A DNA stretch of 64,000 nucleotides, from positions 186,001 through 250,000 of the forward strand of contig JANQQE010000030.1 of NCBI GenBank assembly GCA_028285105.1. The letters run 5' to 3'. Positions 1 through 64,000 of this stretch are shown piece after piece. Made by a program: the position numbers and the translations under genes. Each line of letters begins with the position of its first letter. The first letter of the stretch is position 1. Origin of the DNA: Alphaproteobacteria bacterium (lineage in GTDB: Bacteria; Planctomycetota; Phycisphaerae; UBA1845). The notes beneath the pieces were generated by a model. It was not told the DNA's origin and searched no databases. It saw only the letters and a program-made list of their open reading frames with translations.

Positions 1-1
1 C

Positions 2-106
2 CAGCGGAACCCGTCGCTCCCACTTTGTCTTATCCTCGTGGCGTATGCCGATCTTTTGCACGTTGCTTCTCCCATTGAAGATGATTCCGATGGTGACAAA
101 GATTAA
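2..106 (+). CDS. C-terminal fragment of an unidentified gene
   Basis: A frame open from the window edge runs 34 codons to a TAA and ends in an acidic tail (residues SPIEDDSDGDKD). It lies about 100 bases upstream of the MATE gene on the same strand. A second frame is also open from base 1 but stops at base 78. The acidic hydrophilic ending looks more like a real protein end, so this frame is preferred. Nothing in the fragment identifies a family; the assignment as coding is an inference from the open frame only. Confidence 0.35.
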   Translation, partial: QRNPSLPLCLILVAYADLLHVASPIEDDSDGDKD

Positions 107-208
107 CTCACTTGCGGCACGTCGCCAAATGCTGCCAATCGGGCTAAGCTACGCAACTTGTTCTGATCGGGTCCACCTCGGTCGGAGTCAAATTGGACCG
201 ATCCGAAC

Positions 209-1615
209 ATGACCGCTGGCACGCCCCAACAATCTCCGCCCGAGCTCAACCGCATCGTCACCGACCCGGTGCGACCGGTGATGCTATCGCTAACCTTCCC
301 GGTTTTGGCAGAACAGATGCTCAGCACGCTGGTGGGGCTGGTCGATACCTACCTGGCTGGAAATCTGATGGAACATGCCGTCGAGGCGACGAGCGCCGTG
401 GGATTGGCATCGTACGTCGGGTGGCTGGTCACGATGCTCTTTGCCCTTGTTGGCACCGGAACGACAGCGCTCGTCGCACGGGCCTACGGTTCGGACGATC
501 GCGAATACGCAAACCGCGTTGCCAACCAGTCGATTTTGCTTGCGTGCGTGATGGGTGCATTTGGCGTTGCCGGGATGTATTTTCTCGCGCCACGATTCGC
601 CGAGTGGCAGGCGATGCGTGGGGTCACCTTCGATATCACCGTCCGCTATCTTCGCATCGAATCTTTGAGCTATATCGGAATGGCTGTGACCCTTGTCGGC
701 GGTGCAGCGATTCGCGGGGCGGGCGACACTCGAACACCCATGAAAGTGTTGGCGTCGGTCAACGTCTTTAATGGCATCCTGTCCTACGGTTTGGTCCATG
801 GTATAGGTCCACTTCCAAAAATGGGTGTCGATGGCATCGTCGCTGGCACGCTGATCTCGCGACTTCTTGGCGGACTCATTCTCACAATTGTGTTGCTGAA
901 GGGAGCGCGAGGACTCGCCATTCGTCTGACACTGCTGCGCCCGGTCGTTGAAGTCATCCGCCGCATCACGCGCATCGGAATCCCTGCCGCCTTTGACGGG
1001 GCAATCATGTGGACCGGACATTTCCTTTTCCTGCGAATCATCGGCAACATGGCCAGCGACACAGCGACCGGATTCAATCCATCGTACGCCGCACAAATCG
1101 TAGTCGTCAGGTTGGAAGCGTTCACATACTTACCCGCATCGGCATACGCTGCCGCCTGCGCGACAATGATTGGTCAAGCATTGGGTGCCAACATTCCCAA
1201 ACGCGCAATTCGCAGCGGTCACGAAGGCGCAATGCAGTGCTGTATGTTGACGACGGTCAGCGGCATTTTGTTCATCGTATTCGCTCGCCAGATCTGCGGT
1301 CTGATGCACAAAGATCCTGACGTGATCGAGATCGCCACACCGGTCTTGATGCTGGCCGGAGCAGCGCAACCGATTCTCGCATTGGGCATGGTGTATGCGG
1401 GTGCATTGCGCGGGGCAGGCGATACGCTGTACCCGCTCATTTACACGACGTGCGGATTGGGTCTGATGCGTCTGCCTTTCGGATACTTCTTCGGGTTGAC
1501 GCTTGGATGGGGACTGTTTGGCGCCTGGATCGCAGTCGCAGGTGACATGGTCATTCGAATGTTACTGGTGGCTACTCGTTTCCGACGGGGTAAGTGGGTC
1601 GCACTTCAGGTATAA
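209..1615 (+). CDS. MATE family multidrug/toxin efflux transporter
   Basis: The 468-residue product is a polytopic inner-membrane protein with about twelve hydrophobic segments in two similar halves. Both halves carry the family hallmark near their start or end: a motif of the type RGAGDT occurs around residue 170 and again near residue 400 (ALRGAGDTLYPL). The N-terminal segment, with TFPVLAEQML followed by DTYLAG, matches the MATE/NorM pattern. MATE proteins export cationic drugs or metabolites by Na+ or H+ antiport. The ATG at 209 gives the usual family length; the ribosome binding site is weak. The last 44 bases overlap the end of the convergent Arg/Ser-rich gene. Substrate cannot be inferred. 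Confidence 0.9.
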   Translation: MTAGTPQQSPPELNRIVTDPVRPVMLSLTFPVLAEQMLSTLVGLVDTYLAGNLMEHAVEATSAVGLASYVGWLVTMLFALVGTGTTALVARAYGSDDREYANRVANQSILLACVMGAFGVAGMYFLAPRFAEWQAMRGVTFDITVRYLRIESLSYIGMAVTLVGGAAIRGAGDTRTPMKVLASVNVFNGILSYGLVHGIGPLPKMGVDGIVAGTLISRLLGGLILTIVLLKGARGLAIRLTLLRPVVEVIRRITRIGIPAAFDGAIMWTGHFLFLRIIGNMASDTATGFNPSYAAQIVVVRLEAFTYLPASAYAAACATMIGQALGANIPKRAIRSGHEGAMQCCMLTTVSGILFIVFARQICGLMHKDPDVIEIATPVLMLAGAAQPILALGMVYAGALRGAGDTLYPLIYTTCGLGLMRLPFGYFFGLTLGWGLFGAWIAVAGDMVIRMLLVATRFRRGKWVALQV

Positions 1616-3833
1616 ATTCCTGGCCGTTGGGTCCGATGTACATCGTTGAGCTGTTAGTGCCCTGGATGCTCGCGCTTGGCCGATCCATATCGTTTTGACT
1701 GGCTGCCAGAATATTCGCAGCCCGCAACGCCGCATCGCGCATCGACAGAATCTGAATGTCATTTGGCGCCCGCGACGCCGCCCGTTTTAGTATTTCGTGA
1801 GCCAAGTCGGCATTGCCTGCCGCGTACTGCACGTAGCCCGCGAGGAACAGAAACTCGGGGTCGTAAGGGTTGGCTGCAATCGTGCGTTCCAGTCGCAAAA
1901 ACTGATTCTCGAAGTCCGTCGCGTTCGAATAATATGCTGCGATGTCAAGCGGTTGGGTAATCATCGAAGGATCGGCACCCAGCGCGCGGCGAAGTGCCTG
2001 ACTCGCCGTCACAAAATCGAGCGTCGCAAAATGCGTGAACGCATAGAACATTTCCAGTTCCGCGTCATCCCCTACAACAAGCATTGCTTGAATGGCTTCA
2101 CGGCGCGCCAAATCGTATTCGCCGCGCATAAACGCAGCTTCTGCCAATTCGCGATGGGACGTTGTCACTTGTGGCGGATTCGTACTCGGTGGAACGACGC
2201 TGAGGTTTGTGTCGTCCACATCGTATTCGCTGAAGCTGCCGTAACCGTAGTTATCGATGTCAATGTTGACAGGTGCCCCCGGCGCGGAGTACACCGGATA
2301 GCTTGAATCGTAATACGCGGTCGTCACCGGCAAGTATCCGAACGATGTTCCGTATGAATAAAACGGTAAGGTGAAGAACGGATCGTAGAATGCGGCGTTG
2401 TATAACGGTCGGCGACAACCCCAGGAACGGCCAAATCCCAGTCCCAGCCCAAATGAGAAGAAGTTGTTGAATCGACGACACCGGTTGAATCGACCGAACC
2501 GACCAAAATTACCCCACCGGAAACTTCCACCGTTGAAGAAGCAATCATTGCCGAAACCACCGAAGAATCCGCCACCACCAAATCTCCTGCCGCCAAAGCC
2601 TCGACCACCGAAACCCCTGCCACCGAAACCACGCCCGCCGAAACCGAATGAGCGGTTAAATCCCCGACCGACGCCAAAAGCACGGTTCGGGTAGTTGTTG
2701 CGATTGAGCCAGTTTTGACGCGAGAAACTCTGGTCGAACCGACGGAACATGTTGGAATAGGTCAAACCGTTCGACGGTCCGCGATTCCCAAACCGTCGAT
2801 TACCGACTCGGTTGTTGCCGATTCTGTTGCCAAATCCCCTGCCGCCGCGCGCTCCATTGCGTCCGAACGAGCGACGATTGTTGTTACCGTTTCTACTTCC
2901 GATTCCGTTTCGCCGCCCCGTACCGATTCTGCCGTTGCCATTCGAACGCGAACGTCCCATACGCGAACGATTCGATTGCGAGGCAAAGTTACGGCGATTG
3001 GAATTCGGATCGACGGCCGCAAAACCGTTTCCGGAATTCGACGAACCGGAGCGCCGGCTTACAAAACTTCTGCGACGACCACCGGTTGAATTGCCCCGTC
3101 GAAGCGACGTCCCGTTTCGTCCGGACCGCGAAAACGCACTCGACGAACGGGAACGCGAAAGCGAGTTCGAGTTGTTCCGATTCGATCCGAACGAACGGCG
3201 GTTGCTTCCGGAACGATTTCCGTTGAATCGATTGGTGGTCGAAGGCCGTGTGAAGCTTGGCGCGACGCTGCGAATCGATTGGCGGTTGGATGACGAGCCT
3301 CGATTTCGACTGAGATTGGACCGCCCGATGCTTCCGACGCTGCTTCTCGTGCGACTTGATGGTGCGCGTCGGATCGAATTTGATCGCTGGGTCGAAGAAT
3401 TGCGACCGCGCGAACCCATTCTGAAGGAGTTCGAGCGCGTTGGCTGACGCATCATCGACGATGAACGTCTGGATGGCGACGAACGGCGAATGCTGTTACC
3501 GCGCGACCTTCCGACTGAACCGTTGCTGCGCGAACGGGAGCCCATGCGCGAACGCGATCCGACGCGCGAACGACTTGAACGCATTCGTGAACTGCTTCCG
3601 CGCGATCTTCCGACGTTTGAACGACTTCTGCGCGAGCGTGGTGCCGTGGCGCGTCTGGACGGTGCTCGAGACCGTGAACGCCTCACCGCACCTCGCGAAC
3701 GAGACGACCTGCCAACGGAAGATCCCCGCGAACTGCGTCGTCGCGATTGGGCCTCGGTTTCCGGCACGAAGGACAATGCCATCGCAAACGCAAACAGGAC
3801 GCATAATCGGCTATGGATTCCTCGGATATTCAT
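1572..3833 (-). CDS. Secreted Arg/Ser-rich low-complexity protein with C-terminal TPR-like region
   Basis: The 753-residue product starts at the ATG at 3833, which gives a clean signal peptide (hydrophobic core about residues 8-25, then ETEAQ). Residues 30-360 are almost only Arg, Ser, Asn and Gly, with many RSRS and GRSR repeats. Residues 395-470 are rich in Gly, Phe and Arg, including four tandem FGGRG units. A Tyr/Pro-rich stretch follows at 480-540. Residues 560-715 are helical with tetratricopeptide-like spacing (RGEYDLARREA, ALGADP, AAGNADLAHEIL). Export of such a basic disordered chain suggests binding to anionic cell-surface polymers or to DNA/RNA; this is inference. Its 3' end overlaps the MATE gene by 44 bases, tail to tail. 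Confidence 0.8.
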   Translation of the reverse strand: MNIRGIHSRLCVLFAFAMALSFVPETEAQSRRRSSRGSSVGRSSRSRGAVRRSRSRAPSRRATAPRSRRSRSNVGRSRGSSSRMRSSRSRVGSRSRMGSRSRSNGSVGRSRGNSIRRSSPSRRSSSMMRQPTRSNSFRMGSRGRNSSTQRSNSIRRAPSSRTRSSVGSIGRSNLSRNRGSSSNRQSIRSVAPSFTRPSTTNRFNGNRSGSNRRSFGSNRNNSNSLSRSRSSSAFSRSGRNGTSLRRGNSTGGRRRSFVSRRSGSSNSGNGFAAVDPNSNRRNFASQSNRSRMGRSRSNGNGRIGTGRRNGIGSRNGNNNRRSFGRNGARGGRGFGNRIGNNRVGNRRFGNRGPSNGLTYSNMFRRFDQSFSRQNWLNRNNYPNRAFGVGRGFNRSFGFGGRGFGGRGFGGRGFGGRRFGGGGFFGGFGNDCFFNGGSFRWGNFGRFGRFNRCRRFNNFFSFGLGLGFGRSWGCRRPLYNAAFYDPFFTLPFYSYGTSFGYLPVTTAYYDSSYPVYSAPGAPVNIDIDNYGYGSFSEYDVDDTNLSVVPPSTNPPQVTTSHRELAEAAFMRGEYDLARREAIQAMLVVGDDAELEMFYAFTHFATLDFVTASQALRRALGADPSMITQPLDIAAYYSNATDFENQFLRLERTIAANPYDPEFLFLAGYVQYAAGNADLAHEILKRAASRAPNDIQILSMRDAALRAANILAASQNDMDRPSASIQGTNSSTMYIGPNGQEFIPEVRPTYPVGNE

Positions 3834-3929
3834 AACTGCACCTCCCCAGGGCACACGATTACCAACCGGCAGTAAATAGTTCCAACATGTTAAATATATC
3901 GCAGAAATTGAATTCAGACAAGCAAAAAA

Positions 3930-4634
3930 TCAACCCGGGGCCGACAATACATCCTGTAACTCTTTAATACAGCTGATTTTATGGGAAATTGGCACTGCTC
4001 CGACTTTTCCGATATCCATGATCCGATCGGTGCGTTCGACCCAGCAAGAAGCGATTCCGAGTTGGTGGGCACCTTCGACGTCACTGTGAATCGAATCGCC
4101 AACGTGCAGCACACGATCCGGTTTGACCTTCATTTTGCTCAGTGCCTGCTCGAAGATGATGCGGTGCGGTTTGTAGGAGCGGGCGTCTTCTGAAGTCACG
4201 ACATCGGCTATCTTCAAGCCGTGAAAATCGATGGCGGCTAACACATCTTCAGTGTCAGCATTTGACACCACACAGATCGGAACGTCGATGCTGTCAAGCG
4301 TTTCGTGAACATGGGGAGCCAACTCAGGCTTCTGCCAATACGCCTTCAGCATGTTGGCGTACTTGCTGGCGTCAAAATCTTTCTCGCGATCGCCAAGCGT
4401 ACTTCTAAGCGTGCTGACTTCGATATCGAACAGCGTCGCAAATGAATCGCCGTTGGAACCTTCAATCGCGTCGAAAAACCGATGTCCCCACGCCATCGCC
4501 AAGTCAGCCGCCGTCATCTTCAAATCCAGATCATCGACCACGCACGCGCATGTCCGCTCGACCGCCTCGCGATCGCCCGTCACAAGCGTTCCATAGAAAT
4601 CGAAGAAGATCGTGTCAAACAATGTGACCACCAA
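3930..4634 (-). CDS. HAD-superfamily hydrolase (phosphatase)
   Basis: The 234-residue cytoplasmic protein shows all four HAD motifs in order: FFDFYGTL near residues 10-17 (first Asp is the nucleophile; the second catalytic Asp is replaced by Tyr), VVSNAD in the middle, the Lys of SYKPHRIIF, and HVGDSIHSDVEGA with the Mg-binding acidic residues. The helical cap lies between motifs I and II, as in subfamily IA enzymes such as phosphoglycolate phosphatase or REG-2-like proteins. In subfamily IA the usual motif I is DxDGTL, so Tyr at the second position is notable and may reduce phosphatase turnover. The track frame begins at a TTG; the adjacent GTG at 4631 is equally possible. Substrate unknown. 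Confidence 0.85.
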   Translation of the reverse strand: MVVTLFDTIFFDFYGTLVTGDREAVERTCACVVDDLDLKMTAADLAMAWGHRFFDAIEGSNGDSFATLFDIEVSTLRSTLGDREKDFDASKYANMLKAYWQKPELAPHVHETLDSIDVPICVVSNADTEDVLAAIDFHGLKIADVVTSEDARSYKPHRIIFEQALSKMKVKPDRVLHVGDSIHSDVEGAHQLGIASCWVERTDRIMDIGKVGAVPISHKISCIKELQDVLSAPG

Positions 4635-4667
4635 GCCATGGGTTTGAAATCAGACAACCGTTCGCAA

Positions 4668-5099
4668 TCACAATGCCAACGCTGCCGAAATCTGTTCGCA
4701 AAGTTTTTCGGCTTCGCCCGGTTCGTATTTTCCCGCCCGCCAACGATAACCCAAACCGTCATCGGCGACCCGCGGTACCAAATGGAAATGTGCATGATTA
4801 ACGACTTGCCCCGCGCACACGCCATTGTTCTGCAAGACATTCAAACCGTCCGCACCAGTCGATTCGATGACAGCTTTCGCCATCTTCGGCAGAACGCTGC
4901 CCATCGTTGCCGCCAGTTCGGCTGGCAAATCAACGAGCGTTTCGAAATGACGCTTCGGAATCACGAGAACATGGCCCGGTGACACCGGACCGATATCCAG
5001 GAAACCAAACACATTGTCGTCTGAGTACACCCGGTGGCACGGCAGGTCGCCTGCAACGATCTTGCAAAACACGCATTCCGAATTGACTTCCAGGGTCAT
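4668..5099 (-). CDS. HIT-family nucleotide hydrolase
   Basis: The 143-residue protein has the histidine triad signature at its C-terminal half (HAHFHLVPR), with the middle His the expected catalytic nucleophile. It also has an N-terminal CVFCKIVAG, a Cys pair common in bacterial HIT/Hint relatives. The start at 5099 is chosen because GGAGG lies six bases upstream and the family motif begins there; the longer open frame upstream is not needed. HIT proteins hydrolyse nucleoside phosphoramidates or dinucleotide polyphosphates. It lies downstream of the ribosomal cluster terminator and 33 bases upstream of the HAD gene on the same strand, so the two probably share a transcript. Confidence 0.88.
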   Translation of the reverse strand: MTLEVNSECVFCKIVAGDLPCHRVYSDDNVFGFLDIGPVSPGHVLVIPKRHFETLVDLPAELAATMGSVLPKMAKAVIESTGADGLNVLQNNGVCAGQVVNHAHFHLVPRVADDGLGYRWRAGKYEPGEAEKLCEQISAALAL

Positions 5100-5209
5100 C
5101 AGAATCCTCCGAACAACTGGCCACCGCCTGCGACGAATTACCAATCATATCAGTCGGTACGAAACTGCCAAATCTCGCTCCGGTTTTGAGCTGAGTTTCG
5201 CTGCGCAAT

Positions 5210-5247
5210 GAAAAACGGGGCAATCCATTGTGTTATGGACGCCCCGT
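5210..5247 (-). terminator. Rho-independent terminator ending the ribosomal/rpoA cluster
   Basis: Read on the minus strand, a stem with arms of about 13 bases (ACGGGGC then TCCAT, pairing with ATGGAT and GCCCCGT, with a small internal mismatch) closes a six-base loop and is followed by five T residues. It sits about 40 bases after the rplQ stop codon, where transcription of the alpha operon should end. Confidence 0.85.
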
Positions 5248-5286
5248 GCAATTGCAATGTTGGCTTTCTAACCGAACCGTCAGCCG

Positions 5287-5991
5287 CTATGCCTTGTCTT
5301 CTGACGCCTCATCGGATTCGGGAGCGGTTTGCTCTGCGGCAGTTTCGGGTTTGGGCTCATCCGCAACTTCGTCTGCCGGCTGACCGCCACGACGCTGCTT
5401 GGCCAGCGAAACTGCCAAGGCGTATCGTGAATCGGCTTTGAGTTGACGGGATGATTTTGCCGGCTTGGTGATGGAACCGGGACTCTCCTCTTCGCCAACG
5501 AACTGCAAAATCGCCTGCCGACCACCATCGCCGATGCGACGCTTGGCCAGTCGGATCAGTCGAGTGTATCCGCCCGATCGTTCGGCATATTGCTCGGCAA
5601 TGGTATTGATCAAACGATGGGTGATCGATTCGCCAGTAAACTTGAGATTACCGCGCGGCTTGCCGTTTCTAAAACGACGACCACCCGGGGCGCGAAGCGT
5701 TTTCTCGCGCTTGCTCATGGGAAGATCTTCATAGTCGGCTTGGTGCTCTGCCGGGATAAACGAACGATCGCTCAGCAATTTGTGAATCTGACGACGGGCA
5801 GTCACACTTCCGCGACGTGCGCTTCGAGCCAGAGTTACCAAACGCTCAACGAACGGACGAAGGTCCTTGGCCTTTTCCAGCGTCGTGCGGATCTGACCGT
5901 GTTCGATCAGACTCTGCGCCATATTGCGCTGCATAGCCCGGTGATGGGATGGTGACCTGTTGAGTTTTCTTTGTCGCACGCGATGGTTCAT
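5287..5991 (-). CDS. rplQ: Ribosomal protein L17 (bL17) with insertion and acidic tail
   Basis: Large-subunit protein located near the peptide exit tunnel. The start (MNHRVRQRKLNRSPSHHRAM) is the family hallmark, followed by ITTTLEKAK-like sequence and the conserved RLVTLAR. At 234 residues it is nearly twice the usual 120-130. Extra length is in an internal segment at about residues 75-125 (RKLLSDRSF-type turn followed by basic GGRRFRNGKPRG) and in a C-terminal tail from about residue 170 that ends very acidic (ESDEASEDKA). It is the last gene of the cluster, 79 bases after rpoA and just before a strong terminator. Confidence 0.96.
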   Translation of the reverse strand: MNHRVRQRKLNRSPSHHRAMQRNMAQSLIEHGQIRTTLEKAKDLRPFVERLVTLARSARRGSVTARRQIHKLLSDRSFIPAEHQADYEDLPMSKREKTLRAPGGRRFRNGKPRGNLKFTGESITHRLINTIAEQYAERSGGYTRLIRLAKRRIGDGGRQAILQFVGEEESPGSITKPAKSSRQLKADSRYALAVSLAKQRRGGQPADEVADEPKPETAAEQTAPESDEASEDKA

Positions 5992-6070
5992 GACACTTTT
6001 CGCTCTTCTAGCTTCTGACTTCTACCAACTGCCAAATTCAATTCATATTCCCCAAGGCTTTCGCGATCGA

Positions 6071-7255
6071 TTATTCTATCGAACCGCTGTCGCCAATCAT
6101 CGACACCGACGAACCGGACTGGAACCCGGGTGTTGACTGACTGTCATTGCTTTGCTTCTCACTGCTTTGATTCTCACTGTCTTCGCCCTCGTCGTCACTG
6201 ACGAAGTCGTCCGATGAGACAGCATCAAGGCCCGGATTCTGCACCGCCCCAACGCTGCCACCGGAGGTATCGCCCCCCAGAGACATACCGAGCGACAATC
6301 CGATGTCAGCCAGCTTGCGTTTCACTTCACGCAGCGACGTCTTACCGAAACTTCTGAACCGCAGAACGTCGGCTTCGGTTTTGCTGACCAATTCGCCAAT
6401 GGTATTGATTCTCGCAGATTCCAGGCAATTGTTCGACCTGACCGAAAGCTGCAATTCACTGACACTGCGATTGAGTTTTTCCTGAAGGGCTGAGTCCATT
6501 TCGTTCGCTGGCGTCCGAACGGGTGGAGCCTGGCTGACCAACTCTTCTCCCAATTCGTAGTAATGCACGAACGGGTTGAGGTGCTTGCGAAGGATCTTGG
6601 CGGCTTCCACCAAGGCATCTTCCGGTGAAACACTACCGCGCGTCCAGACTTCGAGAACCAATCGGTCGTAGTTGGTTCGCTGACCAACACGGGTGTCTTC
6701 GGTTTTGTATCGTACTCGAACCACCGGCGAGAAAATCGCATCGACCGGGATCACGCCGATTTCCTGCTCCGGACCGGCATTCTCAGCCGCCGTCGCATAG
6801 CCACGTCCCGACTTGACCCGCATTTCGATTTCGAAATGGACGTCTTCCGTCAGCGTAGCGATATGCAGGTCGGGGTTCACGACCTCGACTCCGGCTTCTG
6901 CTTCAATGTCACCAGCCGTCACAACTCCGGCGGAATCACGCGACACCTTCAGCGTCCGCGACTCTTCGCCTTCCATCGCGACAACGACCTGCTTGAGATT
7001 CAAAATGATGTCGGTGACATCTTCAAGCACACCGGGAATCGTGCTAAATTCGTGCGATACATTGGAAATCTTCACCGCATAAATCGCTGCCCCTTCAAGA
7101 CTGGAGAGCAATATACGGCGCAGCGAGTTTCCTACGGTCGTTCCGAAACCGCGCTCAAAAGGTTCAACGATGAACTTTCCGTAGCAGTCCGTGCTGACCG
7201 ATTCATCGCACTCTAAACGGCTCGGCAACTCTAACCCGCGCCATCGGATACGCAT
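6071..7255 (-). CDS. rpoA: DNA-directed RNA polymerase alpha subunit with extended acidic C-terminus
   Basis: Core polymerase subunit that dimerises to nucleate beta and beta-prime assembly. Residues 1-235 form the N-terminal domain, with the hallmark GFGTTVGNSLRRILLSSL near residue 37. Residues 260-325 form the C-terminal DNA/activator-binding domain (LELSVRS-type SELQLSVRSNNCL, then INTIGELVSKTEADVLRFRSFG). The 394 residues exceed the roughly 330 of Escherichia coli because of a tail of about 65 residues rich in Ser, Asp, Glu and Gln. AAGGAG lies well placed before the ATG at 7255. It follows rpsK after a 341-base spacer with no rpsD, and precedes rplQ. Confidence 0.97.
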   Translation of the reverse strand: MRIRWRGLELPSRLECDESVSTDCYGKFIVEPFERGFGTTVGNSLRRILLSSLEGAAIYAVKISNVSHEFSTIPGVLEDVTDIILNLKQVVVAMEGEESRTLKVSRDSAGVVTAGDIEAEAGVEVVNPDLHIATLTEDVHFEIEMRVKSGRGYATAAENAGPEQEIGVIPVDAIFSPVVRVRYKTEDTRVGQRTNYDRLVLEVWTRGSVSPEDALVEAAKILRKHLNPFVHYYELGEELVSQAPPVRTPANEMDSALQEKLNRSVSELQLSVRSNNCLESARINTIGELVSKTEADVLRFRSFGKTSLREVKRKLADIGLSLGMSLGGDTSGGSVGAVQNPGLDAVSSDDFVSDDEGEDSENQSSEKQSNDSQSTPGFQSGSSVSMIGDSGSIE

Positions 7256-7596
7256 GTCGATGATCTCCTTGAGGGGTCTTCAGTCTTTGATAATCGCGAG
7301 TGTCGGAGTCCGCTTCCGACTGACCCGATCGATGTATTCTGTTTCTCTCGCCCTGTCGCCCCTGCAATCTTCACGTCCCTGATCGTCAGGAGCATTGGCG
7401 ATATTCTTCAAATTCGTTTCGTGAATCGTATGGCGTTGCTGTCCCAGCTCTGAGTTGACTAACTTCTCGCGCTATTGCTTTACGATCTGTGATGGTTGGG
7501 TTCCCCGTTGAACACTGCGTTGGCATCACCCGGAAAGCAACGATAATACCGCTCCCGGAAAAATCCATTTGCTGCACCCAAACTTGATTCATCCAG
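7256..7596. other. Spacer between rpsK and rpoA without a credible gene
   Basis: In many bacteria rpsD (S4) sits here, but 341 bases is too short for it (about 600 needed), and no S4 fragment was recognised in any frame. The frames open here are extensions of antisense or shifted shadows of rpsK. The only clear signal is the rpoA ribosome binding site next to 7255. A separate rpoA promoter could lie here, but none was identified with confidence. Confidence 0.6.
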
Positions 7597-7980
7597 TCAG
7601 ACGCGGCGACGCTTGGCCGGACGACACCCATTGTGTGGCAGCGGTGTCGTGTCTTCGATCGAACTGATACGCAGGCCAGCCCCTTGCAGCGCGGTAATCG
7701 CCGACTCGCGACCGCTACCCAGTCCCTTGACACGTACTTCAACTTCCACCATGCCGAACTTGCGGGCGACCCCCACGCACTTTTCAGCCGCTCGTTGCGC
7801 TGCAAACGGAGTACTCTTACGAGTTCCTTTGAAGCCAACCGTTCCAGCAGAAGCCCAACAGAGCACTTCGCCATTGCCATCGGTGATGGTGACGATCGTG
7901 TTGTTGAATGACGCCTTTACGTGAACAATGCCGCGAACAACATTGCGACGGGTTCTCTTTTTTCCTGCTCGCTTAGCCAC
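7597..7980 (-). CDS. rpsK: Ribosomal protein S11 (uS11)
   Basis: Small-subunit platform protein contacting the mRNA near the E site. The 127 residues match the family length. Visible hallmarks are [15 protein letters not shown] near residue 20, [17 protein letters not shown] in the middle and the C-terminal [18 protein letters not shown]. Translation starts with GTG at 7980, preceded by GGAG within the end of rpsM, and the two genes overlap by 8 bases, so they are probably translationally coupled. It is followed by a spacer and rpoA. Confidence 0.98.
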
Positions 7981-8362
7981 GCGCCAACTCCTTCACGCCC
8001 TTCTTGCCTGCCACAGTTTTCTTCGGCCCTTTACGCGTTCGAGCGTTGGTCCGGGTGCGCTGTCCGCGAACCGGCAAACCCCGTCGATGGCGCAACCCGC
8101 GATAGCAACCGATGTCGCGAAGTCGCGCGATGTTACCCTGCACAATTCGGCGAAGCGGTCCTTCGACCTGATAGTTGCGTTCGATGATGCCTGCAATTCG
8201 AGACACTTCATCTTCGGTCAAGTCCTTGGCTTTGACGTCGGGTTCAATCTGAGCCTCTTTCAAAATCAGCTCAGCCACCTTTGGGCCAACGCCATAAATA
8301 TACCGAAGCGCATATTCAACCCGCTTGTTGTTTGGAATGTCTACACCGACAACACGTGGCAC
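7973..8362 (-). CDS. rpsM: Ribosomal protein S13 (uS13)
   Basis: Small-subunit head protein contacting tRNA and the L5 bridge. The family N-terminus ([18 protein letters not shown]) begins at a GTG at 8362, preceded by GGAG with seven-base spacing. The longer open frame starting at 8386 adds eight non-conserved residues and has no comparable ribosome binding site, so the GTG is chosen. The product is 129 residues, close to the usual 120-126. The C-terminal [22 protein letters not shown] is the rRNA-binding hallmark. It follows rpmJ by 169 bases and overlaps rpsK by 8. Confidence 0.96.
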
Positions 8363-8531
8363 GCGTCTACTCCGTCTATCAAACACTCGTTCAGAAAATC
8401 GAGCCGAAACGACGACTCGTTCATTTCATTATGAACTGACCAACAAGATCAAGTTCGCGCTATTTGTCCGCTTCAATAACTTTGCGAATGCTTAACTGAA
8501 CGCGACATCAAAATCTAGAACAGGTCAGCCG

Positions 8532-8648
8532 TTACCCTTGGCGCTGCTTATGTTTAGCGTTGGCTTTGCAAATCACGCGGACCACGCCTTTGCGCTTGAT
8601 CACACGGCAATTCTCACAAATTCTCTTGACGCTCGCCCTGACTTTCAT
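8532..8648 (-). CDS. rpmJ: Ribosomal protein L36 (bL36), zinc-binding form
   Basis: A 38-codon gene starting [14 protein letters not shown] and ending NAKHKQRQG, the normal length and sequence of this large-subunit protein. The zinc-binding residues are all present: Cys at 11 and 14, Cys at 27, and His at 33 (CxxC, then CKANAKH), so this is the zinc-loaded C+ type. An AGG lies a few bases upstream of the ATG at 8648. It lies between map and rpsM, in the usual place, but without infA ahead of it. Confidence 0.96.
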
Positions 8649-8731
8649 TTCCTGCACCTCAAAATTCTAGCGAAAAACGCATAATCCGGCGAACCCTATC
8701 AGAAATTCGCAGAAAACCCAAGCGCCTCGAC

Positions 8732-8784
8732 AAAAAAAACGCCCAAATGGCACAAAAAATGCCGAGAATGCGCCAAACACGGGC
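8732..8784 (-). terminator. Terminator-like hairpin between map and rpmJ
   Basis: On the minus strand an imperfect hairpin (outer arms GCCC/GGGC, then TGGC/GCCA) is followed by G and eight T residues, beginning 22 bases after the map stop codon. The long T run fits an intrinsic terminator or partial terminator. Stems are interrupted, so strength is uncertain. If functional it would separate the spc part (ending with map) from the alpha part (beginning with rpmJ). Confidence 0.45.
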
Positions 8785-8805
8785 TGATGCAGCCAAAAAC
8801 GTGAA

Positions 8806-9612
8806 TTAGGCGGCCGTCAAGATCACCGGACCGTTGGCTGTCATCGCAATACTGTGTTCAAAATGGGCGGCGAAACTGCTGTCCTTGGTCACAATCACCC
8901 AGGCATCTGCGTCGGCGTACATCACATCGCTGGCTCCGAGCGTGACCATCGGCTCGACAGCCAACGTCATGCCCTCTTCGAGGCAGAAATCGCTCTTTCG
9001 CTGCGATCGGTCGTGGTAATTCGGCACTTTCGGCTCTTCGTGCATCTCCTGGCCAATGCCATGTCCGACAAATTCTCGAACCACCGACATACCGGCCGCC
9101 TCAACTTTTCTCTGAATCGCGGTTGCTATCTCGGACCACATGAGGCCGACTTTCATCTCCGAGATCGCGAGTTGAAGGGACTCCTCCGTCACAGTCAGAA
9201 GAGACTGTACATCTTTCGATACGTTTCCTACCGGAATCGTTCTGGCTGAGTCACCGCAGAATCCGTCGATCCGCACACCGCAATCGATGCTGACCACATC
9301 GCCATCTTTCAGCGCTCGATCGCCGGGCACCCCGTGAACTACTTCGTCATTCACGCTTGTACAGAGGGCAGCCGGAAACGGATAGCTGGCGGCTGGATTA
9401 ACCACGCCCTTAAAAAGCGCCTCAGCGCCGGCATCACTAATCATCTTTTCGGCAACGTCGTTCAACTCACCCGTGGTCGCGCCGACCTTTACCAAGCCGC
9501 ACACATGGTCCAATACCCGACAAACCAGTGCGCCCGCCCGACGCATGATGTCGATCTCGTCATTGTCTTTCAGGATGATGCCTTTTTGGGTTGCGCTCTT
9601 CGTGGTCATCAT
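8806..9612 (-). CDS. map: Methionine aminopeptidase type I
   Basis: Removes the initiator Met from nascent proteins in the cytoplasm. The 268-residue protein has the pita-bread fold metal ligands in order: two Asp in SIDCGVRIDGFCGDSART, His in FVGHGIGQEMHEEP, Glu in LAVEPMV and Glu in HFEHSIAMT. No N-terminal zinc-ribbon extension is present, so it is the short bacterial type Ia. Three consecutive possible starts (GTG, ATG, ATG) occur; the first ATG at 9612 is chosen. It is 95 bases after secY, the classic order, but adk is missing. Confidence 0.96.
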   Translation of the reverse strand: MMTTKSATQKGIILKDNDEIDIMRRAGALVCRVLDHVCGLVKVGATTGELNDVAEKMISDAGAEALFKGVVNPAASYPFPAALCTSVNDEVVHGVPGDRALKDGDVVSIDCGVRIDGFCGDSARTIPVGNVSKDVQSLLTVTEESLQLAISEMKVGLMWSEIATAIQRKVEAAGMSVVREFVGHGIGQEMHEEPKVPNYHDRSQRKSDFCLEEGMTLAVEPMVTLGASDVMYADADAWVIVTKDSSFAAHFEHSIAMTANGPVILTAA

Positions 9613-9707
9613 CACAACATCCGTTTACGCCGACAACATCTATCGCTTACCTTAAACGCGGATGCCGGAACAACGCCGATAGAAACTCACCGATCGGTGA
9701 AAAGAGT

Positions 9708-11039
9708 TTATGCGCTACCGCCCAGGAAACCTTTGTAGTTACGCATGATCAAGTTGGCTTCGATGCGCTGCACAAGGTCGAGTACAACGCTCACCACAAT
9801 CAGCAATCCCGTTCCACCCAGAAAAGCCGACACAAAGAACGGTATCTCCAGTGCCGCAGCGACAATCGTCGGGATCAACGCGATCAGCGAAAGGAACGCA
9901 GCACCGACATATGTGATGCGACCCATAACCTTCTCGAGATAGTCCGCGGTGCGTTTACCGGGGCGCAACCCGGGAATAAAGCTCCCATAGTCGCGGAGAT
10001 TGTTGGCCATCTCCTTCGGTTGGAACTGAACCGTGGTCCAGAAATACGCGAAGAAGTACACCATGCCGACGTATGCCAGAATGTACAGATACCCGCTGGG
10101 CGACAATGCGTTTCCTAGGAACGTCCAAACGCCCGAGTACCACTTTTGATTGATGAAATCGATCACATAGGTCGGGAACATCATCAACGTACTGGCGAAG
10201 ATGATCGGCATGACACCGCCATGATTGACTCGAAGAGGCAGGTAATTCCGCTGCCCGCCATAAACGCGGCGACCGCGTGTCTGCTTGGCCTGCTGAATCG
10301 GTATTCGACGCTGCCCCTGGGTAATAAGAATCGAGCCAGCCACCACACCGATAAACGCCAGAATCAAGAATAGAATCTTGCCCGGTCCGAGCGAAGTTCC
10401 GCCGCTGGCTCGGACGCTGAATTCTGCATTCCGAACGACATAGATGATTGCCTGGGGCATCTGCGCGACGATGCCGGCCATGATGATTAGAGAGATACCG
10501 TTACCGATGCCGTATTCATCGATTTGCTCACCCAACCACATTAGGAATATGGTCCCCGTGGTAAGGCACAAAACCGCTAGCAAGAAATACATGACCGAAC
10601 CGGCATACTGCGGATAGACCATACCGTTGCTGAAAAGGTACTTCATCCACATCGACGCCTGAATAACGCACAAACCAACCGTGGCGTAGCGGGTGTATTC
10701 CTGAATCTTTTTGCGACCGCTGTCACCTTCCTTTTGCAACTTTTCAAGCGCGGGGATGACGGTGACCAGCAACTGGAAAATAATCGACGCCGAAATGTAC
10801 GGCATGATCCCCAAACCGAAGATTGTGCTTTGCGAAAGGTTACCTCCGGTAAACAAAGCGAACATGTCGGCAAGATTTCCGGTACCGCCGCCACCACTGC
10901 TACCGACCAGTTTCTCCTGATCGACCCCAGGCAGCGGCACATAAAAACCAATGCGGTAAATCGCCAGGAGGCCCAGTGTGAATAAAATCTTATTCCGAAG
11001 TTCGGAGACGCGCCAGATGTTGATGAAGGTGGAAAACAT
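9708..11039 (-). CDS. secY: Protein translocase subunit SecY
   Basis: Channel-forming subunit of the SecYEG translocon in the cytoplasmic membrane. The 443-residue protein has ten hydrophobic segments. Conserved segments include NKILFTLGLLAIYRIGFYVP in the first helix, GLGIMPYISASIIFQLL near the plug/helix 2, ALGIGNGISLIIMAGIV-type sequence (GIGNGISL) in helix 5, and the basic cytosolic loop QGQRRIPIQQAK with RLPLRVN-type YLPLRVNHGGVMPIIFAS. Length and gene position between rplO and map agree with the spc operon. Confidence 0.97.
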   Translation of the reverse strand: MFSTFINIWRVSELRNKILFTLGLLAIYRIGFYVPLPGVDQEKLVGSSGGGGTGNLADMFALFTGGNLSQSTIFGLGIMPYISASIIFQLLVTVIPALEKLQKEGDSGRKKIQEYTRYATVGLCVIQASMWMKYLFSNGMVYPQYAGSVMYFLLAVLCLTTGTIFLMWLGEQIDEYGIGNGISLIIMAGIVAQMPQAIIYVVRNAEFSVRASGGTSLGPGKILFLILAFIGVVAGSILITQGQRRIPIQQAKQTRGRRVYGGQRNYLPLRVNHGGVMPIIFASTLMMFPTYVIDFINQKWYSGVWTFLGNALSPSGYLYILAYVGMVYFFAYFWTTVQFQPKEMANNLRDYGSFIPGLRPGKRTADYLEKVMGRITYVGAAFLSLIALIPTIVAAALEIPFFVSAFLGGTGLLIVVSVVLDLVQRIEANLIMRNYKGFLGGSA

Positions 11040-11187
11040 CAGATAAGTCTCTCTAAGTGATCAGCCAATCCTGCTGGCGAATGTATTGATTTACCCAACT
11101 ATCTGGCAAACTCGAATCGAAAAAGACAAGCCTCAAGATCAATCAAATACGAGGCTCAATACACCTCGGGGGGCAAAATGCCTGAGG

Positions 11188-11634
11188 TCAAATAACGATG
11201 ACTTCACCGCCCGCACCCTTGATTTTTTCCTCAGCCGACTTGCTGAACTTGGACGCCTCGATCTTCAAAGACTTGGTGATCTGACCGTCTCCCAAAACTT
11301 TGACCTTGTTGCGAAGGTTGCGAATCAGACCCGCTTCCAAGATGGACTCGGGCGTTACGTGCGCCCCGGCATCGAAACGCTCTTCAAGATCGCTCACATT
11401 GACCACGTGGTAGTCGGTTCGGAAATCGGCATTGCTGAAACCGCGTTTGGGCACGCGACGAAAGAGCGGCATCTGTCCGCCCTCACCCATGCTGCGCCGC
11501 GTGGCGCCTGCACGCGAACCCGCACCATTGTGACCGCGACCTGCCGTCTTGCCACTACCGCTCCCGATACCGCGACCGATACGCTTGCGCTTGCGGTTCT
11601 TGCCAGCCAACTTGAGAATTTCTGTCAGGTTCAT
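11188..11634 (-). CDS. rplO: Ribosomal protein L15 (uL15)
   Basis: Large-subunit assembly protein. The ATG at 11634 gives MNLTEILKLAGKNRKRKRIG, then the signature GRGIGSGSGKTAGRGHNGAGSR near residues 19-41, and FRRVPKRGFSN. The 148 residues are normal. An in-frame start 24 bases further upstream lacks family support. It directly follows rpsE by 99 bases; in most bacteria rpmD (L30) lies between these two genes and here it is absent. Confidence 0.97.
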   Translation of the reverse strand: MNLTEILKLAGKNRKRKRIGRGIGSGSGKTAGRGHNGAGSRAGATRRSMGEGGQMPLFRRVPKRGFSNADFRTDYHVVNVSDLEERFDAGAHVTPESILEAGLIRNLRNKVKVLGDGQITKSLKIEASKFSKSAEEKIKGAGGEVIVI

Positions 11635-11733
11635 GACACTCGATCTTTCAAAAACCACTCAAAGCCCAGCGTGTTGCGGGCCACTGCGAATCGGATCAAA
11701 CGCGCCGTTTCGCGTAATCAGTTCGAATAGAAT

Positions 11734-12240
11734 CTACGACGCCAGCGATACGCCGCGAAGCGCTGCAATCTGCTCGCGATCGAATAATCCCTTCAGCGCT
11801 TCAAAAGTCGCAAGCACCAGGTTCTTCGGATTGTTGGATCCGTAGCTTTTCGTCAGCACGTCTTTCACGCCAGCCAGTTCCAACACGGCCCGGACGCTGC
11901 CGCCCGCGATGATACCGGTACCTTTGCTGGCGGGCAGCAAGACGACATTGCTCGCTCCATATCGACCGATGGTACGGTGCGGGATCGTTCCGCGAACCAG
12001 ACCGACGTTGGCCATGCTGCGTGAGGCGATTTTCTTGCCCTTTTCGACTGCAGACGGAACTTCACGGGCTTTGCCGTATCCTACGCCGACTCGACCACGA
12101 CGATCGCCGACCACAACCAAGGCGGAGAAACTGAACCGCCGACCACCGCGTACGACCTTTGCACATCGGTAGATTTTGACGACGTTGTCTTCCAAGCCAC
12201 CGTCATCGATTCGCGGCCTTTGTGATTGCATTCGACTCAT
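11734..12240 (-). CDS. rpsE: Ribosomal protein S5 (uS5)
   Basis: Small-subunit protein at the mRNA entry, involved in fidelity. The 168-residue protein has the N-terminal double-stranded RNA-binding domain (VVKGGRRFSFSALVVVGD-type sequence, then GRVGVGYGKAREVPSAVEK) and a C-terminal domain with GTGIIAGGSVRAVLELAGVKD and SYGSNNPKNLV. Length is typical. It lies 133 bases after rplR and 99 before rplO. Confidence 0.97.
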   Translation of the reverse strand: MSRMQSQRPRIDDGGLEDNVVKIYRCAKVVRGGRRFSFSALVVVGDRRGRVGVGYGKAREVPSAVEKGKKIASRSMANVGLVRGTIPHRTIGRYGASNVVLLPASKGTGIIAGGSVRAVLELAGVKDVLTKSYGSNNPKNLVLATFEALKGLFDREQIAALRGVSLAS

Positions 12241-12373
12241 GGTTTCGTCACCCGTAAATCTTCAGACATATCTTCAAATAATTCTTCAAACAAATGGGAC
12301 TTTATTCCCTTATGTCAATTGACCGCATCTGTAGACACCATATCTATAGACACCGAACGATCCATTGCTATCG

Positions 12374-12736
12374 CTAAAACTTCAAACCGCCTTCACGGGC
12401 CGCCTCGGCAAGCGCCTTGACCCTGCCGTGAAACTGGCGACCGTTACGATCGAAAGCGACTGCGGTAATCCCTTTTGCTTTCGCCCGCTCGGCCAGCATT
12501 GTGCCAACTTCCTTGGCTGATGCGACGTTCCCGCCCTTACCTTTGTCAACCGACTTGTCCTGCGAACCCGCGCAGCACAGGGTAACGCCATTGTCGTCGT
12601 CAATGATCTGGGCGCTGATGTTGCGAAGGCTGCGCGTGACGGTCAGCCGCGGTCGTTCAGTCGTGCCAAAGACGCGTTTGCGAATGCGCCTCTTACGACG
12701 GTTCATTCTTACTTGTTTTGCCTTCAATGCCTGCAT
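12374..12736 (-). CDS. rplR: Ribosomal protein L18 (uL18)
   Basis: 5S rRNA-binding protein of the large-subunit central protuberance. The 120 residues match the family. The N-terminus is strongly basic ([20 protein letters not shown]), followed by [18 protein letters not shown], and the C-terminal half carries [39 protein letters not shown]-type conserved segments. It sits 121 bases after rplF, the spc order. Confidence 0.97.
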
Positions 12737-12857
12737 TTCTTGCTACTTCCTAAACTAATCAACCGTTCTTCGACAACCACTTGTAAAATACATCCACACA
12801 GGATTCTCGTGCAGTACTATTGACATCCAGTACTGTTAACACGCACTACTGTGACTA

Positions 12858-13454
12858 TTAACCAGCACCAGCCAGTGCCTTTCCTGCTTTGCGCTTGACG
12901 ACTTCGTCGTGATAGCGGATGCCCTTGCCTTTGTAAGGCTCCGGCGGTCGCGTTTTGCGTACGACCGCAGCAAACTGACCGACCACCTGTTTATCGCAAC
13001 CGCGAATAATCAACTTGGCAGGGTCATTGTCGCCTCGGGCGGCAGCTACTTCGACCTCGACATCAACACCGTCGGGGACGTCGTATTCAAACTGGTACTT
13101 ATTCTTGCCACCGCGACCCATGAAACCGCAGTTGAGTTGCAGTTTCTTGCCGGCAAGGTTGCATCCGTAACCGGTACCATAAATGTGCAAACGTTTTTCG
13201 TAGCCTTCGCTGACACCGACAACCATGTTGTTGATCATTGCGCGAGCCATCCCGTGCATCGACCGGGCGATCCGATCGTCGCCGTCGCGACCCACGCGGA
13301 CAAGCTTGCCGTCGTCTTCCAAGTCAACCTTGATGACCGACGGAATATCGAATGACAGATTGCCCTTCGGACCGCTGATTTTGACCAGGCGTCCAGACAC
13401 TTCGGCTTTGACACCGCTGGGCATCGACACTGGTTTTTTTCCAATTCGCGACAT
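12858..13454 (-). CDS. rplF: Ribosomal protein L6 (uL6)
   Basis: Large-subunit protein near the GTPase-associated centre. The start MSRIGKKPVSMPSGV, the central RSMHGMARAMINNMVVGV and the C-terminal signature RKTRPPEPYKGKGIRY with KRKAGKA are family hallmarks. The 198 residues exceed the usual 177-180 by a short insertion in the second domain (EVAAARGDNDPAKLIIRG). The gene follows rpsH by 100 bases. Confidence 0.97.
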   Translation of the reverse strand: MSRIGKKPVSMPSGVKAEVSGRLVKISGPKGNLSFDIPSVIKVDLEDDGKLVRVGRDGDDRIARSMHGMARAMINNMVVGVSEGYEKRLHIYGTGYGCNLAGKKLQLNCGFMGRGGKNKYQFEYDVPDGVDVEVEVAAARGDNDPAKLIIRGCDKQVVGQFAAVVRKTRPPEPYKGKGIRYHDEVVKRKAGKALAGAG

Positions 13455-13554
13455 GACCTTCGATTCCTAACGACCGGACGACTATCTCAACAAACTGTAT
13501 CTCGAAAAACGGGCACCCGTCACAAACTCAATTCAAACCAATGCAGGCAACAAA

Positions 13555-13950
13555 CTAGTAGACGCTGCAAAGGAATTCACCCCCGACATTCTTCTGACGG
13601 CAGGCACGATCGCTCAGTACGCCCTGACTCGTCGAGATGATCGCAATTCCCAAACCGTCACAAACCTTTGGAAGGTCCTCGCACGTTTTGTAGATTCGGC
13701 ATCCTGGTTTCGATTCACGTTTGATCTTATGAATCAAGTCTTCGCCTCGGGGACCATACTTAAGCTCGATGCGGAGCAAACCTTGCCTGGCGTCATCGAT
13801 CTTGTCGAAACCGACGATGTACCCCTCGTCCTTTAGGACTGTGGCAATACCGGCCTTGACCTTCGAGGCAGGGATTTGAACCGTTTTCTTGCGCACGCGA
13901 ACAGCGTTTCGAATACGCGTCAACATGTCGGCGACGGGATCACTCCACAT
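13555..13950 (-). CDS. rpsH: Ribosomal protein S8 (uS8)
   Basis: Binds helix 21 of 16S rRNA early in assembly and in many bacteria represses the spc operon. The 131 residues start with DPVADMLTRIRNAVRVRKKTV and end with GISIISTSQG-type sequence (GIAIISTSQGVLSDRACRQKNVGGE), normal for the family. No S8-binding-like mRNA structure was identified in the adjacent spacers by eye. It lies between rpsN (148 bases) and rplF. Confidence 0.97.
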   Translation of the reverse strand: MWSDPVADMLTRIRNAVRVRKKTVQIPASKVKAGIATVLKDEGYIVGFDKIDDARQGLLRIELKYGPRGEDLIHKIKRESKPGCRIYKTCEDLPKVCDGLGIAIISTSQGVLSDRACRQKNVGGEFLCSVY

Positions 13951-14098
13951 TTGTCATCACCTTCTAGTAGCTTCAACTTCGATACAAAACTTAATCCAAA
14001 CACGCAGTCGGGCTGCGTCACTTACGACTTCTTGCCGATTGTCACTTGGATCAGGAGGCTGGCCCATAATACGACTGGCCATCCTTCGAACCTGCGAC

Positions 14099-14284
14099 CT
14101 ACCAGCTGGCTTTCTTCACGCCTGGGATCATTCCCTTGTGAGCGAGTTCCCGAAAGCAGATTCGGCAAATCTGAAATTTCTTGTAAACGGCACGCGAGCG
14201 ACCGCACAACTGGCAGCGGCGTACAAGCCGACTCGAAAACTTCGGCTTTTGCTTGGCCTTGTGAATCCATGCAGTGGATGCCAT
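14099..14284 (-). CDS. rpsN: Ribosomal protein S14 type Z (uS14, zinc-binding)
   Basis: A 61-residue small-subunit protein, the short zinc form. Four Cys are visible as CQLC and CRIC, separated by about 12 residues ([21 protein letters not shown]), followed by [18 protein letters not shown], the standard C-terminus. The ATG at 14284 is directly adjacent to the rplE stop codon with no intervening base, so translation is probably coupled to rplE. This contrasts with the wide spacers elsewhere in the cluster. Confidence 0.97.
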
Positions 14285-14839
14285 TTACTTTTTCTCCTCA
14301 GGCCGTTTGAACGGCACGCCCAATTCACTCAGCAAACTACGAGCGTGCTGATCGTTGCGCGCTGTTGTGACAAAAGTGATGTTCATGCCCTGACGGGCGG
14401 TCACTTTGTCAATGTTGATTTCCGGAAAGATCGTCTGATCGGCAACACCCATCGAGTAATTGCCGCGACCGTCGAAACTCGATGTTTTCAAACCGCGGAA
14501 GTCACGCATACGCGGAACCGCGAAGTTGATGAGACGATCCATAAACTCATACATCCGCCTGCCGCGAAGCGTCACCTTGGCACCGATCTCGTAACCTTCG
14601 CGAAGCTTGAAGTTCGAGACGCTCATGCGGGCTTTGCAAACCAATGGCTTTTGACCGGTGATGGCAGACAACTCTGCCGTCGCCGTCGGGATGACATTCT
14701 TGTCCTGAAGCGCTTTACCAAGGCCCATCGACACCACGACTTTTTCCATTCGGGGAATCGCCATCGGGTTCTTGATGCCCAGGTCCGAAGAAAGTTTCGG
14801 GGCAATCTCTTTTGAATACCGCTGCTGCAATCGAGCCAT
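14285..14839 (-). CDS. rplE: Ribosomal protein L5 (uL5)
   Basis: Binds 5S rRNA and forms the intersubunit bridge with S13. The 184-residue protein shows PRMEKVVVSMGLG near residue 30, ITGQKPLVCKARMSVSNFKLREG, LRGRRMYEFMDRLINFAVPRMRDFRGL and GVADQTIFPEINID, all canonical. Length is normal (about 180). It follows rplX by 115 bases and abuts rpsN. Confidence 0.98.
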   Translation of the reverse strand: MARLQQRYSKEIAPKLSSDLGIKNPMAIPRMEKVVVSMGLGKALQDKNVIPTATAELSAITGQKPLVCKARMSVSNFKLREGYEIGAKVTLRGRRMYEFMDRLINFAVPRMRDFRGLKTSSFDGRGNYSMGVADQTIFPEINIDKVTARQGMNITFVTTARNDQHARSLLSELGVPFKRPEEKK

Positions 14840-14954
14840 CGCTACGACCCATTCTCTAACTGTATGACCAACATCATTCGGGCGCCTTTACAAATCCGAC
14901 GCCATTAAATCCAAGAGCCCAAAGACTCTTAGTACGCTATCTATTCTCTTTGTG

Positions 14955-15302
14955 TCAGTCGACTTTCTTGACGGTATCAATCACCGTGCCGCCGACCGTC
15001 TTGCGTTCTTTCTTAATGACCTTGCCCGACTTGTCGCGCGTCACATCGAAATGCACCCGCGACCCCTTCTGTGTTCTGGTATCCACCGGAAGCACATTTG
15101 AAATATGAATCGACGCTTCCTTCTCGACGCGACCGCCTTGCGGATTGCGACGGTTCGGACGCACGTGACGGAAGACAACATTCACGCCTTCGACCAAGAC
15201 CAATTCCCGAACCGGGTCCACATGAAGCACTTTGCCCTGCGCACCGCGGTGAGCCCCGGCAATGACCTCAACAATTTCGTTCTTCTTTACGTGGCAAGCC
15301 AT
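14955..15302 (-). CDS. rplX: Ribosomal protein L24 (uL24)
   Basis: Early assembly initiator of the large subunit, located at the tunnel exit. The 115 residues contain the KOW motif ([21 protein letters not shown]) at the N-terminus, then [21 protein letters not shown] and [12 protein letters not shown], all family features. It lies between rplN (84 bases) and rplE, the standard order. Confidence 0.97.
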
Positions 15303-15386
15303 CTGTCTGCCTCACTTCTTGACCGAGTCATTCATTCCAAGGCGGTCGTTGTTCTACAAAAACTACTGCGTTTGGCCCCTGCTTCG

Positions 15387-15803
15387 CTACACAACCTCTT
15401 CTGCGAGCGAGATGATTTTCATGAAACCCTTGTCGCGAAGTTCACGGGCCACTGCTCCGAAGATACGCGTGCCGCGCGGTTCTTTGTTTTCATTGATCAG
15501 CACGACTGCGTTGGAATCGAACCGCACATAACTGCCATCTCGCCGACGGGTTGCTCGCGTGCTGCGGACCACGACGCCCCTGGCTCGGCGACGTGTTGCC
15601 CGATCCTTCCGATCGCTTCCACCGGAAAAATCGCTGTTGGGCAGCGCTTTCTTGACGGTCACCAACACAATGTCGCCAATGCCTGCACTCTTGAGCGTCG
15701 GCTTACCTTTGCGACTACTACCGCGGCGAAGGACGTTGTAAACCATTGCCCGCTTGGCACCGGTGTTGTCTGTAACGTCCACCATTGTTTGCAACTGAAT
15801 CAT
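15387..15803 (-). CDS. rplN: Ribosomal protein L14 (uL14) with basic insertion
   Basis: Large-subunit protein at the subunit interface. The start [20 protein letters not shown] and the later [30 protein letters not shown] are canonical. At 138 residues it is about 16 longer than usual. The extra residues form a basic, Ser/Asp-containing insertion at about positions 58-78 ([15 protein letters not shown]). It leads rplX by 84 bases. Confidence 0.97.
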
Positions 15804-15889
15804 GATTCAAACCCTAGGTCCAGCGATCGATTGCTGAGATATTGCCAAGGTCGCAATCGCGACCCGGTCTTTATATTTCTACCTGCAAA

Positions 15890-16168
15890 TTACCCTTCAG
15901 ACTTCTGAATAATGCGTACCAAACGCCATGACTTCTGCTTTGAGATCGGACGACAGGCCATCACTTCAACCAAGTCTCCGACGTGTGCTTCGTTGTTCGC
16001 ATCATGTGCGTGCAACGTGGTGCTGCGTCGGATGATTTTGCCGTACTTGGGGTGCGGCTTGGAGTAGCTGTTCGTCAACTTAATCGTCTTGTCCCGAGCA
16101 TCTGATACCACGACACCCTGACGGAGGCGGCGACTACTTCGCTTCTCTGATGATTGTTCTGCTGCCAT
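15890..16168 (-). CDS. rpsQ: Ribosomal protein S17 (uS17)
   Basis: Primary 16S rRNA-binding protein. The 92 residues include RRLRQGVVVSDARDKTIKL and HPKYGKIIRRSTTLHAHDANN, followed by GDLVEVMACRPISKQKSWRL, the family signature. The N-terminal tail of about 12 residues (AAEQSSEKRSSR) is slightly longer than usual. Gene order rpmC-rpsQ-rplN is standard. Confidence 0.96.
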   Translation of the reverse strand: MAAEQSSEKRSSRRLRQGVVVSDARDKTIKLTNSYSKPHPKYGKIIRRSTTLHAHDANNEAHVGDLVEVMACRPISKQKSWRLVRIIQKSEG

Positions 16169-16269
16169 CGTTAACCTTCTCCAACTTCAAAACTCAATCA
16201 GCCGCCAAGTCTCTTTGACCCATTGCCGATTGTGATCCAACGCTGCCAAACGCCCTGCGTTTCAATGCT

Positions 16270-16515
16270 CTATGCCTTCTGGGCGCTGGCGATCGCTTCC
16301 AGATGGTATTGCTGCTGTTCGATGCCCGTTTCGCCGCGTTCCTTCATCACGGTGAATACCCGGGCGATATCCTTACGTGCGTGGGTGATGCGGTTGGGGT
16401 TCTCGAGTTTTTCCGTCACGGCTTGAGCGCGAAGCTCAAACAGATGACGGCGCAAACGATCCAACTCGTTGTGCAACTCTTCAGTTTTCATTTCGCGAAA
16501 CTCTGAAATCTTCAT
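16270..16515 (-). CDS. rpmC: Ribosomal protein L29 (uL29)
   Basis: Small helical protein at the tunnel exit, part of the trigger factor and SRP docking site. The ATG at 16515 starts MKISEFREMKTEELHNELDR; the open frame from a GTG nine bases upstream adds only two extra residues before it. The LRRHLFELRAQAVTEKLENP and IARVFTVMKERG segments are typical. The 81 residues are about 15 longer than usual because of a Gln/Ala-rich C-terminal tail. Confidence 0.94.
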   Translation of the reverse strand: MKISEFREMKTEELHNELDRLRRHLFELRAQAVTEKLENPNRITHARKDIARVFTVMKERGETGIEQQQYHLEAIASAQKA

Positions 16516-16638
16516 CGCATCCACTCAATCGCATCTACTTTAAGAACGAAGCAACTCGAACCATCTCTTGAGTCGTTCAGCAATTTCCAAACACGCAATC
16601 CCGCAAGCCCGCCACACACATCTCGGCGAACCATTCGT

Positions 16639-17058
16639 TTACATCTCGTGCCGTCTCTTCACGAAGCGGCAACGGTATGGCATCTTCGCACTGATTCTTG
16701 CGAGTGCCTGGCGGGCGACATTTTCTTCGACGCCACCAATTTCATACAACATCGTTCCCGCACGAACGCAGGCGACCCAAGCTTCCGGTTCACCTTTACC
16801 CTTACCCATTCGGGTTTCGAGGGGCTTTGAGGTGATCGACTTGTGCGGGAAGATTCGGATGTACACTTTGCCTTGACGCTGCAAGAAGTGCGTCGCGGCG
16901 ATACGACCGGCTTCGATCTGACGGGCTGTGATCCAGCCAGCCTCCAAGACCTGAATTCCGAAATCGCCGTAAGCAACCGTGTTCCCGCGCGTCGCCCGAG
17001 GACGAATCTTGCCGCGCTGCGACTTACGGAACTTCACTCTTTTGGGCATCATCGCCAT
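16639..17058 (-). CDS. rplP: Ribosomal protein L16 (uL16)
   Basis: Large-subunit protein contacting the A-site tRNA elbow. The start MAMMPKRVKFRKSQRGKI contains the family beginning one or two residues in; GGAGAG stands seven bases before the ATG at 17058. Later hallmarks are GRIAATHFLQRQGKVYIRIF, KSITSKPLETRMGKGKGEPE and GVEENVARQALARISAKMP. Length 139 is normal. It follows rpsC by 88 bases. Confidence 0.97.
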   Translation of the reverse strand: MAMMPKRVKFRKSQRGKIRPRATRGNTVAYGDFGIQVLEAGWITARQIEAGRIAATHFLQRQGKVYIRIFPHKSITSKPLETRMGKGKGEPEAWVACVRAGTMLYEIGGVEENVARQALARISAKMPYRCRFVKRRHEM

Positions 17059-17146
17059 CGGTCAACTCTCCGATTCAGGTTTCCGTACTACTTGAGTACT
17101 GCTCTTGCCTTATCCGCACTAACTTTCGGTACGGCCAACCTACCGT

Positions 17147-17842
17147 TTAGCCACGCTTGCCGCGGAACTCGCGTCTTTGCGGAGCGGCTTCGATCGCGGT
17201 CTCGTGACCGTAGCGACCTTTGTACAACCAAACCTTTACACCGATCGTGCCATACGTCGTGCGGCTGATCGCGTATCCGTAGTCAACATGCGCTTGCAAG
17301 GTATGCAGCGGAATTGACCCGCGGATCAGTTTTTCTTTTCGGGCCATCTCTGCCCCACCCAAGCGACCCGACACCATGATCTTGACGCCCAAAACACCGG
17401 TGGCCATCGCACTTTCGGCACGCTGCTTGAGTACCCGGCGGAAACCGGCACGCTTTTTAAGCTGCTCGGCGATCGATTCAGCCACCAGCTTCGCATCGCG
17501 ATCGGGGGCCTTGATCTCCATGATGTTCACGGTGATCTTGCGATCGATCAGGTCCTCCAATGCTTCCTTGAGTTTGTCCACTTCAGCCCCCTTGGGACCG
17601 ATGACCAAACCGGGACGAGCGGTGTGCAAAACAACTTTGACGTCGTTGCGCGTACGATCGATATTGACGCGCGACACGGCTGCGTATGGGGGCCGGCGAT
17701 TCAAGCGATCGTCAACAAACTTACGAATCGCAAAATCCTCACCGAGGAATTCGCCAAACGCCGCTTTGGGTGCATACCAACGCGAACGCCACTCTTCAGT
17801 GATACCAACGCGAAAACCCAATGGATGAATCTTCTGTCCCAC
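17147..17842 (-). CDS. rpsC: Ribosomal protein S3 (uS3)
   Basis: Small-subunit head protein at the mRNA entry. The family start (GQKIHPLGFRVGITEEWRSRW) begins right after a GTG at 17842, with GGAG six bases upstream; the open frame extends 119 codons further but that extension is non-homologous and overlaps rplV in another frame. The 231 residues contain the KH domain (ARPGLVIGPKGAEVDKLKE) and the C-terminal IMVSGRLGGAEMARKEKLIRG plus GTIGVKVWLYKG. Length is normal. Confidence 0.97.
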   Translation of the reverse strand: MGQKIHPLGFRVGITEEWRSRWYAPKAAFGEFLGEDFAIRKFVDDRLNRRPPYAAVSRVNIDRTRNDVKVVLHTARPGLVIGPKGAEVDKLKEALEDLIDRKITVNIMEIKAPDRDAKLVAESIAEQLKKRAGFRRVLKQRAESAMATGVLGVKIMVSGRLGGAEMARKEKLIRGSIPLHTLQAHVDYGYAISRTTYGTIGVKVWLYKGRYGHETAIEAAPQRREFRGKRG

Positions 17843-17952
17843 GACAAACTCCGCTCGCCGTCGCGCCCGACAGCAATTGAGAAAACGGTCACCCCCAAGA
17901 CTCGGTGCGTTCCGACAGGGGGATGTTAGACTGAACTGGCAACCCGCCGTGC

Positions 17953-18309
17953 TTAGCGCTCTGCGACCTTCACAATCATGTGGCAGGTGCGCTTGGCAAT
18001 CGGATGGGCACGCCCACGATCTTTCGGACGATACCGGCGGAAATACGGACCGCCATCCACCCGCGACTCGCTCACATAAAGCCGCTTCATGTCGGCTTCC
18101 TGCTCGTCGGCATTGACCATCGCTGATTTCAAGACAGCCGACAGAAACATCGCCGAACGCTGATGCTGAAACCTGAGCATGTCGAGGGCTTCGTTGCAAT
18201 CCATCCCCCGAATCATGTCAGCCACGAGGCGAGCCTTGAACTGGCTGATACGGGCAAAACGATGCGATGCCCGCCACTCTTTTCGATCTTCGGTTGCTTG
18301 CTTGGCCAT
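17953..18309 (-). CDS. rplV: Ribosomal protein L22 (uL22)
   Basis: Lines the peptide exit tunnel with its beta-hairpin. The 118 residues include RFARISQFKARLVADMIRGM near the start, LKSAMVNADEQ in the middle and the C-terminal hairpin region GPYFRRYRPKDRGRAHPIAKRTCHMIV. Length is typical. It lies between rpsS (98 bases) and rpsC (110 bases). Confidence 0.97.
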   Translation of the reverse strand: MAKQATEDRKEWRASHRFARISQFKARLVADMIRGMDCNEALDMLRFQHQRSAMFLSAVLKSAMVNADEQEADMKRLYVSESRVDGGPYFRRYRPKDRGRAHPIAKRTCHMIVKVAER

Positions 18310-18407
18310 GATTCAACCTGCTGTTCTGAGTCCGATCTATGAACTTGAAACTGCGACGCGCCGTTTACGTTTCAATGTCTCGGCCATGCCGCCAATTACC
18401 TTACCTA

Positions 18408-18677
18408 TTACTTCCTCTTGCCAGCACCGTGACCGCGATAGGTCCGCGTGGGGCTGAATTCGCCCAGCTTATGACCCACCATGTCTTCCGTGATCGTCAC
18501 CGGAAGAAAAGCGCGGCCATTATGCACCTCGAACTTCTGCCCAATGAATTCGGGCACGATTGTGCATCGCCTCGCCCACGTACGGATTGGGGCAAAACTG
18601 CCGGTCTGCTTTGCCTGCATCACTTTCAGGAAAAGCTTTTCTTCTACGTGAGGACCTTTTTTCTGTGAACGAGCCAT
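18408..18677 (-). CDS. rpsS: Ribosomal protein S19 (uS19)
   Basis: Small-subunit head protein near the decoding A site. The ATG at 18677 gives [19 protein letters not shown], then [45 protein letters not shown]-type conserved sequence. GGAAGG precedes this start; the open frame starts two codons earlier at a TTG. The 89 residues are normal. It follows rplB after a wider 196-base spacer that holds no recognised gene. Confidence 0.97.
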
Positions 18678-18873
18678 AACCAACCTTCCACCTTATCTAA
18701 GGGCGGAGTCCTTCGTTCCGGCACCGCAAATCGCAGTTCGACACACTTGCGTCGCATACGATCCGATCTTGCCTGACAATTCGCTTTTTGAAAACGCAAC
18801 CTTGCGGACACGTCTTAAACCGGGCAAGCAACTGAACATTCGCCCAGACTACTCTCAGATTGTTATTCACTGC

Positions 18874-19740
18874 TTACTTTTTGGGCAATACCAACTGTCC
18901 GTAACGACGGCTCTTACGCCGACGCAAAATCCGGCGGTTCGAAATCTTCCGCGGACTTCTGGTTCTTCCACCCTTGGCCAACTTCCCGGTCGGGCTACAC
19001 GGATGGCGACCGCCACCGCTTCGACCCTCACCACCACCGAGCGGGTGAGCGACGGGGTTCTTTGCCGTACCACGCACGCGGGGACGACGCCCCATGTGGC
19101 GCATTCTGCCGGCTTTTCCGATCCGCAGGTTTTGATGATCGATGTTACCGATCTGGCCAATCGTCGCACGACACTCAACACGAACCTGACGCATTTCGCC
19201 AGAGGGCATGACCAAGGTCGCCCAATCGCCTTCGCGGGCGAGCAAACGACATGATGCCCCGGCACTTCGGGCCAGTTTACCGCCCTGACCGATATTCAGT
19301 TCGATGTTGTGAACATCCATACCGACGGGGATGTTCTTGAGCGGCATGGCATTACCGACTTTCGGCTCCACACCGGGACCGCTTTCAACTTTGTAACCCG
19401 CGCCAACACCAACCGGTGCAAGGATGTAGCTCTTGTCGCCATCGGCGTACTCGACGAGTGCGATGTGACACGAACGATTCGGATCGTATTCGACCGATTT
19501 GACCTCACCAACGACGCCATCTTTGCGACGCTTGAAGTCAATCACGCGGTAAAGCTTTCGGGCTCCGCCACCGCGATGACGCGCGGTGATCTTGCCATGA
19601 TGGTTACGCCCGCCGTGTTTGCGCAGACGTTCGGTCAATGCTTTTTCAGGACGCTTGCTGGTACTCGTCAACTCGGCATAGTCGTTCACCGACGACTTGC
19701 GACGTCCTGGAGAAGTTGGCTTGTATACCTTTACACCCAT
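18874..19740 (-). CDS. rplB: Ribosomal protein L2 (uL2)
   Basis: Essential for subunit association and peptidyl transfer. The 288 residues start MGVKVYKPTSPGRR and contain GRNHHGKITARHRGGGARKLYR, ARSAGASCRLLAREGDWATLVMPSGEMR and the catalytic-centre loop GGGEGRSGGGRHPCSPTGKL, where the His of GGGRHP is the conserved functional residue. Length is close to the usual 273-280. A TTG one codon earlier opens the frame; ATG at 19740 is chosen. Confidence 0.98.
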   Translation of the reverse strand: MGVKVYKPTSPGRRKSSVNDYAELTSTSKRPEKALTERLRKHGGRNHHGKITARHRGGGARKLYRVIDFKRRKDGVVGEVKSVEYDPNRSCHIALVEYADGDKSYILAPVGVGAGYKVESGPGVEPKVGNAMPLKNIPVGMDVHNIELNIGQGGKLARSAGASCRLLAREGDWATLVMPSGEMRQVRVECRATIGQIGNIDHQNLRIGKAGRMRHMGRRPRVRGTAKNPVAHPLGGGEGRSGGGRHPCSPTGKLAKGGRTRSPRKISNRRILRRRKSRRYGQLVLPKK

Positions 19741-19815
19741 CAAACTACCCTATTGTTTTCGGCCCGCATCCAAACCCTGCGAACCTCGCGTCAAAATCCA
19801 ATATCTATGAATGAC

Positions 19816-20127
19816 CTAAAACAGATCAATATGCGATCCCTGGTCCAGCGTGACCACCGCTTTCTTCCAGTCGGCAGTCTTTCCCATTTTGAATTTGTGG
19901 CGACGCGCCTTACCGACATGGTTGGCCGTACGCACGCTTAAAACCTTCACGTTGTAGATCTTCTCGATCGCCTGCTTGATCGCCGGCTTGGACGCAGTCG
20001 GATGAACTTCAAATGCAAACGAACCACCGCGCGCTTTTTTCGACTTGGTCGCGTCGTAATGCCCTGCTGACTGATGTGTACCTTTTTCAGTCACGAGCGG
20101 TCTTTTGATAATGTGGTAGATATCCAT
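19816..20127 (-). CDS. rplW: Ribosomal protein L23 (uL23)
   Basis: Tunnel-exit docking protein for trigger factor and SRP. The ATG at 20127 starts MDIYHIIKRPLVTEKGTHQ, the family beginning. FEVHPTASKPAIKQAIEKIYNVKVLSVRTANHVGKARR follows, normal for the family. The 103 residues are typical. A strong terminator-like hairpin lies about 60 bases upstream, between it and rplD, and the ribosome binding site is weak. Confidence 0.96.
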   Translation of the reverse strand: MDIYHIIKRPLVTEKGTHQSAGHYDATKSKKARGGSFAFEVHPTASKPAIKQAIEKIYNVKVLSVRTANHVGKARRHKFKMGKTADWKKAVVTLDQGSHIDLF

Positions 20128-20180
20128 CGCAGCCAATTCAATCTACAGATTCAAGGTTGTTGCCAAACACATACATCCAC

Positions 20181-20222
20181 AAGAAAAACCGCCCGGCGAA
20201 TCGTACGATCGCACCTGGCGGT
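20181..20222 (-). terminator. Terminator-like hairpin between rplD and rplW
   Basis: On the minus strand, beginning 9 bases after the rplD stop codon, arms ACCGCC/GGCGGT plus an inner GC-rich helix around CGTACG form a hairpin of about 15 pairs, directly followed by TTTTTCTT. This is the layout of an intrinsic terminator, yet it lies inside the S10 operon. It may be a partial terminator or attenuator tuning downstream genes. Confidence 0.6.
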
Positions 20223-20230
20223 CTTCATTT

Positions 20231-20878
20231 CTAAACATCCTCTTCGCCACGAAGGCGAACCGGATCGTTCTTCAAACAGCGGAACGCTTCCATGCTCATG
20301 ACGAGTTTGTCGCGACGCAATACGTCCAAGGCATTGAGATTACGCACGCAACGCACTTCTGTTTTTTGAATATTGCGCCCCGAGAGAAACAGGTTGCGAT
20401 CTTCGCCGCGAAGGGCGACCACGCATCCGCGATCGACACCGAGCGATGACAACATGGCCGCAAACGCTTTGGTTTGCGGCTTATCCATTGCCAATCCATC
20501 GACGATGGCAACATTACCCGCTTTGATCTTAGCAAGGATCGCCGAGTTGCGAGCCAGGCGTCGCATTTTCTTCGGCAGATCTTGCTGATAATTCTGGCGA
20601 CCTTTGGCAAACGCCACACCACCGCCGCGACGAATGCATGTACGAATCGCACCTGCACGGGCACGACCCGTTCCCTTTTGGCGGTAAAGTTTCTTGGTGG
20701 ACCCGACAACCATTCCACGGCTTTTGGTCGCGGAAGTATTCTGACGCCGATTGGCTTGATACATCACGACCGCCTGCTTTAGAAGTTTTGGCCGCACGCG
20801 CCCACCCAGGACTGCCGGGTCGATCGACTCGGTGCCGCTGCTGGTGCCGTCCATCTTATATACAGGTACTTCAATCAT
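20231..20878 (-). CDS. rplD: Ribosomal protein L4 (uL4)
   Basis: Large-subunit tunnel-constriction protein; in gammaproteobacteria it also represses the S10 operon. The 215 residues contain RRQNTSATKSRGMVVGSTKKLYRQKGTGRARAG, the conserved extended loop, and GGGVAFAKG, followed by ALRGEDRNLFLSGRN and NALDVLRRDKLVMS. Length is normal (about 205). The hairpin immediately downstream is of interest because L4 is the regulator elsewhere; no direct evidence for such control exists here. Confidence 0.97.
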   Translation of the reverse strand: MIEVPVYKMDGTSSGTESIDPAVLGGRVRPKLLKQAVVMYQANRRQNTSATKSRGMVVGSTKKLYRQKGTGRARAGAIRTCIRRGGGVAFAKGRQNYQQDLPKKMRRLARNSAILAKIKAGNVAIVDGLAMDKPQTKAFAAMLSSLGVDRGCVVALRGEDRNLFLSGRNIQKTEVRCVRNLNALDVLRRDKLVMSMEAFRCLKNDPVRLRGEEDV

Positions 20879-20964
20879 TTCGGCGACTTCCGCGTTTTAG
20901 ACTTCTGTATAACGAAACAGCCGAAGGACAAATGACTTTGCCCCACGGCTATTCTAGATTCCCA

Positions 20965-21615
20965 TCAACCTTTGGTCTTCGCTTGGCGCACAAAAAGGAG
21001 CCCGCCATTGGGCCCCGGTACGCTGCCCTTGACGAGCAACAGGTTGTTTTCTTTATCGACTGCGACCAGTTCGAGGCAACGCTCTGTCTTGCGGGCGCTA
21101 CCCATGTGACCGGCCATCTTCTTGCCTTTTTTGATATTGCGACCTGTACCAAGGTTGGCATGGCCACCAATACTTCCGGGGCTGCGGTGTTTACGTTCAA
21201 CACCGTGCGACGCCAACTGACCACCGAATCCCCAGCGCTTCATACCACCGGCGAAACCCTTACCCTTCGTGGTTCCGACGACATCGACAAATTTGACTTC
21301 GGCTTCTTCAAACGCGCCGACCGTCACAACGTCGCCAAGCGCGACTGCGGGCTCATCAGCCAAGCGAATTTCACGCGAGGAACGTTTTGGACCGGTACCG
21401 GCTTTTCCAGCATGGCCAATTAACGGTTTGGTCGAACGATGCGGCTTGACGTCTTCGAAACCGAGTTGAACGGCATTGTAGCCATCGGTCTCGGTGTTTT
21501 TGACCTGAAGCACCGTACACGGCCCGGCTTGCATAACTGTAACAGGCGTAACATCACCCTCCGCGTTGATGACGCGGGTCATTCCAACTTTTTTTGCCAA
21601 CAGCGATGGAATCAT
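20965..21615 (-). CDS. rplC: Ribosomal protein L3 (uL3)
   Basis: Nucleates large-subunit assembly and approaches the peptidyl-transferase centre. The 216 residues show LLAKKVGMTRVINAEGDVTPVTV at the start, KGKGFAGGMKRWGFGGQLASHGVERKHRSPGSIG in the middle and GKKMAGHMGSARKTE later, the loop containing the Gln methylated in other bacteria. Length is typical. It follows rpsJ by 91 bases. Confidence 0.98.
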   Translation of the reverse strand: MIPSLLAKKVGMTRVINAEGDVTPVTVMQAGPCTVLQVKNTETDGYNAVQLGFEDVKPHRSTKPLIGHAGKAGTGPKRSSREIRLADEPAVALGDVVTVGAFEEAEVKFVDVVGTTKGKGFAGGMKRWGFGGQLASHGVERKHRSPGSIGGHANLGTGRNIKKGKKMAGHMGSARKTERCLELVAVDKENNLLLVKGSVPGPNGGLLFVRQAKTKG

Positions 21616-21706
21616 TGTTGCCCTGCTACTTTCTGCTAACCATCAACCCGTTTGCGACGGGATATAAATAATCCAAACATGCATCCTGGCAATTACGTCT
21701 TGATCG

Positions 21707-22018
21707 TTACGTCTTGATCTTAACGAACACACCTGCCGGAACGACCAACCGATTCAGCGCTTCGATCGTGCGGGCTGTCGGTTCAAAAATCTGAATCAAA
21801 CGCTTGTGCGTTCTCATCTCGAACTGCTCACGCGACTTTTTGTCAATGTGCGGTCCACGGAGAACCGTGTATCGCTCGACCCGCGTCGGCAGCGGAACCG
21901 GACCTGAAACCCGACCGGCAGTACGCTTTGCATGCTCAACGATCTCGGCCGCCGACTTATCCAGCGAACGATGGTCGTAGGCTTCCATCCGAATTCGAAT
22001 TTGTTCGTTGCCTGCCAC
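21707..22018 (-). CDS. rpsJ: Ribosomal protein S10 (uS10), first gene of the cluster
   Basis: Small-subunit head protein and, as NusE, antitermination factor partner of NusB. The GTG at 22018 begins the family start ([19 protein letters not shown]), with AGAGG upstream. [39 protein letters not shown] follows; length 103 is normal. The stop codon lies in a 14-base tandem duplication (second copy just downstream, about 21693-21706). No rpsL-rpsG-fusA-tuf genes precede it. Confidence 0.98.
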
Positions 22019-22377
22019 CGGGTACCTCTAAGAAAACTCAGACCAAGACAAAAACCAAGCCAAACGAATAACCGACAGCCGAAAAACCCACCATCGGGCG
22101 GATTGTATCGCACCTCGGAATCGCCGTAAGGCCAATCAAATCAAACGTTTCCCGCAAGACCTGCAATTCCAGATCGTTCGAGTCGGGCGAGGATACCCTT
22201 TCAGAAATGATTGTCAACGGGACCAAAGGGAGAAAAAGCACCTGAAAATGCCGATCTCGCCACCCCGACAGCCAACTGGATCATTCGATTGTTCAGGCTT
22301 TGTATGAGTCACCAAATCGACCCGAGACCCAGGGCGATAAGCTGCACAATCAGGGCAATTGAACCAAGACCACGATC
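22019..22377. other. Intergenic region upstream of the ribosomal cluster
   Basis: No gene is seen in either strand. On the minus strand a TACAAT hexamer (22102-22107) with a poor -35 candidate about 16 bases upstream is placed 80-90 bases before rpsJ and could be its promoter. The remainder separates rpsJ from the stop codon of the preceding exported-protein gene; no convincing terminator was seen for that gene. Confidence 0.5.
22102..22129 (-). promoter_or_regulatory. Candidate promoter for the rpsJ-led operon
   Basis: A TACAAT box matches the -10 consensus in five of six positions; the -35 region (TTACGG, spacing 16) is weak. Position, about 85 bases upstream of the rpsJ GTG, is suitable. 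Called by eye only. Confidence 0.3.
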
Positions 22378-23295
22378 CTACGGAGCTGCACCCACCGGAT
22401 GGAAACTGCTGGAATTGCTGCGATCCCAATAGGCCCTTTTTTCAAAGTGTTTAAGCACGCCATTTACCCCGCCTGACGAAAACGCAACCAGTCGATGCGG
22501 ACTGTCGGCTTCCACCTCAAACCATGCTGATACCGATCCCTTATGTCCGGCGATGACCCGGTGAACTTTGAATGAACCGGCATCGGTTTTGCGGGTCTTG
22601 GGCTGTTGATCGCCTTCGTTTCCTTCGATCGCCAGGTGGAGTTCCTCGACGATCGGCTGAACCAGGTGGGTACCTCTCAGGGGAACGAGTACTTTCAACG
22701 TGCGTGAGCTTCCCCCTGCGACCAATCCTCGGGCAATCAGCGGCAGCGATTCATACGGAACGAACTCCCGGTCAAGCCCAAATTCGCCATCGCCCTCGCC
22801 GCCGAAGTAGCTGAAGCACTTCATTTCCATTTGACTAACACCCCACCGCAGATGTTTGAAAGTCGTTCCGCACCATTCCTGACTCGATGTAACCATCTTG
22901 AAGGGTTCGAGCGAATCGCGTTTCACGAATACCGTTGTCAGGTAGCGGTAGTTGTAATTCTCGGTGGGGACTTCTTCGGCGATGTTGAACTTTAGGACGG
23001 GCACGGCATCTTCGGCATCTTTTGTCGTTTTCACGCCGCTGACCCGATCCATCCACTGGCGGTTGACCAGATGGACCCGCGTGAACCGCCGCTTCTTGCC
23101 GTAAATCGAATCCTCCGCGTCGTAGTAGCACATCTCGCTGAGACCATCGTCCCACCAGTTCATGCTTCCCAGTTCTATGCTGCCCGGTGCGGCCGACTTC
23201 GATTCTTCTGCGGTATCGGCGAACAGTTGAAGACAAGGCAACAAAGCCAGGATTGCAACAACCAACTTTGACTTGCATCGGATTGGGCGGCGCAT
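22378..23295 (-). CDS. Exported protein of unknown function
   Basis: The ATG at 23295 is preceded by GGAGG and yields a signal peptide (basic MRRPIRCKSK, then VVAILALLPCLQLFA). The open frame extends 43 codons further upstream without signal-peptide logic. The mature part, about 280 residues, is rich in beta-strand-like sequence, with a segment resembling DUF3108/LolA-type folds (NYNYRYLTTVFVKRDSLEPFKM, HRVIAGHKGSVSAWFEVEADSPHRLVAFSSG). The final SPHRLVAF pattern is common in periplasmic proteins that read precursor or lipid conversion. It overlaps the upstream lipoprotein gene by nothing but follows it by 55 bases, so the two may be co-transcribed. Function unknown. Confidence 0.75.
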   Translation of the reverse strand: MRRPIRCKSKLVVAILALLPCLQLFADTAEESKSAAPGSIELGSMNWWDDGLSEMCYYDAEDSIYGKKRRFTRVHLVNRQWMDRVSGVKTTKDAEDAVPVLKFNIAEEVPTENYNYRYLTTVFVKRDSLEPFKMVTSSQEWCGTTFKHLRWGVSQMEMKCFSYFGGEGDGEFGLDREFVPYESLPLIARGLVAGGSSRTLKVLVPLRGTHLVQPIVEELHLAIEGNEGDQQPKTRKTDAGSFKVHRVIAGHKGSVSAWFEVEADSPHRLVAFSSGGVNGVLKHFEKRAYWDRSNSSSFHPVGAAP

Positions 23296-23350
23296 GGGTT
23301 TCCTCCATTTGCCCGGAAATGATCTGCAAAATGCATTGATGTGTAACATG

Positions 23351-24340
23351 CTACGTCGGCTTGCGGAATCCGACCAGTTGGTAAAGGTAATCCTTGAATT
23401 CGGATTCGAGGTTTTCGAGGTCATCGGTGATAAAGGCCCGAAAGACGCTCTCGCCGTAACTTGTCCGGCCCCTTGCAGAGGGTTGCAAGCCAGCCACCTT
23501 GGCGCGACTCTCCAATTCGCCCGTCACGATTGCATCGAGCATGTCCTGAAAACTGTCGGCGTACTTGCCATCTTCTCCATGACGCAGGAAGCACACCAGC
23601 GCCCAGGCTTGCGCGTAATACGTCTTGGTCAGTCGCGAGCGCCCCTGATTGATGACCCTGCCGGCATCGGTGGCGAGGATGCCCCGCAACGGCAGGATCG
23701 CGTCGGTGGTCATCGCATCGCGTAATGCGTTGAGTCGAAACGAGTTTCGCTGCGGGGTGAAGCGGGCTTTGCCCTTTGGTAGTTCGTACGACTCGCAATA
23801 GGTTGCGAGCCCTTCGTTCAGCCATGCCGGCAGCTTTGTCGAGAAGTAATTCGCGAAGTACTGATGCATCCCTTCGTGGGCGAGGACCGACAGCGTATAG
23901 GTCCGGCGGATGTAATAGACCACACACTCATTGCCCACTGCAAAACCGCCAGCTGATATTTTGCGGAAAACAGGGAATTGCTGCGGGTAATTCGACTTGG
24001 CGTACAGTTCCCATTGAGAGCGGTCGTTGAGCACAAACGTTTGAAGTCGTTTGCCCTCGCCAGATGCTGGAGCTGGCAGCAGCGAACTGTACTGGTCGTA
24101 CGCAGCTTCCATGAACTCAGGCAGTGCGGCTTGCAGTTGGGCATCGCGCAGGGTCGAGTGGATATCGAAGTGTTCGGTGCTGAGTTTCGTTCCCTGGATA
24201 TTTCGAAACGACCAGGGTTCTTCGGTGAATTGCTCAACTTCGTTCGGGCCCGACGAACATCCGCAAACGATGCTGCTGATCGCTGTCAGGAACATGCACT
24301 TGAAAGTCAACGAACGAATCTGCCTGCGAATACAAATCAT
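23351..24340 (-). CDS. Lipoprotein with gluzincin-type metallopeptidase motif (DUF1570-like)
   Basis: The 329-residue product has a lipobox-type signal (ISSIVCGC, Cys near residue 26 or 28). The zinc-peptidase motif HEGMH is at residues 155-159, and the third ligand Glu is in WLNEGLATYCE near residue 176, giving the HExxH...NEG layout of gluzincins. The same arrangement occurs in planctomycete DUF1570 proteins and peptidase MA-like domains. It likely acts in the periplasm on unknown substrates. The gene leads the downstream exported-protein gene by 55 bases. Assignment to a peptidase fold is strong; actual proteolytic activity is inferred. Confidence 0.8.
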   Translation of the reverse strand: MICIRRQIRSLTFKCMFLTAISSIVCGCSSGPNEVEQFTEEPWSFRNIQGTKLSTEHFDIHSTLRDAQLQAALPEFMEAAYDQYSSLLPAPASGEGKRLQTFVLNDRSQWELYAKSNYPQQFPVFRKISAGGFAVGNECVVYYIRRTYTLSVLAHEGMHQYFANYFSTKLPAWLNEGLATYCESYELPKGKARFTPQRNSFRLNALRDAMTTDAILPLRGILATDAGRVINQGRSRLTKTYYAQAWALVCFLRHGEDGKYADSFQDMLDAIVTGELESRAKVAGLQPSARGRTSYGESVFRAFITDDLENLESEFKDYLYQLVGFRKPT

Positions 24341-24534
24341 GGTGTGGTCCCGGGATGTTCGGTCGTTTCAAGTCAATCGTCGATTGGCCAATGCCGGCAT
24401 TTTGTCACCAGCCAACCGCTCTCGCAACCGCGAATACCGACGACTGCCTGCGAGTTGGCAACTTGAGAGTCGGCGCATATCCTATCGGCTTGGACAATGA
24501 ACATGGTTTGGCCCAACATAAGTGACCCTTCGCA

Positions 24535-25581
24535 ATGCCCGAACAATCCGATAACAAAATTGAAAAAGTCGTCATTGTCGGTTCAGGACCAGCCGGTTGG
24601 ACGGCGGCTATCTATGCAGCCCGCGCCAATCTTGACCCGCTCGTATTCGCCGGTCGCCCGAAGCAGGTGCCCAGCCTCGTGCTTCCCGGTGGACAGCTGA
24701 TGTTGACGACCGATGTCGAAAACTATCCGGGATTTCCTGAAGGCGTCACCGGTCCGAAGATGATGGCCCGGTTCGAGCAGCAAGCCGTCCGCTTCGGCAC
24801 GCGCATTCAGACCGACAATGGACAAACGCCCGACGTTTCCGATCCCGATGATGGGCATTCGTTTGCGTATCACGATTGCACCAAACTCGATCTATCGAAA
24901 AGCCCGTTTACCGTCTGCGGTGAGAATGACTTCTGCGTCAAAGCGCACACCGTCATCATTGCGACCGGGGCGACGGCCAACTGGTTGGGACTGGAAAACG
25001 AACAGCGACTTGCGCGAAGTGGTGGCGGGGTCAGCGCTTGTGCAGTGTGCGACGGTGCCCTGCCGGTCTTTCGCGATAAGGAACTGGCGGTCGTCGGTGG
25101 CGGTGACTCAGCCGTTGAAGAAGCAAGCTATTTGTCGAAATTCGCATCGAAGGTATACATGATCCACCGTCGCGACGAACTCCGCGCCAGCAAGATCATG
25201 CAGCAGCGGGCGATGGACAATAAGAAGATCGAGATCCTCTGGAACAAAGAAGTCATCGATGTGCTGGGCGACGAAATGATCTCAGGCGTGCGACTTTCCG
25301 ATACCGAGTCCAACGAAGAATCCGAACTTGAAATCGGCGGACTGTTCATGGCCATCGGTCACACACCCGCGACCGGGTTTCTCGACGGACAACTCGAACT
25401 CGACGACAAGGGCTACATCAAACTCGCCGATTCGTACCGTTCGACCACCAGCGTCGAAGGCGTTTTCGCATCGGGCGATTGCGTCGATTCGGTTTATCGA
25501 CAGGCGGTGACCGCAGCCGGGATGGGCTGCAAGTCGGCGCTCGATGCGGAAGCCTGGCTCGCCCATCACGGAGTCGAGTAA
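24535..25581 (+). CDS. trxB: Thioredoxin-disulfide reductase
   Basis: FAD enzyme that passes electrons from NADPH to thioredoxin in the cytoplasm. The 348 residues include the FAD-binding VGSGPAGWTAAIYAARA near residue 14, the redox pair in SACAVCDG (Cys169, Cys172), the NADPH-binding GGGDSAVEEASYLSKF and the C-terminal ASGDCVDSVYRQAVTAAGMGC. Length is slightly above the usual 315-320, with a small insertion around residues 95-110 (DNGQTPDVSDPDDGHSF). A thioredoxin gene lies at 38.25 kb. Confidence 0.96.
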   Translation: MPEQSDNKIEKVVIVGSGPAGWTAAIYAARANLDPLVFAGRPKQVPSLVLPGGQLMLTTDVENYPGFPEGVTGPKMMARFEQQAVRFGTRIQTDNGQTPDVSDPDDGHSFAYHDCTKLDLSKSPFTVCGENDFCVKAHTVIIATGATANWLGLENEQRLARSGGGVSACAVCDGALPVFRDKELAVVGGGDSAVEEASYLSKFASKVYMIHRRDELRASKIMQQRAMDNKKIEILWNKEVIDVLGDEMISGVRLSDTESNEESELEIGGLFMAIGHTPATGFLDGQLELDDKGYIKLADSYRSTTSVEGVFASGDCVDSVYRQAVTAAGMGCKSALDAEAWLAHHGVE

Positions 25582-25623
25582 TCCTGCGATTCTTTCTGTT
25601 CGGTCGAACTGCAAAGGTTGCGT

Positions 25624-25965
25624 ATGACCGCCAATGTTGATGGGCTGAAAATGAACGTCGTGACGACTTCGCCCAATGGCGTGGTCGGAGCGGACACCAT
25701 TTTTGAATTTCATCAGCGCGGCGACGCCGTCTGGGCCGAGTATTCTGGCGGCATGATTCAACGTGGATTTCTGGTCGGAACGCTGGACGGCGTCACGTTG
25801 AACTTCAGGTACTGCCAGCGCCAGACCGACGGCGTGTTGGATGGAGGTTCGTCGGTTGGCGAAGTCCAAGAAGTCCATGGGCGCACCCGCATCGTTGAGC
25901 GTTTTCAATGGGCTTCGCGCGACGGAGGCGGTGAGAACGTTTTCGAGGAAATCGTTGGCGGTTGA
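25624..25965 (+). CDS. Small beta-rich conserved protein, function unknown
   Basis: The 113-residue protein begins at the ATG at 25624 with AAAGG nearby. It has no signal or membrane segment and is made of short alternating strands (MNVVTTSPNGVVGADTIFEF, VWAEYSGGMIQRGFLVG, LNFRYCQRQTDGVLDGGSS, RIVERFQWASRDGGGENVFEE). Similar small proteins are often labelled N-acetylglutamate synthase in databases without evidence; nothing here supports an acetyltransferase fold. It lies 42 bases after trxB and may be co-transcribed with it. Confidence 0.7.
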   Translation: MTANVDGLKMNVVTTSPNGVVGADTIFEFHQRGDAVWAEYSGGMIQRGFLVGTLDGVTLNFRYCQRQTDGVLDGGSSVGEVQEVHGRTRIVERFQWASRDGGGENVFEEIVGG

Positions 25966-26268
25966 TCGTCCGTGATTGCTGGCTCACTTTGCTTATCGGC
26001 GTATGTCAATTGCCCCAAAGGCGTGGCAGGCCCGTCCTGGCATCGATTATCCGCTTAATCGATCATTAATCACCTTAGTTCTTGATCCCGTGGGGATATC
26101 ACCTCTAAACTACTGATATCTGGAATGCTGTTCTGGTCGACTCGATTGGCCAGATCAATTCTTTTGTATTGGCTATGGGGCTTTGTTCGATGGTAACAGT
26201 TCGATGATGACTATCGACGCCCAATTGGAGGTGACGTTTTCCCTACCAGCCGCAACAACAGACCGCGC
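25966..26268. other. Intergenic region before the HNH nuclease gene
   Basis: No gene is supported. A TTGATC box and a TAAACT box 18 bases apart (about 26082-26111) form a plausible plus-strand promoter. A perfect-looking ribosome binding sequence GGAGGTGA sits at 26227-26234, but no ATG, GTG or TTG in the HNH frame follows at normal distance. Confidence 0.45.
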
Positions 26269-26979
26269 TTGCATGACAATCGCGCCCCCCAAACCGGCAA
26301 TGGGGATCATTCCATCGGGGTAGGCAGTGCGGCGGTGGCTTTACACTCTGGCCTCAATGCCAGCGTGCTGATGCTCAACGCCCATTACATGGCCCTTCGG
26401 GTCATCTCGGCGAAGAGGGCGTTTTCGCTGCTATTCAAGCAGAATCATCGCAACGAACAAGTCGCGGAAATCGTCCACGTCGAAAAAGGGCAGTACGTTT
26501 CGTACGATTTCGACGACTGGGCTGAGTTGAGTCGATTCCGTAAGGAGTTCGAACCGACGGAACATGACTGGATTCGCACGGTACGCTTCGACATCGCGGT
26601 TCCGCGCATCATCCGGGTGCTGACGTACAACCGCGTGCCGCGCCAGTCCGTCAAGTTCAACCGGCGCAACATCTACGCCCGCGATCGCAACCGATGCCAA
26701 TACTGCGGCAAGAAGTTCAACACGGCTGAGCTTAGCCTGGACCACGTTGTACCCAGATCGCAAAACGGCGAGGCCTCGTGGACCAACATCGTTTGCTGCT
26801 GCCTGAAGTGCAACGTCAAGAAAGGCGGCAGAACGCCCGCGCAAGCCAACATGAAACTGACCACCGTCCCGGTCAAGCCCAAGCAAAGCCCGGTGGTCAA
26901 CATCAAGCTATCCCAAGCCAAGTACAGCTCGTGGAAGCACTTCCTCGACCATGCCTATTGGAATGTGGAATTGACTTAG
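26269..26979 (+). CDS. HNH endonuclease family protein
   Basis: The C-terminal half carries a zinc-stabilised HNH fold: CQYCGKKF near residue 143, LSLDHVVPRSQNG containing the catalytic His, then TNIVCCCLKCNVKKGGRTP with the second Cys pair and the Asn. The N-terminal part (VLMLNAHYMALRVISAKRAF) is the conserved beginning of the planctomycete/actinobacterial HNH group. The frame opens with TTG at 26269; conserved sequence starts around residue 32, so GTG at 26365 or ATG at 26371 are alternatives. These stand-alone HNH proteins are common in chromosomes and not necessarily mobile. Target unknown. Confidence 0.88.
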   Translation: MHDNRAPQTGNGDHSIGVGSAAVALHSGLNASVLMLNAHYMALRVISAKRAFSLLFKQNHRNEQVAEIVHVEKGQYVSYDFDDWAELSRFRKEFEPTEHDWIRTVRFDIAVPRIIRVLTYNRVPRQSVKFNRRNIYARDRNRCQYCGKKFNTAELSLDHVVPRSQNGEASWTNIVCCCLKCNVKKGGRTPAQANMKLTTVPVKPKQSPVVNIKLSQAKYSSWKHFLDHAYWNVELT

Positions 26980-26992
26980 GCAGCCAAATCGC

Positions 26993-27019
26993 GTGCCGAC
27001 GCTTATCAAGCGGTGGCAC
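26993..27019. terminator. Hairpin between convergent genes
   Basis: GTGCC and GCTT pair with AAGC and GGCAC around a three-base loop, with a 3-base internal bulge on each side. It lies between the HNH gene (plus) and the EEP gene (minus), where a terminator is expected, but no clear T run follows on either strand. Confidence 0.35.
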
Positions 27020-27049
27020 ACTCTAACGCGACTATTAAACACTGCTTCG

Positions 27050-29107
27050 TCAAGGATTGGATCCAAGCATCGGCTGCCACATCCAGAAGTCCATCAGGTC
27101 TACGTCACCGTCTGAATTGAAGTCGAATGCGGTTATGCATAGGGTTTCGGCGCAACTGCTCAGGTCGGGATTCGGGGCCAGTCCCGGGCCAGCGAAGCAG
27201 TTGGCGTAGGCGGTATAGTCATTGACGGTCGAAGTGCCGTCGGCATCGAAGTCGCCGAGGGTGACCGTGTCGCATTCGTCGGGCAGTTGATTTTTATTGC
27301 AATCGTTTTCGCCATCGACGAGGTATGAAACGGTGACGTCAACGTAGTTGAATCCACCGCATTGGTTGACGTTGACGGCTGAGCTTCCTACGAAATCGAA
27401 TTCGGCATCGCCACCATTGACCATGGCATTGAAGTCGTTGGCTGGGATGGTCAGCATCCGGTTTTCCGGGGCGCACTGTGCTGCATCGCCAAACAGATTT
27501 CCGAGGAAGTTCCCGTTCAGGAATACGCTAATGAATTCGCTTGGTTGGCCGTAGTCTGCGAAGCTTTCGATATCGACTTTCACATCGCTAAATGCTGGCA
27601 GTGCTGACTGAATCTCGAACGATTGCGGAACGATAAATCCAATTGGCAGCAATTGGCCGGAATTCGCAGAGAACGTAGTCACGTCGAGTTCGCAATCGTC
27701 GGGTACACCCGATGCGTTGCAGTCCGTTGATTGGCCCAGGCTCAGGTCGCACACATCCAGCCACCCATTGTTGTTGCAGTCTACGCCTTCACCGCATTCG
27801 TCCGGAACCAACGTGTTGTTGCAGTCGCGACTGGTGCCCTCTGCAATGTCGCATTCGTCGGGTATGGTGTTGTTGTTGCAATCGTCGCTCTCGTTTGTGA
27901 ACAAGTCCACTGCGTCGTCGATGCCATTGCTGTTGCAGTCCGAACCAGTAATGCACTCGTCGGGGATACTGTCGCCGTTTGCATCGGGGCTGTTACCGCC
28001 ATCGACATCGCAATCATCGGGTACGCCATTCCCATTGCAATCGTCGGACGTGCCGGCTGAAATGTCGTTCGGGTCGGCGATGCCGTTTTTGTTGCAGTCG
28101 ATAAACAACCGCAGATCCATCACGATCGGTAAATGGTCAGCCGTCACGTTCGGTGTGGTGTCGTTCGATTGCACGCCAGCGGCGGCCAATTGCGAGCCGT
28201 TCATGTTCAGCGTGTTGAAGACAAAATTCGCACCGGGAATCACGACGCTATCGGTGTAGAAAAAACGATCAAGTCGCGACGACGGGTTGGCGTTGCTGGG
28301 CCATGTGTCGGGGTCTAACGTAAACGGATCGAGCGGTGTCAAATCGGTCACAAAAGAGTTGTCCCAGTCACCGGTGACATCGGGGCCGAATGTGGCGTTG
28401 TCGAAAATGTCGCCGGTGAGCAGCGTGTTCTCAGGACCGGGACCGCCAACCAAATTAAAGTCCCCCAGAGCGATCATGGGTGTATCGGGCGAAAGAGAAA
28501 TATTGCCTCCCGGCATGCGGGCATCTCCCATCCACGAGGCGATGGCATCGGCGCTTCGCTGTCGCAGATCGTCTTCATTGCCTTGAGAATTGCAGCACTT
28601 GAGGTGTACGCCCAACAAATACACATCGACCGGATAGGTATCGTTCGGCAGGTCGACCAAAGCAAGCGTCACACCGCGCGTCGCCGAGAACGGAATCGTG
28701 TCCTCCATCTGCATCGTCAGCGGATAACGCGACGCTATCACGGTGCGAATGACCGTCTCCTGACCTCCGTGAATCTCCCAATCGCCAGCCCCATACGGGA
28801 GTACAGAATCCAACCGACCCGGAATCATCAACTCAGCCGTATCGCTATCGATTTCCTGAAAGACGATGATGTCCGGCGAAAGCGCCTGAAGCACGCGGGC
28901 GAACGCCGCATCACGCGACGCATTTGAAATGAAATTTCCCTCGACGTTGTAGCTGACAATGCGAACGTCAAGCGGGTCGATCTTACTGAAGTCGCCGACG
29001 CTGGGGTCAAAGGCCCGCACATCTTGTGCGACACCCAATAGCACCAATGCGATCACAGCGCATATGATGCCCACGACTCGATTTGACGCGAACGAACGCT
29101 TCCCCAT
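27050..29107 (-). CDS. Secreted endonuclease/exonuclease/phosphatase-fold protein with Ca-loop repeats and dockerin-like tail
   Basis: The ATG at 29107 is preceded by GAGGGGA and gives a signal peptide ending near VRAFDPS. Residues about 40-330 have the EEP fold marks: VRIVSYNVEGNF, IIVFQEIDSDTAELM (catalytic Glu), YLLGVHLKCC, LGDFNLVGG (Asn/Asp pair) and NVTADHLPIVMDL with the catalytic His. Residues 340-480 hold about nine Cys/Asn/Asp loops (DCNxNGxxD), like calcium-binding thrombospondin type 3 or dockerin loops. A beta-domain precedes a final EF-hand-like pair (GDFDADGTST, FDFNSDGDVDLMDFW). Likely an extracellular nuclease or phosphodiesterase. It precedes no operon partner and follows a terminator upstream. 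Confidence 0.88.
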   Translation of the reverse strand: MGKRSFASNRVVGIICAVIALVLLGVAQDVRAFDPSVGDFSKIDPLDVRIVSYNVEGNFISNASRDAAFARVLQALSPDIIVFQEIDSDTAELMIPGRLDSVLPYGAGDWEIHGGQETVIRTVIASRYPLTMQMEDTIPFSATRGVTLALVDLPNDTYPVDVYLLGVHLKCCNSQGNEDDLRQRSADAIASWMGDARMPGGNISLSPDTPMIALGDFNLVGGPGPENTLLTGDIFDNATFGPDVTGDWDNSFVTDLTPLDPFTLDPDTWPSNANPSSRLDRFFYTDSVVIPGANFVFNTLNMNGSQLAAAGVQSNDTTPNVTADHLPIVMDLRLFIDCNKNGIADPNDISAGTSDDCNGNGVPDDCDVDGGNSPDANGDSIPDECITGSDCNSNGIDDAVDLFTNESDDCNNNTIPDECDIAEGTSRDCNNTLVPDECGEGVDCNNNGWLDVCDLSLGQSTDCNASGVPDDCELDVTTFSANSGQLLPIGFIVPQSFEIQSALPAFSDVKVDIESFADYGQPSEFISVFLNGNFLGNLFGDAAQCAPENRMLTIPANDFNAMVNGGDAEFDFVGSSAVNVNQCGGFNYVDVTVSYLVDGENDCNKNQLPDECDTVTLGDFDADGTSTVNDYTAYANCFAGPGLAPNPDLSSCAETLCITAFDFNSDGDVDLMDFWMWQPMLGSNP

Positions 29108-29445
29108 CAACAACTTCCCCTCGCAATTCCTACGACCAAAACTCCGATCTGGAGGCACACGGTTGAATCGATTTCTGAAAACCGCGATTCCCTAATGATG
29201 CGAACATCGGCCTTGATGCTATTCAAATGACTCTCCATCGTACCGCGCCTGTCGGTAGCACTTCAACGTTCTGCCAGTCAACCAGTGCGATTCAGCCGCT
29301 TTTTGGGGACCCGGACGAGAACGGTGCCCGAATTCTTAGAGTCTTCGCCCCATCTGCAAAGAAAGCCCTTCAGAGAATCAAGTTCCCTGAAGGGCGAGAA
29401 ATCATGCATTGTATTCAAGCGGAGGGCGTTCGATCTTGCCTCCGG
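29108..29445. other. Intergenic region between two secreted-protein genes
   Basis: About 340 bases with no gene. It contains the intrinsic terminator of the upstream metalloprotease gene (listed separately) and must hold the promoter of the EEP gene, which could not be placed with confidence. Confidence 0.5.
29359..29395 (-). terminator. Rho-independent terminator after the 813-residue metalloprotease gene
   Basis: On the minus strand a perfect nine-pair stem (GCCCTTCAG with CTGAAGGGC) encloses a 13-base loop and is followed by TTTCTTT. It begins about 50 bases after the stop codon at 29446. Confidence 0.85.
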
Positions 29446-31887
29446 TCACGGCCCGGAGATCAACGCCTCCAGTGCCGTCCAATCGTCGATATCGACAATG
29501 TTGTTGCCGGTGTTCACATTCGCACAGTCACACGCAACATTGTTTGAAACATCCTCGCCAAAACAGAGCGTGAACTCAGACAGGTCAGCAAGGTCATAAT
29601 CGCCGTCGTCATCAAAATCGCCGGGAACGGCACAGTTGCAAGCGTCAACCGTGAGCTGCGCGGTGTCGCTGAATTCAATACAGTTTGGACCAATGACCAA
29701 CACGCGAAGGGAGTAACCACCGACGTCTGCAACGCCTGCCGGGTTGATCGTCAACGTGTCAGTGAATGCGCCACTGAGGTTACCTCCGTCCGACAAGGGC
29801 GAGCCGTCTTTGTGCCACTGCAAGAATAACGTACTTCCCAATGGAGGATTCACCGTTGTCGTGAACATTGCCGTTTGGCCGGTGTCCACGCAAGTGTCCG
29901 TCGGCTGCGCGACAAAATCCGGTCCAGTAATGGTCAATGTGCTGGGGTCCGATTCCTCAGAATTTCCGCACGTATCGGAGATGAAGCAAGTGTATCCCGG
30001 TGAATCTGCTTCGTCGGCGAGAGTGAGGTTTGAGATCATCAGGCTCGGCGTATCCGCACCCGAAATATTGCCTCCGTTGACCAGCGGCACACCATCCTTC
30101 CGCCATTCGTAGGTCAGATTGTCGCCCTCAGTCACGACGGCGATGATTGTGGTTTCGCCACTGCATGCCGAATCCGACGGTACGGGTTGCGAGGTAATGG
30201 AGAGCGGATCGAGGACGGTCAAAACTGCATCGTTGGTTTCAACCATGATGCAGCCGTCAGTGATTTCGCAGGTGTATGTGCCTTCGTCCGATTCATCGAC
30301 GCTGCTGATGTTCAGATTCGCTGTCGTTACGCCGGAGATGCCACCACCGTTGCTCAGGTTGACGTTGTCTAATTGCCATTGCAACGATCCGGCACCGGGT
30401 GCGGTCACGCTGAATGCCGCCGGGTCTCCCGGACAGACTTCTGCAGAAGAGGGCTGTCCAGTGATCAGTGCGGCTTCGTCGCAATCGTCGGGGACATTGT
30501 TTCCATCGCAGTCGTTTCCAACAAGTTGGCAATCGTCGGGGATGTCATCGGCATTGCAATCGTCGCCCGTACCGCACCCGGGTACGCCGGCGCAATCCGG
30601 ATTACCGCAATCGACTTCGCACAAGTCCAAGATGCCATTGTCGTTGCAATCTCCCGTGGAGAAATCCCAACCGATCGCATCCAGCATATTGATGTCCGAC
30701 TCGAGATACTGATCCGGAAAAGTTGTCTCACCATTCCCGATGAGCGGGTCCATTACGCCAATGGTCGGGCTTTGTTCTCTAAAATGGCTGGCCTGGTTGG
30801 GACTGCCGTCGGCCATCCGGTATTCAAAATCGATGAGGTCCGAATTGGCATCGTCATTGGGGGTGTTTTGATCAATGGTTCGCGGGGTGGTCTGAAATTC
30901 GGCAAGCGTGTCGGGATTGTAATCGTTTCCTCCATCGGTTCGCTGGAAACGGTACAGGTCCAACGGTTGCGTTCTGCTTTGACCGAGTGCCGCGTTGGTG
31001 TCTACCGCTGAAGTGAATCCCAACGCATGTCCGATTTCGTGAATCAAGATATCCTGAAACGAAAATTGCGAGAATACGATCCCATTGGTCGGGTCCAGGT
31101 CGTAATTGACCGCGGAGTTCATGGAAATCAATGTGTTGAGACCGCCAAGTGAACCGACAGTCGCACGGAAATTGTCCTTTGCCCAGTGAATCGTGTTTTC
31201 GTTTGTTACCGTCGCGGACGCCCCGTTGAAACGTACTGGAAGTGTGGATCCGGCGGGCAGGAAATCTTGAATCGTATCGTCGCTGTCCATGTCGGCGATC
31301 AGACTGTTGCGGGCATTCGTGTATGACGTCGATGTCGTAACGGTTTGTGTGAACGCCAAGCCACCGGAATTCTGCCAGACAAAATCCAACGTGACTGTGA
31401 TGGGGTCGGTGAATTGACTCTCGACAAATTGGGCAGATTCTTCAATGGCGTCAAGTACGCTGAACGGCGGCGAGCCTGAAACGATGAACACGATATTCAA
31501 TCCGGAACCCCGCTCAGCACCGCGATCGTTTACGACAATCGTGTTGCCATTTTGTTGCAGCAATTCCGCTTGTCTCACCGCATCTTTCAGATCGTCGAGG
31601 GACAGATCGTAACTGTGGGTGAAGCACGAATTGCGCGTCGTCACGTAAGTTGGAATCTCAACGGTCGAGCCATCGTGATAGAGGGTCGACGTCAGGATCG
31701 GACCTTCTTCGATGAACATGGGGGAATCGCCGTCGCTTTCGTGCAGGATGCGACGCGACCATTGATCGGCTGTTCCCGTTTCCGAAACCGCAGCATCGTC
31801 CGCAACCTGCTGTGCGCTCGTCGTCGTGCATGCCACGACAACGCTCAACACCGCGCAGGAGAAAAACATTCGTTGCGTTCTTAGCAT
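29446..31887 (-). CDS. Secreted zincin metalloprotease with Ig-like domains and dockerin-like tail
   Basis: The 813-residue protein has a signal peptide (MFFSCAVLSVVVAC). A catalytic zone up to residue 400 contains HEIGHALGF at 283-291, the HExxHxxG zinc motif; the third ligand is probably the following Asp or His (FTSAVD). Residues 405-470 hold DCNDNGILD-type calcium loops, followed by three Ig-like units (about 475-555, 560-650, 660-745) each with a QWxxDGxxLxxGGxISG pattern and a Tyr-x-Cys. The tail (750-813) has DFDDDGDYDLADLSEF and a second Asp-rich loop, resembling a dockerin. Likely extracellular protein degradation or surface attachment. The Ig-like and tail regions match the neighbouring astacin-like protein. 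Confidence 0.88.
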   Translation of the reverse strand: MLRTQRMFFSCAVLSVVVACTTTSAQQVADDAAVSETGTADQWSRRILHESDGDSPMFIEEGPILTSTLYHDGSTVEIPTYVTTRNSCFTHSYDLSLDDLKDAVRQAELLQQNGNTIVVNDRGAERGSGLNIVFIVSGSPPFSVLDAIEESAQFVESQFTDPITVTLDFVWQNSGGLAFTQTVTTSTSYTNARNSLIADMDSDDTIQDFLPAGSTLPVRFNGASATVTNENTIHWAKDNFRATVGSLGGLNTLISMNSAVNYDLDPTNGIVFSQFSFQDILIHEIGHALGFTSAVDTNAALGQSRTQPLDLYRFQRTDGGNDYNPDTLAEFQTTPRTIDQNTPNDDANSDLIDFEYRMADGSPNQASHFREQSPTIGVMDPLIGNGETTFPDQYLESDINMLDAIGWDFSTGDCNDNGILDLCEVDCGNPDCAGVPGCGTGDDCNADDIPDDCQLVGNDCDGNNVPDDCDEAALITGQPSSAEVCPGDPAAFSVTAPGAGSLQWQLDNVNLSNGGGISGVTTANLNISSVDESDEGTYTCEITDGCIMVETNDAVLTVLDPLSITSQPVPSDSACSGETTIIAVVTEGDNLTYEWRKDGVPLVNGGNISGADTPSLMISNLTLADEADSPGYTCFISDTCGNSEESDPSTLTITGPDFVAQPTDTCVDTGQTAMFTTTVNPPLGSTLFLQWHKDGSPLSDGGNLSGAFTDTLTINPAGVADVGGYSLRVLVIGPNCIEFSDTAQLTVDACNCAVPGDFDDDGDYDLADLSEFTLCFGEDVSNNVACDCANVNTGNNIVDIDDWTALEALISGP

Positions 31888-32422
31888 GATTGGACTCTCT
31901 TAGGTTTTGACAAATCTGTGTCGCCTGGACATTCCATGTGAGCGACTTTCAAACCGTGCGACTTTCACGGCTTCATGTTTGTTCTGCGAATTGACGAAAC
32001 GCATCTTTCCGGGGCGATGTCGTCATCCCCCACACCAGCAATACTTTCGCTCACGATTCTTGAGCGTCAACGATCCGACATCGTCGAACTGACTTCCAAC
32101 AACCTGAAACTATTCGGACGCGTGCGGTGCAATGCAATTGGTGTGCTGGTTCCCCTCGACCACCAACGGTCCATTCTACCGGGGCAATTTGTGCCATTCA
32201 AGGAAGATGGCGCCCTATCGAATCACCAGCGTGTAAGCCGTCACGGCTCATTGGCGTCCGGTAATTGTCCGCAACGTATCGACGATACGTCTGAGCAGGC
32301 CACACTGGCTTTGCTATCACGTCACCGGATACGGTTCAGACTGGGGTTTAGATCATCTGAACGTCCCGCAAGCTCGAATACGGACCCCGATTTCTGCAAC
32401 TCTTTTGATACGTTTTCCGCGT
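31888..32422. other. Intergenic region between the two metalloprotease genes
   Basis: No coding frame with a ribosome binding site was found. A perfect inverted repeat ACGTATCG-A-CGATACGT is at 32274-32290. Other small dyads (AGCCG/CGGCT near 32237) are weak. It should hold the promoter of the 813-residue gene and the end of the astacin-like transcript. Confidence 0.5.
32274..32290. repeat. 17-base perfect palindrome
   Basis: ACGTATCG and CGATACGT are perfect complements around a single A. The size suits a dimeric regulator operator or a short hairpin. It lies about 390 bases upstream of the 813-residue metalloprotease gene and 130 bases beyond the end of the astacin-like gene, so its target is unclear. 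Confidence 0.4.
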
Positions 32423-34717
32423 TTATGGACCGTCGAGCAACGGAAGGAGCAATTCCCAGTCGGCCATATCCACCGTCGTATTTGCCGAGTCCACATTCGA
32501 GCAGTCGCATTCGGGTTGCAACGTGGTATCCGCGCCGAAACAGAGCTGGAAAGCATGAAGATCGGCCAGGTCATAGTCGCCGTCGTCATCCGAATCACCA
32601 GGTGCAAGGCAACCACAATTGCCAACAGTTAGAGTCGCTGCATCGCTGAAAACGATGCAGTTGGGTCCGATGGACAAGGCTCTCAGAGAGTAGTCGCCAC
32701 CATCCGAAATGGACACTGGATCAATGGAAAGGTTGTTCGTGAAGGCGCCGGAGATCGGACCCGAATCGCTAAGCGGCAAACCATCCTTGTGCCATTGCAC
32801 GAACAGGCTAATCCCCGCGGGCGCTTGCGGGGTTGCGCTGAATTCTGCGGCTTGCCCGTCATCCGCACATGCGTTCTGCGGTTGCTCGCTGTAGGTCGTG
32901 CTGGACAATTCAAGCTGGATGGGCGTCGACGTTTCGATGTCTCCGCAAAAATCCGACACTTCGCATTCATACCCCGGACTGGTTGCCTCATCGACAATCG
33001 ACAACGACGAAAGCGTCAGTTGAGACGTGCCAGCGCCTGAGATATTTCCACCGTCCGTCAGCGCGACACCGTCACGGTACCACTGATAGACCAGATCGCT
33101 ACCCGTCGTATCAAGCGTCATAATCGCCGTTTCTTCCGCACACTCCGATAGCGACGTTGGCCCTACAACCGAAACGGAAAGCGAATCGCGTATGGCAAGG
33201 TCGGCTGCTATTGTTTCGATGGACAAACATCCGTCTGTCACCACGCAGGAATAAGTCGCCTCATCGCTTGCATCGGAATTCTGAATGTTCAGGGATGCCG
33301 CGTTCACACCAGAAATGTCCCCGCCGTTTGCCATCGGGACCCCGTCTTTGTACCACTGGTAGGAGGCGCTTCCGGGATTGACTGCCAACACATCAAATGT
33401 TGAAAGCTCGCCATCGCAGGTGAATGCATCCAACGGATCCGACGCGATCACAAGATCGCCTTCGCACTCGTCTGGCGTTCCGCTGAGATTGCAATCGATT
33501 TCAGCCGATGGATAAGAAAGCGAAATCGTCACGTACGACCCGCTGCATACCGACGTTGAAACCGATGAAGTCGCAGTCGCAGTAATGTTGGCGTCCCCTC
33601 CCGCAACGATTGCATTGAAGGTCGCAACAGGCACAGTCAATTCGTCGATGTTGGGATCGCTGGGGCAATCCGCTGCCCCCGATACAAAAACCGAGCCCAC
33701 TCCGCTGCCATTGATACTGATGTCAAGTCGCTCACCGGATGACGCCAGATCGCCAAATGCCTTGAATCGCAGTGTGACATCGCCATCTGCTACGGGCGGT
33801 AATGAGACCAATAGACTTTGTGGTGAACCCGTTCCGATGGGCGACATCCGCCCCGACTCGGCTTGAAATAACACGTCACATTCGTCGGGTATCAAGTTCC
33901 CGTTGCAATCGGGGCTCGCGCCCGTACTCACGTCCTGCGTATCGAGGTTTCCGTTGCCATTGCAGTCCAACAAGGCGCCGTAAAGATGTGCCATCACTTC
34001 GCCGTCGCCGATGCTCAACTGGTTGCGTTGCCCAATGGCGGATTGAAATGACTGAAACGGAGGGAGTACCGTGATGGTCGTACAGGAACTTGGACAAGCG
34101 CAGGTGGCAAATGCACACTGCCCATAATGCATGACCGACTCAAAATCGTAATCGCCAAAATGGGACGACGAACCCTGAATGTTGAAGTTACCGAGCGTGC
34201 CGGATTGAATGTTCGCTGTATTAATCTGAACGTAGGTATCGCGATCGGTGCGTTGCTGTTCGTGTACCAAACCCAAGGCATGCCCGAGTTCGTGAACGAT
34301 GATAAACTTAACGCTCCAGCTGACCATGTTCAGGTTCTGACCGCCGCCCACCACTCCCACAAACGAACTGTTCGACGAACCGCTTCGAATATGAATATAA
34401 TTGGACTCTGAGGTACGCGGAACAAAGTCCACGAGCGCCACGTTTTCCCACTCGGACATCGCATCAAGGGTTCGATCCCGATTCAACTGCGATACGTTCG
34501 CATCGAATTGATACGGCACAACACCGCCCGGCCAGAGATTCGATTGATGGGTTCCGCGCTGCGGCGTACCAAAATCCTCTTCAACAATCATGTCGTCAAC
34601 CAGCTTGTATCCGTCCGGTATGACGGGATCTGTCTGGCCAAACGCAACGCAAGGCAGCATGGCTGCAAGCGATCCAATCAACACGGCTGTGCCTGTAACG
34701 ACATTTCGATTTAACAT
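32423..34717 (-). CDS. Secreted astacin-like (M12A) metalloprotease with Ig-like domains and dockerin-like tail
   Basis: The 764-residue product has a signal peptide ending near residue 27. HELGHALGLVHEQQR at 142-156 is the astacin signature HExxHxxGxxHExxR, with three His zinc ligands, and SVMHYG further on is the Met-turn. The preceding LWPGGVVPYQFD also matches the astacin mature N-terminus. DCNGNGNLDTQD calcium loops follow, then a beta-domain, three Ig-like units (QWYKDGVPMANGG type) and a final Asp-rich dockerin-like pair (DSDDDGDYDLADLHAF). It most likely digests extracellular protein. Its Ig-like and tail regions closely resemble those of the downstream 813-residue protein. Confidence 0.92.
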   Translation of the reverse strand: MLNRNVVTGTAVLIGSLAAMLPCVAFGQTDPVIPDGYKLVDDMIVEEDFGTPQRGTHQSNLWPGGVVPYQFDANVSQLNRDRTLDAMSEWENVALVDFVPRTSESNYIHIRSGSSNSSFVGVVGGGQNLNMVSWSVKFIIVHELGHALGLVHEQQRTDRDTYVQINTANIQSGTLGNFNIQGSSSHFGDYDFESVMHYGQCAFATCACPSSCTTITVLPPFQSFQSAIGQRNQLSIGDGEVMAHLYGALLDCNGNGNLDTQDVSTGASPDCNGNLIPDECDVLFQAESGRMSPIGTGSPQSLLVSLPPVADGDVTLRFKAFGDLASSGERLDISINGSGVGSVFVSGAADCPSDPNIDELTVPVATFNAIVAGGDANITATATSSVSTSVCSGSYVTISLSYPSAEIDCNLSGTPDECEGDLVIASDPLDAFTCDGELSTFDVLAVNPGSASYQWYKDGVPMANGGDISGVNAASLNIQNSDASDEATYSCVVTDGCLSIETIAADLAIRDSLSVSVVGPTSLSECAEETAIMTLDTTGSDLVYQWYRDGVALTDGGNISGAGTSQLTLSSLSIVDEATSPGYECEVSDFCGDIETSTPIQLELSSTTYSEQPQNACADDGQAAEFSATPQAPAGISLFVQWHKDGLPLSDSGPISGAFTNNLSIDPVSISDGGDYSLRALSIGPNCIVFSDAATLTVGNCGCLAPGDSDDDGDYDLADLHAFQLCFGADTTLQPECDCSNVDSANTTVDMADWELLLPLLDGP

Positions 34718-35325
34718 TCGTCTTCTAATCCCCTTTTTGGTGGATATGTTTTCGTAAAACTTGATTTGAACTTCGGTTGCCGTCGCACCAAGTAATTCGG
34801 TCTAGACATCGAGACATTCAACGAATTCAAACTTGGATGTTTGACCCAGATCTGATTGTCGCGAACCTGATTATCGCGAACCTGACGATCGCGAACCCTA
34901 TCAACATCGAATTGCCTGCGCGGCATCGCCGTTGCTGATAACACGTTCCGCGGTTCAAGCCATCATCGCCAGGAACAAATCGATTGAGCAACCACAAAAT
35001 CACACACGCCATAAGTTTATCGGTTAATTGGTACAGGGATCAATGCTTTAGAAAGGACGTATCGCGACCACAATACGGACGTATTTCGGTTGATTCGATC
35101 GCAACGCCATTCAAACCGCCATCACACGATCGGGATTTGCGACTGCATCGCCAGCGATTCAGGTTCATCACGCCTCACTTCAGACTCTTCGACGACACTG
35201 CAATTGAAGGCGGTCCCAACCAGAGGTTTGTTGACGCAATTGCAATCTCATTGTGGCGACTCGAATTCGACGGTAGTCTTCTCACAGACTTGATTCACTT
35301 GTTTTTTTGACGGGAGCAACCGTAG
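34718..35325. other. Divergent intergenic region with a 15-base triplicate repeat
   Basis: About 600 bases between the astacin-like gene (minus) and the FlgI-like gene (plus). No gene with a ribosome binding site is seen; small open frames are not supported. It contains three tandem 15-base units (listed separately) and must hold promoters for both flanking genes. Confidence 0.5.
34853..34897. repeat. Three tandem copies of a 15-base unit
   Basis: Units TGATTGTCGCGAACC, TGATTATCGCGAACC and TGACGATCGCGAACC lie head to tail. Each contains TCGCGA, a palindromic core spaced by 15 bases. The location about 135 bases upstream of the astacin-like gene suggests either an operator array or simple repeat slippage. 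Confidence 0.7.
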
Positions 35326-37092
35326 ATGGCACGGGGACATACCTTTCATTTTGGCTTTTGTTTGCTGATCTCGCTGACCGGCTGCACGGGTGAGTTTCTG
35401 AAGTTCAAATGGGACTTCAGCGAGGACAAGCCCGATGTCGAAGAGGGTTTCGTCGATGCGAACGTCGAGGGCATTTCCAATTCCAAGTCGTACGTTGATA
35501 CGATTGCCCAACAAGGCTACGTTGAAGGATTGCGAAAGATGCGCGTTCGCGGTTACGGCCTCGTTGCCGGGCTCGGTACAACCGGTTCGGCTGAATGCCC
35601 AAAGAATGTTCGTAGCCGTCTCATACAAGAGATGTACAAACGTCCGGAGTTTTCGCGTCAGGGGCTCCGACCTGCGCCCGTCTCGCCCGAAGACGTGCTT
35701 CGCAGTCTCGACACTGCCGTCGTCGTCATCGAAGGCGAGATACCTGCTGCAGCTCAAAAAGGCGACACGTTTGATTTGACGGTTCGAGCGTTGGCGGGAA
35801 CGCAGACGACTTCGCTTGCCGGCGGTTCGCTTTATACATCCGATCTTTTCATCTATCGCGAAAACGCAGCCGGCGGCGCCATCGAAGGTCGTGCGCTGGC
35901 GACAGCCTCAGGCCCCGTCTTCGTCAATCCCTTCTCAGGTGGTGACGACTACTCCGAGCGACAGATCGCCACCATGGAACGAAAAGGAATAATTCTTGGC
36001 GGAGGCAAAACCAACAGCGACCGCAGAATTCGATTCGTCTTGACGACACCATCATACCGTCGCGCCCGAATGATTACCGACACAGCCAACGCACGCTTTC
36101 CGGCACGTGGTGGCGTTGCCAAAGCCGAATCGCCATCAAATATCAACGTCCGAATTCCGCGCGCTTATGTGAACGATCCGTTTCATTTCCTCGCGCTGTT
36201 TCGCCATTTGTATACACCGAAGCGACCGGGTTTTCTGGAAACGCGTACGCAGGAATTGGCCAAGGAAATTCTCGATGCGGATGCACCGCATGCCGATATC
36301 GCAATCGCGTGGGAAGGGATTGGGCGAACCGTTCTGCCCACCATTCAGAATCTCTACACCCATGAGAGGCCGCACGTTCGATTCTACTCTGCGATCACCG
36401 GAATGCGCCTAGGCGATGGGTTGGCCGTCGACGTGGTGGGCGAATTTGCACTGAATCCCGAAAGTTCGTATCGCTTGACTGCGATCGATGAACTGCGAAA
36501 TGCCGACGATTCGTACCGCACATCGGTCGTACTCCGACGTTTGCTCAGCGACAAAGATCCGCGCATTCGCATCGAGGCGTATGAAGCGCTGCTGCCCAGA
36601 AATGACGAAATGATTCAGACGGCGAAGGTCGGCCGCAACAATTTCATGCTCGACAAGGTGGATGCGCCGGGTCCCAATCTGGTCTATGTCCGGCGCACCG
36701 GAGACCAGCGAATCGCCTTGCTTGGCAACGGTATGTATTGCATTCCACCGGTTTTTTATCAGGATCCGAGGAACCTGATTACCATCAACGCGGAGGAGGA
36801 CGACCGAAAACTCACACTCATCCGCCGGGCAAAATTCAGCGATCGCATTTCACCGCCATTACCTGCCGACCTTGAATTGGACCGACTGATCGACATGTTG
36901 GGCGACGATCCAAAAGGCGAAAGCGAAGACGCCATTCACGGATTGGCCCTCGACTATGCGACCGTCACCCGAACGCTGCACGATCTTTGCGAAACCGGCG
37001 AAATCAACGCCAAGTTCATGCTTCAACGCAATACCACCACCGAGATGTTCGGACCGATGTCCACGTCGGGTCGCAGCGAATCGGATTTGTAG
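35326..37092 (+). CDS. FlgI-like (flagellar P-ring domain) lipoprotein without flagellar neighbours
   Basis: The 588-residue product starts with a lipoprotein signal (FGFCLLISLTGC, Cys near residue 19). Residues 65-190 match the P-ring family: VRGYGLVAGLGTTGS near 75, VVVIEGEIPAAAQKGDTFDLTVRAL and TTSLAGGSLYTSDLFIY, then GRALATASGPVFVNPF. In FlgI the same order is LIGYGLVVGLNGTGD and a DVTVSAIGDATSLRGGTL strand. The C-terminal 250 residues are unlike FlgI and include a HEAT-like helical pair (LLSDKDPRIRIEAYEALLPR). GGAG stands before the ATG. No other flagellar gene is in the window, so a non-flagellar outer-membrane role is possible. Confidence 0.8.
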   Translation: MARGHTFHFGFCLLISLTGCTGEFLKFKWDFSEDKPDVEEGFVDANVEGISNSKSYVDTIAQQGYVEGLRKMRVRGYGLVAGLGTTGSAECPKNVRSRLIQEMYKRPEFSRQGLRPAPVSPEDVLRSLDTAVVVIEGEIPAAAQKGDTFDLTVRALAGTQTTSLAGGSLYTSDLFIYRENAAGGAIEGRALATASGPVFVNPFSGGDDYSERQIATMERKGIILGGGKTNSDRRIRFVLTTPSYRRARMITDTANARFPARGGVAKAESPSNINVRIPRAYVNDPFHFLALFRHLYTPKRPGFLETRTQELAKEILDADAPHADIAIAWEGIGRTVLPTIQNLYTHERPHVRFYSAITGMRLGDGLAVDVVGEFALNPESSYRLTAIDELRNADDSYRTSVVLRRLLSDKDPRIRIEAYEALLPRNDEMIQTAKVGRNNFMLDKVDAPGPNLVYVRRTGDQRIALLGNGMYCIPPVFYQDPRNLITINAEEDDRKLTLIRRAKFSDRISPPLPADLELDRLIDMLGDDPKGESEDAIHGLALDYATVTRTLHDLCETGEINAKFMLQRNTTTEMFGPMSTSGRSESDL

Positions 37093-37147
37093 TTTCGCGA
37101 TTCGATTCGCGACTCGCCATAATCGTCGGCTTCGATAAGATGCGTGG

Positions 37148-38080
37148 ATGAAGAGCAAGGAAGGCCCACGCGCATGGATGGTATACGCATTGGCGCGGTG
37201 CGTTTTGGGCCTGCTCCGCTGCTTTCCCGTCAGTTGGAATCTTTGCACTGCACGCCTTTTCGCCAATCTTTGGTGGCGCTTGATTCCACGTCATCGCGAA
37301 CGGGCGATCGGTCATGTGCGTTTGGCGCTGGGCAAAGACCTTACCGACGAGAAGGTCGAACAGATCGCCAAAGACTCCTTGAAGCAATTGACGATGTTTG
37401 CGATTGACTTCGCGTTTGTCCCTCACTTGATTAACGAATACAACTGGCGCAACTACGTGCGGCTGAACAACATGAGCGATGCCCTGCGATTGCTGCTTGA
37501 AGAAAAAGGTGCGCTGCTTCTCACCGGGCATTTCGGCAACTGGGAATTGGCGGGCTACCTGCTGGCGATGTTCGGTTTCGATGTCACCGCGATCATGCGC
37601 CCCCTCGACAACGTGTATCTCAATCGCTACGTCGTCGACATGCGAAAGCGCAAGGGCTTGGATTTAGTCGACAAAAAAGGAGCAACATCGCACGCCGAGG
37701 AAATTCTCAGACGGGGCGGCGCACTCGGATTCATCGCCGATCAAAATGCCGGGCGCAAGGGACAATTCGTAGAATTCTTCGGCGTAGCCGCATCGACTTA
37801 CAAATCGATCGGGCTGCTGGCCATGATGCACGATGTGCCCATCATCGTCGGTTATGCCAAGCGAATCGGGAACCGGCTCAAATACGAAGTCGGTGTGGAA
37901 CGCATCATCACGCCTTCAGAGTGGAAGTCGCAAGACAAGCCGCTGCCCTGGATCACACAGGAATACACAAAGGCAATTGAGGCTGCGATTCGTCGGGCAC
38001 CGGAGCAATATCTTTGGATTCATCGCCGTTGGAAGTCGCGTCCGCGTAAAGAAACCAACCCACCACCGTTGCCGGCCTAG
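37148..38080 (+). CDS. Lysophospholipid/lipid A acyltransferase (LpxL/HtrB family)
   Basis: The 310-residue protein has a hydrophobic N-terminal segment (MVYALARCVLGLLRCF) and the acyltransferase catalytic motif HFGNWE (GALLLTGHFGNWELAGYLLAM, near residue 127), the HxxxxE variant found in LpxL/LpxM/HtrB enzymes. GFIADQNAGRKGQFVEFFG resembles the conserved second block, and QYLWIHRRWKSRP the C-terminal block. These inner-membrane enzymes transfer acyl chains to lipid A precursors or related lipids. It is 55 bases after the FlgI-like gene on the same strand. Confidence 0.9.
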   Translation: MKSKEGPRAWMVYALARCVLGLLRCFPVSWNLCTARLFANLWWRLIPRHRERAIGHVRLALGKDLTDEKVEQIAKDSLKQLTMFAIDFAFVPHLINEYNWRNYVRLNNMSDALRLLLEEKGALLLTGHFGNWELAGYLLAMFGFDVTAIMRPLDNVYLNRYVVDMRKRKGLDLVDKKGATSHAEEILRRGGALGFIADQNAGRKGQFVEFFGVAASTYKSIGLLAMMHDVPIIVGYAKRIGNRLKYEVGVERIITPSEWKSQDKPLPWITQEYTKAIEAAIRRAPEQYLWIHRRWKSRPRKETNPPPLPA

Positions 38081-38249
38081 CGCGTTATACTCACGATGCA
38101 AGCCAATTCTTGACCTTCCGCGTTGCCGTCCTACAATCGCCTTCGTGACAGGATCATTGGAAGATCGGAGCGACCGATCAGCCGAATAGGATCAGGACGT
38201 TTTGACAATTGACGCAGTTTGAAGACGTCATTTTAGCGAAGGAATCAAC

Positions 38250-38591
38250 ATGGCAGGCGCAGACACATTTGAATTCACCGACAGTAACTTCGAGCAGGAA
38301 GCGTTGCAAAGCGATCAACCTGTGCTGGTCGATTTCTGGGCAGAGTGGTGCGCTCCATGCAAAGCGCTCGGGCCAACGATCGATTCGCTGGCAACCCACT
38401 ACAAAGACAAAGCCGTCATCGGCAAGCTCAACACCGAGGACAACACTCAGGTTCCTGCGAAGTACGGTGTCAGCGCCATCCCAACCGTGATTCTCTTAAA
38501 GGGTGGCGAGATCGTCGAAAAGTTCGTCGGCCTGCGCGGCGAGAAGGATTTTAAGGACGCGATTGACAACCTGCTGGGGCAGACCGCTTAA
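38250..38591 (+). CDS. trxA: Thioredoxin
   Basis: The 113-residue cytoplasmic protein has the active site WAEWCAPCK at about residues 31-39 and cis-Pro in GVSAIPTVILLKGGE. This is the classical thioredoxin motif and length. AAGGA precedes the ATG. It presumably works with the TrxB encoded at 24.5 kb. It is 169 bases after the acyltransferase gene and followed by a strong hairpin. Confidence 0.97.
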   Translation: MAGADTFEFTDSNFEQEALQSDQPVLVDFWAEWCAPCKALGPTIDSLATHYKDKAVIGKLNTEDNTQVPAKYGVSAIPTVILLKGGEIVEKFVGLRGEKDFKDAIDNLLGQTA

Positions 38592-38620
38592 GCAGATATG
38601 ACGATCGCTTCAATCAATGT

Positions 38621-38677
38621 ACGGCTCGCAGAGTCTTGGCAAGGTGAAAATGCCATGGCCCTGTGAGCCGTGTTCTT
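38621..38677 (+). terminator. Terminator after trxA
   Basis: ACGGCTCGCAGAG pairs with CCCTGTGAGCCGT with two mismatches, enclosing a loop with its own smaller pairing, and is followed by TGTTCTTT. It begins 29 bases after the trxA stop and lies before the convergent CDF gene, so it may serve both. Confidence 0.6.
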
Positions 38678-38686
38678 TAATTCGAT

Positions 38687-39658
38687 TCAATGCGCTTCGA
38701 CTTTGCTGTCTACGTTTGGAGCGCCACGACCTGTGGCTTGTTGACGTCGGTGGGCGGTGTACGACTCGGCTTCGATGAAGACGCGCCGAACGGTGGGGAT
38801 CGCCGACCGGATCTTCATGTTATATTCGTTGATCGTGTCTTCGACATTGCTGCTGGACAGCGATTGTGCGAAATCAAGACTCAGGTTGACGAGGACATGT
38901 TCCGGACCCATTTGAACGGTAATCAATTCGTTAACGGATTCGATGCGGTCGTCGTCAGCAATGATCTTGCGGATTTTTTCGTCAACCTCGGGGTCGGCTG
39001 ATTCGCCAATGAGCAGGCTCTTGGTTTCCCACGCCAGAAAACACGCCACCAGCGTTAGAATCAGTCCGATGACCATCGTCGCAGCCCCGTCGAAATAGAC
39101 AATTCCGGTTATATGCCCCAACAAGGTGCCGATGAAGGCGACGATCAAGCCCGACAGAGCCGCAGAATCCTCCAACAAGACAACAAAAAGCGTCGGGTCC
39201 TTGCCTGCGCGGGCGGCTTCTATGTATCCGCGATCGCCTTTGGCCTCGCGAAACGCAACAAAAGCCAACCACCAAGCCCAACTCTCGAACGCCATCGCGA
39301 TGATCAGCACAATGTAGCTGACGTTTACGTTTTCGATCGGGTGAGGATGCAGTATCCGCTTCACGCCATGGTAAAGCGAAACACCTGCACCGACGGCGAA
39401 TACGAGCAACGCAACGACGAACGACCAGAAGTAGACTTCCTTACCGTAACCGAGCGGAAAGTCCTTGTTGGCTGGCTTGTTGGACTGCCTGATGCCCCAG
39501 AGCAGGAGCAACTGGTTCATCGTGTCCACGACGGAGTGAATCGCCTCGGCCAGCATCGCACCTGAATGCGTCATGGCCGCCGCAATGAACTTGGTCACTG
39601 CAATTCCGGAATTGCCAATCGCCGCCGCATAAATAACTTTCTTGGAACCGCTGGCCAT
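38687..39658 (-). CDS. Cation diffusion facilitator transporter (SLC30A9-like)
   Basis: The 323-residue inner-membrane protein has six hydrophobic segments and a C-terminal cytoplasmic domain. TM2 carries the HxxxD metal site (LAEAIHSVVDTMNQ near residue 40). In TM5 the usual HxxxD is replaced by LEDSAALSGL, as in SLC30A9/ZnT9-like members of the family. CDF proteins export Zn, Mn, Fe or Co by proton antiport. The C-terminal domain (ESVNELITVQMGPEHVLVNL) is conserved. It is convergent with trxA. Substrate is not predictable; a zinc uptake operon occurs at 58.7 kb. Confidence 0.9.
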   Translation of the reverse strand: MASGSKKVIYAAAIGNSGIAVTKFIAAAMTHSGAMLAEAIHSVVDTMNQLLLLWGIRQSNKPANKDFPLGYGKEVYFWSFVVALLVFAVGAGVSLYHGVKRILHPHPIENVNVSYIVLIIAMAFESWAWWLAFVAFREAKGDRGYIEAARAGKDPTLFVVLLEDSAALSGLIVAFIGTLLGHITGIVYFDGAATMVIGLILTLVACFLAWETKSLLIGESADPEVDEKIRKIIADDDRIESVNELITVQMGPEHVLVNLSLDFAQSLSSSNVEDTINEYNMKIRSAIPTVRRVFIEAESYTAHRRQQATGRGAPNVDSKVEAH

Positions 39659-39831
39659 GAGCGGGATTATAGCGAACGAAGCAAAACGTGCAGCAAGAGA
39701 TTCTGCAACTTGGAACCGCGCGAACGCTCACCGGCGGAAGGATTCAAATATTTTTGGCGACAAATCGAATGCAACTGCGTAATGTCATTACACGTAGTGC
39801 AAAGGTCAGGAAATCAAGGAAGGAAACGACT

Positions 39832-40074
39832 ATGTCATTGATCTGGTTTCTATTGATCGGGCTCGCTGCCGGATGGCTGGCTGGTCAGATCCTAAAGGGC
39901 AGCGGTTTCGGCACGATGGGCAACCTGATCATCGGCGTCATCGGTGCGTTCGTAGGTGGATTACTGTTCGACCTTCTGGGGATCGTCGCCCTTGGAAAGC
40001 TGGGAAATCTGATTTCCGCAACGGTCGGGGCGATCGTCTTGCTCTGGCTTCTGGGTGCGATCAAGAAAACCTGA
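39832..40074 (+). CDS. GlsB/YeaQ/YmgE family small membrane protein
   Basis: The 80-residue product has three hydrophobic segments with glycine-rich turns: LIWFLLIGLAAGWLAGQI, GNLIIGVIGAFVGGLLFDLL and LISATVGAIVLLWLLGAI, the transglycosylase-associated (GlsB/YeaQ) pattern. The start at 39832 is chosen because AGGAAGGAAA lies just upstream; the longer open frame starting 48 codons earlier is unlikely. The family is stress-associated in several bacteria, with no known activity. Confidence 0.93.
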   Translation: MSLIWFLLIGLAAGWLAGQILKGSGFGTMGNLIIGVIGAFVGGLLFDLLGIVALGKLGNLISATVGAIVLLWLLGAIKKT

Positions 40075-40102
40075 TTCGCTTAAGCGACGAATCGACTGGC
40101 GG

Positions 40103-40387
40103 CTACAAACCCTTTTTAACCTTGGAAACGACTTTGCCATTGGCGAACGTCACAGTGATCCCTTCTTCGTCGCTTCCCCAGTGCATGACTTTTCCGGAAA
40201 GTTCGACATCACCGACCGCCACACCTCCGCCTCCCTCGACTTCACCACTACCGAGGATCGCTTCTACTTCATCAACGGTCATTCCGGTGTTGATTTTGTC
40301 GTAGTTTTCCTGCGAGACTTTGGAACACCCGACTAGGGCAAACATCCCGAAAGCGATCGTGAGCGTTAGAGCGGTTTTCATTCGCAT
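40103..40387 (-). CDS. Small lipoprotein with SmpA/DUF3862-like domain
   Basis: The 94-residue product has a lipoprotein signal (TLTIAFGMFALVGCSKV; Cys at about residue 21). The mature part, YDKINTGMTVDEVEAILGSGE, then a Gly-rich stretch and WGSDEEGITVTFANGKVVSKVKKG, matches the small outer-membrane BamE/SmpA-like fold of DUF3862. Such domains bind or scaffold outer-membrane complexes; function here is unknown. It faces the GlsB-like gene (convergent, 28 bases apart). Confidence 0.85.
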   Translation of the reverse strand: MRMKTALTLTIAFGMFALVGCSKVSQENYDKINTGMTVDEVEAILGSGEVEGGGGVAVGDVELSGKVMHWGSDEEGITVTFANGKVVSKVKKGL

Positions 40388-40486
40388 ATTGGTAGCTTTC
40401 CTAAATTAATTCGTTGTAATTCACGACTCGATGCTGGTATCAGTAATGCCAAAATTGCTATACCCACGATTAGAAATGCCTCGTCA

Positions 40487-43402
40487 TCATTCGTCAAGAA
40501 TAGCGTCCGCAAGATATTCGACAACGTGCCTGGGTTTGGCGTCGGTATGGTGTCTGATCTGGCATCGACAACTGAATCCCGAAACGGCAATCGACGCATC
40601 GCCACTTTCTCGAATCGCCGGGAAGAGTCGCTGTTCACCGACGGCTTGTGCCACGTCGTAATGTTCGACTTCGTGTCCGAACGAACCAGCCATCCCGCAG
40701 CAACCACTGTTGATTTCCGTCGCATCACCGCAAACCGTTTGCAACGCGGCTATCGCGTCTTCCGTGCCATAGAGTGCCTTTTGGTGGCAGTGACCGTGAT
40801 ACCGAATCGATTCGATCGCCCCTTCGCGGAATCGCAGCCGATCCGGTTCATCTTCGATTAGCTTCGCAACGAACGACTCCAGCATCATCGCGCTCGAAGC
40901 GATTCGATTGGCGGCTTTGTTGCGGACGAGTTGCGGCAATTCGTCGGTCAGCGCCGACACGCACGACGGTTCGACGCCAAGAATGGGTATGCCCTGGTGG
41001 GCGAAATTGGCGAGCGAATCGACATTCTTCGACGCCAGCAACTGCGCCTCAGCCAACAACCCCTTGCTGATCATGGGGCGTCCGCAACACGATGTCTCCG
41101 GACAAAGCACACGATACCCAAGCGATTCCAACACCTTAACTGCCGCCATGCCAACTTGCGGCGTATGATGATTTGTCCACGTATCGACGAACAAGACCAC
41201 GCATTGCTGTCCGTTTTTCTTCGATTCGCTCGAAGCGTTTCTGTGGCCTTCGAACCAATGACGAAACGTCTGCCGGACAAATCGCGGTGGTGGGATGCGA
41301 CGATCGAAGCCGTAACGTTTCTCCAAGAATCGCCTGACCGGTGCGCTGCGAATGATCCAATTGCTAAGCGGTGCGAATCGACTTCCCCACTTCGCCAACC
41401 CGACCGAATCTGCGATAAACCGCGAACGTCGTGGCACACCCTCGCGCCGATGTTTCGCCGACTGCCATTCCGATTTCAGTTTTGCAATGTCCGTTCCGGT
41501 TGGACACTCGGTTTTGCACGCTTTGCAACTCAGGCAGAGATCGAAGACTTCGTCGAGCGCCGGGTCGGATAGACCGTCGAGCATGTCGCGATTGGAAAGT
41601 GCGATGCGTAGTGCGTTGGCTCGGGCTCGTGTGGTGTGCGTTTCATCTCCCGTGGCCATGTACGACGGGCACATGGATCCGACGAGTCGCTGGCGACATT
41701 GCCCGACCCCGCTGCACATGCCTGCCAGCCCGGCCATCCCACCATGCTCAGAAAAATCGAGTGTCGTCTTGGGCGATTGCGATTCGAAATTTGCCCCGTA
41801 GCGCAGGTTCTCTGTCATCGGCAGCGGGTCAACGATTTTGCCCGGATTCAAAATGCCCTTCGGGTCAAACGTCTGCTTGATGCGTTTCATTGCTGCAGTG
41901 ATTCGCGGTCCGTACATTTTCGCCAACCAGCATGACCGCACGATGCCATCGCCATGTTCGCCCGTCATCGTTCCGCCGTATTTCAACGCGAGGCTGCTGA
42001 TTCTGTCGGCGACGCGATACATGCGGGCGACGTTATCGGCTTGCTTGAGATTCAAGACCGGGCGAACGTGCAAACATCCGACGCTCGCATGGGCATAGCA
42101 ACCGGCTTGCTCGACGCCCTCCTCATTGAGGATTTTCATGAAGTCATCGATGTAGTCGCGAAGTTTCGCCGGGTCGACAGCCGTGTCTTCGACAAACGCA
42201 TACGACTGATCGTCGCCGGGTTTGGACATGAGCAAACCGAGCCCGGCTTTCCGAACGTCCCAAACGTTTGCTTGATCGCCAGGCGAATTCATGACGGGGA
42301 ATGCGTAACCATCCGTTCGCGCTTCCAGGTCCTCCGAAAGAACAACGAGGCGTTCTTCAAGTCGACGCGCATCGTCGTCGTACATCTCGCAGATCAAGAC
42401 GGCTGCGGGATCGCCTTTGATCCACGCCCGCTTGCTGACCATCCCGGGGTTGTTCATTGCTGCCCCGACGATCAAACGATCGATCAACTCGACGGCGGCA
42501 GGGTTGTGTTCCAGAATGATGGGCGTTGCGCTGAGCGATGGCAGCAAATCTTCAAAGTGTGCGACAACGAGGCCTTTGTGCTTGGGCAAATCAATCAGTT
42601 TCAGCGTTGCGCCGACGACAACCCCAAGCGTTCCTTCGCTGCCGCAGATGAGCGTTTCAGCGTTAACGCGACCACCTTCACGTGATATCCTATCCAGCGC
42701 ATAACCGCCGTTGCGTCGGAAGACTTTCGGGAATCGGGCTTTGATCTCGTCGGCTTCTTCCTTGGCAACTGTGCGCAGGATCTGCTCGCATTCGAATGCC
42801 AACCCATTGTCGACTTGCGCCGCGCCGATCCCCCACTGCACGAGCGATCCGTCGGATAACACAACATCGAGACATTCGATGTGATCGCAGGTACGTCCGG
42901 AAGACACCGAATGTGCCCCACAGGAATTGTTTGCAATCATCCCGCCTATGTTGGCCCGACTGGACGTTGCGACATCCGGCGCGAACTGGAGACCGTGCGG
43001 TCGGAGCATCGCGTTGAGTTCGTCGAGGACAACACCCGGTTCCACCCGAACCGACTTATTGGCGACATCGACTTCGCCAATGCGATCGAGGTATCGTGAA
43101 CAATCCAGTTGAATGCCATGGTTGACCGCCCCACCAGCCAAACCCGTTCCCGCTCCGCGCGGTGTTACCGGAACGCCCAGCTTTGCGCAAATCCTGACCG
43201 TCGCCTCAACGTCTTCAACGGTTTTGGGAAATACAACGCCGTCTGGCATCATTTCATAGATGCTGGCATCGGTCGAATACAGCGCCCGCGAGAGTCGATC
43301 GGTGCGAACCTCCCCGTCGATCGCATTGGCAATTTCGCTCAGCGCACTAGCGGCTGGACTTGCAGAAATCGCGCTGTCATTGAGAACGTTAAGCTGCTTC
43401 AT
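40487..43402 (-). CDS. FAD-linked oxidase fused to Fe-S oxidoreductase (D-2-hydroxyacid dehydrogenase type)
   Basis: The 971-residue protein joins a GlcD-like FAD-binding half (residues about 1-500: PRGAGTGLAGGAV, CGSEGTLGVVVGATL, GEHGDGIVRSCWL) to a GlcF-like half (about 560-971). The second half has a Cys motif CLSCKACKTECPTGTD for a [4Fe-4S] cluster, another Cys set with MCPSYMATGDE, and two CCG-type motifs (PETSCCGRPM, NSGCCGMAGSFGHEV). This layout is found in YdiJ/Dld-II type enzymes that oxidise D-lactate or D-2-hydroxyglutarate and reduce an electron carrier. It is probably peripheral to the membrane. Exact substrate unknown. Confidence 0.93.
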   Translation of the reverse strand: MKQLNVLNDSAISASPAASALSEIANAIDGEVRTDRLSRALYSTDASIYEMMPDGVVFPKTVEDVEATVRICAKLGVPVTPRGAGTGLAGGAVNHGIQLDCSRYLDRIGEVDVANKSVRVEPGVVLDELNAMLRPHGLQFAPDVATSSRANIGGMIANNSCGAHSVSSGRTCDHIECLDVVLSDGSLVQWGIGAAQVDNGLAFECEQILRTVAKEEADEIKARFPKVFRRNGGYALDRISREGGRVNAETLICGSEGTLGVVVGATLKLIDLPKHKGLVVAHFEDLLPSLSATPIILEHNPAAVELIDRLIVGAAMNNPGMVSKRAWIKGDPAAVLICEMYDDDARRLEERLVVLSEDLEARTDGYAFPVMNSPGDQANVWDVRKAGLGLLMSKPGDDQSYAFVEDTAVDPAKLRDYIDDFMKILNEEGVEQAGCYAHASVGCLHVRPVLNLKQADNVARMYRVADRISSLALKYGGTMTGEHGDGIVRSCWLAKMYGPRITAAMKRIKQTFDPKGILNPGKIVDPLPMTENLRYGANFESQSPKTTLDFSEHGGMAGLAGMCSGVGQCRQRLVGSMCPSYMATGDETHTTRARANALRIALSNRDMLDGLSDPALDEVFDLCLSCKACKTECPTGTDIAKLKSEWQSAKHRREGVPRRSRFIADSVGLAKWGSRFAPLSNWIIRSAPVRRFLEKRYGFDRRIPPPRFVRQTFRHWFEGHRNASSESKKNGQQCVVLFVDTWTNHHTPQVGMAAVKVLESLGYRVLCPETSCCGRPMISKGLLAEAQLLASKNVDSLANFAHQGIPILGVEPSCVSALTDELPQLVRNKAANRIASSAMMLESFVAKLIEDEPDRLRFREGAIESIRYHGHCHQKALYGTEDAIAALQTVCGDATEINSGCCGMAGSFGHEVEHYDVAQAVGEQRLFPAIRESGDASIAVSGFSCRCQIRHHTDAKPRHVVEYLADAILDE

Positions 43403-43429
43403 GCGAGAAAGGATACGGGATCGGACCCG

Positions 43430-44221
43430 TCATGCCGAGAGATGTTTTTTCATTGCCTCGGTCAGCGCCGCCGAATTCTCCATCGTGGTCATGTGGCCGG
43501 CATCTGCAATGACGGTGAACGTGGCAGTCTTCAGCGATTGTGCGATCTGCTCCATGTCGGCTGGCGGCGAAATTGCATCTTCAGTTCCGACGATCACCGC
43601 TGTTGGCACGTCAATGTCGGCAAGCGTGTCACGCGAATCGGGACGGTTCGCCATCGCGTGCAAGGCGCCGATCACTCCTGCCGTCGATGACTTTGCCATC
43701 ATAGTCCTCAACGCTTTAACAACGTCCGGCTGACCCTTGAAGGTTTGGTCGGCGACCAGGTTGGGCATCATCCCGTCGATTAAAAAGTTGATGCCTTCCT
43801 TTTCCACACGATCAGCCGCATCGCGACGGCTGACTGCCTTCTCGGATGAATCGGGATCGGCGCGGGTGTCGATCAGCATCATGCTGGCGACGCGCTCTTT
43901 GTGCCTTCGCCAGAATTCAAACGTGACGTATCCGCCCATCGAAAACCCGACGATCGCCACCGGTTGATCGATCGACAGATGATCGAGCAGTGCGGCAAGG
44001 TCGTTGGCATAAACCTTCATCGAAACGTCGCCGACAGGCGGATCGCTTTCGCCGAATCCACGCAGATCCGGCGCAATGACCATGTGTGAGTTCGCGAGTG
44101 CGTCGATCTGATCACGCCACATCTCTCGATTCAATGGAAAACCATGAACGAGCAGCACGGGCTTTCCGCTTCCGGTTACTTCGTACGCCAGTTTTTGATT
44201 GTCGATCGTTAGAGTTGACAT
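43430..44221 (-). CDS. Alpha/beta hydrolase
   Basis: The 263-residue protein shows the oxyanion-hole HGFPLN (residues 26-31), the nucleophile elbow GFSMGG (Ser94), an acidic residue in GTEDAISPP and the catalytic His in DAGHMTTMENSA. It has no signal peptide. The sequence resembles 3-oxoadipate enol-lactonase and related small esterases, but these groups cannot be separated by eye. It is 27 bases upstream of the oxidoreductase stop codon on the same strand? No: it follows the glycosylase gene by 39 bases and precedes nothing closer, with the large oxidoreductase gene upstream of it in coordinates but transcribed after it. Confidence 0.9.
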   Translation of the reverse strand: MSTLTIDNQKLAYEVTGSGKPVLLVHGFPLNREMWRDQIDALANSHMVIAPDLRGFGESDPPVGDVSMKVYANDLAALLDHLSIDQPVAIVGFSMGGYVTFEFWRRHKERVASMMLIDTRADPDSSEKAVSRRDAADRVEKEGINFLIDGMMPNLVADQTFKGQPDVVKALRTMMAKSSTAGVIGALHAMANRPDSRDTLADIDVPTAVIVGTEDAISPPADMEQIAQSLKTATFTVIADAGHMTTMENSAALTEAMKKHLSA

Positions 44222-44260
44222 GGTCGTAAGTCTAACACAAAAACGCCAGGATGTTGTGAA

Positions 44261-45001
44261 TCACCGTTTCGGCAATCGGATTCCGAGTTCGGCGAATTGT
44301 TCGTTGGCTTGTTTCGCCCAGCCGCGGTTGGCGATCGGACTGGCAGGACTTGGATGAAGAATGCCGCCGACGGGGATGTCGATATCCTTAAGGACTTTCT
44401 CAGCGCGTTTCTGCGCGAACGCTCCGACGCCAACGACCATCCTGGGCGAGATCGACTCGATGGTATCGAACAGCGCGCGATCGCAAATATCCAACAGCGG
44501 TGTTCGTTCATTGGAGGGCAATTTGTCGGGCGTGCGATTGCGACCGGTAACTTCCAGAAAGATAAGCGGACAGTAATTGCAGATATAAAATCGCTTCAGA
44601 AAACGCCTTGGGCTCTTGAATGTATCCTTCGCCCAACCCCAAAGTCGCGCGCCGCTGACTTCGCTGCGATGGCATTCGAGCCCCAGCACCGGACGCTTGG
44701 GATGTTCTTCATCAGGTGTACCGATGACCGCATCGATCTTAAGCCAGTCGCGGACGGCGCCCACTTCGCCAAACGGTACGCCTGTCTGAGCCATGCCCCA
44801 AGGCCCCGGGTTCATGCCCAGCAGCACCGCCTCGACGTTGGACAGGTCGCACATTTCAACGAATGCGTCGAAAGATTCGCGAGCGTATTCAAGCGGATTG
44901 TACACGTACTCAACCGGCGCCCGGAACGTCAACTCCGCAAGTTCATCAACCAGTCGATCCGTGATGTCGCCGATGGTTGTCTTTTGTGCTTTGGTGGCCA
45001 T
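44261..45001 (-). CDS. SMUG1-type single-strand-selective uracil-DNA glycosylase
   Basis: The 246-residue protein has LGMNPGPWGMAQTGVPFGEV near residue 60, the SMUG1 motif with the catalytic Asn, and HPSPASPIANRGWA near residue 215, the DNA-minor-groove/His motif. SMUG1 enzymes excise uracil and oxidised pyrimidines from DNA. Members are known in vertebrates and scattered bacteria, including planctomycetes. The conserved segment PLIFLEVTGRNRTPDKL lies between the motifs. It is 39 bases upstream of the alpha/beta hydrolase gene on the same strand. Confidence 0.94.
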   Translation of the reverse strand: MATKAQKTTIGDITDRLVDELAELTFRAPVEYVYNPLEYARESFDAFVEMCDLSNVEAVLLGMNPGPWGMAQTGVPFGEVGAVRDWLKIDAVIGTPDEEHPKRPVLGLECHRSEVSGARLWGWAKDTFKSPRRFLKRFYICNYCPLIFLEVTGRNRTPDKLPSNERTPLLDICDRALFDTIESISPRMVVGVGAFAQKRAEKVLKDIDIPVGGILHPSPASPIANRGWAKQANEQFAELGIRLPKR

Positions 45002-45126
45002 TGCAATCTCGTCGTCGGTGAATCGAGATCGCTGGTATAACGCAAACGCAAGGAGAATGAAACTGACGAAGTGGTCCGAGAGATATTACCTGTGAAGTTT
45101 GCCAAGGCGTATGATGAATGTTCGAG

Positions 45127-45786
45127 CTAAAGACTGATCAGGCCTTCCCGGACTGCGTACCGCGTGAGCGCAACGCGATCGTGAAGGTCGAGTCGTTTCA
45201 TCATGTTGTCGCAATGACAATCGATCGTCTTGACCGCGACATTCAGGCGTTCGGCGATTTGCTTCTTGGAACGCCCGTGGGCGATGTGTTTGAGAATTTC
45301 GATCTGTCTCGGCGTGATGATGGTCCGCCGCGTTTGCAGCGGCTTTAATACGTTGCCGGTGACCGAACACTTGGCGAGACGCTTTTTGACATCGTCGGAG
45401 AAAAAGGTCTTTCCCTGCACAATGTCTTGCAGTCCATCGATGAATCGCTCCATGCTCTCGCGTTTCGAGATGAATCCGTCTGCATCCATCGCAATTGCGT
45501 GATCGACATATCGATCAAAAACACTGGCGCTGATGAAAACTGTTTTAATACCGGGTTGGACCCGGCGAATTTCAAGAGCCAGATTGGTGCCTGACTCTCC
45601 GTCCAGGTTGATGTCGATGAGAGCGATCGTGCAATTGGCATGCTGCAACTGCTTCAAGGCTTCTTTGCGGTTGGCTGCCGTCGCCACGACCTCGAACCCC
45701 GGGATGCGATTGAGGACATCCTGAAAGGTCGATCGGACCATCTCATGGTCGTCCACCAGTAGAATTCGAGCCGCACTCTTAATCAT
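45127..45786 (-). CDS. NarL/LuxR-type response regulator
   Basis: The ATG at 45786 overlaps the last 8 bases of the histidine kinase gene; the long open frame ahead of it is antisense-like extension. The 219-residue protein has a receiver domain with acidic ARILLVDDHEMVRST, phosphoacceptor Asp in ALIDINLDGE, Ser in FISASVF and Lys in GFISKRES. The C-terminal LuxR helix-turn-helix is ITPRQIEILKHIAHGRSKKQIAERLNVAVKTIDCH. It is predicted to be phosphorylated by the upstream kinase and to control genes not identified here. Confidence 0.95.
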   Translation of the reverse strand: MIKSAARILLVDDHEMVRSTFQDVLNRIPGFEVVATAANRKEALKQLQHANCTIALIDINLDGESGTNLALEIRRVQPGIKTVFISASVFDRYVDHAIAMDADGFISKRESMERFIDGLQDIVQGKTFFSDDVKKRLAKCSVTGNVLKPLQTRRTIITPRQIEILKHIAHGRSKKQIAERLNVAVKTIDCHCDNMMKRLDLHDRVALTRYAVREGLISL

Positions 45787-46903
45787 GACCGTTGCATCGC
45801 TCGTCGTTTTGAAACATTGGAAATTCGACGCGAACTTCCGTTCCCCTGCCGATGGTCGATTCAAGCGCCATCGTTCCGCCATGGTCACTGACCACATCGG
45901 CGACGATGGACAAACCAAGCCCACTACCTGAGCTGCTGCGCTTCGTCGAAAAACCCGTTTCAAATGCGCGCCTGGCCGTTTGCGCATCCATGCCAACACC
46001 CGTATCTCGTACTTTCAAAACAGCGCGAAGCGACTGTGCGTGCTGGCTGCTCGCAGTCTTTCCGTTGAGATAAGGTCGGGCGGGACATCTGTTCGGTACA
46101 TCGAGGGAAACGAACACATGCCCGCCCGAGCGCAATGACTCGACGGCATTCGAAAGAAGATTTTGAACGACTCGACCCAACTGCGTTGCATTCCCGTAAA
46201 CGGGCACCGGAATGTGGGATGGCACATCCTCGATGATTGAAATGTTGGGCGGCATCCATGAGCGGGCGCTTTCCACAGTCGCCTGGATCACCTGATTCAA
46301 ATCGACTCTCGACTTGGGCACGCCAGCCAGGGCGTCGGATTTTCGCAGCAGCGCCGACAGACCAAGCGCCCGCTTGGCGGCCAACTGGATTGCGCGAATC
46401 GAATGGGCACATCGCCGATCGAATTTGAGATCGGATTGGGCGAGTTCTGCACGGTTGGCAATCACCGACAGAAGATTGTCCAGATCGTGGACGAACTGCC
46501 CAACGTTCATACTTCCGTGGGCATCTGCGGTCCTGTTCTTTCCTGCGACACCGTTCAGACCCGGCTGCATGGTGCTTTGTATCTGCTCTGTGCTTTGCAG
46601 CTGATCTGTGCTTTTGAACTGCTCAGGTCGGTCAATGGATTTGCTGACCAACGCTCTCTCTTGAGTCGGACATTCTTGATTCAATATTTCCAGATTCTGA
46701 GTTTCCCTTCGAATCAACGCTCTTGGTCCCTTCGCTACCGTCGAACCCGACGGCTGACCTTCGATCGCAAGCAGGCGGTTTTCGGGATGCCTCCGATTGC
46801 CATTGGATTCGTCTGCCAATCGGTGCTGGCCCCGCGTCAGCGCGCGGAGTCGGCGACGGGCCCGGCGCAGTGCGGCAGAACTTCCTTTCAAGAATTGATG
46901 CAT
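45779..46903 (-). CDS. Soluble histidine kinase, partner of the response regulator
   Basis: The protein has no transmembrane segment and no recognised sensor domain. Its first 130 residues are basic then low-complexity with repeating QST units (TDQLQSTEQIQST). The phosphoacceptor helix starts FVHDLDNLLSVI; the ATPase boxes are LLSNAVES (N), VRDTGVGMD (G1) and GSGLGLSIV (G2), all intact. The frame opens at a TTG (46930); ATG at 46903 is chosen because it has GGAGG upstream, though spacing (11) is long. It ends 8 bases inside the response regulator start, indicating translational coupling. The signal sensed is unknown. Confidence 0.88.
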   Translation of the reverse strand: MHQFLKGSSAALRRARRRLRALTRGQHRLADESNGNRRHPENRLLAIEGQPSGSTVAKGPRALIRRETQNLEILNQECPTQERALVSKSIDRPEQFKSTDQLQSTEQIQSTMQPGLNGVAGKNRTADAHGSMNVGQFVHDLDNLLSVIANRAELAQSDLKFDRRCAHSIRAIQLAAKRALGLSALLRKSDALAGVPKSRVDLNQVIQATVESARSWMPPNISIIEDVPSHIPVPVYGNATQLGRVVQNLLSNAVESLRSGGHVFVSLDVPNRCPARPYLNGKTASSQHAQSLRAVLKVRDTGVGMDAQTARRAFETGFSTKRSSSGSGLGLSIVADVVSDHGGTMALESTIGRGTEVRVEFPMFQNDERCNGHD

Positions 46904-47106
46904 GCGAAGTGTCGCCTCCACCGATTTCAAATCCGATTCCTGTTTTTCCCATGCGCAGCGAAGTTTGCTTCACTGCACCCCCAAGCCAAAAAGGCGCAAC
47001 TTCACCATCAACTCGCAAGCCGAGTTTCATTCCTTCGCTTGGCTACGCTTTCGAGACGACAAAAGACAATCGCTTTTGCATAGCGCTTCAGAGCGGCCCA
47101 ACGCAT

Positions 47107-47874
47107 CTAGCCGGCCTGGCTCTTAACCAACGTGATGCAGTTTGACATCGCCATCAGGTCGGCCATCGCTCCGCTCTCTTCGAGCAGTTGCGTCATCTGA
47201 TCGCGATTCAATCGATCGCTTACATTTTGCTTTTCAAGAGCCAATGCAAATTCATCAACCAACGCATCGCGCGTGTGTTCGGCAGACCGAAGTCTCTCTT
47301 GAAGGTCATCGCTGCAAAGTCGGTCGGCGATTCGATCGACCTCTGCAAATGAACTATCGCAATTCATGTGCCGCAGCGTTGTGTACACAAGCATCGGCGC
47401 CAACTTCGCAAAAAGCTGTCGGGCCTGATCGGCTGTCAACTGTCGTGTCACATCCGTCAGAATGCCTGCCGGTTCATTGGAGACTGATGACGGTGACAAC
47501 TTGGCGTGTTCGCTGGCGGCCAACCGATCCTTGATCTGAGCAACGATTGCATCGAAATCGACAACGACGTCTGACTCATCATCGCTGATCAATTCTGAGT
47601 TGCTGACTGAGAGGTCGACAGTCAGCGCAACACGCAATCGGTCAATTTTCGGGTCGGCACGATGAAATTCATCCGCCAATTGAGCATTGGACGTCATCAA
47701 TTCATTGAACACTGCGGGGTCCTCGACACTTAAGGTTTCGAGCAGCTTTCTCAAATACAAAGCATCGTCAGTCGATTTCTTTCCTGATGGCGATTGCTTT
47801 CCTGATGACGATCGCTTCCCCAATGCCGATTCATTTGTCGGATTTTGATCTGATGAATCTTCGCACATGGACAT
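47107..47874 (-). CDS. Protein of unknown function in the sigma/two-component operon
   Basis: The ATG at 47874 has AGGTGG eight bases upstream and begins 35 bases after the sigma factor stop; the frame opens further upstream but overlaps the sigma gene. The 255-residue product has a short repeat-like basic N-terminus (GKRSSSGKQSPSGKKS) followed by acidic, helical sequence (YLRKLLETLSVEDPAVFNELM; FAKLAPMLVYTTLRHMNCDSSFAEVDRIADRL; TQLLEESGAMADLMAMSN). No membrane segment is seen. It could be a regulator of the sigma factor or of the kinase, but no anti-sigma domain (ZAS) is visible. Function unknown. Confidence 0.7.
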   Translation of the reverse strand: MSMCEDSSDQNPTNESALGKRSSSGKQSPSGKKSTDDALYLRKLLETLSVEDPAVFNELMTSNAQLADEFHRADPKIDRLRVALTVDLSVSNSELISDDESDVVVDFDAIVAQIKDRLAASEHAKLSPSSVSNEPAGILTDVTRQLTADQARQLFAKLAPMLVYTTLRHMNCDSSFAEVDRIADRLCSDDLQERLRSAEHTRDALVDEFALALEKQNVSDRLNRDQMTQLLEESGAMADLMAMSNCITLVKSQAG

Positions 47875-47909
47875 ACATGCCACCTTCAAACTAAGTTCAA
47901 ACACTGAAA

Positions 47910-48485
47910 TCAGGAGATTTGTTGACGAAGGCGATCGAGCGATTCCACAATCAAGTCCGACACACGATGCCAATCTATGTCCAACTGGCGGGCGATCGCG
48001 TTGATCGAGTTTCCGTCGACAACATAGCTCCACAATACCAAACGATTGAGGTCGTCGAGTTCGCAGAAAATTTTTCGAACCCGGAGGATTTCCTCGTTTT
48101 TGACACTCTGAGCGGGACTTGAAGTTGTCGCATTTGTGGGATTCAGGTAGCGGGCGATGTCGGTTAGTTCACTTTCAGCCGACGCACCCACAGAAATCTT
48201 GGACCCGATCTTGCCTCGGGCGGCTGAGAGTTGATGGGCTTTTGACTTGACCAGATCAAGTGCCGCGTTCTTTGCAACTTGACGGGCAAAGCGAAACAAC
48301 CCGTCATCGTCCGGTAACACGCGCTCTTTGCTGCGTATCAGCATCAACAGGGCATGCTGAACCAGGTCGTCGCGATCGGACGAGACCGTACTGGAGAAGG
48401 ACGCCTCCAGATAGCGACTTAGCCGCGTCCGCAGTTGGAAGATTTCCTTCGATGAGATTACAGTCCACCATGGATTGTTTGACAT
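47910..48485 (-). CDS. ECF-like RNA polymerase sigma factor
   Basis: The 191-residue protein has a region 2 with DDLVQHALLMLIRSKE and FRFARQVAKNAALDLVKSK, and a C-terminal region 4 (LDDLNRLVLWSYVVDGNSINAIARQLDIDWHRVSDLIVESLDRLRQQI) with the helix-turn-helix. The domain 2 and 4 pairing without region 3 is the group 4 layout. It heads the minus-strand operon with the unknown protein, histidine kinase and response regulator, and is divergent from a Ser/Thr kinase gene 269 bases away. In planctomycetes many such sigma factors are linked to Ser/Thr kinases rather than to anti-sigma factors; a link here is inference. Confidence 0.92.
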   Translation of the reverse strand: MSNNPWWTVISSKEIFQLRTRLSRYLEASFSSTVSSDRDDLVQHALLMLIRSKERVLPDDDGLFRFARQVAKNAALDLVKSKAHQLSAARGKIGSKISVGASAESELTDIARYLNPTNATTSSPAQSVKNEEILRVRKIFCELDDLNRLVLWSYVVDGNSINAIARQLDIDWHRVSDLIVESLDRLRQQIS

Positions 48486-48754
48486 GACTCATCCATGATT
48501 CACATTAAAATATCAACATGAATCGTCTGCCCATATGGATCGGTCGGAATCCATCAATGCGGTTTTGTCGCCTGATGTCAAAGTGAACACGCTTCACACT
48601 TGCACCTAACGAGAATCACCGCAAATGGATTCAAGAACCCTGCAAGATCGAACGCACCAGTGAGTGTTTCTTGCTTCGGATCAACGATCCGACTTGTTGG
48701 AGTTTACCCCATAATCGCGTCATCGAGTCACAAAAGACATAAAAAACGATAGCC

Positions 48755-51232
48755 ATGAAAGAATCTCAGGTCCAGATTTTTATGTCCGCGATGTTTGCAG
48801 ACGATGCGCGAGACGACGAGATTCTGAATCTCGCAAGCGAACTTGCACATCAACCCGACGCACTGGAACACATCCGCAAGGCTTGGCAAAGCGCCGAACT
48901 TCCAATCATTTCCGATTATTTTTGTCTTCGTCGCCTGGGACACGGAAGTTCCGGAGTGGTCTACAAAGCGCTCCATTTCTGCGAAACCCCCGAATGGGTG
49001 GCACTGAAAGTCTTGCGCCATGTGACCGATCGCGACACGGTTCGCTTCATTGAACGCGAAATCGAAATCCTCAAAGCGCTCGACAGTCCAAACATTTCCC
49101 GATATCTCGATTCCGGTCACTTTGCAGGTTCGCACTACCTTGCGATGGAATTGCTCGAAGGCGTTCCTCTCGATGAATACATCAGCGATCCAGCGATGAC
49201 CATTGAAGATCGACTTCGTGTCTTCGAGCGCGTGTGTCACGTCATCGCCGAGGTACATGAACAAGGCGTTGTTCACCGAGATCTGACGCCGCGCCACCTG
49301 TTGATCGACTCGACTGGCCAGCCCCGGCTTGTCGATTTCGGACTCTCCGCGGTGCAATCGGAAGAATGGGCGACGCACATTCGCAAGACTCAGACACAGT
49401 TGGGTCGCATCATGGGAACGGTCAAATACATGTCTCCGGAACAGACCTGGGGGGGCATGGTCCCGATCGATCACGGCTGCGATATTTGGGCGCTTGGCGT
49501 GATGCTCTATGAGATTGCAACTGAAGGCGAATACCCGTATAGCCAAGAACCGACAGATGGTATGAATGCGGGCGATTCGCTGCTTCAACGCATTCAAAAC
49601 GAAATGCCGCGCAAGCCACGCATACCGGACGCGCGTTATGCCAACGGACTATCGACGCTGATCTCCCGATGCCTCGCACCAGAACCCAGGCGAAGGATCG
49701 ATTCAGCGCGCGATCTTGCCCAGGACATCGCCAGCATCTACAAGAGCGACTCCATCCGGACGAAACCGCTTACAGTTCGTTATCGATTTCAACGCATTGC
49801 CATAGGCATGATGTTGCGTTCGCGTTCGGCGGTCTGGATGCTGATCATCGCGTCAGTCCTTGGAACGATTTACCTGGGAACACTTCGATACGGTGTCGAT
49901 TTTGGAAGTGTCAGCGACGCACACAGCGCCCGGGCCCAGACGCAGCTCATTAAAAAGGATATGACGCATGGTCCGATCGACTTTGCGATCATTGCGATCG
50001 GCGACGAAACCGCCAACGCGGTAACGGAATTTGCCAGGTCAAACGGACTTGCCGACATACGAACCGATTTGAAATCGTGGCGCCCATTGCACGGACAATT
50101 GATGTCACGATTGGCCGCCAGCGAACCCCGTGCGGTCGTGTGGGATTTCTATTTCAAGTCAGGGCAACCGGGCGATCCGCGATTTGTCGAAGGCATCAGG
50201 CGTCTCGACGAAGCCCACATTCCAGTTGTACTCGGTGCGCTGGACTACGATGACGACGGTAAACCGAAAATCAGTCCCGACATATACGAACCGCTGAGCG
50301 AAGTGATTCATCATGGACTGCTCTATTCGCGCAGCATGGAGGACCGCCCGGGAGAATTTATCGTTGCCCTCAAACGCAAAGACCGGGTCTATCCGTCGTT
50401 GGCGCTTGCAACCCTTGGGGGACTGTGCTTTCCAAGACTTCAAAGCGATTTTTCGTGGCGGCCCGGATCGGACGAATTAACCATTCAGCATCGCGAGCGC
50501 GGGACCGACGACTACATTCGCGACATCGATCAAATCCAGGTCATGACACTACCGCCAGTACGGGACGGACGGCATGAAACCCAACATGGCGACCAGGCAG
50601 CGGTAAAGGTTTTTGACCTGGTTCCGCTGGAAAAACAACACGCGAGAACCATCGCCTACGAAGATTTGATCATTGCAGACGATATTCAAATGAGCGAATG
50701 GGTTGGCGGCAAGGTCGTCATTTTCATCGATGTGCGATCGCCGAGTTTCTGGTCGCTACGCAAACCAGATCTTCACTCGGTCAGGTATCCATCAGGGGTG
50801 ATTCACAATGTACCGGGCGGTTACTTGATGGCCAACGCAATTGAGGGCATCGTCAGTTCGTACTCCGTCAACAGACGCTACTGGTTACCGATCGAAGCCT
50901 ATACATTGGTGGTCGGAATGGCTGTTGTCGGTTGCCTGCTGGCCAGTCTGCTCTCGCGGAGAGGCGCGTGTCGAACGCTTCGCAGCCAATTGACAACGGC
51001 TGGCACACTCGCAACGATTACCGTTGTTAGTGGGTACCTTGCGCTCAACCCGGCTGCACGCAATTACACGGACTGGGCCATCGCCGGAGCGGCAGCCGGC
51101 TCGACGGCATTACTGGCGCTTTGGGTCGAATACGTGCGAAATCAATATCGGTTTCCACGCCATTCGAATTCGCCTGATCCCAAACGCCAAAGCAGCCGTC
51201 AGAGCCAACTGGACACCTCCGACTCGGCTTGA
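48755..51232 (+). CDS. Ser/Thr protein kinase with CHASE2 sensor and altered catalytic loop
   Basis: Residues 55-330 form a protein kinase domain: LGHGSSGVV (P-loop), Lys85 in VALKVL, Glu in REIEIL, VVHRDLTPRHLL (174-183) and VDFGLS (DFG 194-196), then GTVKYMSPEQ. In the catalytic loop the usual HRDLKPxN reads HRDLTPRH, so Lys is Thr and the Mg-binding Asn is His181. A membrane segment (VWMLIIASVLGTIYLG, 360-375) leads to a CHASE2 domain (about 395-690: FAIIAIGDETANAV, VVWDFYFKSG, VVLGALDYDDDG), then further membrane segments to residue 780. CHASE2 is an extracellular sensor. The gene is divergent from the sigma operon and probably acts in the same network (inference). Confidence 0.9.
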   Translation: MKESQVQIFMSAMFADDARDDEILNLASELAHQPDALEHIRKAWQSAELPIISDYFCLRRLGHGSSGVVYKALHFCETPEWVALKVLRHVTDRDTVRFIEREIEILKALDSPNISRYLDSGHFAGSHYLAMELLEGVPLDEYISDPAMTIEDRLRVFERVCHVIAEVHEQGVVHRDLTPRHLLIDSTGQPRLVDFGLSAVQSEEWATHIRKTQTQLGRIMGTVKYMSPEQTWGGMVPIDHGCDIWALGVMLYEIATEGEYPYSQEPTDGMNAGDSLLQRIQNEMPRKPRIPDARYANGLSTLISRCLAPEPRRRIDSARDLAQDIASIYKSDSIRTKPLTVRYRFQRIAIGMMLRSRSAVWMLIIASVLGTIYLGTLRYGVDFGSVSDAHSARAQTQLIKKDMTHGPIDFAIIAIGDETANAVTEFARSNGLADIRTDLKSWRPLHGQLMSRLAASEPRAVVWDFYFKSGQPGDPRFVEGIRRLDEAHIPVVLGALDYDDDGKPKISPDIYEPLSEVIHHGLLYSRSMEDRPGEFIVALKRKDRVYPSLALATLGGLCFPRLQSDFSWRPGSDELTIQHRERGTDDYIRDIDQIQVMTLPPVRDGRHETQHGDQAAVKVFDLVPLEKQHARTIAYEDLIIADDIQMSEWVGGKVVIFIDVRSPSFWSLRKPDLHSVRYPSGVIHNVPGGYLMANAIEGIVSSYSVNRRYWLPIEAYTLVVGMAVVGCLLASLLSRRGACRTLRSQLTTAGTLATITVVSGYLALNPAARNYTDWAIAGAAAGSTALLALWVEYVRNQYRFPRHSNSPDPKRQSSRQSQLDTSDSA

Positions 51233-51274
51233 GCATAGCCTTGCCAACGACCTGCCAACATGACAAGCCCGCCA

Positions 51275-51394
51275 CTAGGCCACCCAGGAAATTGCGCCCA
51301 TCAAGAACGCCATCATGGCTGCCGCAAACATCACAACTCGACTGAACCATTGAACGATCATTTGTTCGTTTTGACTAAGTGGATAATGCATCAT
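51275..51394 (-). CDS. 39-residue membrane micro-protein, second of a small-gene pair
   Basis: Read on the minus strand, ATG at 51394 (two consecutive ATG codons) starts a 39-codon frame: MMHYPLSQNEQMIVQWFSRV, then VMFAAAMMAFLMGAISWVA. The last half is a single hydrophobic helix of about 20 residues. A very strong ribosome binding site (AGGGAGG) lies about seven bases upstream and overlaps the stop codon of the 45-codon gene ahead of it (14-base gap), so the two are translationally coupled. No family is recognised. The strong initiation signals and the non-shadow position support a real gene. It lies 42 bases after the kinase stop on the other strand. Confidence 0.62.
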   Translation of the reverse strand: MMHYPLSQNEQMIVQWFSRVVMFAAAMMAFLMGAISWVA

Positions 51395-51408
51395 TGCATT
51401 CCTCCCTT

Positions 51409-51546
51409 TCAACCTTCTGACCCGAGGATTTCCCACGCGATTCCGTTTTCAACCATGTCGATGAAGATGTTGTAAAGATCTTCAAGTGGGCCACTAAAGA
51501 CGTAGTCTGCTACGACAAATCCGTTCGCAACCATTTCTTCAAACAT
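51409..51546 (-). CDS. 45-residue acidic micro-protein, first of a small-gene pair
   Basis: On the minus strand ATG at 51546 starts 45 codons (MFEEMVANGFVVADYVFSGP, then LEDLYNIFIDMVENGIAWEI and LGSEG), with AAGGAG nine to ten bases upstream. It is acidic (about nine Asp/Glu, no Lys or Arg) and contains a possible internal repeat: MVANGFVVA and MVENGIAWE are ten residues of similar layout. No signal or membrane segment. It is coupled to the membrane micro-protein downstream. No family is recognised. The compact, acidic chain and adjacent membrane peptide suggest a two-component micro-protein system; this is inference. Confidence 0.62.
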   Translation of the reverse strand: MFEEMVANGFVVADYVFSGPLEDLYNIFIDMVENGIAWEILGSEG

Positions 51547-51877
51547 CGTTTTCTTCTCCTTGGAAAAAAGTTCGCAAGCTCAAACGTACGTGTTATGAGC
51601 GAAACAGCCCCAACCGTAGAGTGAACATGATTAGGGGCGTGAGTGGATTTGATTCTGCGGATTACGATTGATTGATGTCAATAAGCAGAACCCGAGTTGC
51701 TACAGAACTGCGTGAAATTTGAACTTCATTCAACCCAATTCCCCAGCAATCTGGGCTAAATTGGTAGTATGTGTAGAGTGTAAAATGGGGAAAATTACCG
51801 ACGGTGTTTGAAACCGCTGCATCGTTATCGGAAAACGATTGGCTCGAAAACATTCTTGCATTCAGGCTTGATAAAGC
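51547..51877. other. Divergent intergenic region between micro-protein pair and glycosyltransferase
   Basis: About 330 bases. A possible dyad lies at 51578-51600. A 63-codon minus-strand frame at 51662-51853 has no ribosome binding site and is not called. The promoter for the micro-protein pair should be here, as well as that of the glycosyltransferase. Confidence 0.5.
51578..51600. promoter_or_regulatory. Imperfect dyad upstream of the micro-protein pair
   Basis: GCTCA and TGAGC flank an inner AAC-GTACGT-GTT core, forming a 23-base imperfect palindrome 32 bases before the ATG of the 45-codon gene. It could be an operator or a leader hairpin. Called by eye only. Confidence 0.35.
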
Positions 51878-52606
51878 ATGGCGAACGTATCGATCATCGT
51901 CCCCACATACAGAGAAGCCGGCAATCTCGAAACACTGATTGGCCGGATCGCAGATGCACTAACCGATTGCTGCGAATACTACGAAGTCGTAATCGTCGAC
52001 GATGACAGTCAGGATGGAACCGAGTCGTTGATCGGATCGATGATCGACAATGGCTTGCCCGTAAGGTTGGTCGTTCGTCGCGATGATCGCGGACTAAGTT
52101 CTGCCGTCATTCGTGGATTCAATGAAGCCGTTGGCGAAACGCTGGTATGCATGGATGCAGACTTGAGTCATCCGCCGGAGATGATCCCCGCCTTACTCAA
52201 CGCCTTGGACAAACCGCAAGTCGAATTTGTCATTGGCAGCCGATACGTCAAAGGCGCTGGCACGGATGAAGACTGGGGACTGTTCCGTCGGCTGAACAGT
52301 TCTGCGGCAACGCTGCTAGCCCGTCCGTTCACGCGAGCCCGCGATCCGATGTCGGGTTTCTTTGCCATTCGCCGGGAGCGCTATCTGAATTGCGACCGCC
52401 TCAATCCATTGGGATACAAGATCGGGCTCGAACTGATCGTCAAATGCAACTGCCGCAGCGTAGCCGAAGTGCCCATACACTTCGCACAACGACGTTGCGG
52501 CAGCAGTAAATTAACATTGAAACAACAATGGTTGTATTTGCATCACATCGTGCGACTTGCCCGATACAAACTTAAGCGACGTATGGGCAATTCGGAAGAA
52601 CGCTGA
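51878..52606 (+). CDS. Family 2 glycosyltransferase (dolichol-phosphate mannose synthase-like)
   Basis: The 242-residue protein begins MANVSIIVPTYREAGNLETL and carries the GT2 motifs DDDSQDGTESL, VCMDADLSHPPEMI and MSGFFAIRRERY, the arrangement seen in DPM1/polyprenyl-phosphate mannose or glucose synthases. No transmembrane segment is visible. It transfers a sugar from a nucleotide donor to a polyprenyl-phosphate carrier, probably at the cytoplasmic membrane face. RxxRYKLKRRM at the C-terminus is basic. Donor and product cannot be told from sequence. Confidence 0.93.
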   Translation: MANVSIIVPTYREAGNLETLIGRIADALTDCCEYYEVVIVDDDSQDGTESLIGSMIDNGLPVRLVVRRDDRGLSSAVIRGFNEAVGETLVCMDADLSHPPEMIPALLNALDKPQVEFVIGSRYVKGAGTDEDWGLFRRLNSSAATLLARPFTRARDPMSGFFAIRRERYLNCDRLNPLGYKIGLELIVKCNCRSVAEVPIHFAQRRCGSSKLTLKQQWLYLHHIVRLARYKLKRRMGNSEER

Positions 52607-52615
52607 TGAACCAAT

Positions 52616-53329
52616 TTAAGGCGACGTCTTTCCCATGTTTGTCGCATCGTTCACGGTGACGCCATCGGGGACTTTGTAAACGAAACGTTCGGCGGGGATG
52701 CTCTTGTTCAGTTCAATGTCGGTGACGGTCGTCGTCATCATGACTTTGCCGTCCGGCGAGTACCCCAAAACTTTTACTTGGGCACCGCAGTCTTTTCGGC
52801 AATAGAATACGATTTTGTCGATCCCTGGCGTCTGCCCGCCCGTTTTCATCTCGACGACGTAGCAATCCGCACCGTCTACCTTTTCGTCAGGGAGGACCTT
52901 TGCTTCAACTTTATCGCCGTAATGCGACCATGGCATCTCTTCAGCATTGGTTGGCTTTGATTTTGTGACAGTCTTCTGACCCATTGCTTCACTTTCTGTA
53001 TACGTGAATTTACCGTCACAAACCGAGAGCAATTTCTGCTCCGTCTTCTGGCCCATCGAAACCATGTCGGACATGGTGGTGCCTTCTGTGCGCGTCTTGT
53101 ACAAGTCTCCATCACGCATCAATTCCAATATGAAATCGCTTACGCTCTTGATTTCGATGCCCTGAACATTCATGTCAACGTTGTTCTTCATCTTCGCCTT
53201 CATCGATTTCGTCTTGCGAACTGCAGCGATGAGTTCCTTTTCAACTTCCTCCAACGTTGCAGCAAATCCTGTGGCTGCAAATCCCAACAACAACATCGCC
53301 GTTACGAATGTGCGTTTGATTCTCAACAT
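52616..53329 (-). CDS. Exported LolA-like protein
   Basis: The ATG at 53329 has GGAAG upstream and gives a signal peptide (FVTAMLLLGFAATGFAATL). The mature protein (about 215 residues) has TKSMKAKMKNNVDMNVQGIEIKSV, VCDGKFTYTESEAMGQKTV, DCYVVEMKTGGQTPGIDKIVFYCRKDCG and ELNKSIPAERFVYKVPDGVTV, a pattern of outer-membrane lipoprotein-sorting (LolA/LolB-like) beta folds that bind acyl chains. Final KVPDGVTVNDAT is common in planctomycete homologues. It is convergent with the glycosyltransferase (9 bases). Function as a chaperone is inferred. Confidence 0.8.
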   Translation of the reverse strand: MLRIKRTFVTAMLLLGFAATGFAATLEEVEKELIAAVRKTKSMKAKMKNNVDMNVQGIEIKSVSDFILELMRDGDLYKTRTEGTTMSDMVSMGQKTEQKLLSVCDGKFTYTESEAMGQKTVTKSKPTNAEEMPWSHYGDKVEAKVLPDEKVDGADCYVVEMKTGGQTPGIDKIVFYCRKDCGAQVKVLGYSPDGKVMMTTTVTDIELNKSIPAERFVYKVPDGVTVNDATNMGKTSP

Positions 53330-53780
53330 GTCCGACACTTCCTTTCCTCGGAAACTCAGTTTGCCTCTTAATGGATGCGGTCAGTCGACCGATCAAGTCA
53401 TCGACCCGCACGCTTACAGTATCTGATCGCCTTGATATTTGTGAAGTCGTGCCACAACTATTTCGTCTCATACTGTTCATAGAACTTCGGGTTACAATTC
53501 CGTTACGGCGCGACACCTTACCGCCGCGATTCGCCCCTGTCCATGCTGCCAAACCGTGCCAGATTCATTCTGACTGCGAATAATGTTTTCACATGCAGCG
53601 TTTTGGAGTCGTAAAGGCGTTGGCGTGTTACACAGCAAAAATTGCCTTGCCCAAAAAGCGCGGCTAGCGTGTTTGGATGTAAGGCATGGCCGCCGGCTTT
53701 GCTGCAAGCTAGATCTGGTTTGTGTGTGCGGGATTCGTCCGCCCCGCGAAACTTTCTAGTCATACGAATGGAGAATTAAA
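53330..53780. other. Intergenic region with an antisense frame of a recurrent noncoding type
   Basis: About 450 bases between the LolA-like gene and the redoxin gene. The minus-strand frame at about 53518-53763 encodes ADESRTHKPDLACSKAGG followed by HALHPN, a sequence type that recurs in many genomes as spurious micro-ORFs. The DNA is rich in pairable segments (GGCATGGCCGCCGGC, GCAAGCTAG). This may be a conserved structured RNA or regulatory element; no gene is called. Confidence 0.4.
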
Positions 53781-54413
53781 ATGAAGAAATCAATCACATT
53801 CCTGTTGTCGTTGTTGACCGTTGTCGCGTTTTCATCCTCAGCAAATGCGGGGGACAAGCATGACCACGCCCATGCCAAGCTGGGCAAACCAGCGCCCGAG
53901 TTCACGTTGAAGGACGTTGAAGGCAAGGAGCACAAACTTTCGGATTACAAGGGCAAAGTCGTGGTGCTGGAGTGGACCTGCTGCAAATGCCCGTTTGTTG
54001 TGCGGCATCAAAAGCAGGAGAAAACCATGCAACACACCTACGAAAGTTTCAAAGGCAAAGATGTCGTCTGGCTGGCCGTAGACAGCACCAAGCCCGAACA
54101 TCAGGGCGGATACACTGAAGAAACGATCAAGGAGTGGAAAGACAGCGACGACGTTAAACTCCCCTACGCCGTCCTGCGCGATGCCGAGGGCAAGGTCGGA
54201 CATGTCTATGGTGCCAAGACCACCCCTCACATGTTCGTGATCGACAAGGAAGGCAAACTCGTCTATTCGGGTGCAATCGACGACAATCCGCACGGATCGA
54301 AAAAGGAAGCCACCAATTATGTCGCAGACGCGGTCAATGCCGCATTGGATGGCTCCAAAGTGGAAGTCGCCTCGACCAAGCCGTACGGTTGCGGTGTGAA
54401 GTATGCTGGCTAA
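53781..54413 (+). CDS. Exported redoxin (AhpC/TSA-like) protein
   Basis: The 210-residue protein has a signal peptide (FLLSLLTVVAFSSSANA) and the thioredoxin fold: APEFTLKDVEGKEHKLSDYKGKVVVLEW, then TCCKCPFVVRH, KTTPHMFVIDKEGKLVYSGAI. The usual redox Cys of this family is the one in CPFV; here it is preceded by two more Cys (CCKC). GGAG precedes the ATG. It likely works in the periplasm. The His-rich stretch after the signal (DKHDHAHAKLG) may bind metal. Confidence 0.9.
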   Translation: MKKSITFLLSLLTVVAFSSSANAGDKHDHAHAKLGKPAPEFTLKDVEGKEHKLSDYKGKVVVLEWTCCKCPFVVRHQKQEKTMQHTYESFKGKDVVWLAVDSTKPEHQGGYTEETIKEWKDSDDVKLPYAVLRDAEGKVGHVYGAKTTPHMFVIDKEGKLVYSGAIDDNPHGSKKEATNYVADAVNAALDGSKVEVASTKPYGCGVKYAG

Positions 54414-54797
54414 CTCTGTTCGGCGAATACCACAGCAGACTCGTTGGGCGCGGTCGGATTCTGTGAATCTGATTGCAACCGGACGTTTGGCAACGAATCG
54501 TTTTGAATGACTCAAGACGGTTGCCGGCGCCGATTGCAAGGAATCGGCCACTCAGGGCAGTCGCTCCCATGGATTGGGACGGCTGCCCTTTCTTCATAGC
54601 CGCTGCCTCGCAAATGCCGAACATTCAAGAGGCAACCGCTCAAGAGCCAACCACTAAAAGATTGTTGCATCCGATTGTAGGCAGGGCTAAACTTCGCACA
54701 TTACTGGCGTGTCGATCAACACGAGGCGCCAGCATCCGAGCGATGGACACGGACGTTCATCCGCATCAACTTCAACCGCGAAGGCTTCAGGCAACCC
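54414..54797. other. Intergenic region before the triplicated thioredoxin-like gene
   Basis: Nearly 400 bases. The terminator of the redoxin gene is inside it (listed separately). The remaining plus-strand open frame (54473-55189) is a shadow of the next gene. No other gene is seen. Confidence 0.5.
54554..54594 (+). terminator. Terminator after the redoxin gene
   Basis: AGGGCAG(T)CG and CCCA pair with TGGG and CGGCTGCCCT around a small loop, about 15 pairs, followed by TTTCTT. It is 140 bases after the redoxin stop codon. Confidence 0.7.
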
Positions 54798-54827
54798 TTG
54801 GGCAAGACTTTTCAGACGAATTCAAAG

Positions 54828-56108
54828 GTGACGGTGCGTACGTTGCGGGCGATCTGCGCACTGGCTGGTTGTGCGATTGTACTACCGTCGGTCGGCTGCG
54901 GTCCTGCATGGGTTTACACATTCAACGAAGCCGAACGCCTCGCGCGCCCTCAGGAAAAGCCAATCCTTTTATTCTACCGCGATCATCTCGATGTTCGATC
55001 GGCTCGCATCAACGAAGCGCTCGAGCAACCCGAAACGATGAATCTTCTCGAAGGGTATGTGCCTTGCTCGCTGATTTCGGCGTACGACCCGAATCGTCGA
55101 TATGTGGCACAGTACGGCGTACTCGCTCCTCCGGCCCTGATCGTTATTCACCCGGACAGCACATATCACGCATTGCAGGATGTCGATGATCCAGTCCAAA
55201 TTCGGGCATTTATCACCAATGCCAAACCGCCCGGTAAGAATCCCAGCATCGATCCGGCGATCCCGCGCCCGACCGACTACCTCATTCGCGCCGAAGGCAC
55301 GTACGAAAACGCCGTTGATCTCGCTCGGCGACAAAACCGCAAGATGATGATCCTTTACAAATGGTGGCTCGATGCCGATTCCAACGAACTCATCACCCGC
55401 ATGAGCCGTCCCGAAATCGCTTCGCGCTGCACCGAGACGATTAACTGCGTCCTCGATTGGGACTTCGCGCCCAACCGAAAGCACGTCGCAAGATATGGTG
55501 TAACGAAGTTCCCGACGATCATCGTCGTCCATCAGGATGGCTCGTTTCAAAAACGAGAAGGACTTGGCAATGTGCAGGAGATCGCGTCGTTTCTGTCGAC
55601 TGCTTTGGGTTCGTCTGGTGGGCAGCGACCCGGGGCACGATCGCCGAGTCCGTCCGCGGCGCGCCCGCCGACAACGTCTCAGCGGCAACCAATCACCCGC
55701 AGTCCCACTCCGCCAACACGACCACCGGTTTCCAATCCACGAATGAACCAACAGCCTCGAACCAGCCCATCTTCAAGAATCAGTTGGCTGACGATTCACG
55801 ACCAAGCCCGTATCCGAGCACAGCGCGAGGGTCGCGGGCTTTTTGTTTTTTTTGAAAAGGCAGATGACGAACCGTCCAAGCGGATGGCCAAGTTGCTTGA
55901 ATCGTCGGCTGCACGAAGCCTGCTCAAAGAAACCGTCAATTGCAGACTCAGCGCTGAAGACCAGTCCGCCATCAACACCATGCGCTACTACGGCGTAACC
56001 AAAGCGCCCGCATTCGTCGCCGTCCGCCCGGACGCAACCAGCCGAGCAAGAAGAGGCTCGCTGACCATCACCGACCTTCGACGCCTCCGCGCGTTTTTGG
56101 GCGGATGA
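54828..56108 (+). CDS. Lipoprotein with three degenerate thioredoxin-like units
   Basis: The frame opens with a TTG at 54798; GTG at 54828 is chosen as start because it gives a short lipoprotein signal (TVRTLRAICALAGCAIV and LPSVGC, Cys about residue 24); other starts are possible. The mature part has three units of about 90 residues, at roughly residues 40-150, 170-260 and 345-425, each beginning with a strand (PILLFYRD, MMILYKWW, LFVFFEKA) and ending with a cis-Pro turn (APPALIVIHPD, FPTIIVVHQDG, APAFVAVRPD). None has CxxC. The second linker (260-345) is Pro/Ser/Thr rich and low-complexity. Probably a structural or binding protein at the envelope. Confidence 0.75.
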   Translation: MTVRTLRAICALAGCAIVLPSVGCGPAWVYTFNEAERLARPQEKPILLFYRDHLDVRSARINEALEQPETMNLLEGYVPCSLISAYDPNRRYVAQYGVLAPPALIVIHPDSTYHALQDVDDPVQIRAFITNAKPPGKNPSIDPAIPRPTDYLIRAEGTYENAVDLARRQNRKMMILYKWWLDADSNELITRMSRPEIASRCTETINCVLDWDFAPNRKHVARYGVTKFPTIIVVHQDGSFQKREGLGNVQEIASFLSTALGSSGGQRPGARSPSPSAARPPTTSQRQPITRSPTPPTRPPVSNPRMNQQPRTSPSSRISWLTIHDQARIRAQREGRGLFVFFEKADDEPSKRMAKLLESSAARSLLKETVNCRLSAEDQSAINTMRYYGVTKAPAFVAVRPDATSRARRGSLTITDLRRLRAFLGG

Positions 56109-56110
56109 AC

Positions 56111-56180
56111 GTAGGGTCCGCTGTGCGGACCATTGTTCCGAATTAAACTGACATGCGACGGTCCGCACAGAGGACCCTAC
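56111..56180. repeat. 21-base inverted repeat forming a 28-base loop hairpin
   Basis: Arms at 56111-56131 and 56160-56180 are complementary in 20 of 21 positions (GTAGGGTCCGCTGTGCGGACC and its partner, each shown within the 20-base limit as GTAGGGTCC and GGACCCTAC ends). It sits between convergent genes and its right arm supplies the stop codon of the prpB-like gene. Such GTAGGGT-CCGC hairpins recur in many planctomycete and proteobacterial genomes as intergenic repeats. It may also end transcription. Confidence 0.85.
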
Positions 56181-57031
56181 TTTGATTGGCTGGGATCGTA
56201 ATCAAGCACGTCGTACAACTCCTGACGTGTCTGCATCCGATCGATCAGGCTGGCTTGCGTGCCGGTTTGCTTGATGACTGCCAGCGATTCCTTGACGGTG
56301 TGCATCACGAGTCGCTGCAACGTCACCGGATAGATCACGATGTTGTAACCCATGTCGCCCAGTTCCTTTGCCGGTGGCAATGGCGACTTGCCGAACTCGG
56401 TGCAGTTTGCGAGCAACACCGTATCGACATCGCGTGCGAAGCGTTCGAATTCTTCTATACCTTGCAGGGCTTCAGGGAAGATGCCATCGGCACCGGCTTC
56501 GAGGTATTTGTGAGCGCGCTTGACGGCTTCGTCGTAACCCACCACGCCCCGTGCATCGGTTCGTGCGAGGAGCAGAAAATCCTTGCTCGCCTTCGCCTTA
56601 GCGGCTGACTCGATTTTGACGCAGAATTCGTCCGTCGGCACGAGGCGTTTGCCATCGAGATGCCCGCAGCGTTTGGGAAACTCCTGATCCTCAAGGTGAA
56701 TCCCGCTTACGCCAACCGATTCGAGAATACGCACGCAATGGGCTGCATTGTCCGCCCCGCCATAACCCGTATCCGCATCCATCAGAATCGGCAGCGAACA
56801 CGAACGGGCCACCCGGTCGGCATGGTCACGGGCTTCGGTCAACGTCATCACGCCAACGTCGGGCAATCCACCCACCGAATTCGCCAGCACCGCACCAGAA
56901 AGATACAAAGCGTCGAACTGCGCCCGCTCGATCATTCGTGCCGACAACGCATTAAACGCCCCCGGCATCATCACGACGCCTTCATCAATCAGCGTCCGCA
57001 GTCGCTTCGATCGTGCGGCATGTTCGAACAT
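56177..57031 (-). CDS. prpB: 2-methylisocitrate lyase-like (isocitrate lyase/PEP mutase family)
   Basis: The 284-residue protein matches PrpB: GVVMMPGAFNALSARMIER at the start, LPILMDADTGYGG (metal site), HLEDQEFPKRCGHLDGK with the KRCGH loop holding the catalytic Cys, and LLARTDARGVVGYDEAV. PrpB splits 2-methylisocitrate into pyruvate and succinate in propionate breakdown. It follows prpD by 9 bases, forming an operon. The stop codon lies in the intergenic hairpin. Other family members (oxaloacetate decarboxylase, PEP mutase) differ in the KRCGH loop; PrpB is favoured by context. Confidence 0.92.
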   Translation of the reverse strand: MFEHAARSKRLRTLIDEGVVMMPGAFNALSARMIERAQFDALYLSGAVLANSVGGLPDVGVMTLTEARDHADRVARSCSLPILMDADTGYGGADNAAHCVRILESVGVSGIHLEDQEFPKRCGHLDGKRLVPTDEFCVKIESAAKAKASKDFLLLARTDARGVVGYDEAVKRAHKYLEAGADGIFPEALQGIEEFERFARDVDTVLLANCTEFGKSPLPPAKELGDMGYNIVIYPVTLQRLVMHTVKESLAVIKQTGTQASLIDRMQTRQELYDVLDYDPSQSK

Positions 57032-57040
57032 AAAAATCCC

Positions 57041-58405
57041 CTACAGCACTTCAAACATAAACAATTTTGTAATCGCGTCGGAATCGAGCGAATCGAATCT
57101 CATCACCTGATCGACAAGTTTCTCCGCTGTCTCTTTCGACACAACGCCATCCGCCAGTCGATGAAACTTCTCGAACACTTCGTCGTCGGTCATCGGATTC
57201 TCGGCGTGGCCGCGCGGGAAGTCCACCCGTTTGTTGACCTTGGTGCCATCGCTGCACGTGATCGTGATGTCGTTTGGAATGCCTTTCGGATACCCCTTGT
57301 TTAGTTCTGCGTCCTCTTCGATCTTCGTGCGATCGATCAGGTCAAGCAGCTTCTTGTCGGTCAAACGCTCGTCGTCGAACGTCGCAAGCGTCACATCGCC
57401 ATCGGTGAGGGCGGCTGCACAGCAGTAGAACATCGAGTGGTCAGCCGTTTCGCGCGACGTCGGGCGAAGCTTTTCCGGTTCCGATCCGATGATGCTCACC
57501 GCCGCCTCAAAACTGCCGATATGAATCGACTCGATCGTTTTACCCTCAATCTGCGGGCGAAGTTGCAGGCACGCATCGATCGCCGACTGTGAGTGATACT
57601 CTGCCGGCCAGAATTTAATGTACGTCTTGTCGATCATGAAGTCGCCGTCTTCACCGAGGACGAGCCCATTCTTGATCCCGCCGATGTTCAATTGGTGCAT
57701 TAATCCCTTTGGCCCTTCAAACATTTCGTACGGGCCGGTCAAGCCGCGACGGGCGAGGTTGGCAGCGAAGACACCGTTTCGGGCTGCGTTTGCAAATGCG
57801 CAGGCCTTCCAGTCCGAAATCTGACCCGTTCGCGTTTGACGCGTGGTGATGTTGCACACGCCGGAGAGACCAACGACATGCTCGAGTCCGTCTTCATCGA
57901 GTTCCCATAGCTTGCCCGCAAGTAGCGCACTGCTAAGTGCGCCGTAGGTGACGTGGTCCCATCCACCGGCACGCAGCGATGCCGCATCGCAAAGCCGACA
58001 TTGAATTTCGTAACCGATGACCAGCGCCAAAAGCGCATCCTTACCAGCCAACCCTTGCGCCTGCGCGACGGCAATCGCCGCAGGAATATTGTCGGACGGG
58101 TGTGCCGGTTCGAGGCTGAGGTATGTGTCGTTGTAATCCAGGTATCGCACCATCGTCCCGTTGGCGAATGTCGCGAGACTCGGCATCGACGAATGGGTCG
58201 TTCCCCAGACAATGCCCGCGCGGGAATCGTTAACGGCCATCGCAGCTGCCCGGGCCACTTTCGCCGGTCGGCTGTGGTACGCGCCTAGGCAGGTTCCGAT
58301 GGAATCGAGGATTCGACGCTTGGCTTCGTGGACGGTCTTGTCGGGCAACTGGTCATAAGAAAGCCCGTGAACCCATTTTGCAATCCGGCGACCGATGGTG
58401 GCCAT
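57041..58405 (-). CDS. prpD: 2-methylcitrate dehydratase (MmgE/PrpD family)
   Basis: The ATG at 58405 has GGAGGG upstream; the frame opens 41 codons earlier without support. The 454-residue protein has VHEAKRRILDSIGTCLGAY, SRAGIVWGTTHSSMPSLATFANGTMVRYLDYNDTYL, HPSDNIPAAIAVAQAQGL and EYHSQSAIDACLQLR, the PrpD/MmgE signature, with length near 480 typical. PrpD dehydrates 2-methylcitrate. It precedes prpB. The methylcitrate synthase gene prpC is not in the window. Confidence 0.93.
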   Translation of the reverse strand: MATIGRRIAKWVHGLSYDQLPDKTVHEAKRRILDSIGTCLGAYHSRPAKVARAAAMAVNDSRAGIVWGTTHSSMPSLATFANGTMVRYLDYNDTYLSLEPAHPSDNIPAAIAVAQAQGLAGKDALLALVIGYEIQCRLCDAASLRAGGWDHVTYGALSSALLAGKLWELDEDGLEHVVGLSGVCNITTRQTRTGQISDWKACAFANAARNGVFAANLARRGLTGPYEMFEGPKGLMHQLNIGGIKNGLVLGEDGDFMIDKTYIKFWPAEYHSQSAIDACLQLRPQIEGKTIESIHIGSFEAAVSIIGSEPEKLRPTSRETADHSMFYCCAAALTDGDVTLATFDDERLTDKKLLDLIDRTKIEEDAELNKGYPKGIPNDITITCSDGTKVNKRVDFPRGHAENPMTDDEVFEKFHRLADGVVSKETAEKLVDQVMRFDSLDSDAITKLFMFEVL

Positions 58406-58716
58406 TGATGTCCCTCCTGGCGCGAAGCCATTTCGAGTGGATAGGTGATGAGCAAAAGTGCGAACGGATCGGGATCGACGGGGCATCGCAATCCGCCAAT
58501 CCAAGTCGGCGAATGTATCCAATCGCATGAAAGTCGCAACGTTGGTGCTTATGCGTAAGCCTCACAGAGAATTGAACGCGGGTTGCCCAGCCAGACCGGT
58601 CGGGTTCAGTGAAGAACTAACGCCACTTGCCAAACCTGCCGACGGGTATTACATATTAGTACCGGCTGCAAACCGTTGATATTCCAATGCGTTACAGCCA
58701 AATCTGGAGGTGCCAT
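58406..58716. other. Divergent intergenic region between prpD and the RHH gene
   Basis: About 310 bases with promoters in both directions expected. A plus-strand promoter candidate is listed separately. No gene is supported. Confidence 0.5.
58627..58655 (+). promoter_or_regulatory. Candidate promoter of the RHH-znuABC operon
   Basis: TTGCCA and TACATA are 17 bases apart, with the -10 box 62 bases before the RHH start codon. -35 is good, -10 is weak (three of six). Called by eye. Confidence 0.35.
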
Positions 58717-59028
58717 ATGCCCAATAGCAAGCAAGCCATCGTTTCGTTCAAGGCGGAGCCCTCACTCCTCGAGGCGCTGCGTGGCGTGTCGAATCGGTCA
58801 GCGTTTATTCGGTCGGCAGTGTTGGCCGCCCTTGAGAACACGTGCCCTTTGTGTGCCGGGGCGGGAATTCTAACACCGGAGCAGAAAGCACACTGGGACG
58901 AATTTGCGGTGGACCACACTGTCACCGAATGCGGAGACTGCCACGAGTGGCACCTGACCTGTGCGTTGGAATCGGATGCGTGCGGGCCGGACGTTCATGA
59001 ATTGAGCAAGCAAGCGGATGGTGCATAG
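58717..59028 (+). CDS. Ribbon-helix-helix protein with Cys/His metal-binding tail, likely zinc-responsive regulator
   Basis: The ATG at 58717 has GGAGG nine bases upstream; the frame opens ten codons earlier. The 103-residue protein starts with a ribbon-helix-helix-like DNA-binding segment (KQAIVSFKAEPSLLEALRGV, then SNRSAFIRSAVLAALE, residues 5-41). It continues with a metal-binding-like region: CPLC (43-46), then CGDCHEWHLTC (about 71-81). The Cys/His set suggests zinc or another transition metal. It directly overlaps the zinc-binding lipoprotein gene start (11 bases) and heads the znu operon. A metal-sensing repressor is inferred; it resembles the NikR principle (RHH plus metal domain) but is not homologous in the sensing part. 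Confidence 0.8.
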   Translation: MPNSKQAIVSFKAEPSLLEALRGVSNRSAFIRSAVLAALENTCPLCAGAGILTPEQKAHWDEFAVDHTVTECGDCHEWHLTCALESDACGPDVHELSKQADGA

Positions 59029-60022
59029 CGTGCGCATGGCAACGAAATCAACACGATGCCAATGGATCGCGACAGCTGCATTTGCAATTGCAATCACTGG
59101 CTGCACGAATGCTACACCTGAAGCTGGCGAGGCGAAGATTTCCGAAGGTAAACTGAAGGTCTGTGCTTCGATTCCACCCGTGGCATTTGTGGTGAAAGCC
59201 ATCGGTGGCGAACGTGTGTCAGTTTCGACTCTGTTGATGCCGGGCCAATCGCCGGAAACTTACCAACCGACATCGAAGCAGATGGTCGAACTTTCAAATT
59301 TCAAGTGCCTGTTCGGCGTTGGCGTTCCGTTTGAAAGTCAGTTGGTAGCGAGCGTTGCGTCGTCCATGCCAGATTTGCGGATCGTCGATCTATCCGTCGG
59401 TTTGCAACTTCTGCCTGCCGAATTCAAGTGCAAGCATTCGCATCACGACGGCGGCGAACATACCCACGATCATGGCGACCATCTTGATCCCCACCTTTGG
59501 ATGAAACCGCAATTGATGATTCCGATTGCAGAGTCGATTCACGCCGAACTGTGCCAATTGAGCCCGGGCGACACGCCGCAGTTCGATGCAAATCTAAAGT
59601 CGCTCAGGCAGACGCTGGAAGAACTCGACGCCGAAATCCGCAAGTCGCTGGCATCACTTCGCTCACGAAGCTTTTACGTCTACCACCCGTCGATGGGATA
59701 TTTTGCCGACGCATACAACCTTCAGCAGATCGCCATCGAAAAACGGGGAAAGGAACCGACCGCCAAGGAACTCGACGCCCTTGTTAAGCGCGCCCGATCC
59801 GATGACGTCAAGCTCATATTCGTTCAACCGCAGTTTTCGCAGCGGGCAGCAAAATCTGTCGCCCAACAGATTGACGGTAGTGTCGCAACGGTCGACCCTC
59901 TTTCGGATGACTACGTCGAGAATTTGCGACACATTGCTCAACAGATCAAGGACGCGCTCGGTACAAACGACTCTGCAAATGAAGTGCCACCATCTGGCAC
60001 CAACGGAGCCGGCCATGACTGA
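59018..60022 (+). CDS. znuA: Zinc ABC transporter substrate-binding lipoprotein (ZnuA/TroA-like)
   Basis: The 334-residue protein has a lipoprotein signal (FAIAITGC, Cys about residue 29), a cluster A-1 binding-protein fold, and a His/Asp-rich loop (HSHHDGGEHTHDHGDHLDPH near residues 145-165) typical of zinc-binding members. Metal ligand candidates are His in LDPHLW, His in YVYHPSMGYF and Asp in VDPLSDDY. It delivers Zn(II) (or Mn) to the permease. The start overlaps the RHH gene; ATG at 59036 is an alternative. Confidence 0.9.
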   Translation: MVHSVRMATKSTRCQWIATAAFAIAITGCTNATPEAGEAKISEGKLKVCASIPPVAFVVKAIGGERVSVSTLLMPGQSPETYQPTSKQMVELSNFKCLFGVGVPFESQLVASVASSMPDLRIVDLSVGLQLLPAEFKCKHSHHDGGEHTHDHGDHLDPHLWMKPQLMIPIAESIHAELCQLSPGDTPQFDANLKSLRQTLEELDAEIRKSLASLRSRSFYVYHPSMGYFADAYNLQQIAIEKRGKEPTAKELDALVKRARSDDVKLIFVQPQFSQRAAKSVAQQIDGSVATVDPLSDDYVENLRHIAQQIKDALGTNDSANEVPPSGTNGAGHD

Positions 60023-60773
60023 CACCGATGTCGCGATAAAATTCGAAAACGTCAGCTTTGCATACGAACGCGAAAACGTCGTCGACAACGCCAGTTTCAC
60101 CGTTGTCGATCGCGACTTTGTCGGCATCATCGGCCCCAACGGCGGCGGAAAGTCCACGCTCGTCAAACTGATGCTGGGCGTATTGAAGCCGCAAAAGGGC
60201 AAGATTGAAGTCCTCGGTCACGCACCCCACCGCGCGTGCAGCCGCATCGGTTACATGCCGCAGCATTCCAATCTCGATCCGGAGTTTCCGGTGACGGCGA
60301 TCGATGTGGTGCTGATGGGACGACTCGGCATCACATCGTCGGTCGGCCCATATGGGTCCAAGGATCGCAACGCGGCGATGAAGGCTTTGGAAGAGGTTGG
60401 GTTGGCCGATCATTTCAATCGCCCCTTAAAATCGCTTTCGGGTGGGCAACGTCAACGGGTGCTTATCGCGCGGGCGCTGGCGGGTGAACCGCAACTGCTG
60501 ATCCTCGACGAACCCACTGCCAATCTCGACCCGGCTGTCCAGGATGAGCTTTACGATCAACTGCGCGAACTCAACAAGAAGATTACCGTCGTGATCGTTT
60601 CGCACGATGTCGGTTTCATTTCACTGTATTTCAAAACGGCGATCTGCGTCAGCCGCCAAGTTCATACGCACTCGACACACGACCTCACCAGCCAGCAGGT
60701 GACCGACATGTATGGGCGCGAAGTGCGACTCATTCATCGCGATCATTCGGATACGGGGGCGTGTTGTGATTGA
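60015..60773 (+). CDS. znuC: Zinc ABC transporter ATP-binding protein
   Basis: The ATG at 60015 overlaps the znuA stop by 8 bases; the frame opens much further upstream but that is antisense-like extension. The 252-residue protein has Walker A (GPNGGGKSTLVK), Q-loop (YMPQHSN), signature (LSGGQRQRV) and Walker B (LLILDEPTANLDP). Such ZnuC/TroB/MntB ATPases energise cation uptake. It overlaps znuB by 8 bases. Confidence 0.94.
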   Translation: MTDTDVAIKFENVSFAYERENVVDNASFTVVDRDFVGIIGPNGGGKSTLVKLMLGVLKPQKGKIEVLGHAPHRACSRIGYMPQHSNLDPEFPVTAIDVVLMGRLGITSSVGPYGSKDRNAAMKALEEVGLADHFNRPLKSLSGGQRQRVLIARALAGEPQLLILDEPTANLDPAVQDELYDQLRELNKKITVVIVSHDVGFISLYFKTAICVSRQVHTHSTHDLTSQQVTDMYGREVRLIHRDHSDTGACCD

Positions 60774-61617
60774 ATTCATAGAAGCCGTCACGTACAACAC
60801 GATTCTGCAAAACGCTTTGATTGTCGGCGTCGTCGCGAGCGTCGCCTGCGGGATAATGGGTAGCTACATCGTTGCACGCCGCATCAGCTACATCGCCGGG
60901 GGTATCGCTCATTGCACCCTCGGTGGCATGGGGATCGCGCGGTATCTCAATCGCGTGGTTGGATGGTCGTGGCTGGAACCGCTTCACGGTGCGGTGGCAG
61001 CCGCCCTTTTAGCCGCGGTCATTATTGGATACGTCAGCTTGCGCGCCCGCCAGCGTGAAGACACGGTGATCAGCGCGTTGTGGGCCAGCGGAATGGCCAT
61101 CGGAATTCTATTCATCGCCCGCACACCGGGTTACGGCGAAGACCTGATGAGCTATCTGTTTGGCAACATCCTGCTGGTTTCGACGAATGACCTGTACCTC
61201 GTCATCGCGCTCGACGTTGTGGTCCTAGCCCTGGGACTGATTTTCTACAATCGGTTTCTCGCGGTGTGCTACGATGCAGAATTTGCGAGGCTTCGCGGTG
61301 TGAACGTTGAGTTCTATTATCTACTCTTGCTTTCGCTTGTCGCTCTGACGGTCGTGGTGCTGGTAACCGTGGTTGGATTGGTGCTGGTGATCGCGCTGTT
61401 GACGCTGCCGGCTGCCATCGCGAATCACTTCGTCGCACGACTATGGCAAGTCATGCTGATCGCGATTGCCATCAGTATGGGGTGTACCGTGGCTGGGCTG
61501 GCGATCAGTTACAGTCCCCAACTTCCGCCGGGTGCAACGACCATCGCAATCTGCGCCGCAGCCTATCTGCTCACGCTCATCCTGAAGCGAACATTCCAAT
61601 CGAGTCCACAAACTTGA
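60766..61617 (+). CDS. znuB: Zinc ABC transporter permease
   Basis: GTG at 60766 overlaps the znuC end by 8 bases. The 283-residue protein has about eight hydrophobic segments (NTILQNALIVGVVASVACGIMG, GDDLMSYLFGNILLVS-type and LVIALLTLPAAIANHF), with the ABC-3 family pattern. It forms the membrane channel for zinc uptake. The four genes (RHH, znuA, znuC, znuB) overlap at every junction, showing a tight operon. Confidence 0.93.
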   Translation: MIEFIEAVTYNTILQNALIVGVVASVACGIMGSYIVARRISYIAGGIAHCTLGGMGIARYLNRVVGWSWLEPLHGAVAAALLAAVIIGYVSLRARQREDTVISALWASGMAIGILFIARTPGYGEDLMSYLFGNILLVSTNDLYLVIALDVVVLALGLIFYNRFLAVCYDAEFARLRGVNVEFYYLLLLSLVALTVVVLVTVVGLVLVIALLTLPAAIANHFVARLWQVMLIAIAISMGCTVAGLAISYSPQLPPGATTIAICAAAYLLTLILKRTFQSSPQT

Positions 61618-61624
61618 GCGCGTC

Positions 61625-62656
61625 TTACCCGTCCTCGGTCAAAAACTCGATGGCCTCGACGTATAGATCGGTTGCATTCGCCGGCAATTCGTGACCGCAC
61701 AGAGGAAGGAGATTGTATTTGAACTTGATGCCCGCATCGACAATCGGTTCCATGACGCGTTCGCCGAAAGGCCGATTGCCGTCCAGGACCCCCGCAATCA
61801 TGTACACGCGCGGCTTGGCTTCTTCTGCGTTGGCGATCCACTTGCGAAACACCGCCACATCATTACCGCCTGCGATGGTGACGGTTCCGCGATACTTGTC
61901 CGGATACTCGGCCATCAACTCGAGGGCAACTGCCCCCCCTTGCGAAAAACCGACAATGACCGCCTGTGACGGTTTAAGACCTTCCGCAGCAAGGGCATCG
62001 TCAATCAGTTTTGCAGCACCTTCGACATCGAGGTCGCGCGGATTCATGCCCTTGTGCCAACCGTAGACACCTTCCGATCGCGTTGCGCCGCGCCCTTTTA
62101 ATGAAATCACGGGAATGCCAAGTTGATCGGCTGTCGGAACCCATTCGTATGCGAATGAGCGCGGGCTTCCGCCGTAACCGCACAATGCCACCAACACGGT
62201 GTCGGTTTTTGCATTGCCGGCTGAATCAGGCTTGTAAACGAAGCGCGTTTCTGTGTCGCACTCCTTCGAGCTTTCGATCATGGCTTTGTATCGATCATCA
62301 TCGCGAAGCGAGTCCAAATCCGAATCCTTGCTGATGTGGGCGCTGTCGCACCAACCGTATTGGATCGAGTTTGCAAGTGCTTCAAAGGCCTTGTCACGTT
62401 GTCCATCCAGAGCGTAACAACAGGCCAGGTTGTAGTAATTGAACTGATCGAATGGCACAAGATCGGCCAAGTATTCACGGTAACGAATCGCCGTCTCCCA
62501 ATCCTTTCGCTGGTAGGCCTCATCACTTTTCATCGTGTAGTGAAGATACCGCATGCCGCGAATGTTGACTTTCTCCGCGACAACCGGCGATGCGACGAAT
62601 AGTAGCGCCAAGAAGAACGCCATCGAGGTTCCAATGAAACGGGCTTTCGATGCCAT
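61625..62656 (-). CDS. Exported alpha/beta hydrolase (esterase) with N-terminal helical region
   Basis: The ATG at 62656 has AGGAG upstream and gives a signal peptide (FFLALLFVASPVVA). Residues 40-130 form a helical segment like a tetratricopeptide pair (YQRKDWETAIRYREYLADLV; YYNLACCYALDGQRDKAFEAL). The hydrolase part (about 150-343) has GYGGSPRSFAYEW, GFSQGGAVAL (Ser nucleophile), AGVLDGNRPFGERV and CGHELP with the catalytic His. It resembles PHB-depolymerase/carboxylesterase-like proteins. Likely extracytoplasmic. It is convergent with znuB (7 bases). Confidence 0.85.
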   Translation of the reverse strand: MASKARFIGTSMAFFLALLFVASPVVAEKVNIRGMRYLHYTMKSDEAYQRKDWETAIRYREYLADLVPFDQFNYYNLACCYALDGQRDKAFEALANSIQYGWCDSAHISKDSDLDSLRDDDRYKAMIESSKECDTETRFVYKPDSAGNAKTDTVLVALCGYGGSPRSFAYEWVPTADQLGIPVISLKGRGATRSEGVYGWHKGMNPRDLDVEGAAKLIDDALAAEGLKPSQAVIVGFSQGGAVALELMAEYPDKYRGTVTIAGGNDVAVFRKWIANAEEAKPRVYMIAGVLDGNRPFGERVMEPIVDAGIKFKYNLLPLCGHELPANATDLYVEAIEFLTEDG

Positions 62657-62950
62657 GTTCGTACTCCTTCGCCAGGACGGATGTGTTGTGTCGTGAACGG
62701 GCCCATTCGCAGTACAGCCCCTTCGCTGCGAACACTCGCAATCATATCGAATGTGGGTATTTTGCGAAAGCAGCAACGACGGCAACCCAGTCCAATTTCG
62801 ACGCAGCCCGCCCATCGTTGAACACCTTGTTAGACACCCTGTGCGTTAACGCATATCGTGTCCCAAATCGACACAATGACTGGAACGGTTTTCGAGGTCG
62901 GCTAACGCGCTTGATCAACAATGCAAGCCTGCACACCGATCTGAACGGAT

Positions 62951-63946
62951 ATGTCATCCATGGCGCAGCGAATTTTCTTTGGTGCAATCGCCATATCGAT
63001 CATTTTCGGGCTTTTCAGTGCCGATGCATTTCTTTCGTCGCTACCGACGTTTGCCGGTACGTTGTTGGACCGGGGGAGTTTTCTGCCGATTGCGATGGCC
63101 ATCGTCTCGATGATGGCTGTTTCGGAATTGGCGAAGATGTGCCGGGCCATCGGTGCCCACCCCAGCCAAATGTGGGCGTCGATCAGTTGCACCGTGCTGG
63201 TCATCTCGCCGTGGTTCAGTGCGGCTGGCCTGCTGGGTGATGGGCCAACCAATCTTGAAGCGATCCACCTTCAATATTTTCTGGTTGGAATCGCACTCTT
63301 GGTCGGCGGCTTCGTTTCACTTCTGCGAAAGGACGTGACGACAGGTCTTTCGGATGTGGCATCGACTTGGCTGTTGATTATCTACGGCGGTTTGTTGCCA
63401 AGTTTTCTTGTAATCATGCGATGCGACTCGGCGTTACCGGGGCCCATTGGGGCGTGGTCGGTTCTTTGCATTGTCATCGTCTGCAAAGTATCCGACATCG
63501 GCGCGTACTTCACGGGCTCATGTGTCGGCCGAACGCCCCTGATTCCCCACGTCAGTCCCAAAAAATCGATTGAAGGCACTCTGGGCGGAATTGCCGTCAG
63601 CGCGTTGGTTTCGCTGGCACTCTTCAAATTTCACGCTGACACTTTGCTGGCTGCCAACCACGCAGTTGAGGGATCGATGCGTGCCCGTCAGTTACTACAA
63701 ATTCATCAAATCACAAGCCTGTACGCTCGGATGACATGGTCGCAAGCCCTTATATTCGGAGTAGTTATGTCAGTTGTCGGGCAACTTGGAGACTTGTTGG
63801 AATCGGTATTCAAACGTTCAGCAAGAGTCAAAGATTCCGCACATCTGGTACCGGGTTTTGGCGGTGTACTGGATATGGTGGACAGTCCGTTTGCGGTCGC
63901 ACCGGTGGCGTGGTTTCTGCTAACACGATGGTGGCAGGTGTTGTAG
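62951..63946 (+). CDS. cdsA: Phosphatidate cytidylyltransferase
   Basis: The 331-residue inner-membrane protein has eight hydrophobic segments. The family signature is at the C-terminal half (SDIGAYFTGSCVGRTPLIPHVSPKKSIEG; then GFGGVLDMVDSPFAVAP). It makes CDP-diacylglycerol from CTP and phosphatidic acid, the precursor of phospholipids. A second ATG nine bases later is also possible. The next gene begins 12 bases later. Confidence 0.95.
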   Translation: MSSMAQRIFFGAIAISIIFGLFSADAFLSSLPTFAGTLLDRGSFLPIAMAIVSMMAVSELAKMCRAIGAHPSQMWASISCTVLVISPWFSAAGLLGDGPTNLEAIHLQYFLVGIALLVGGFVSLLRKDVTTGLSDVASTWLLIIYGGLLPSFLVIMRCDSALPGPIGAWSVLCIVIVCKVSDIGAYFTGSCVGRTPLIPHVSPKKSIEGTLGGIAVSALVSLALFKFHADTLLAANHAVEGSMRARQLLQIHQITSLYARMTWSQALIFGVVMSVVGQLGDLLESVFKRSARVKDSAHLVPGFGGVLDMVDSPFAVAPVAWFLLTRWWQVL

Positions 63947-63958
63947 AATCTTAGGACG

Positions 63959-64000
63959 ATGGCTCAGCGCGCGGGCGGTATTGGCGTGGCAACAAGTTCG
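63959..64000 (+). CDS. Start of the next gene (truncated by window end)
   Basis: ATG at 63959 with AGGA upstream opens a frame to the window end (MAQRAGGIGVATSS). In many bacteria dxr or a protease gene follows cdsA, but the 14 residues do not identify the family. It is 12 bases after cdsA and likely co-transcribed. Confidence 0.5.
   Translation, partial: MAQRAGGIGVATSS

Follow-up and report, generated by a model that had tools for sequence, protein, structure and literature searches.

Two micro-protein genes conserved beside a clade of CHASE2 receptor kinases in an uncultured planctomycete order

MgrB, a membrane peptide of 47 amino acids, represses PhoQ signalling (PMC2789325) and provides the precedent of a small membrane regulator acting on a sensor kinase (PMC2789325, PMC8404706). 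We propose it as the nearest functional analogue of two micro-proteins, here called A and B, whose genes adjoin a receptor kinase gene in a planctomycete genome. Like MgrB, B is a predicted single-pass membrane peptide of less than 50 amino acids (37–42 in B) tied to a membrane receptor kinase. By contrast, the target of MgrB is the histidine kinase PhoQ, whereas the candidate target here is a CHASE2 Ser/Thr kinase, and there are two peptides instead of one. No sequence relation between the two systems was found: scans of A and B members with Pfam and NCBIfam retrieved neither MgrB nor any other family of small regulators. The adjoining gene belongs to the CHASE2-domain receptor kinases (Pfam PF05226 plus PF00069), for which the literature on CHASE2 in Planctomycetes, within the part covered, describes no companion micro-proteins. 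Another described protein resembles B locally in the RW...LGAIS helix region: the best, albeit weak, match of the B profile among PDB sequences was PsbF, the beta subunit of cytochrome b559 (1izl chain F and others, E 0.012), and one of 23 B members matched TIGR01333 in NCBIfam (E 0.0067), neither match being significant after multiple tests. However, PsbF carries its heme-ligand His in the transmembrane helix and B has no His in its last 24 residues in any of 32 peptides, for which reason we rejected a PsbF-like heme protein; the kinase context of B is a further difference. In line with the earlier note on this DNA, which recognized neither peptide, A and B members found no convincing family in Pfam, NCBIfam, PHROG or the PDB sequences. 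Matches to PPR, MamI, bacteriocin, CbiM and other families concerned one to three members each at E > 0.001 and were discarded as chance.

The window, that is, the whole stretch of 64,000 nucleotides analysed, carries both genes on its minus strand. ORF A (51409..51546) encodes 45 amino acids followed by TGA and ends in ILGSEG, and ORF B (51275..51394) encodes 39 amino acids followed by TAG, with YPLSxxE...W..R preceding a hydrophobic helix that ends in GAISWVA. The tandem frames and the two Shine-Dalgarno sequences noticed previously, AAGGAG for A (51556..51561, minus strand) and AGGGAGG for B (51401..51407, minus strand), were all found again. The second had been described as overlapping the stop codon of A; it begins directly 3' of the TGA, and the close, coupled layout stands, with 14 nt between this TGA and the ATG of B. 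An in-frame GTG upstream makes a B of 53 amino acids possible, and the ATG is the start used in relatives. About 105 nt upstream of A lies a sigma-70-like promoter (TTGACA-N18-CAGAAT, 51652..51681, minus strand), which has identical hexamers and the same N18 spacing in an alignment with the three nearest relatives. The imperfect dyad of 23 nt ahead of A (51578..51600, minus strand) does exist, but this region varies between species, and a role as a conserved regulatory site is not supported.

The peptide encoded by ORF A is indeed acidic, with nine acidic residues and no Lys, Arg or His, and contains amphipathic stretches; AlphaFold gives a poor model for it (pLDDT 57). Its suspected internal duplication (MFEEMVANG/IFIDMVENG) exceeds shuffled sequences in the window (p 0.004), whereas in the three nearest relatives it does not (p 0.12–0.23), so that the repeat is weak and cannot be called a conserved feature. 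B possesses one hydrophobic stretch and a helix predicted from residue 8 to residue 38 (AlphaFold, pLDDT 87), as expected for the single membrane helix initially proposed.

Among five genomes of the window's genus, all retain the ordered A-B pair; in four, including the window, both ORFs are about 70% identical, and the pair of the fifth (G048) is more diverged. Within these four closest genomes, synonymous sites differ by 51–77% and non-synonymous sites by 3–21%, with a pooled pN/pS of 0.24 for A and 0.19 for B, and close pairs from another genus display the same synonymous bias. This bias, together with the conservation in every member of the genus, makes a strong comparative case that A and B are protein-coding genes under purifying selection at the amino-acid level. 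The earlier note's reading of the two frames as genes thus fared well, as both are conserved and their substitutions follow a coding pattern.

Beyond the genus, we tabulated 32 B loci, 31 of them with A, from the window's family and neighbouring families. A profile of B (E < 1e-8) matched 25 of the 51 genomes of the family and also reached other families of the order, and B is almost always preceded directly by a short ORF. The commonest form of A has only 24 amino acids (M....WIIDWLEGWVPLIxIGMEG), a core ending in (I/L)GxEG of which the window's genus has an elongated version; the 45 amino acids reported at first are therefore correct for the window but not typical. The C-terminus of A reads GxE(G/A) in 29 of 31 peptides and GxQG in the other two. 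B has 37–42 amino acids, with PL(S/T)xxE...(V/I)RW..R followed by a hydrophobic helix that ends near GAIS. Gene order and strand are fixed and lengths, Shine-Dalgarno sequences (purine-rich ones also precede the tabulated A genes) and frame are constant across the 31 loci, in support of the coupled two-gene operon previously suggested. From the stop of A to the start of B there are 10–18 nt in 28 of 31 pairs and 54–100 nt in three: tight spacing is usual, not required. The named relatives with the pair are Phycisphaerae MAGs, UBA1845 included (retrieved with a genus-only alignment). Outside the order, samples of the phylum (392 genomes) and of the class (397 genomes) yielded only chance-level fragments of A or B, a provisional absence given the limited number of candidates scored per genome. 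Judging from these comparisons, the pair is conserved together across an uncultured planctomycete order.

A search for shared 8-mers upstream of all loci barely exceeded shuffled sequences. In loci with the short A (L048, L049, L051, L054, L055 and others), an element is visible by eye ~90–100 nt upstream, near GTGCCGACTCC.GCGCGACGA, and ATAGTCG is seen nearer to the gene. These elements are possibly an alternative-sigma promoter or a regulator site.

The constant neighbour of the pair is the kinase. In the window it is a Ser/Thr kinase with a CHASE2 domain (825 aa, plus strand, 48755..51232; Pfam Pkinase 1.8e-40, CHASE2 4.1e-6), convergent with A-B, and tblastn comparison of the window's genes with the other neighbourhoods found it common to all of them, whereas most of the rest, the glycosyltransferase included, is restricted to the genus. 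In the 29 loci with a measurable gap, the kinase stands tail-to-tail with B at distances from +86 nt to −47 nt; the 3' ends overlap by 8–47 nt in 18 of them, and in the window's genus the gap is +42 to +86 nt. In L048, L049, L050, L054, L058 and L129, the last codons of B are antisense to the last codons of the kinase over 44–47 nt, a conserved convergent overlap. Transcripts that converge and sometimes overlap might also be expected if the locus produced a regulatory RNA antisense to the 3' end of the kinase gene, with A and B as frames open by chance. This is extremely unlikely, since the strong synonymous bias already contradicts it, lengths, Shine-Dalgarno sequences and frame do not vary between loci, and no overlap of A or B with the kinase occurs in the window's genus.

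Within the family, the presence of the kinase parallels that of B: a copy scoring above 150 bits occurs in all 25 genomes with B and in none of the 26 without B, which possess either no CHASE2 kinase or only distant ones. In genera g4 and g6, some species have both B and the kinase and others have neither, some of the latter MAGs being incomplete. We placed 81 CHASE2 kinases in a tree and labelled them by the presence of an adjacent A-B pair. One clade has the pair beside 45 of its 52 kinases, compared with 0 of 29 outside it (separating branch SH-aLRT 98), and the label changes 7 times on the tree against a mean of 26.9 in shuffles. The kinases of G462 and G458 are at contig edges and uninformative on linkage. 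Five of the seven pairless clade kinases come from genomes that contain unlinked A-B (G500, G018, G471, G445 and G468), two of which (G445 and G018) have an additional clade kinase with an adjacent pair; in G446 and G464 no A-B pair was found. The unlinked pair of G500 (L126:8870-9115) lies downstream of a TPR-type Ser/Thr kinase, on the same strand, and that kinase has no CHASE2. Because the genomes of five exception kinases hold their pairs elsewhere, the association is, on genomic grounds, with the kinase clade and not only with its locus.

This lineage-stable distribution also bears on the suggestion that the pair is a toxin-like module. A toxin, a toxin-antitoxin module or holin-like peptides would agree with the small hydrophobic products of a two-gene operon. 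We nonetheless consider this very unlikely, as the pair stays beside one kinase clade and is present or absent with it, no known toxin family was recognized in Pfam, NCBIfam or PHROG, and a phage origin found no backing in any phage match or in a PHROG family beyond chance.

The same arrangement recurs around more distant kinases. Among the flanks of lower-scoring CHASE2 kinases, we read four by eye and then scanned the whole set on both strands for a short frame with the A signature at its end. Ten loci had one, all in a second family (f103), always on the convergent strand and 146–368 nt from the kinase stop; the remaining flanks gave no match to this signature. Each of the ten A-like ORFs is followed by a B-like peptide, for example MFTYLWHVIDVLIGVIEYVTMGVEG then MHRAFFDAHFTAGERRLASRIATLIWMATFAGLVACLTWSGGQ. 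A profile of the f103 B peptides retrieved more members, mostly adjoining the kinase, and some f103 A peptides differ at the C-terminus (GVEY, GVER, GTEL, GTAL). The CHASE2 kinase occupies one side of the f103 pair, and in several loci an FHA-domain protein and then a Ser/Thr kinase stand divergently on the other side, as identified by Pfam on examples and by similar N-termini in other loci. In L221 (6193-10172), L198, L202, L207 and L215, the FHA-domain protein is divergent from A-B and the second Ser/Thr kinase follows where seen; in L221 this block remains with A-B although the CHASE2 kinase is elsewhere.

The f103 distances are informative about a further alternative, namely that A-B is a small operon, independent of the kinase, that by chance became locked tail-to-tail with it, partly through the 3' overlap. 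An overlap in 18 of 29 loci would resist rearrangement, yet the linkage is kept where there is none, both in the window's genus and in f103, and even genomes with an unlinked pair conform to the joint presence or absence of A-B and the clade kinase; we therefore hold simple inertia to be unlikely. Taken at genome level, the linkage of A-B to the CHASE2 kinase is strong. Convergent genes are not co-transcribed, so that linkage is no proof of a complex.

A wider signalling context exists in the window. On the minus strand lie a putative sigma factor (47910..48485, weak Sigma70_r2), divergent from the kinase and conserved in the genus and in L056 and L062, as well as a histidine-kinase ATPase (45779-46930) and a LuxR-type response regulator (45127-45999), components of a genus-level signalling island common to the genus and L056. 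Directly downstream of the sigma-like gene, a protein of 308 amino acids without Pfam match (47107-48033) is conserved among members of the genus and may represent an anti-sigma factor. The earlier note had placed the pair at the edge of a sigma/kinase island; the signalling context is real, but mere position at an island's edge understates a link that is a specific, order-wide tie to the adjacent CHASE2 kinase.

A and B probably belong to the signalling machinery of that kinase. We estimate at about even the chance that they are membrane accessory or regulatory peptides of the CHASE2 receptor Ser/Thr kinase, MgrB-like in action and unrelated to MgrB in sequence. Co-translated, they would serve the kinase as accessory or regulatory subunits at the membrane. 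B would be anchored by its one helix, with the basic, capped N-terminus (PL[S/T]xxE...W..R) predicted at the cytoplasmic face; its basic residues before the hydrophobic half suggest an N-in topology. S/T-x-x-E is a helix capping-box motif and, as the modelled helix of B begins at residue 8, Ser7 of PLSxxE would sit at the helix N-cap. A may lie on the inner face of the membrane, bound to B and/or to membrane segments of the kinase; given the poorly predicted structure of A, this proposed role rests on its composition. Together, A and B would set or gate the kinase output, in the manner of MgrB on PhoQ. We advance more tentatively a narrower version, in which the micro-proteins, of which one has just 24 residues, would serve this CHASE2 kinase clade either as obligate dedicated subunits or as its cognate peptide signal and would be inherited with it order-wide.

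The N-terminal motif of B also invites the idea that the kinase uses B and/or A as substrates or output elements, with the conserved Ser/Thr of PL[S/T]xxE phosphorylated and read by FHA proteins. Ser or Thr occupies this position in 31 of the 32 tabulated B peptides, the motif is predicted to be cytoplasmic and an FHA protein adjoins the pair in f103. However, S/T-x-x-E is equally a classic capping box, the AlphaFold helix starts one residue past the Ser/Thr, and the Asn of L059 and the His of L149 and L151 at this position fit an N-cap better than a phospho-acceptor, which makes a phosphorylated substrate rather improbable. CHASE2 is an extracellular sensor domain, and A could instead, whole or as a processed C-terminal piece (GxEG-COOH), be exported, with the CHASE2 ectodomain as its sensor and B assisting export or processing. 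The very short length of A, its conserved C-terminus and the persistent proximity of the A, B and kinase genes agree with such a peptide signal. Yet neither a signal peptide nor a double-glycine leader can be recognised in the A sequence, and A lacks linkage to any conserved protease or exporter, nor do the neighbours of unlinked pairs suggest one; we find the signal doubtful, and favour the reading of A and B as regulatory subunits at the membrane.

Genes of 24–45 codons easily escape annotation, as A and B had done here. Small as they are, these two genes experience strong selection, and across an uncultured order their occurrence matches that of one receptor-kinase clade almost perfectly; the 3' flanks of kinase genes appear worth scanning for hidden partners. 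The input of such receptor kinases is mostly unknown. Should A-B gate the kinase, we would know of no earlier case of micro-protein partners dedicated to a bacterial CHASE2 Ser/Thr kinase, and the pair would offer a handle on the control of CHASE2 receptor kinases.
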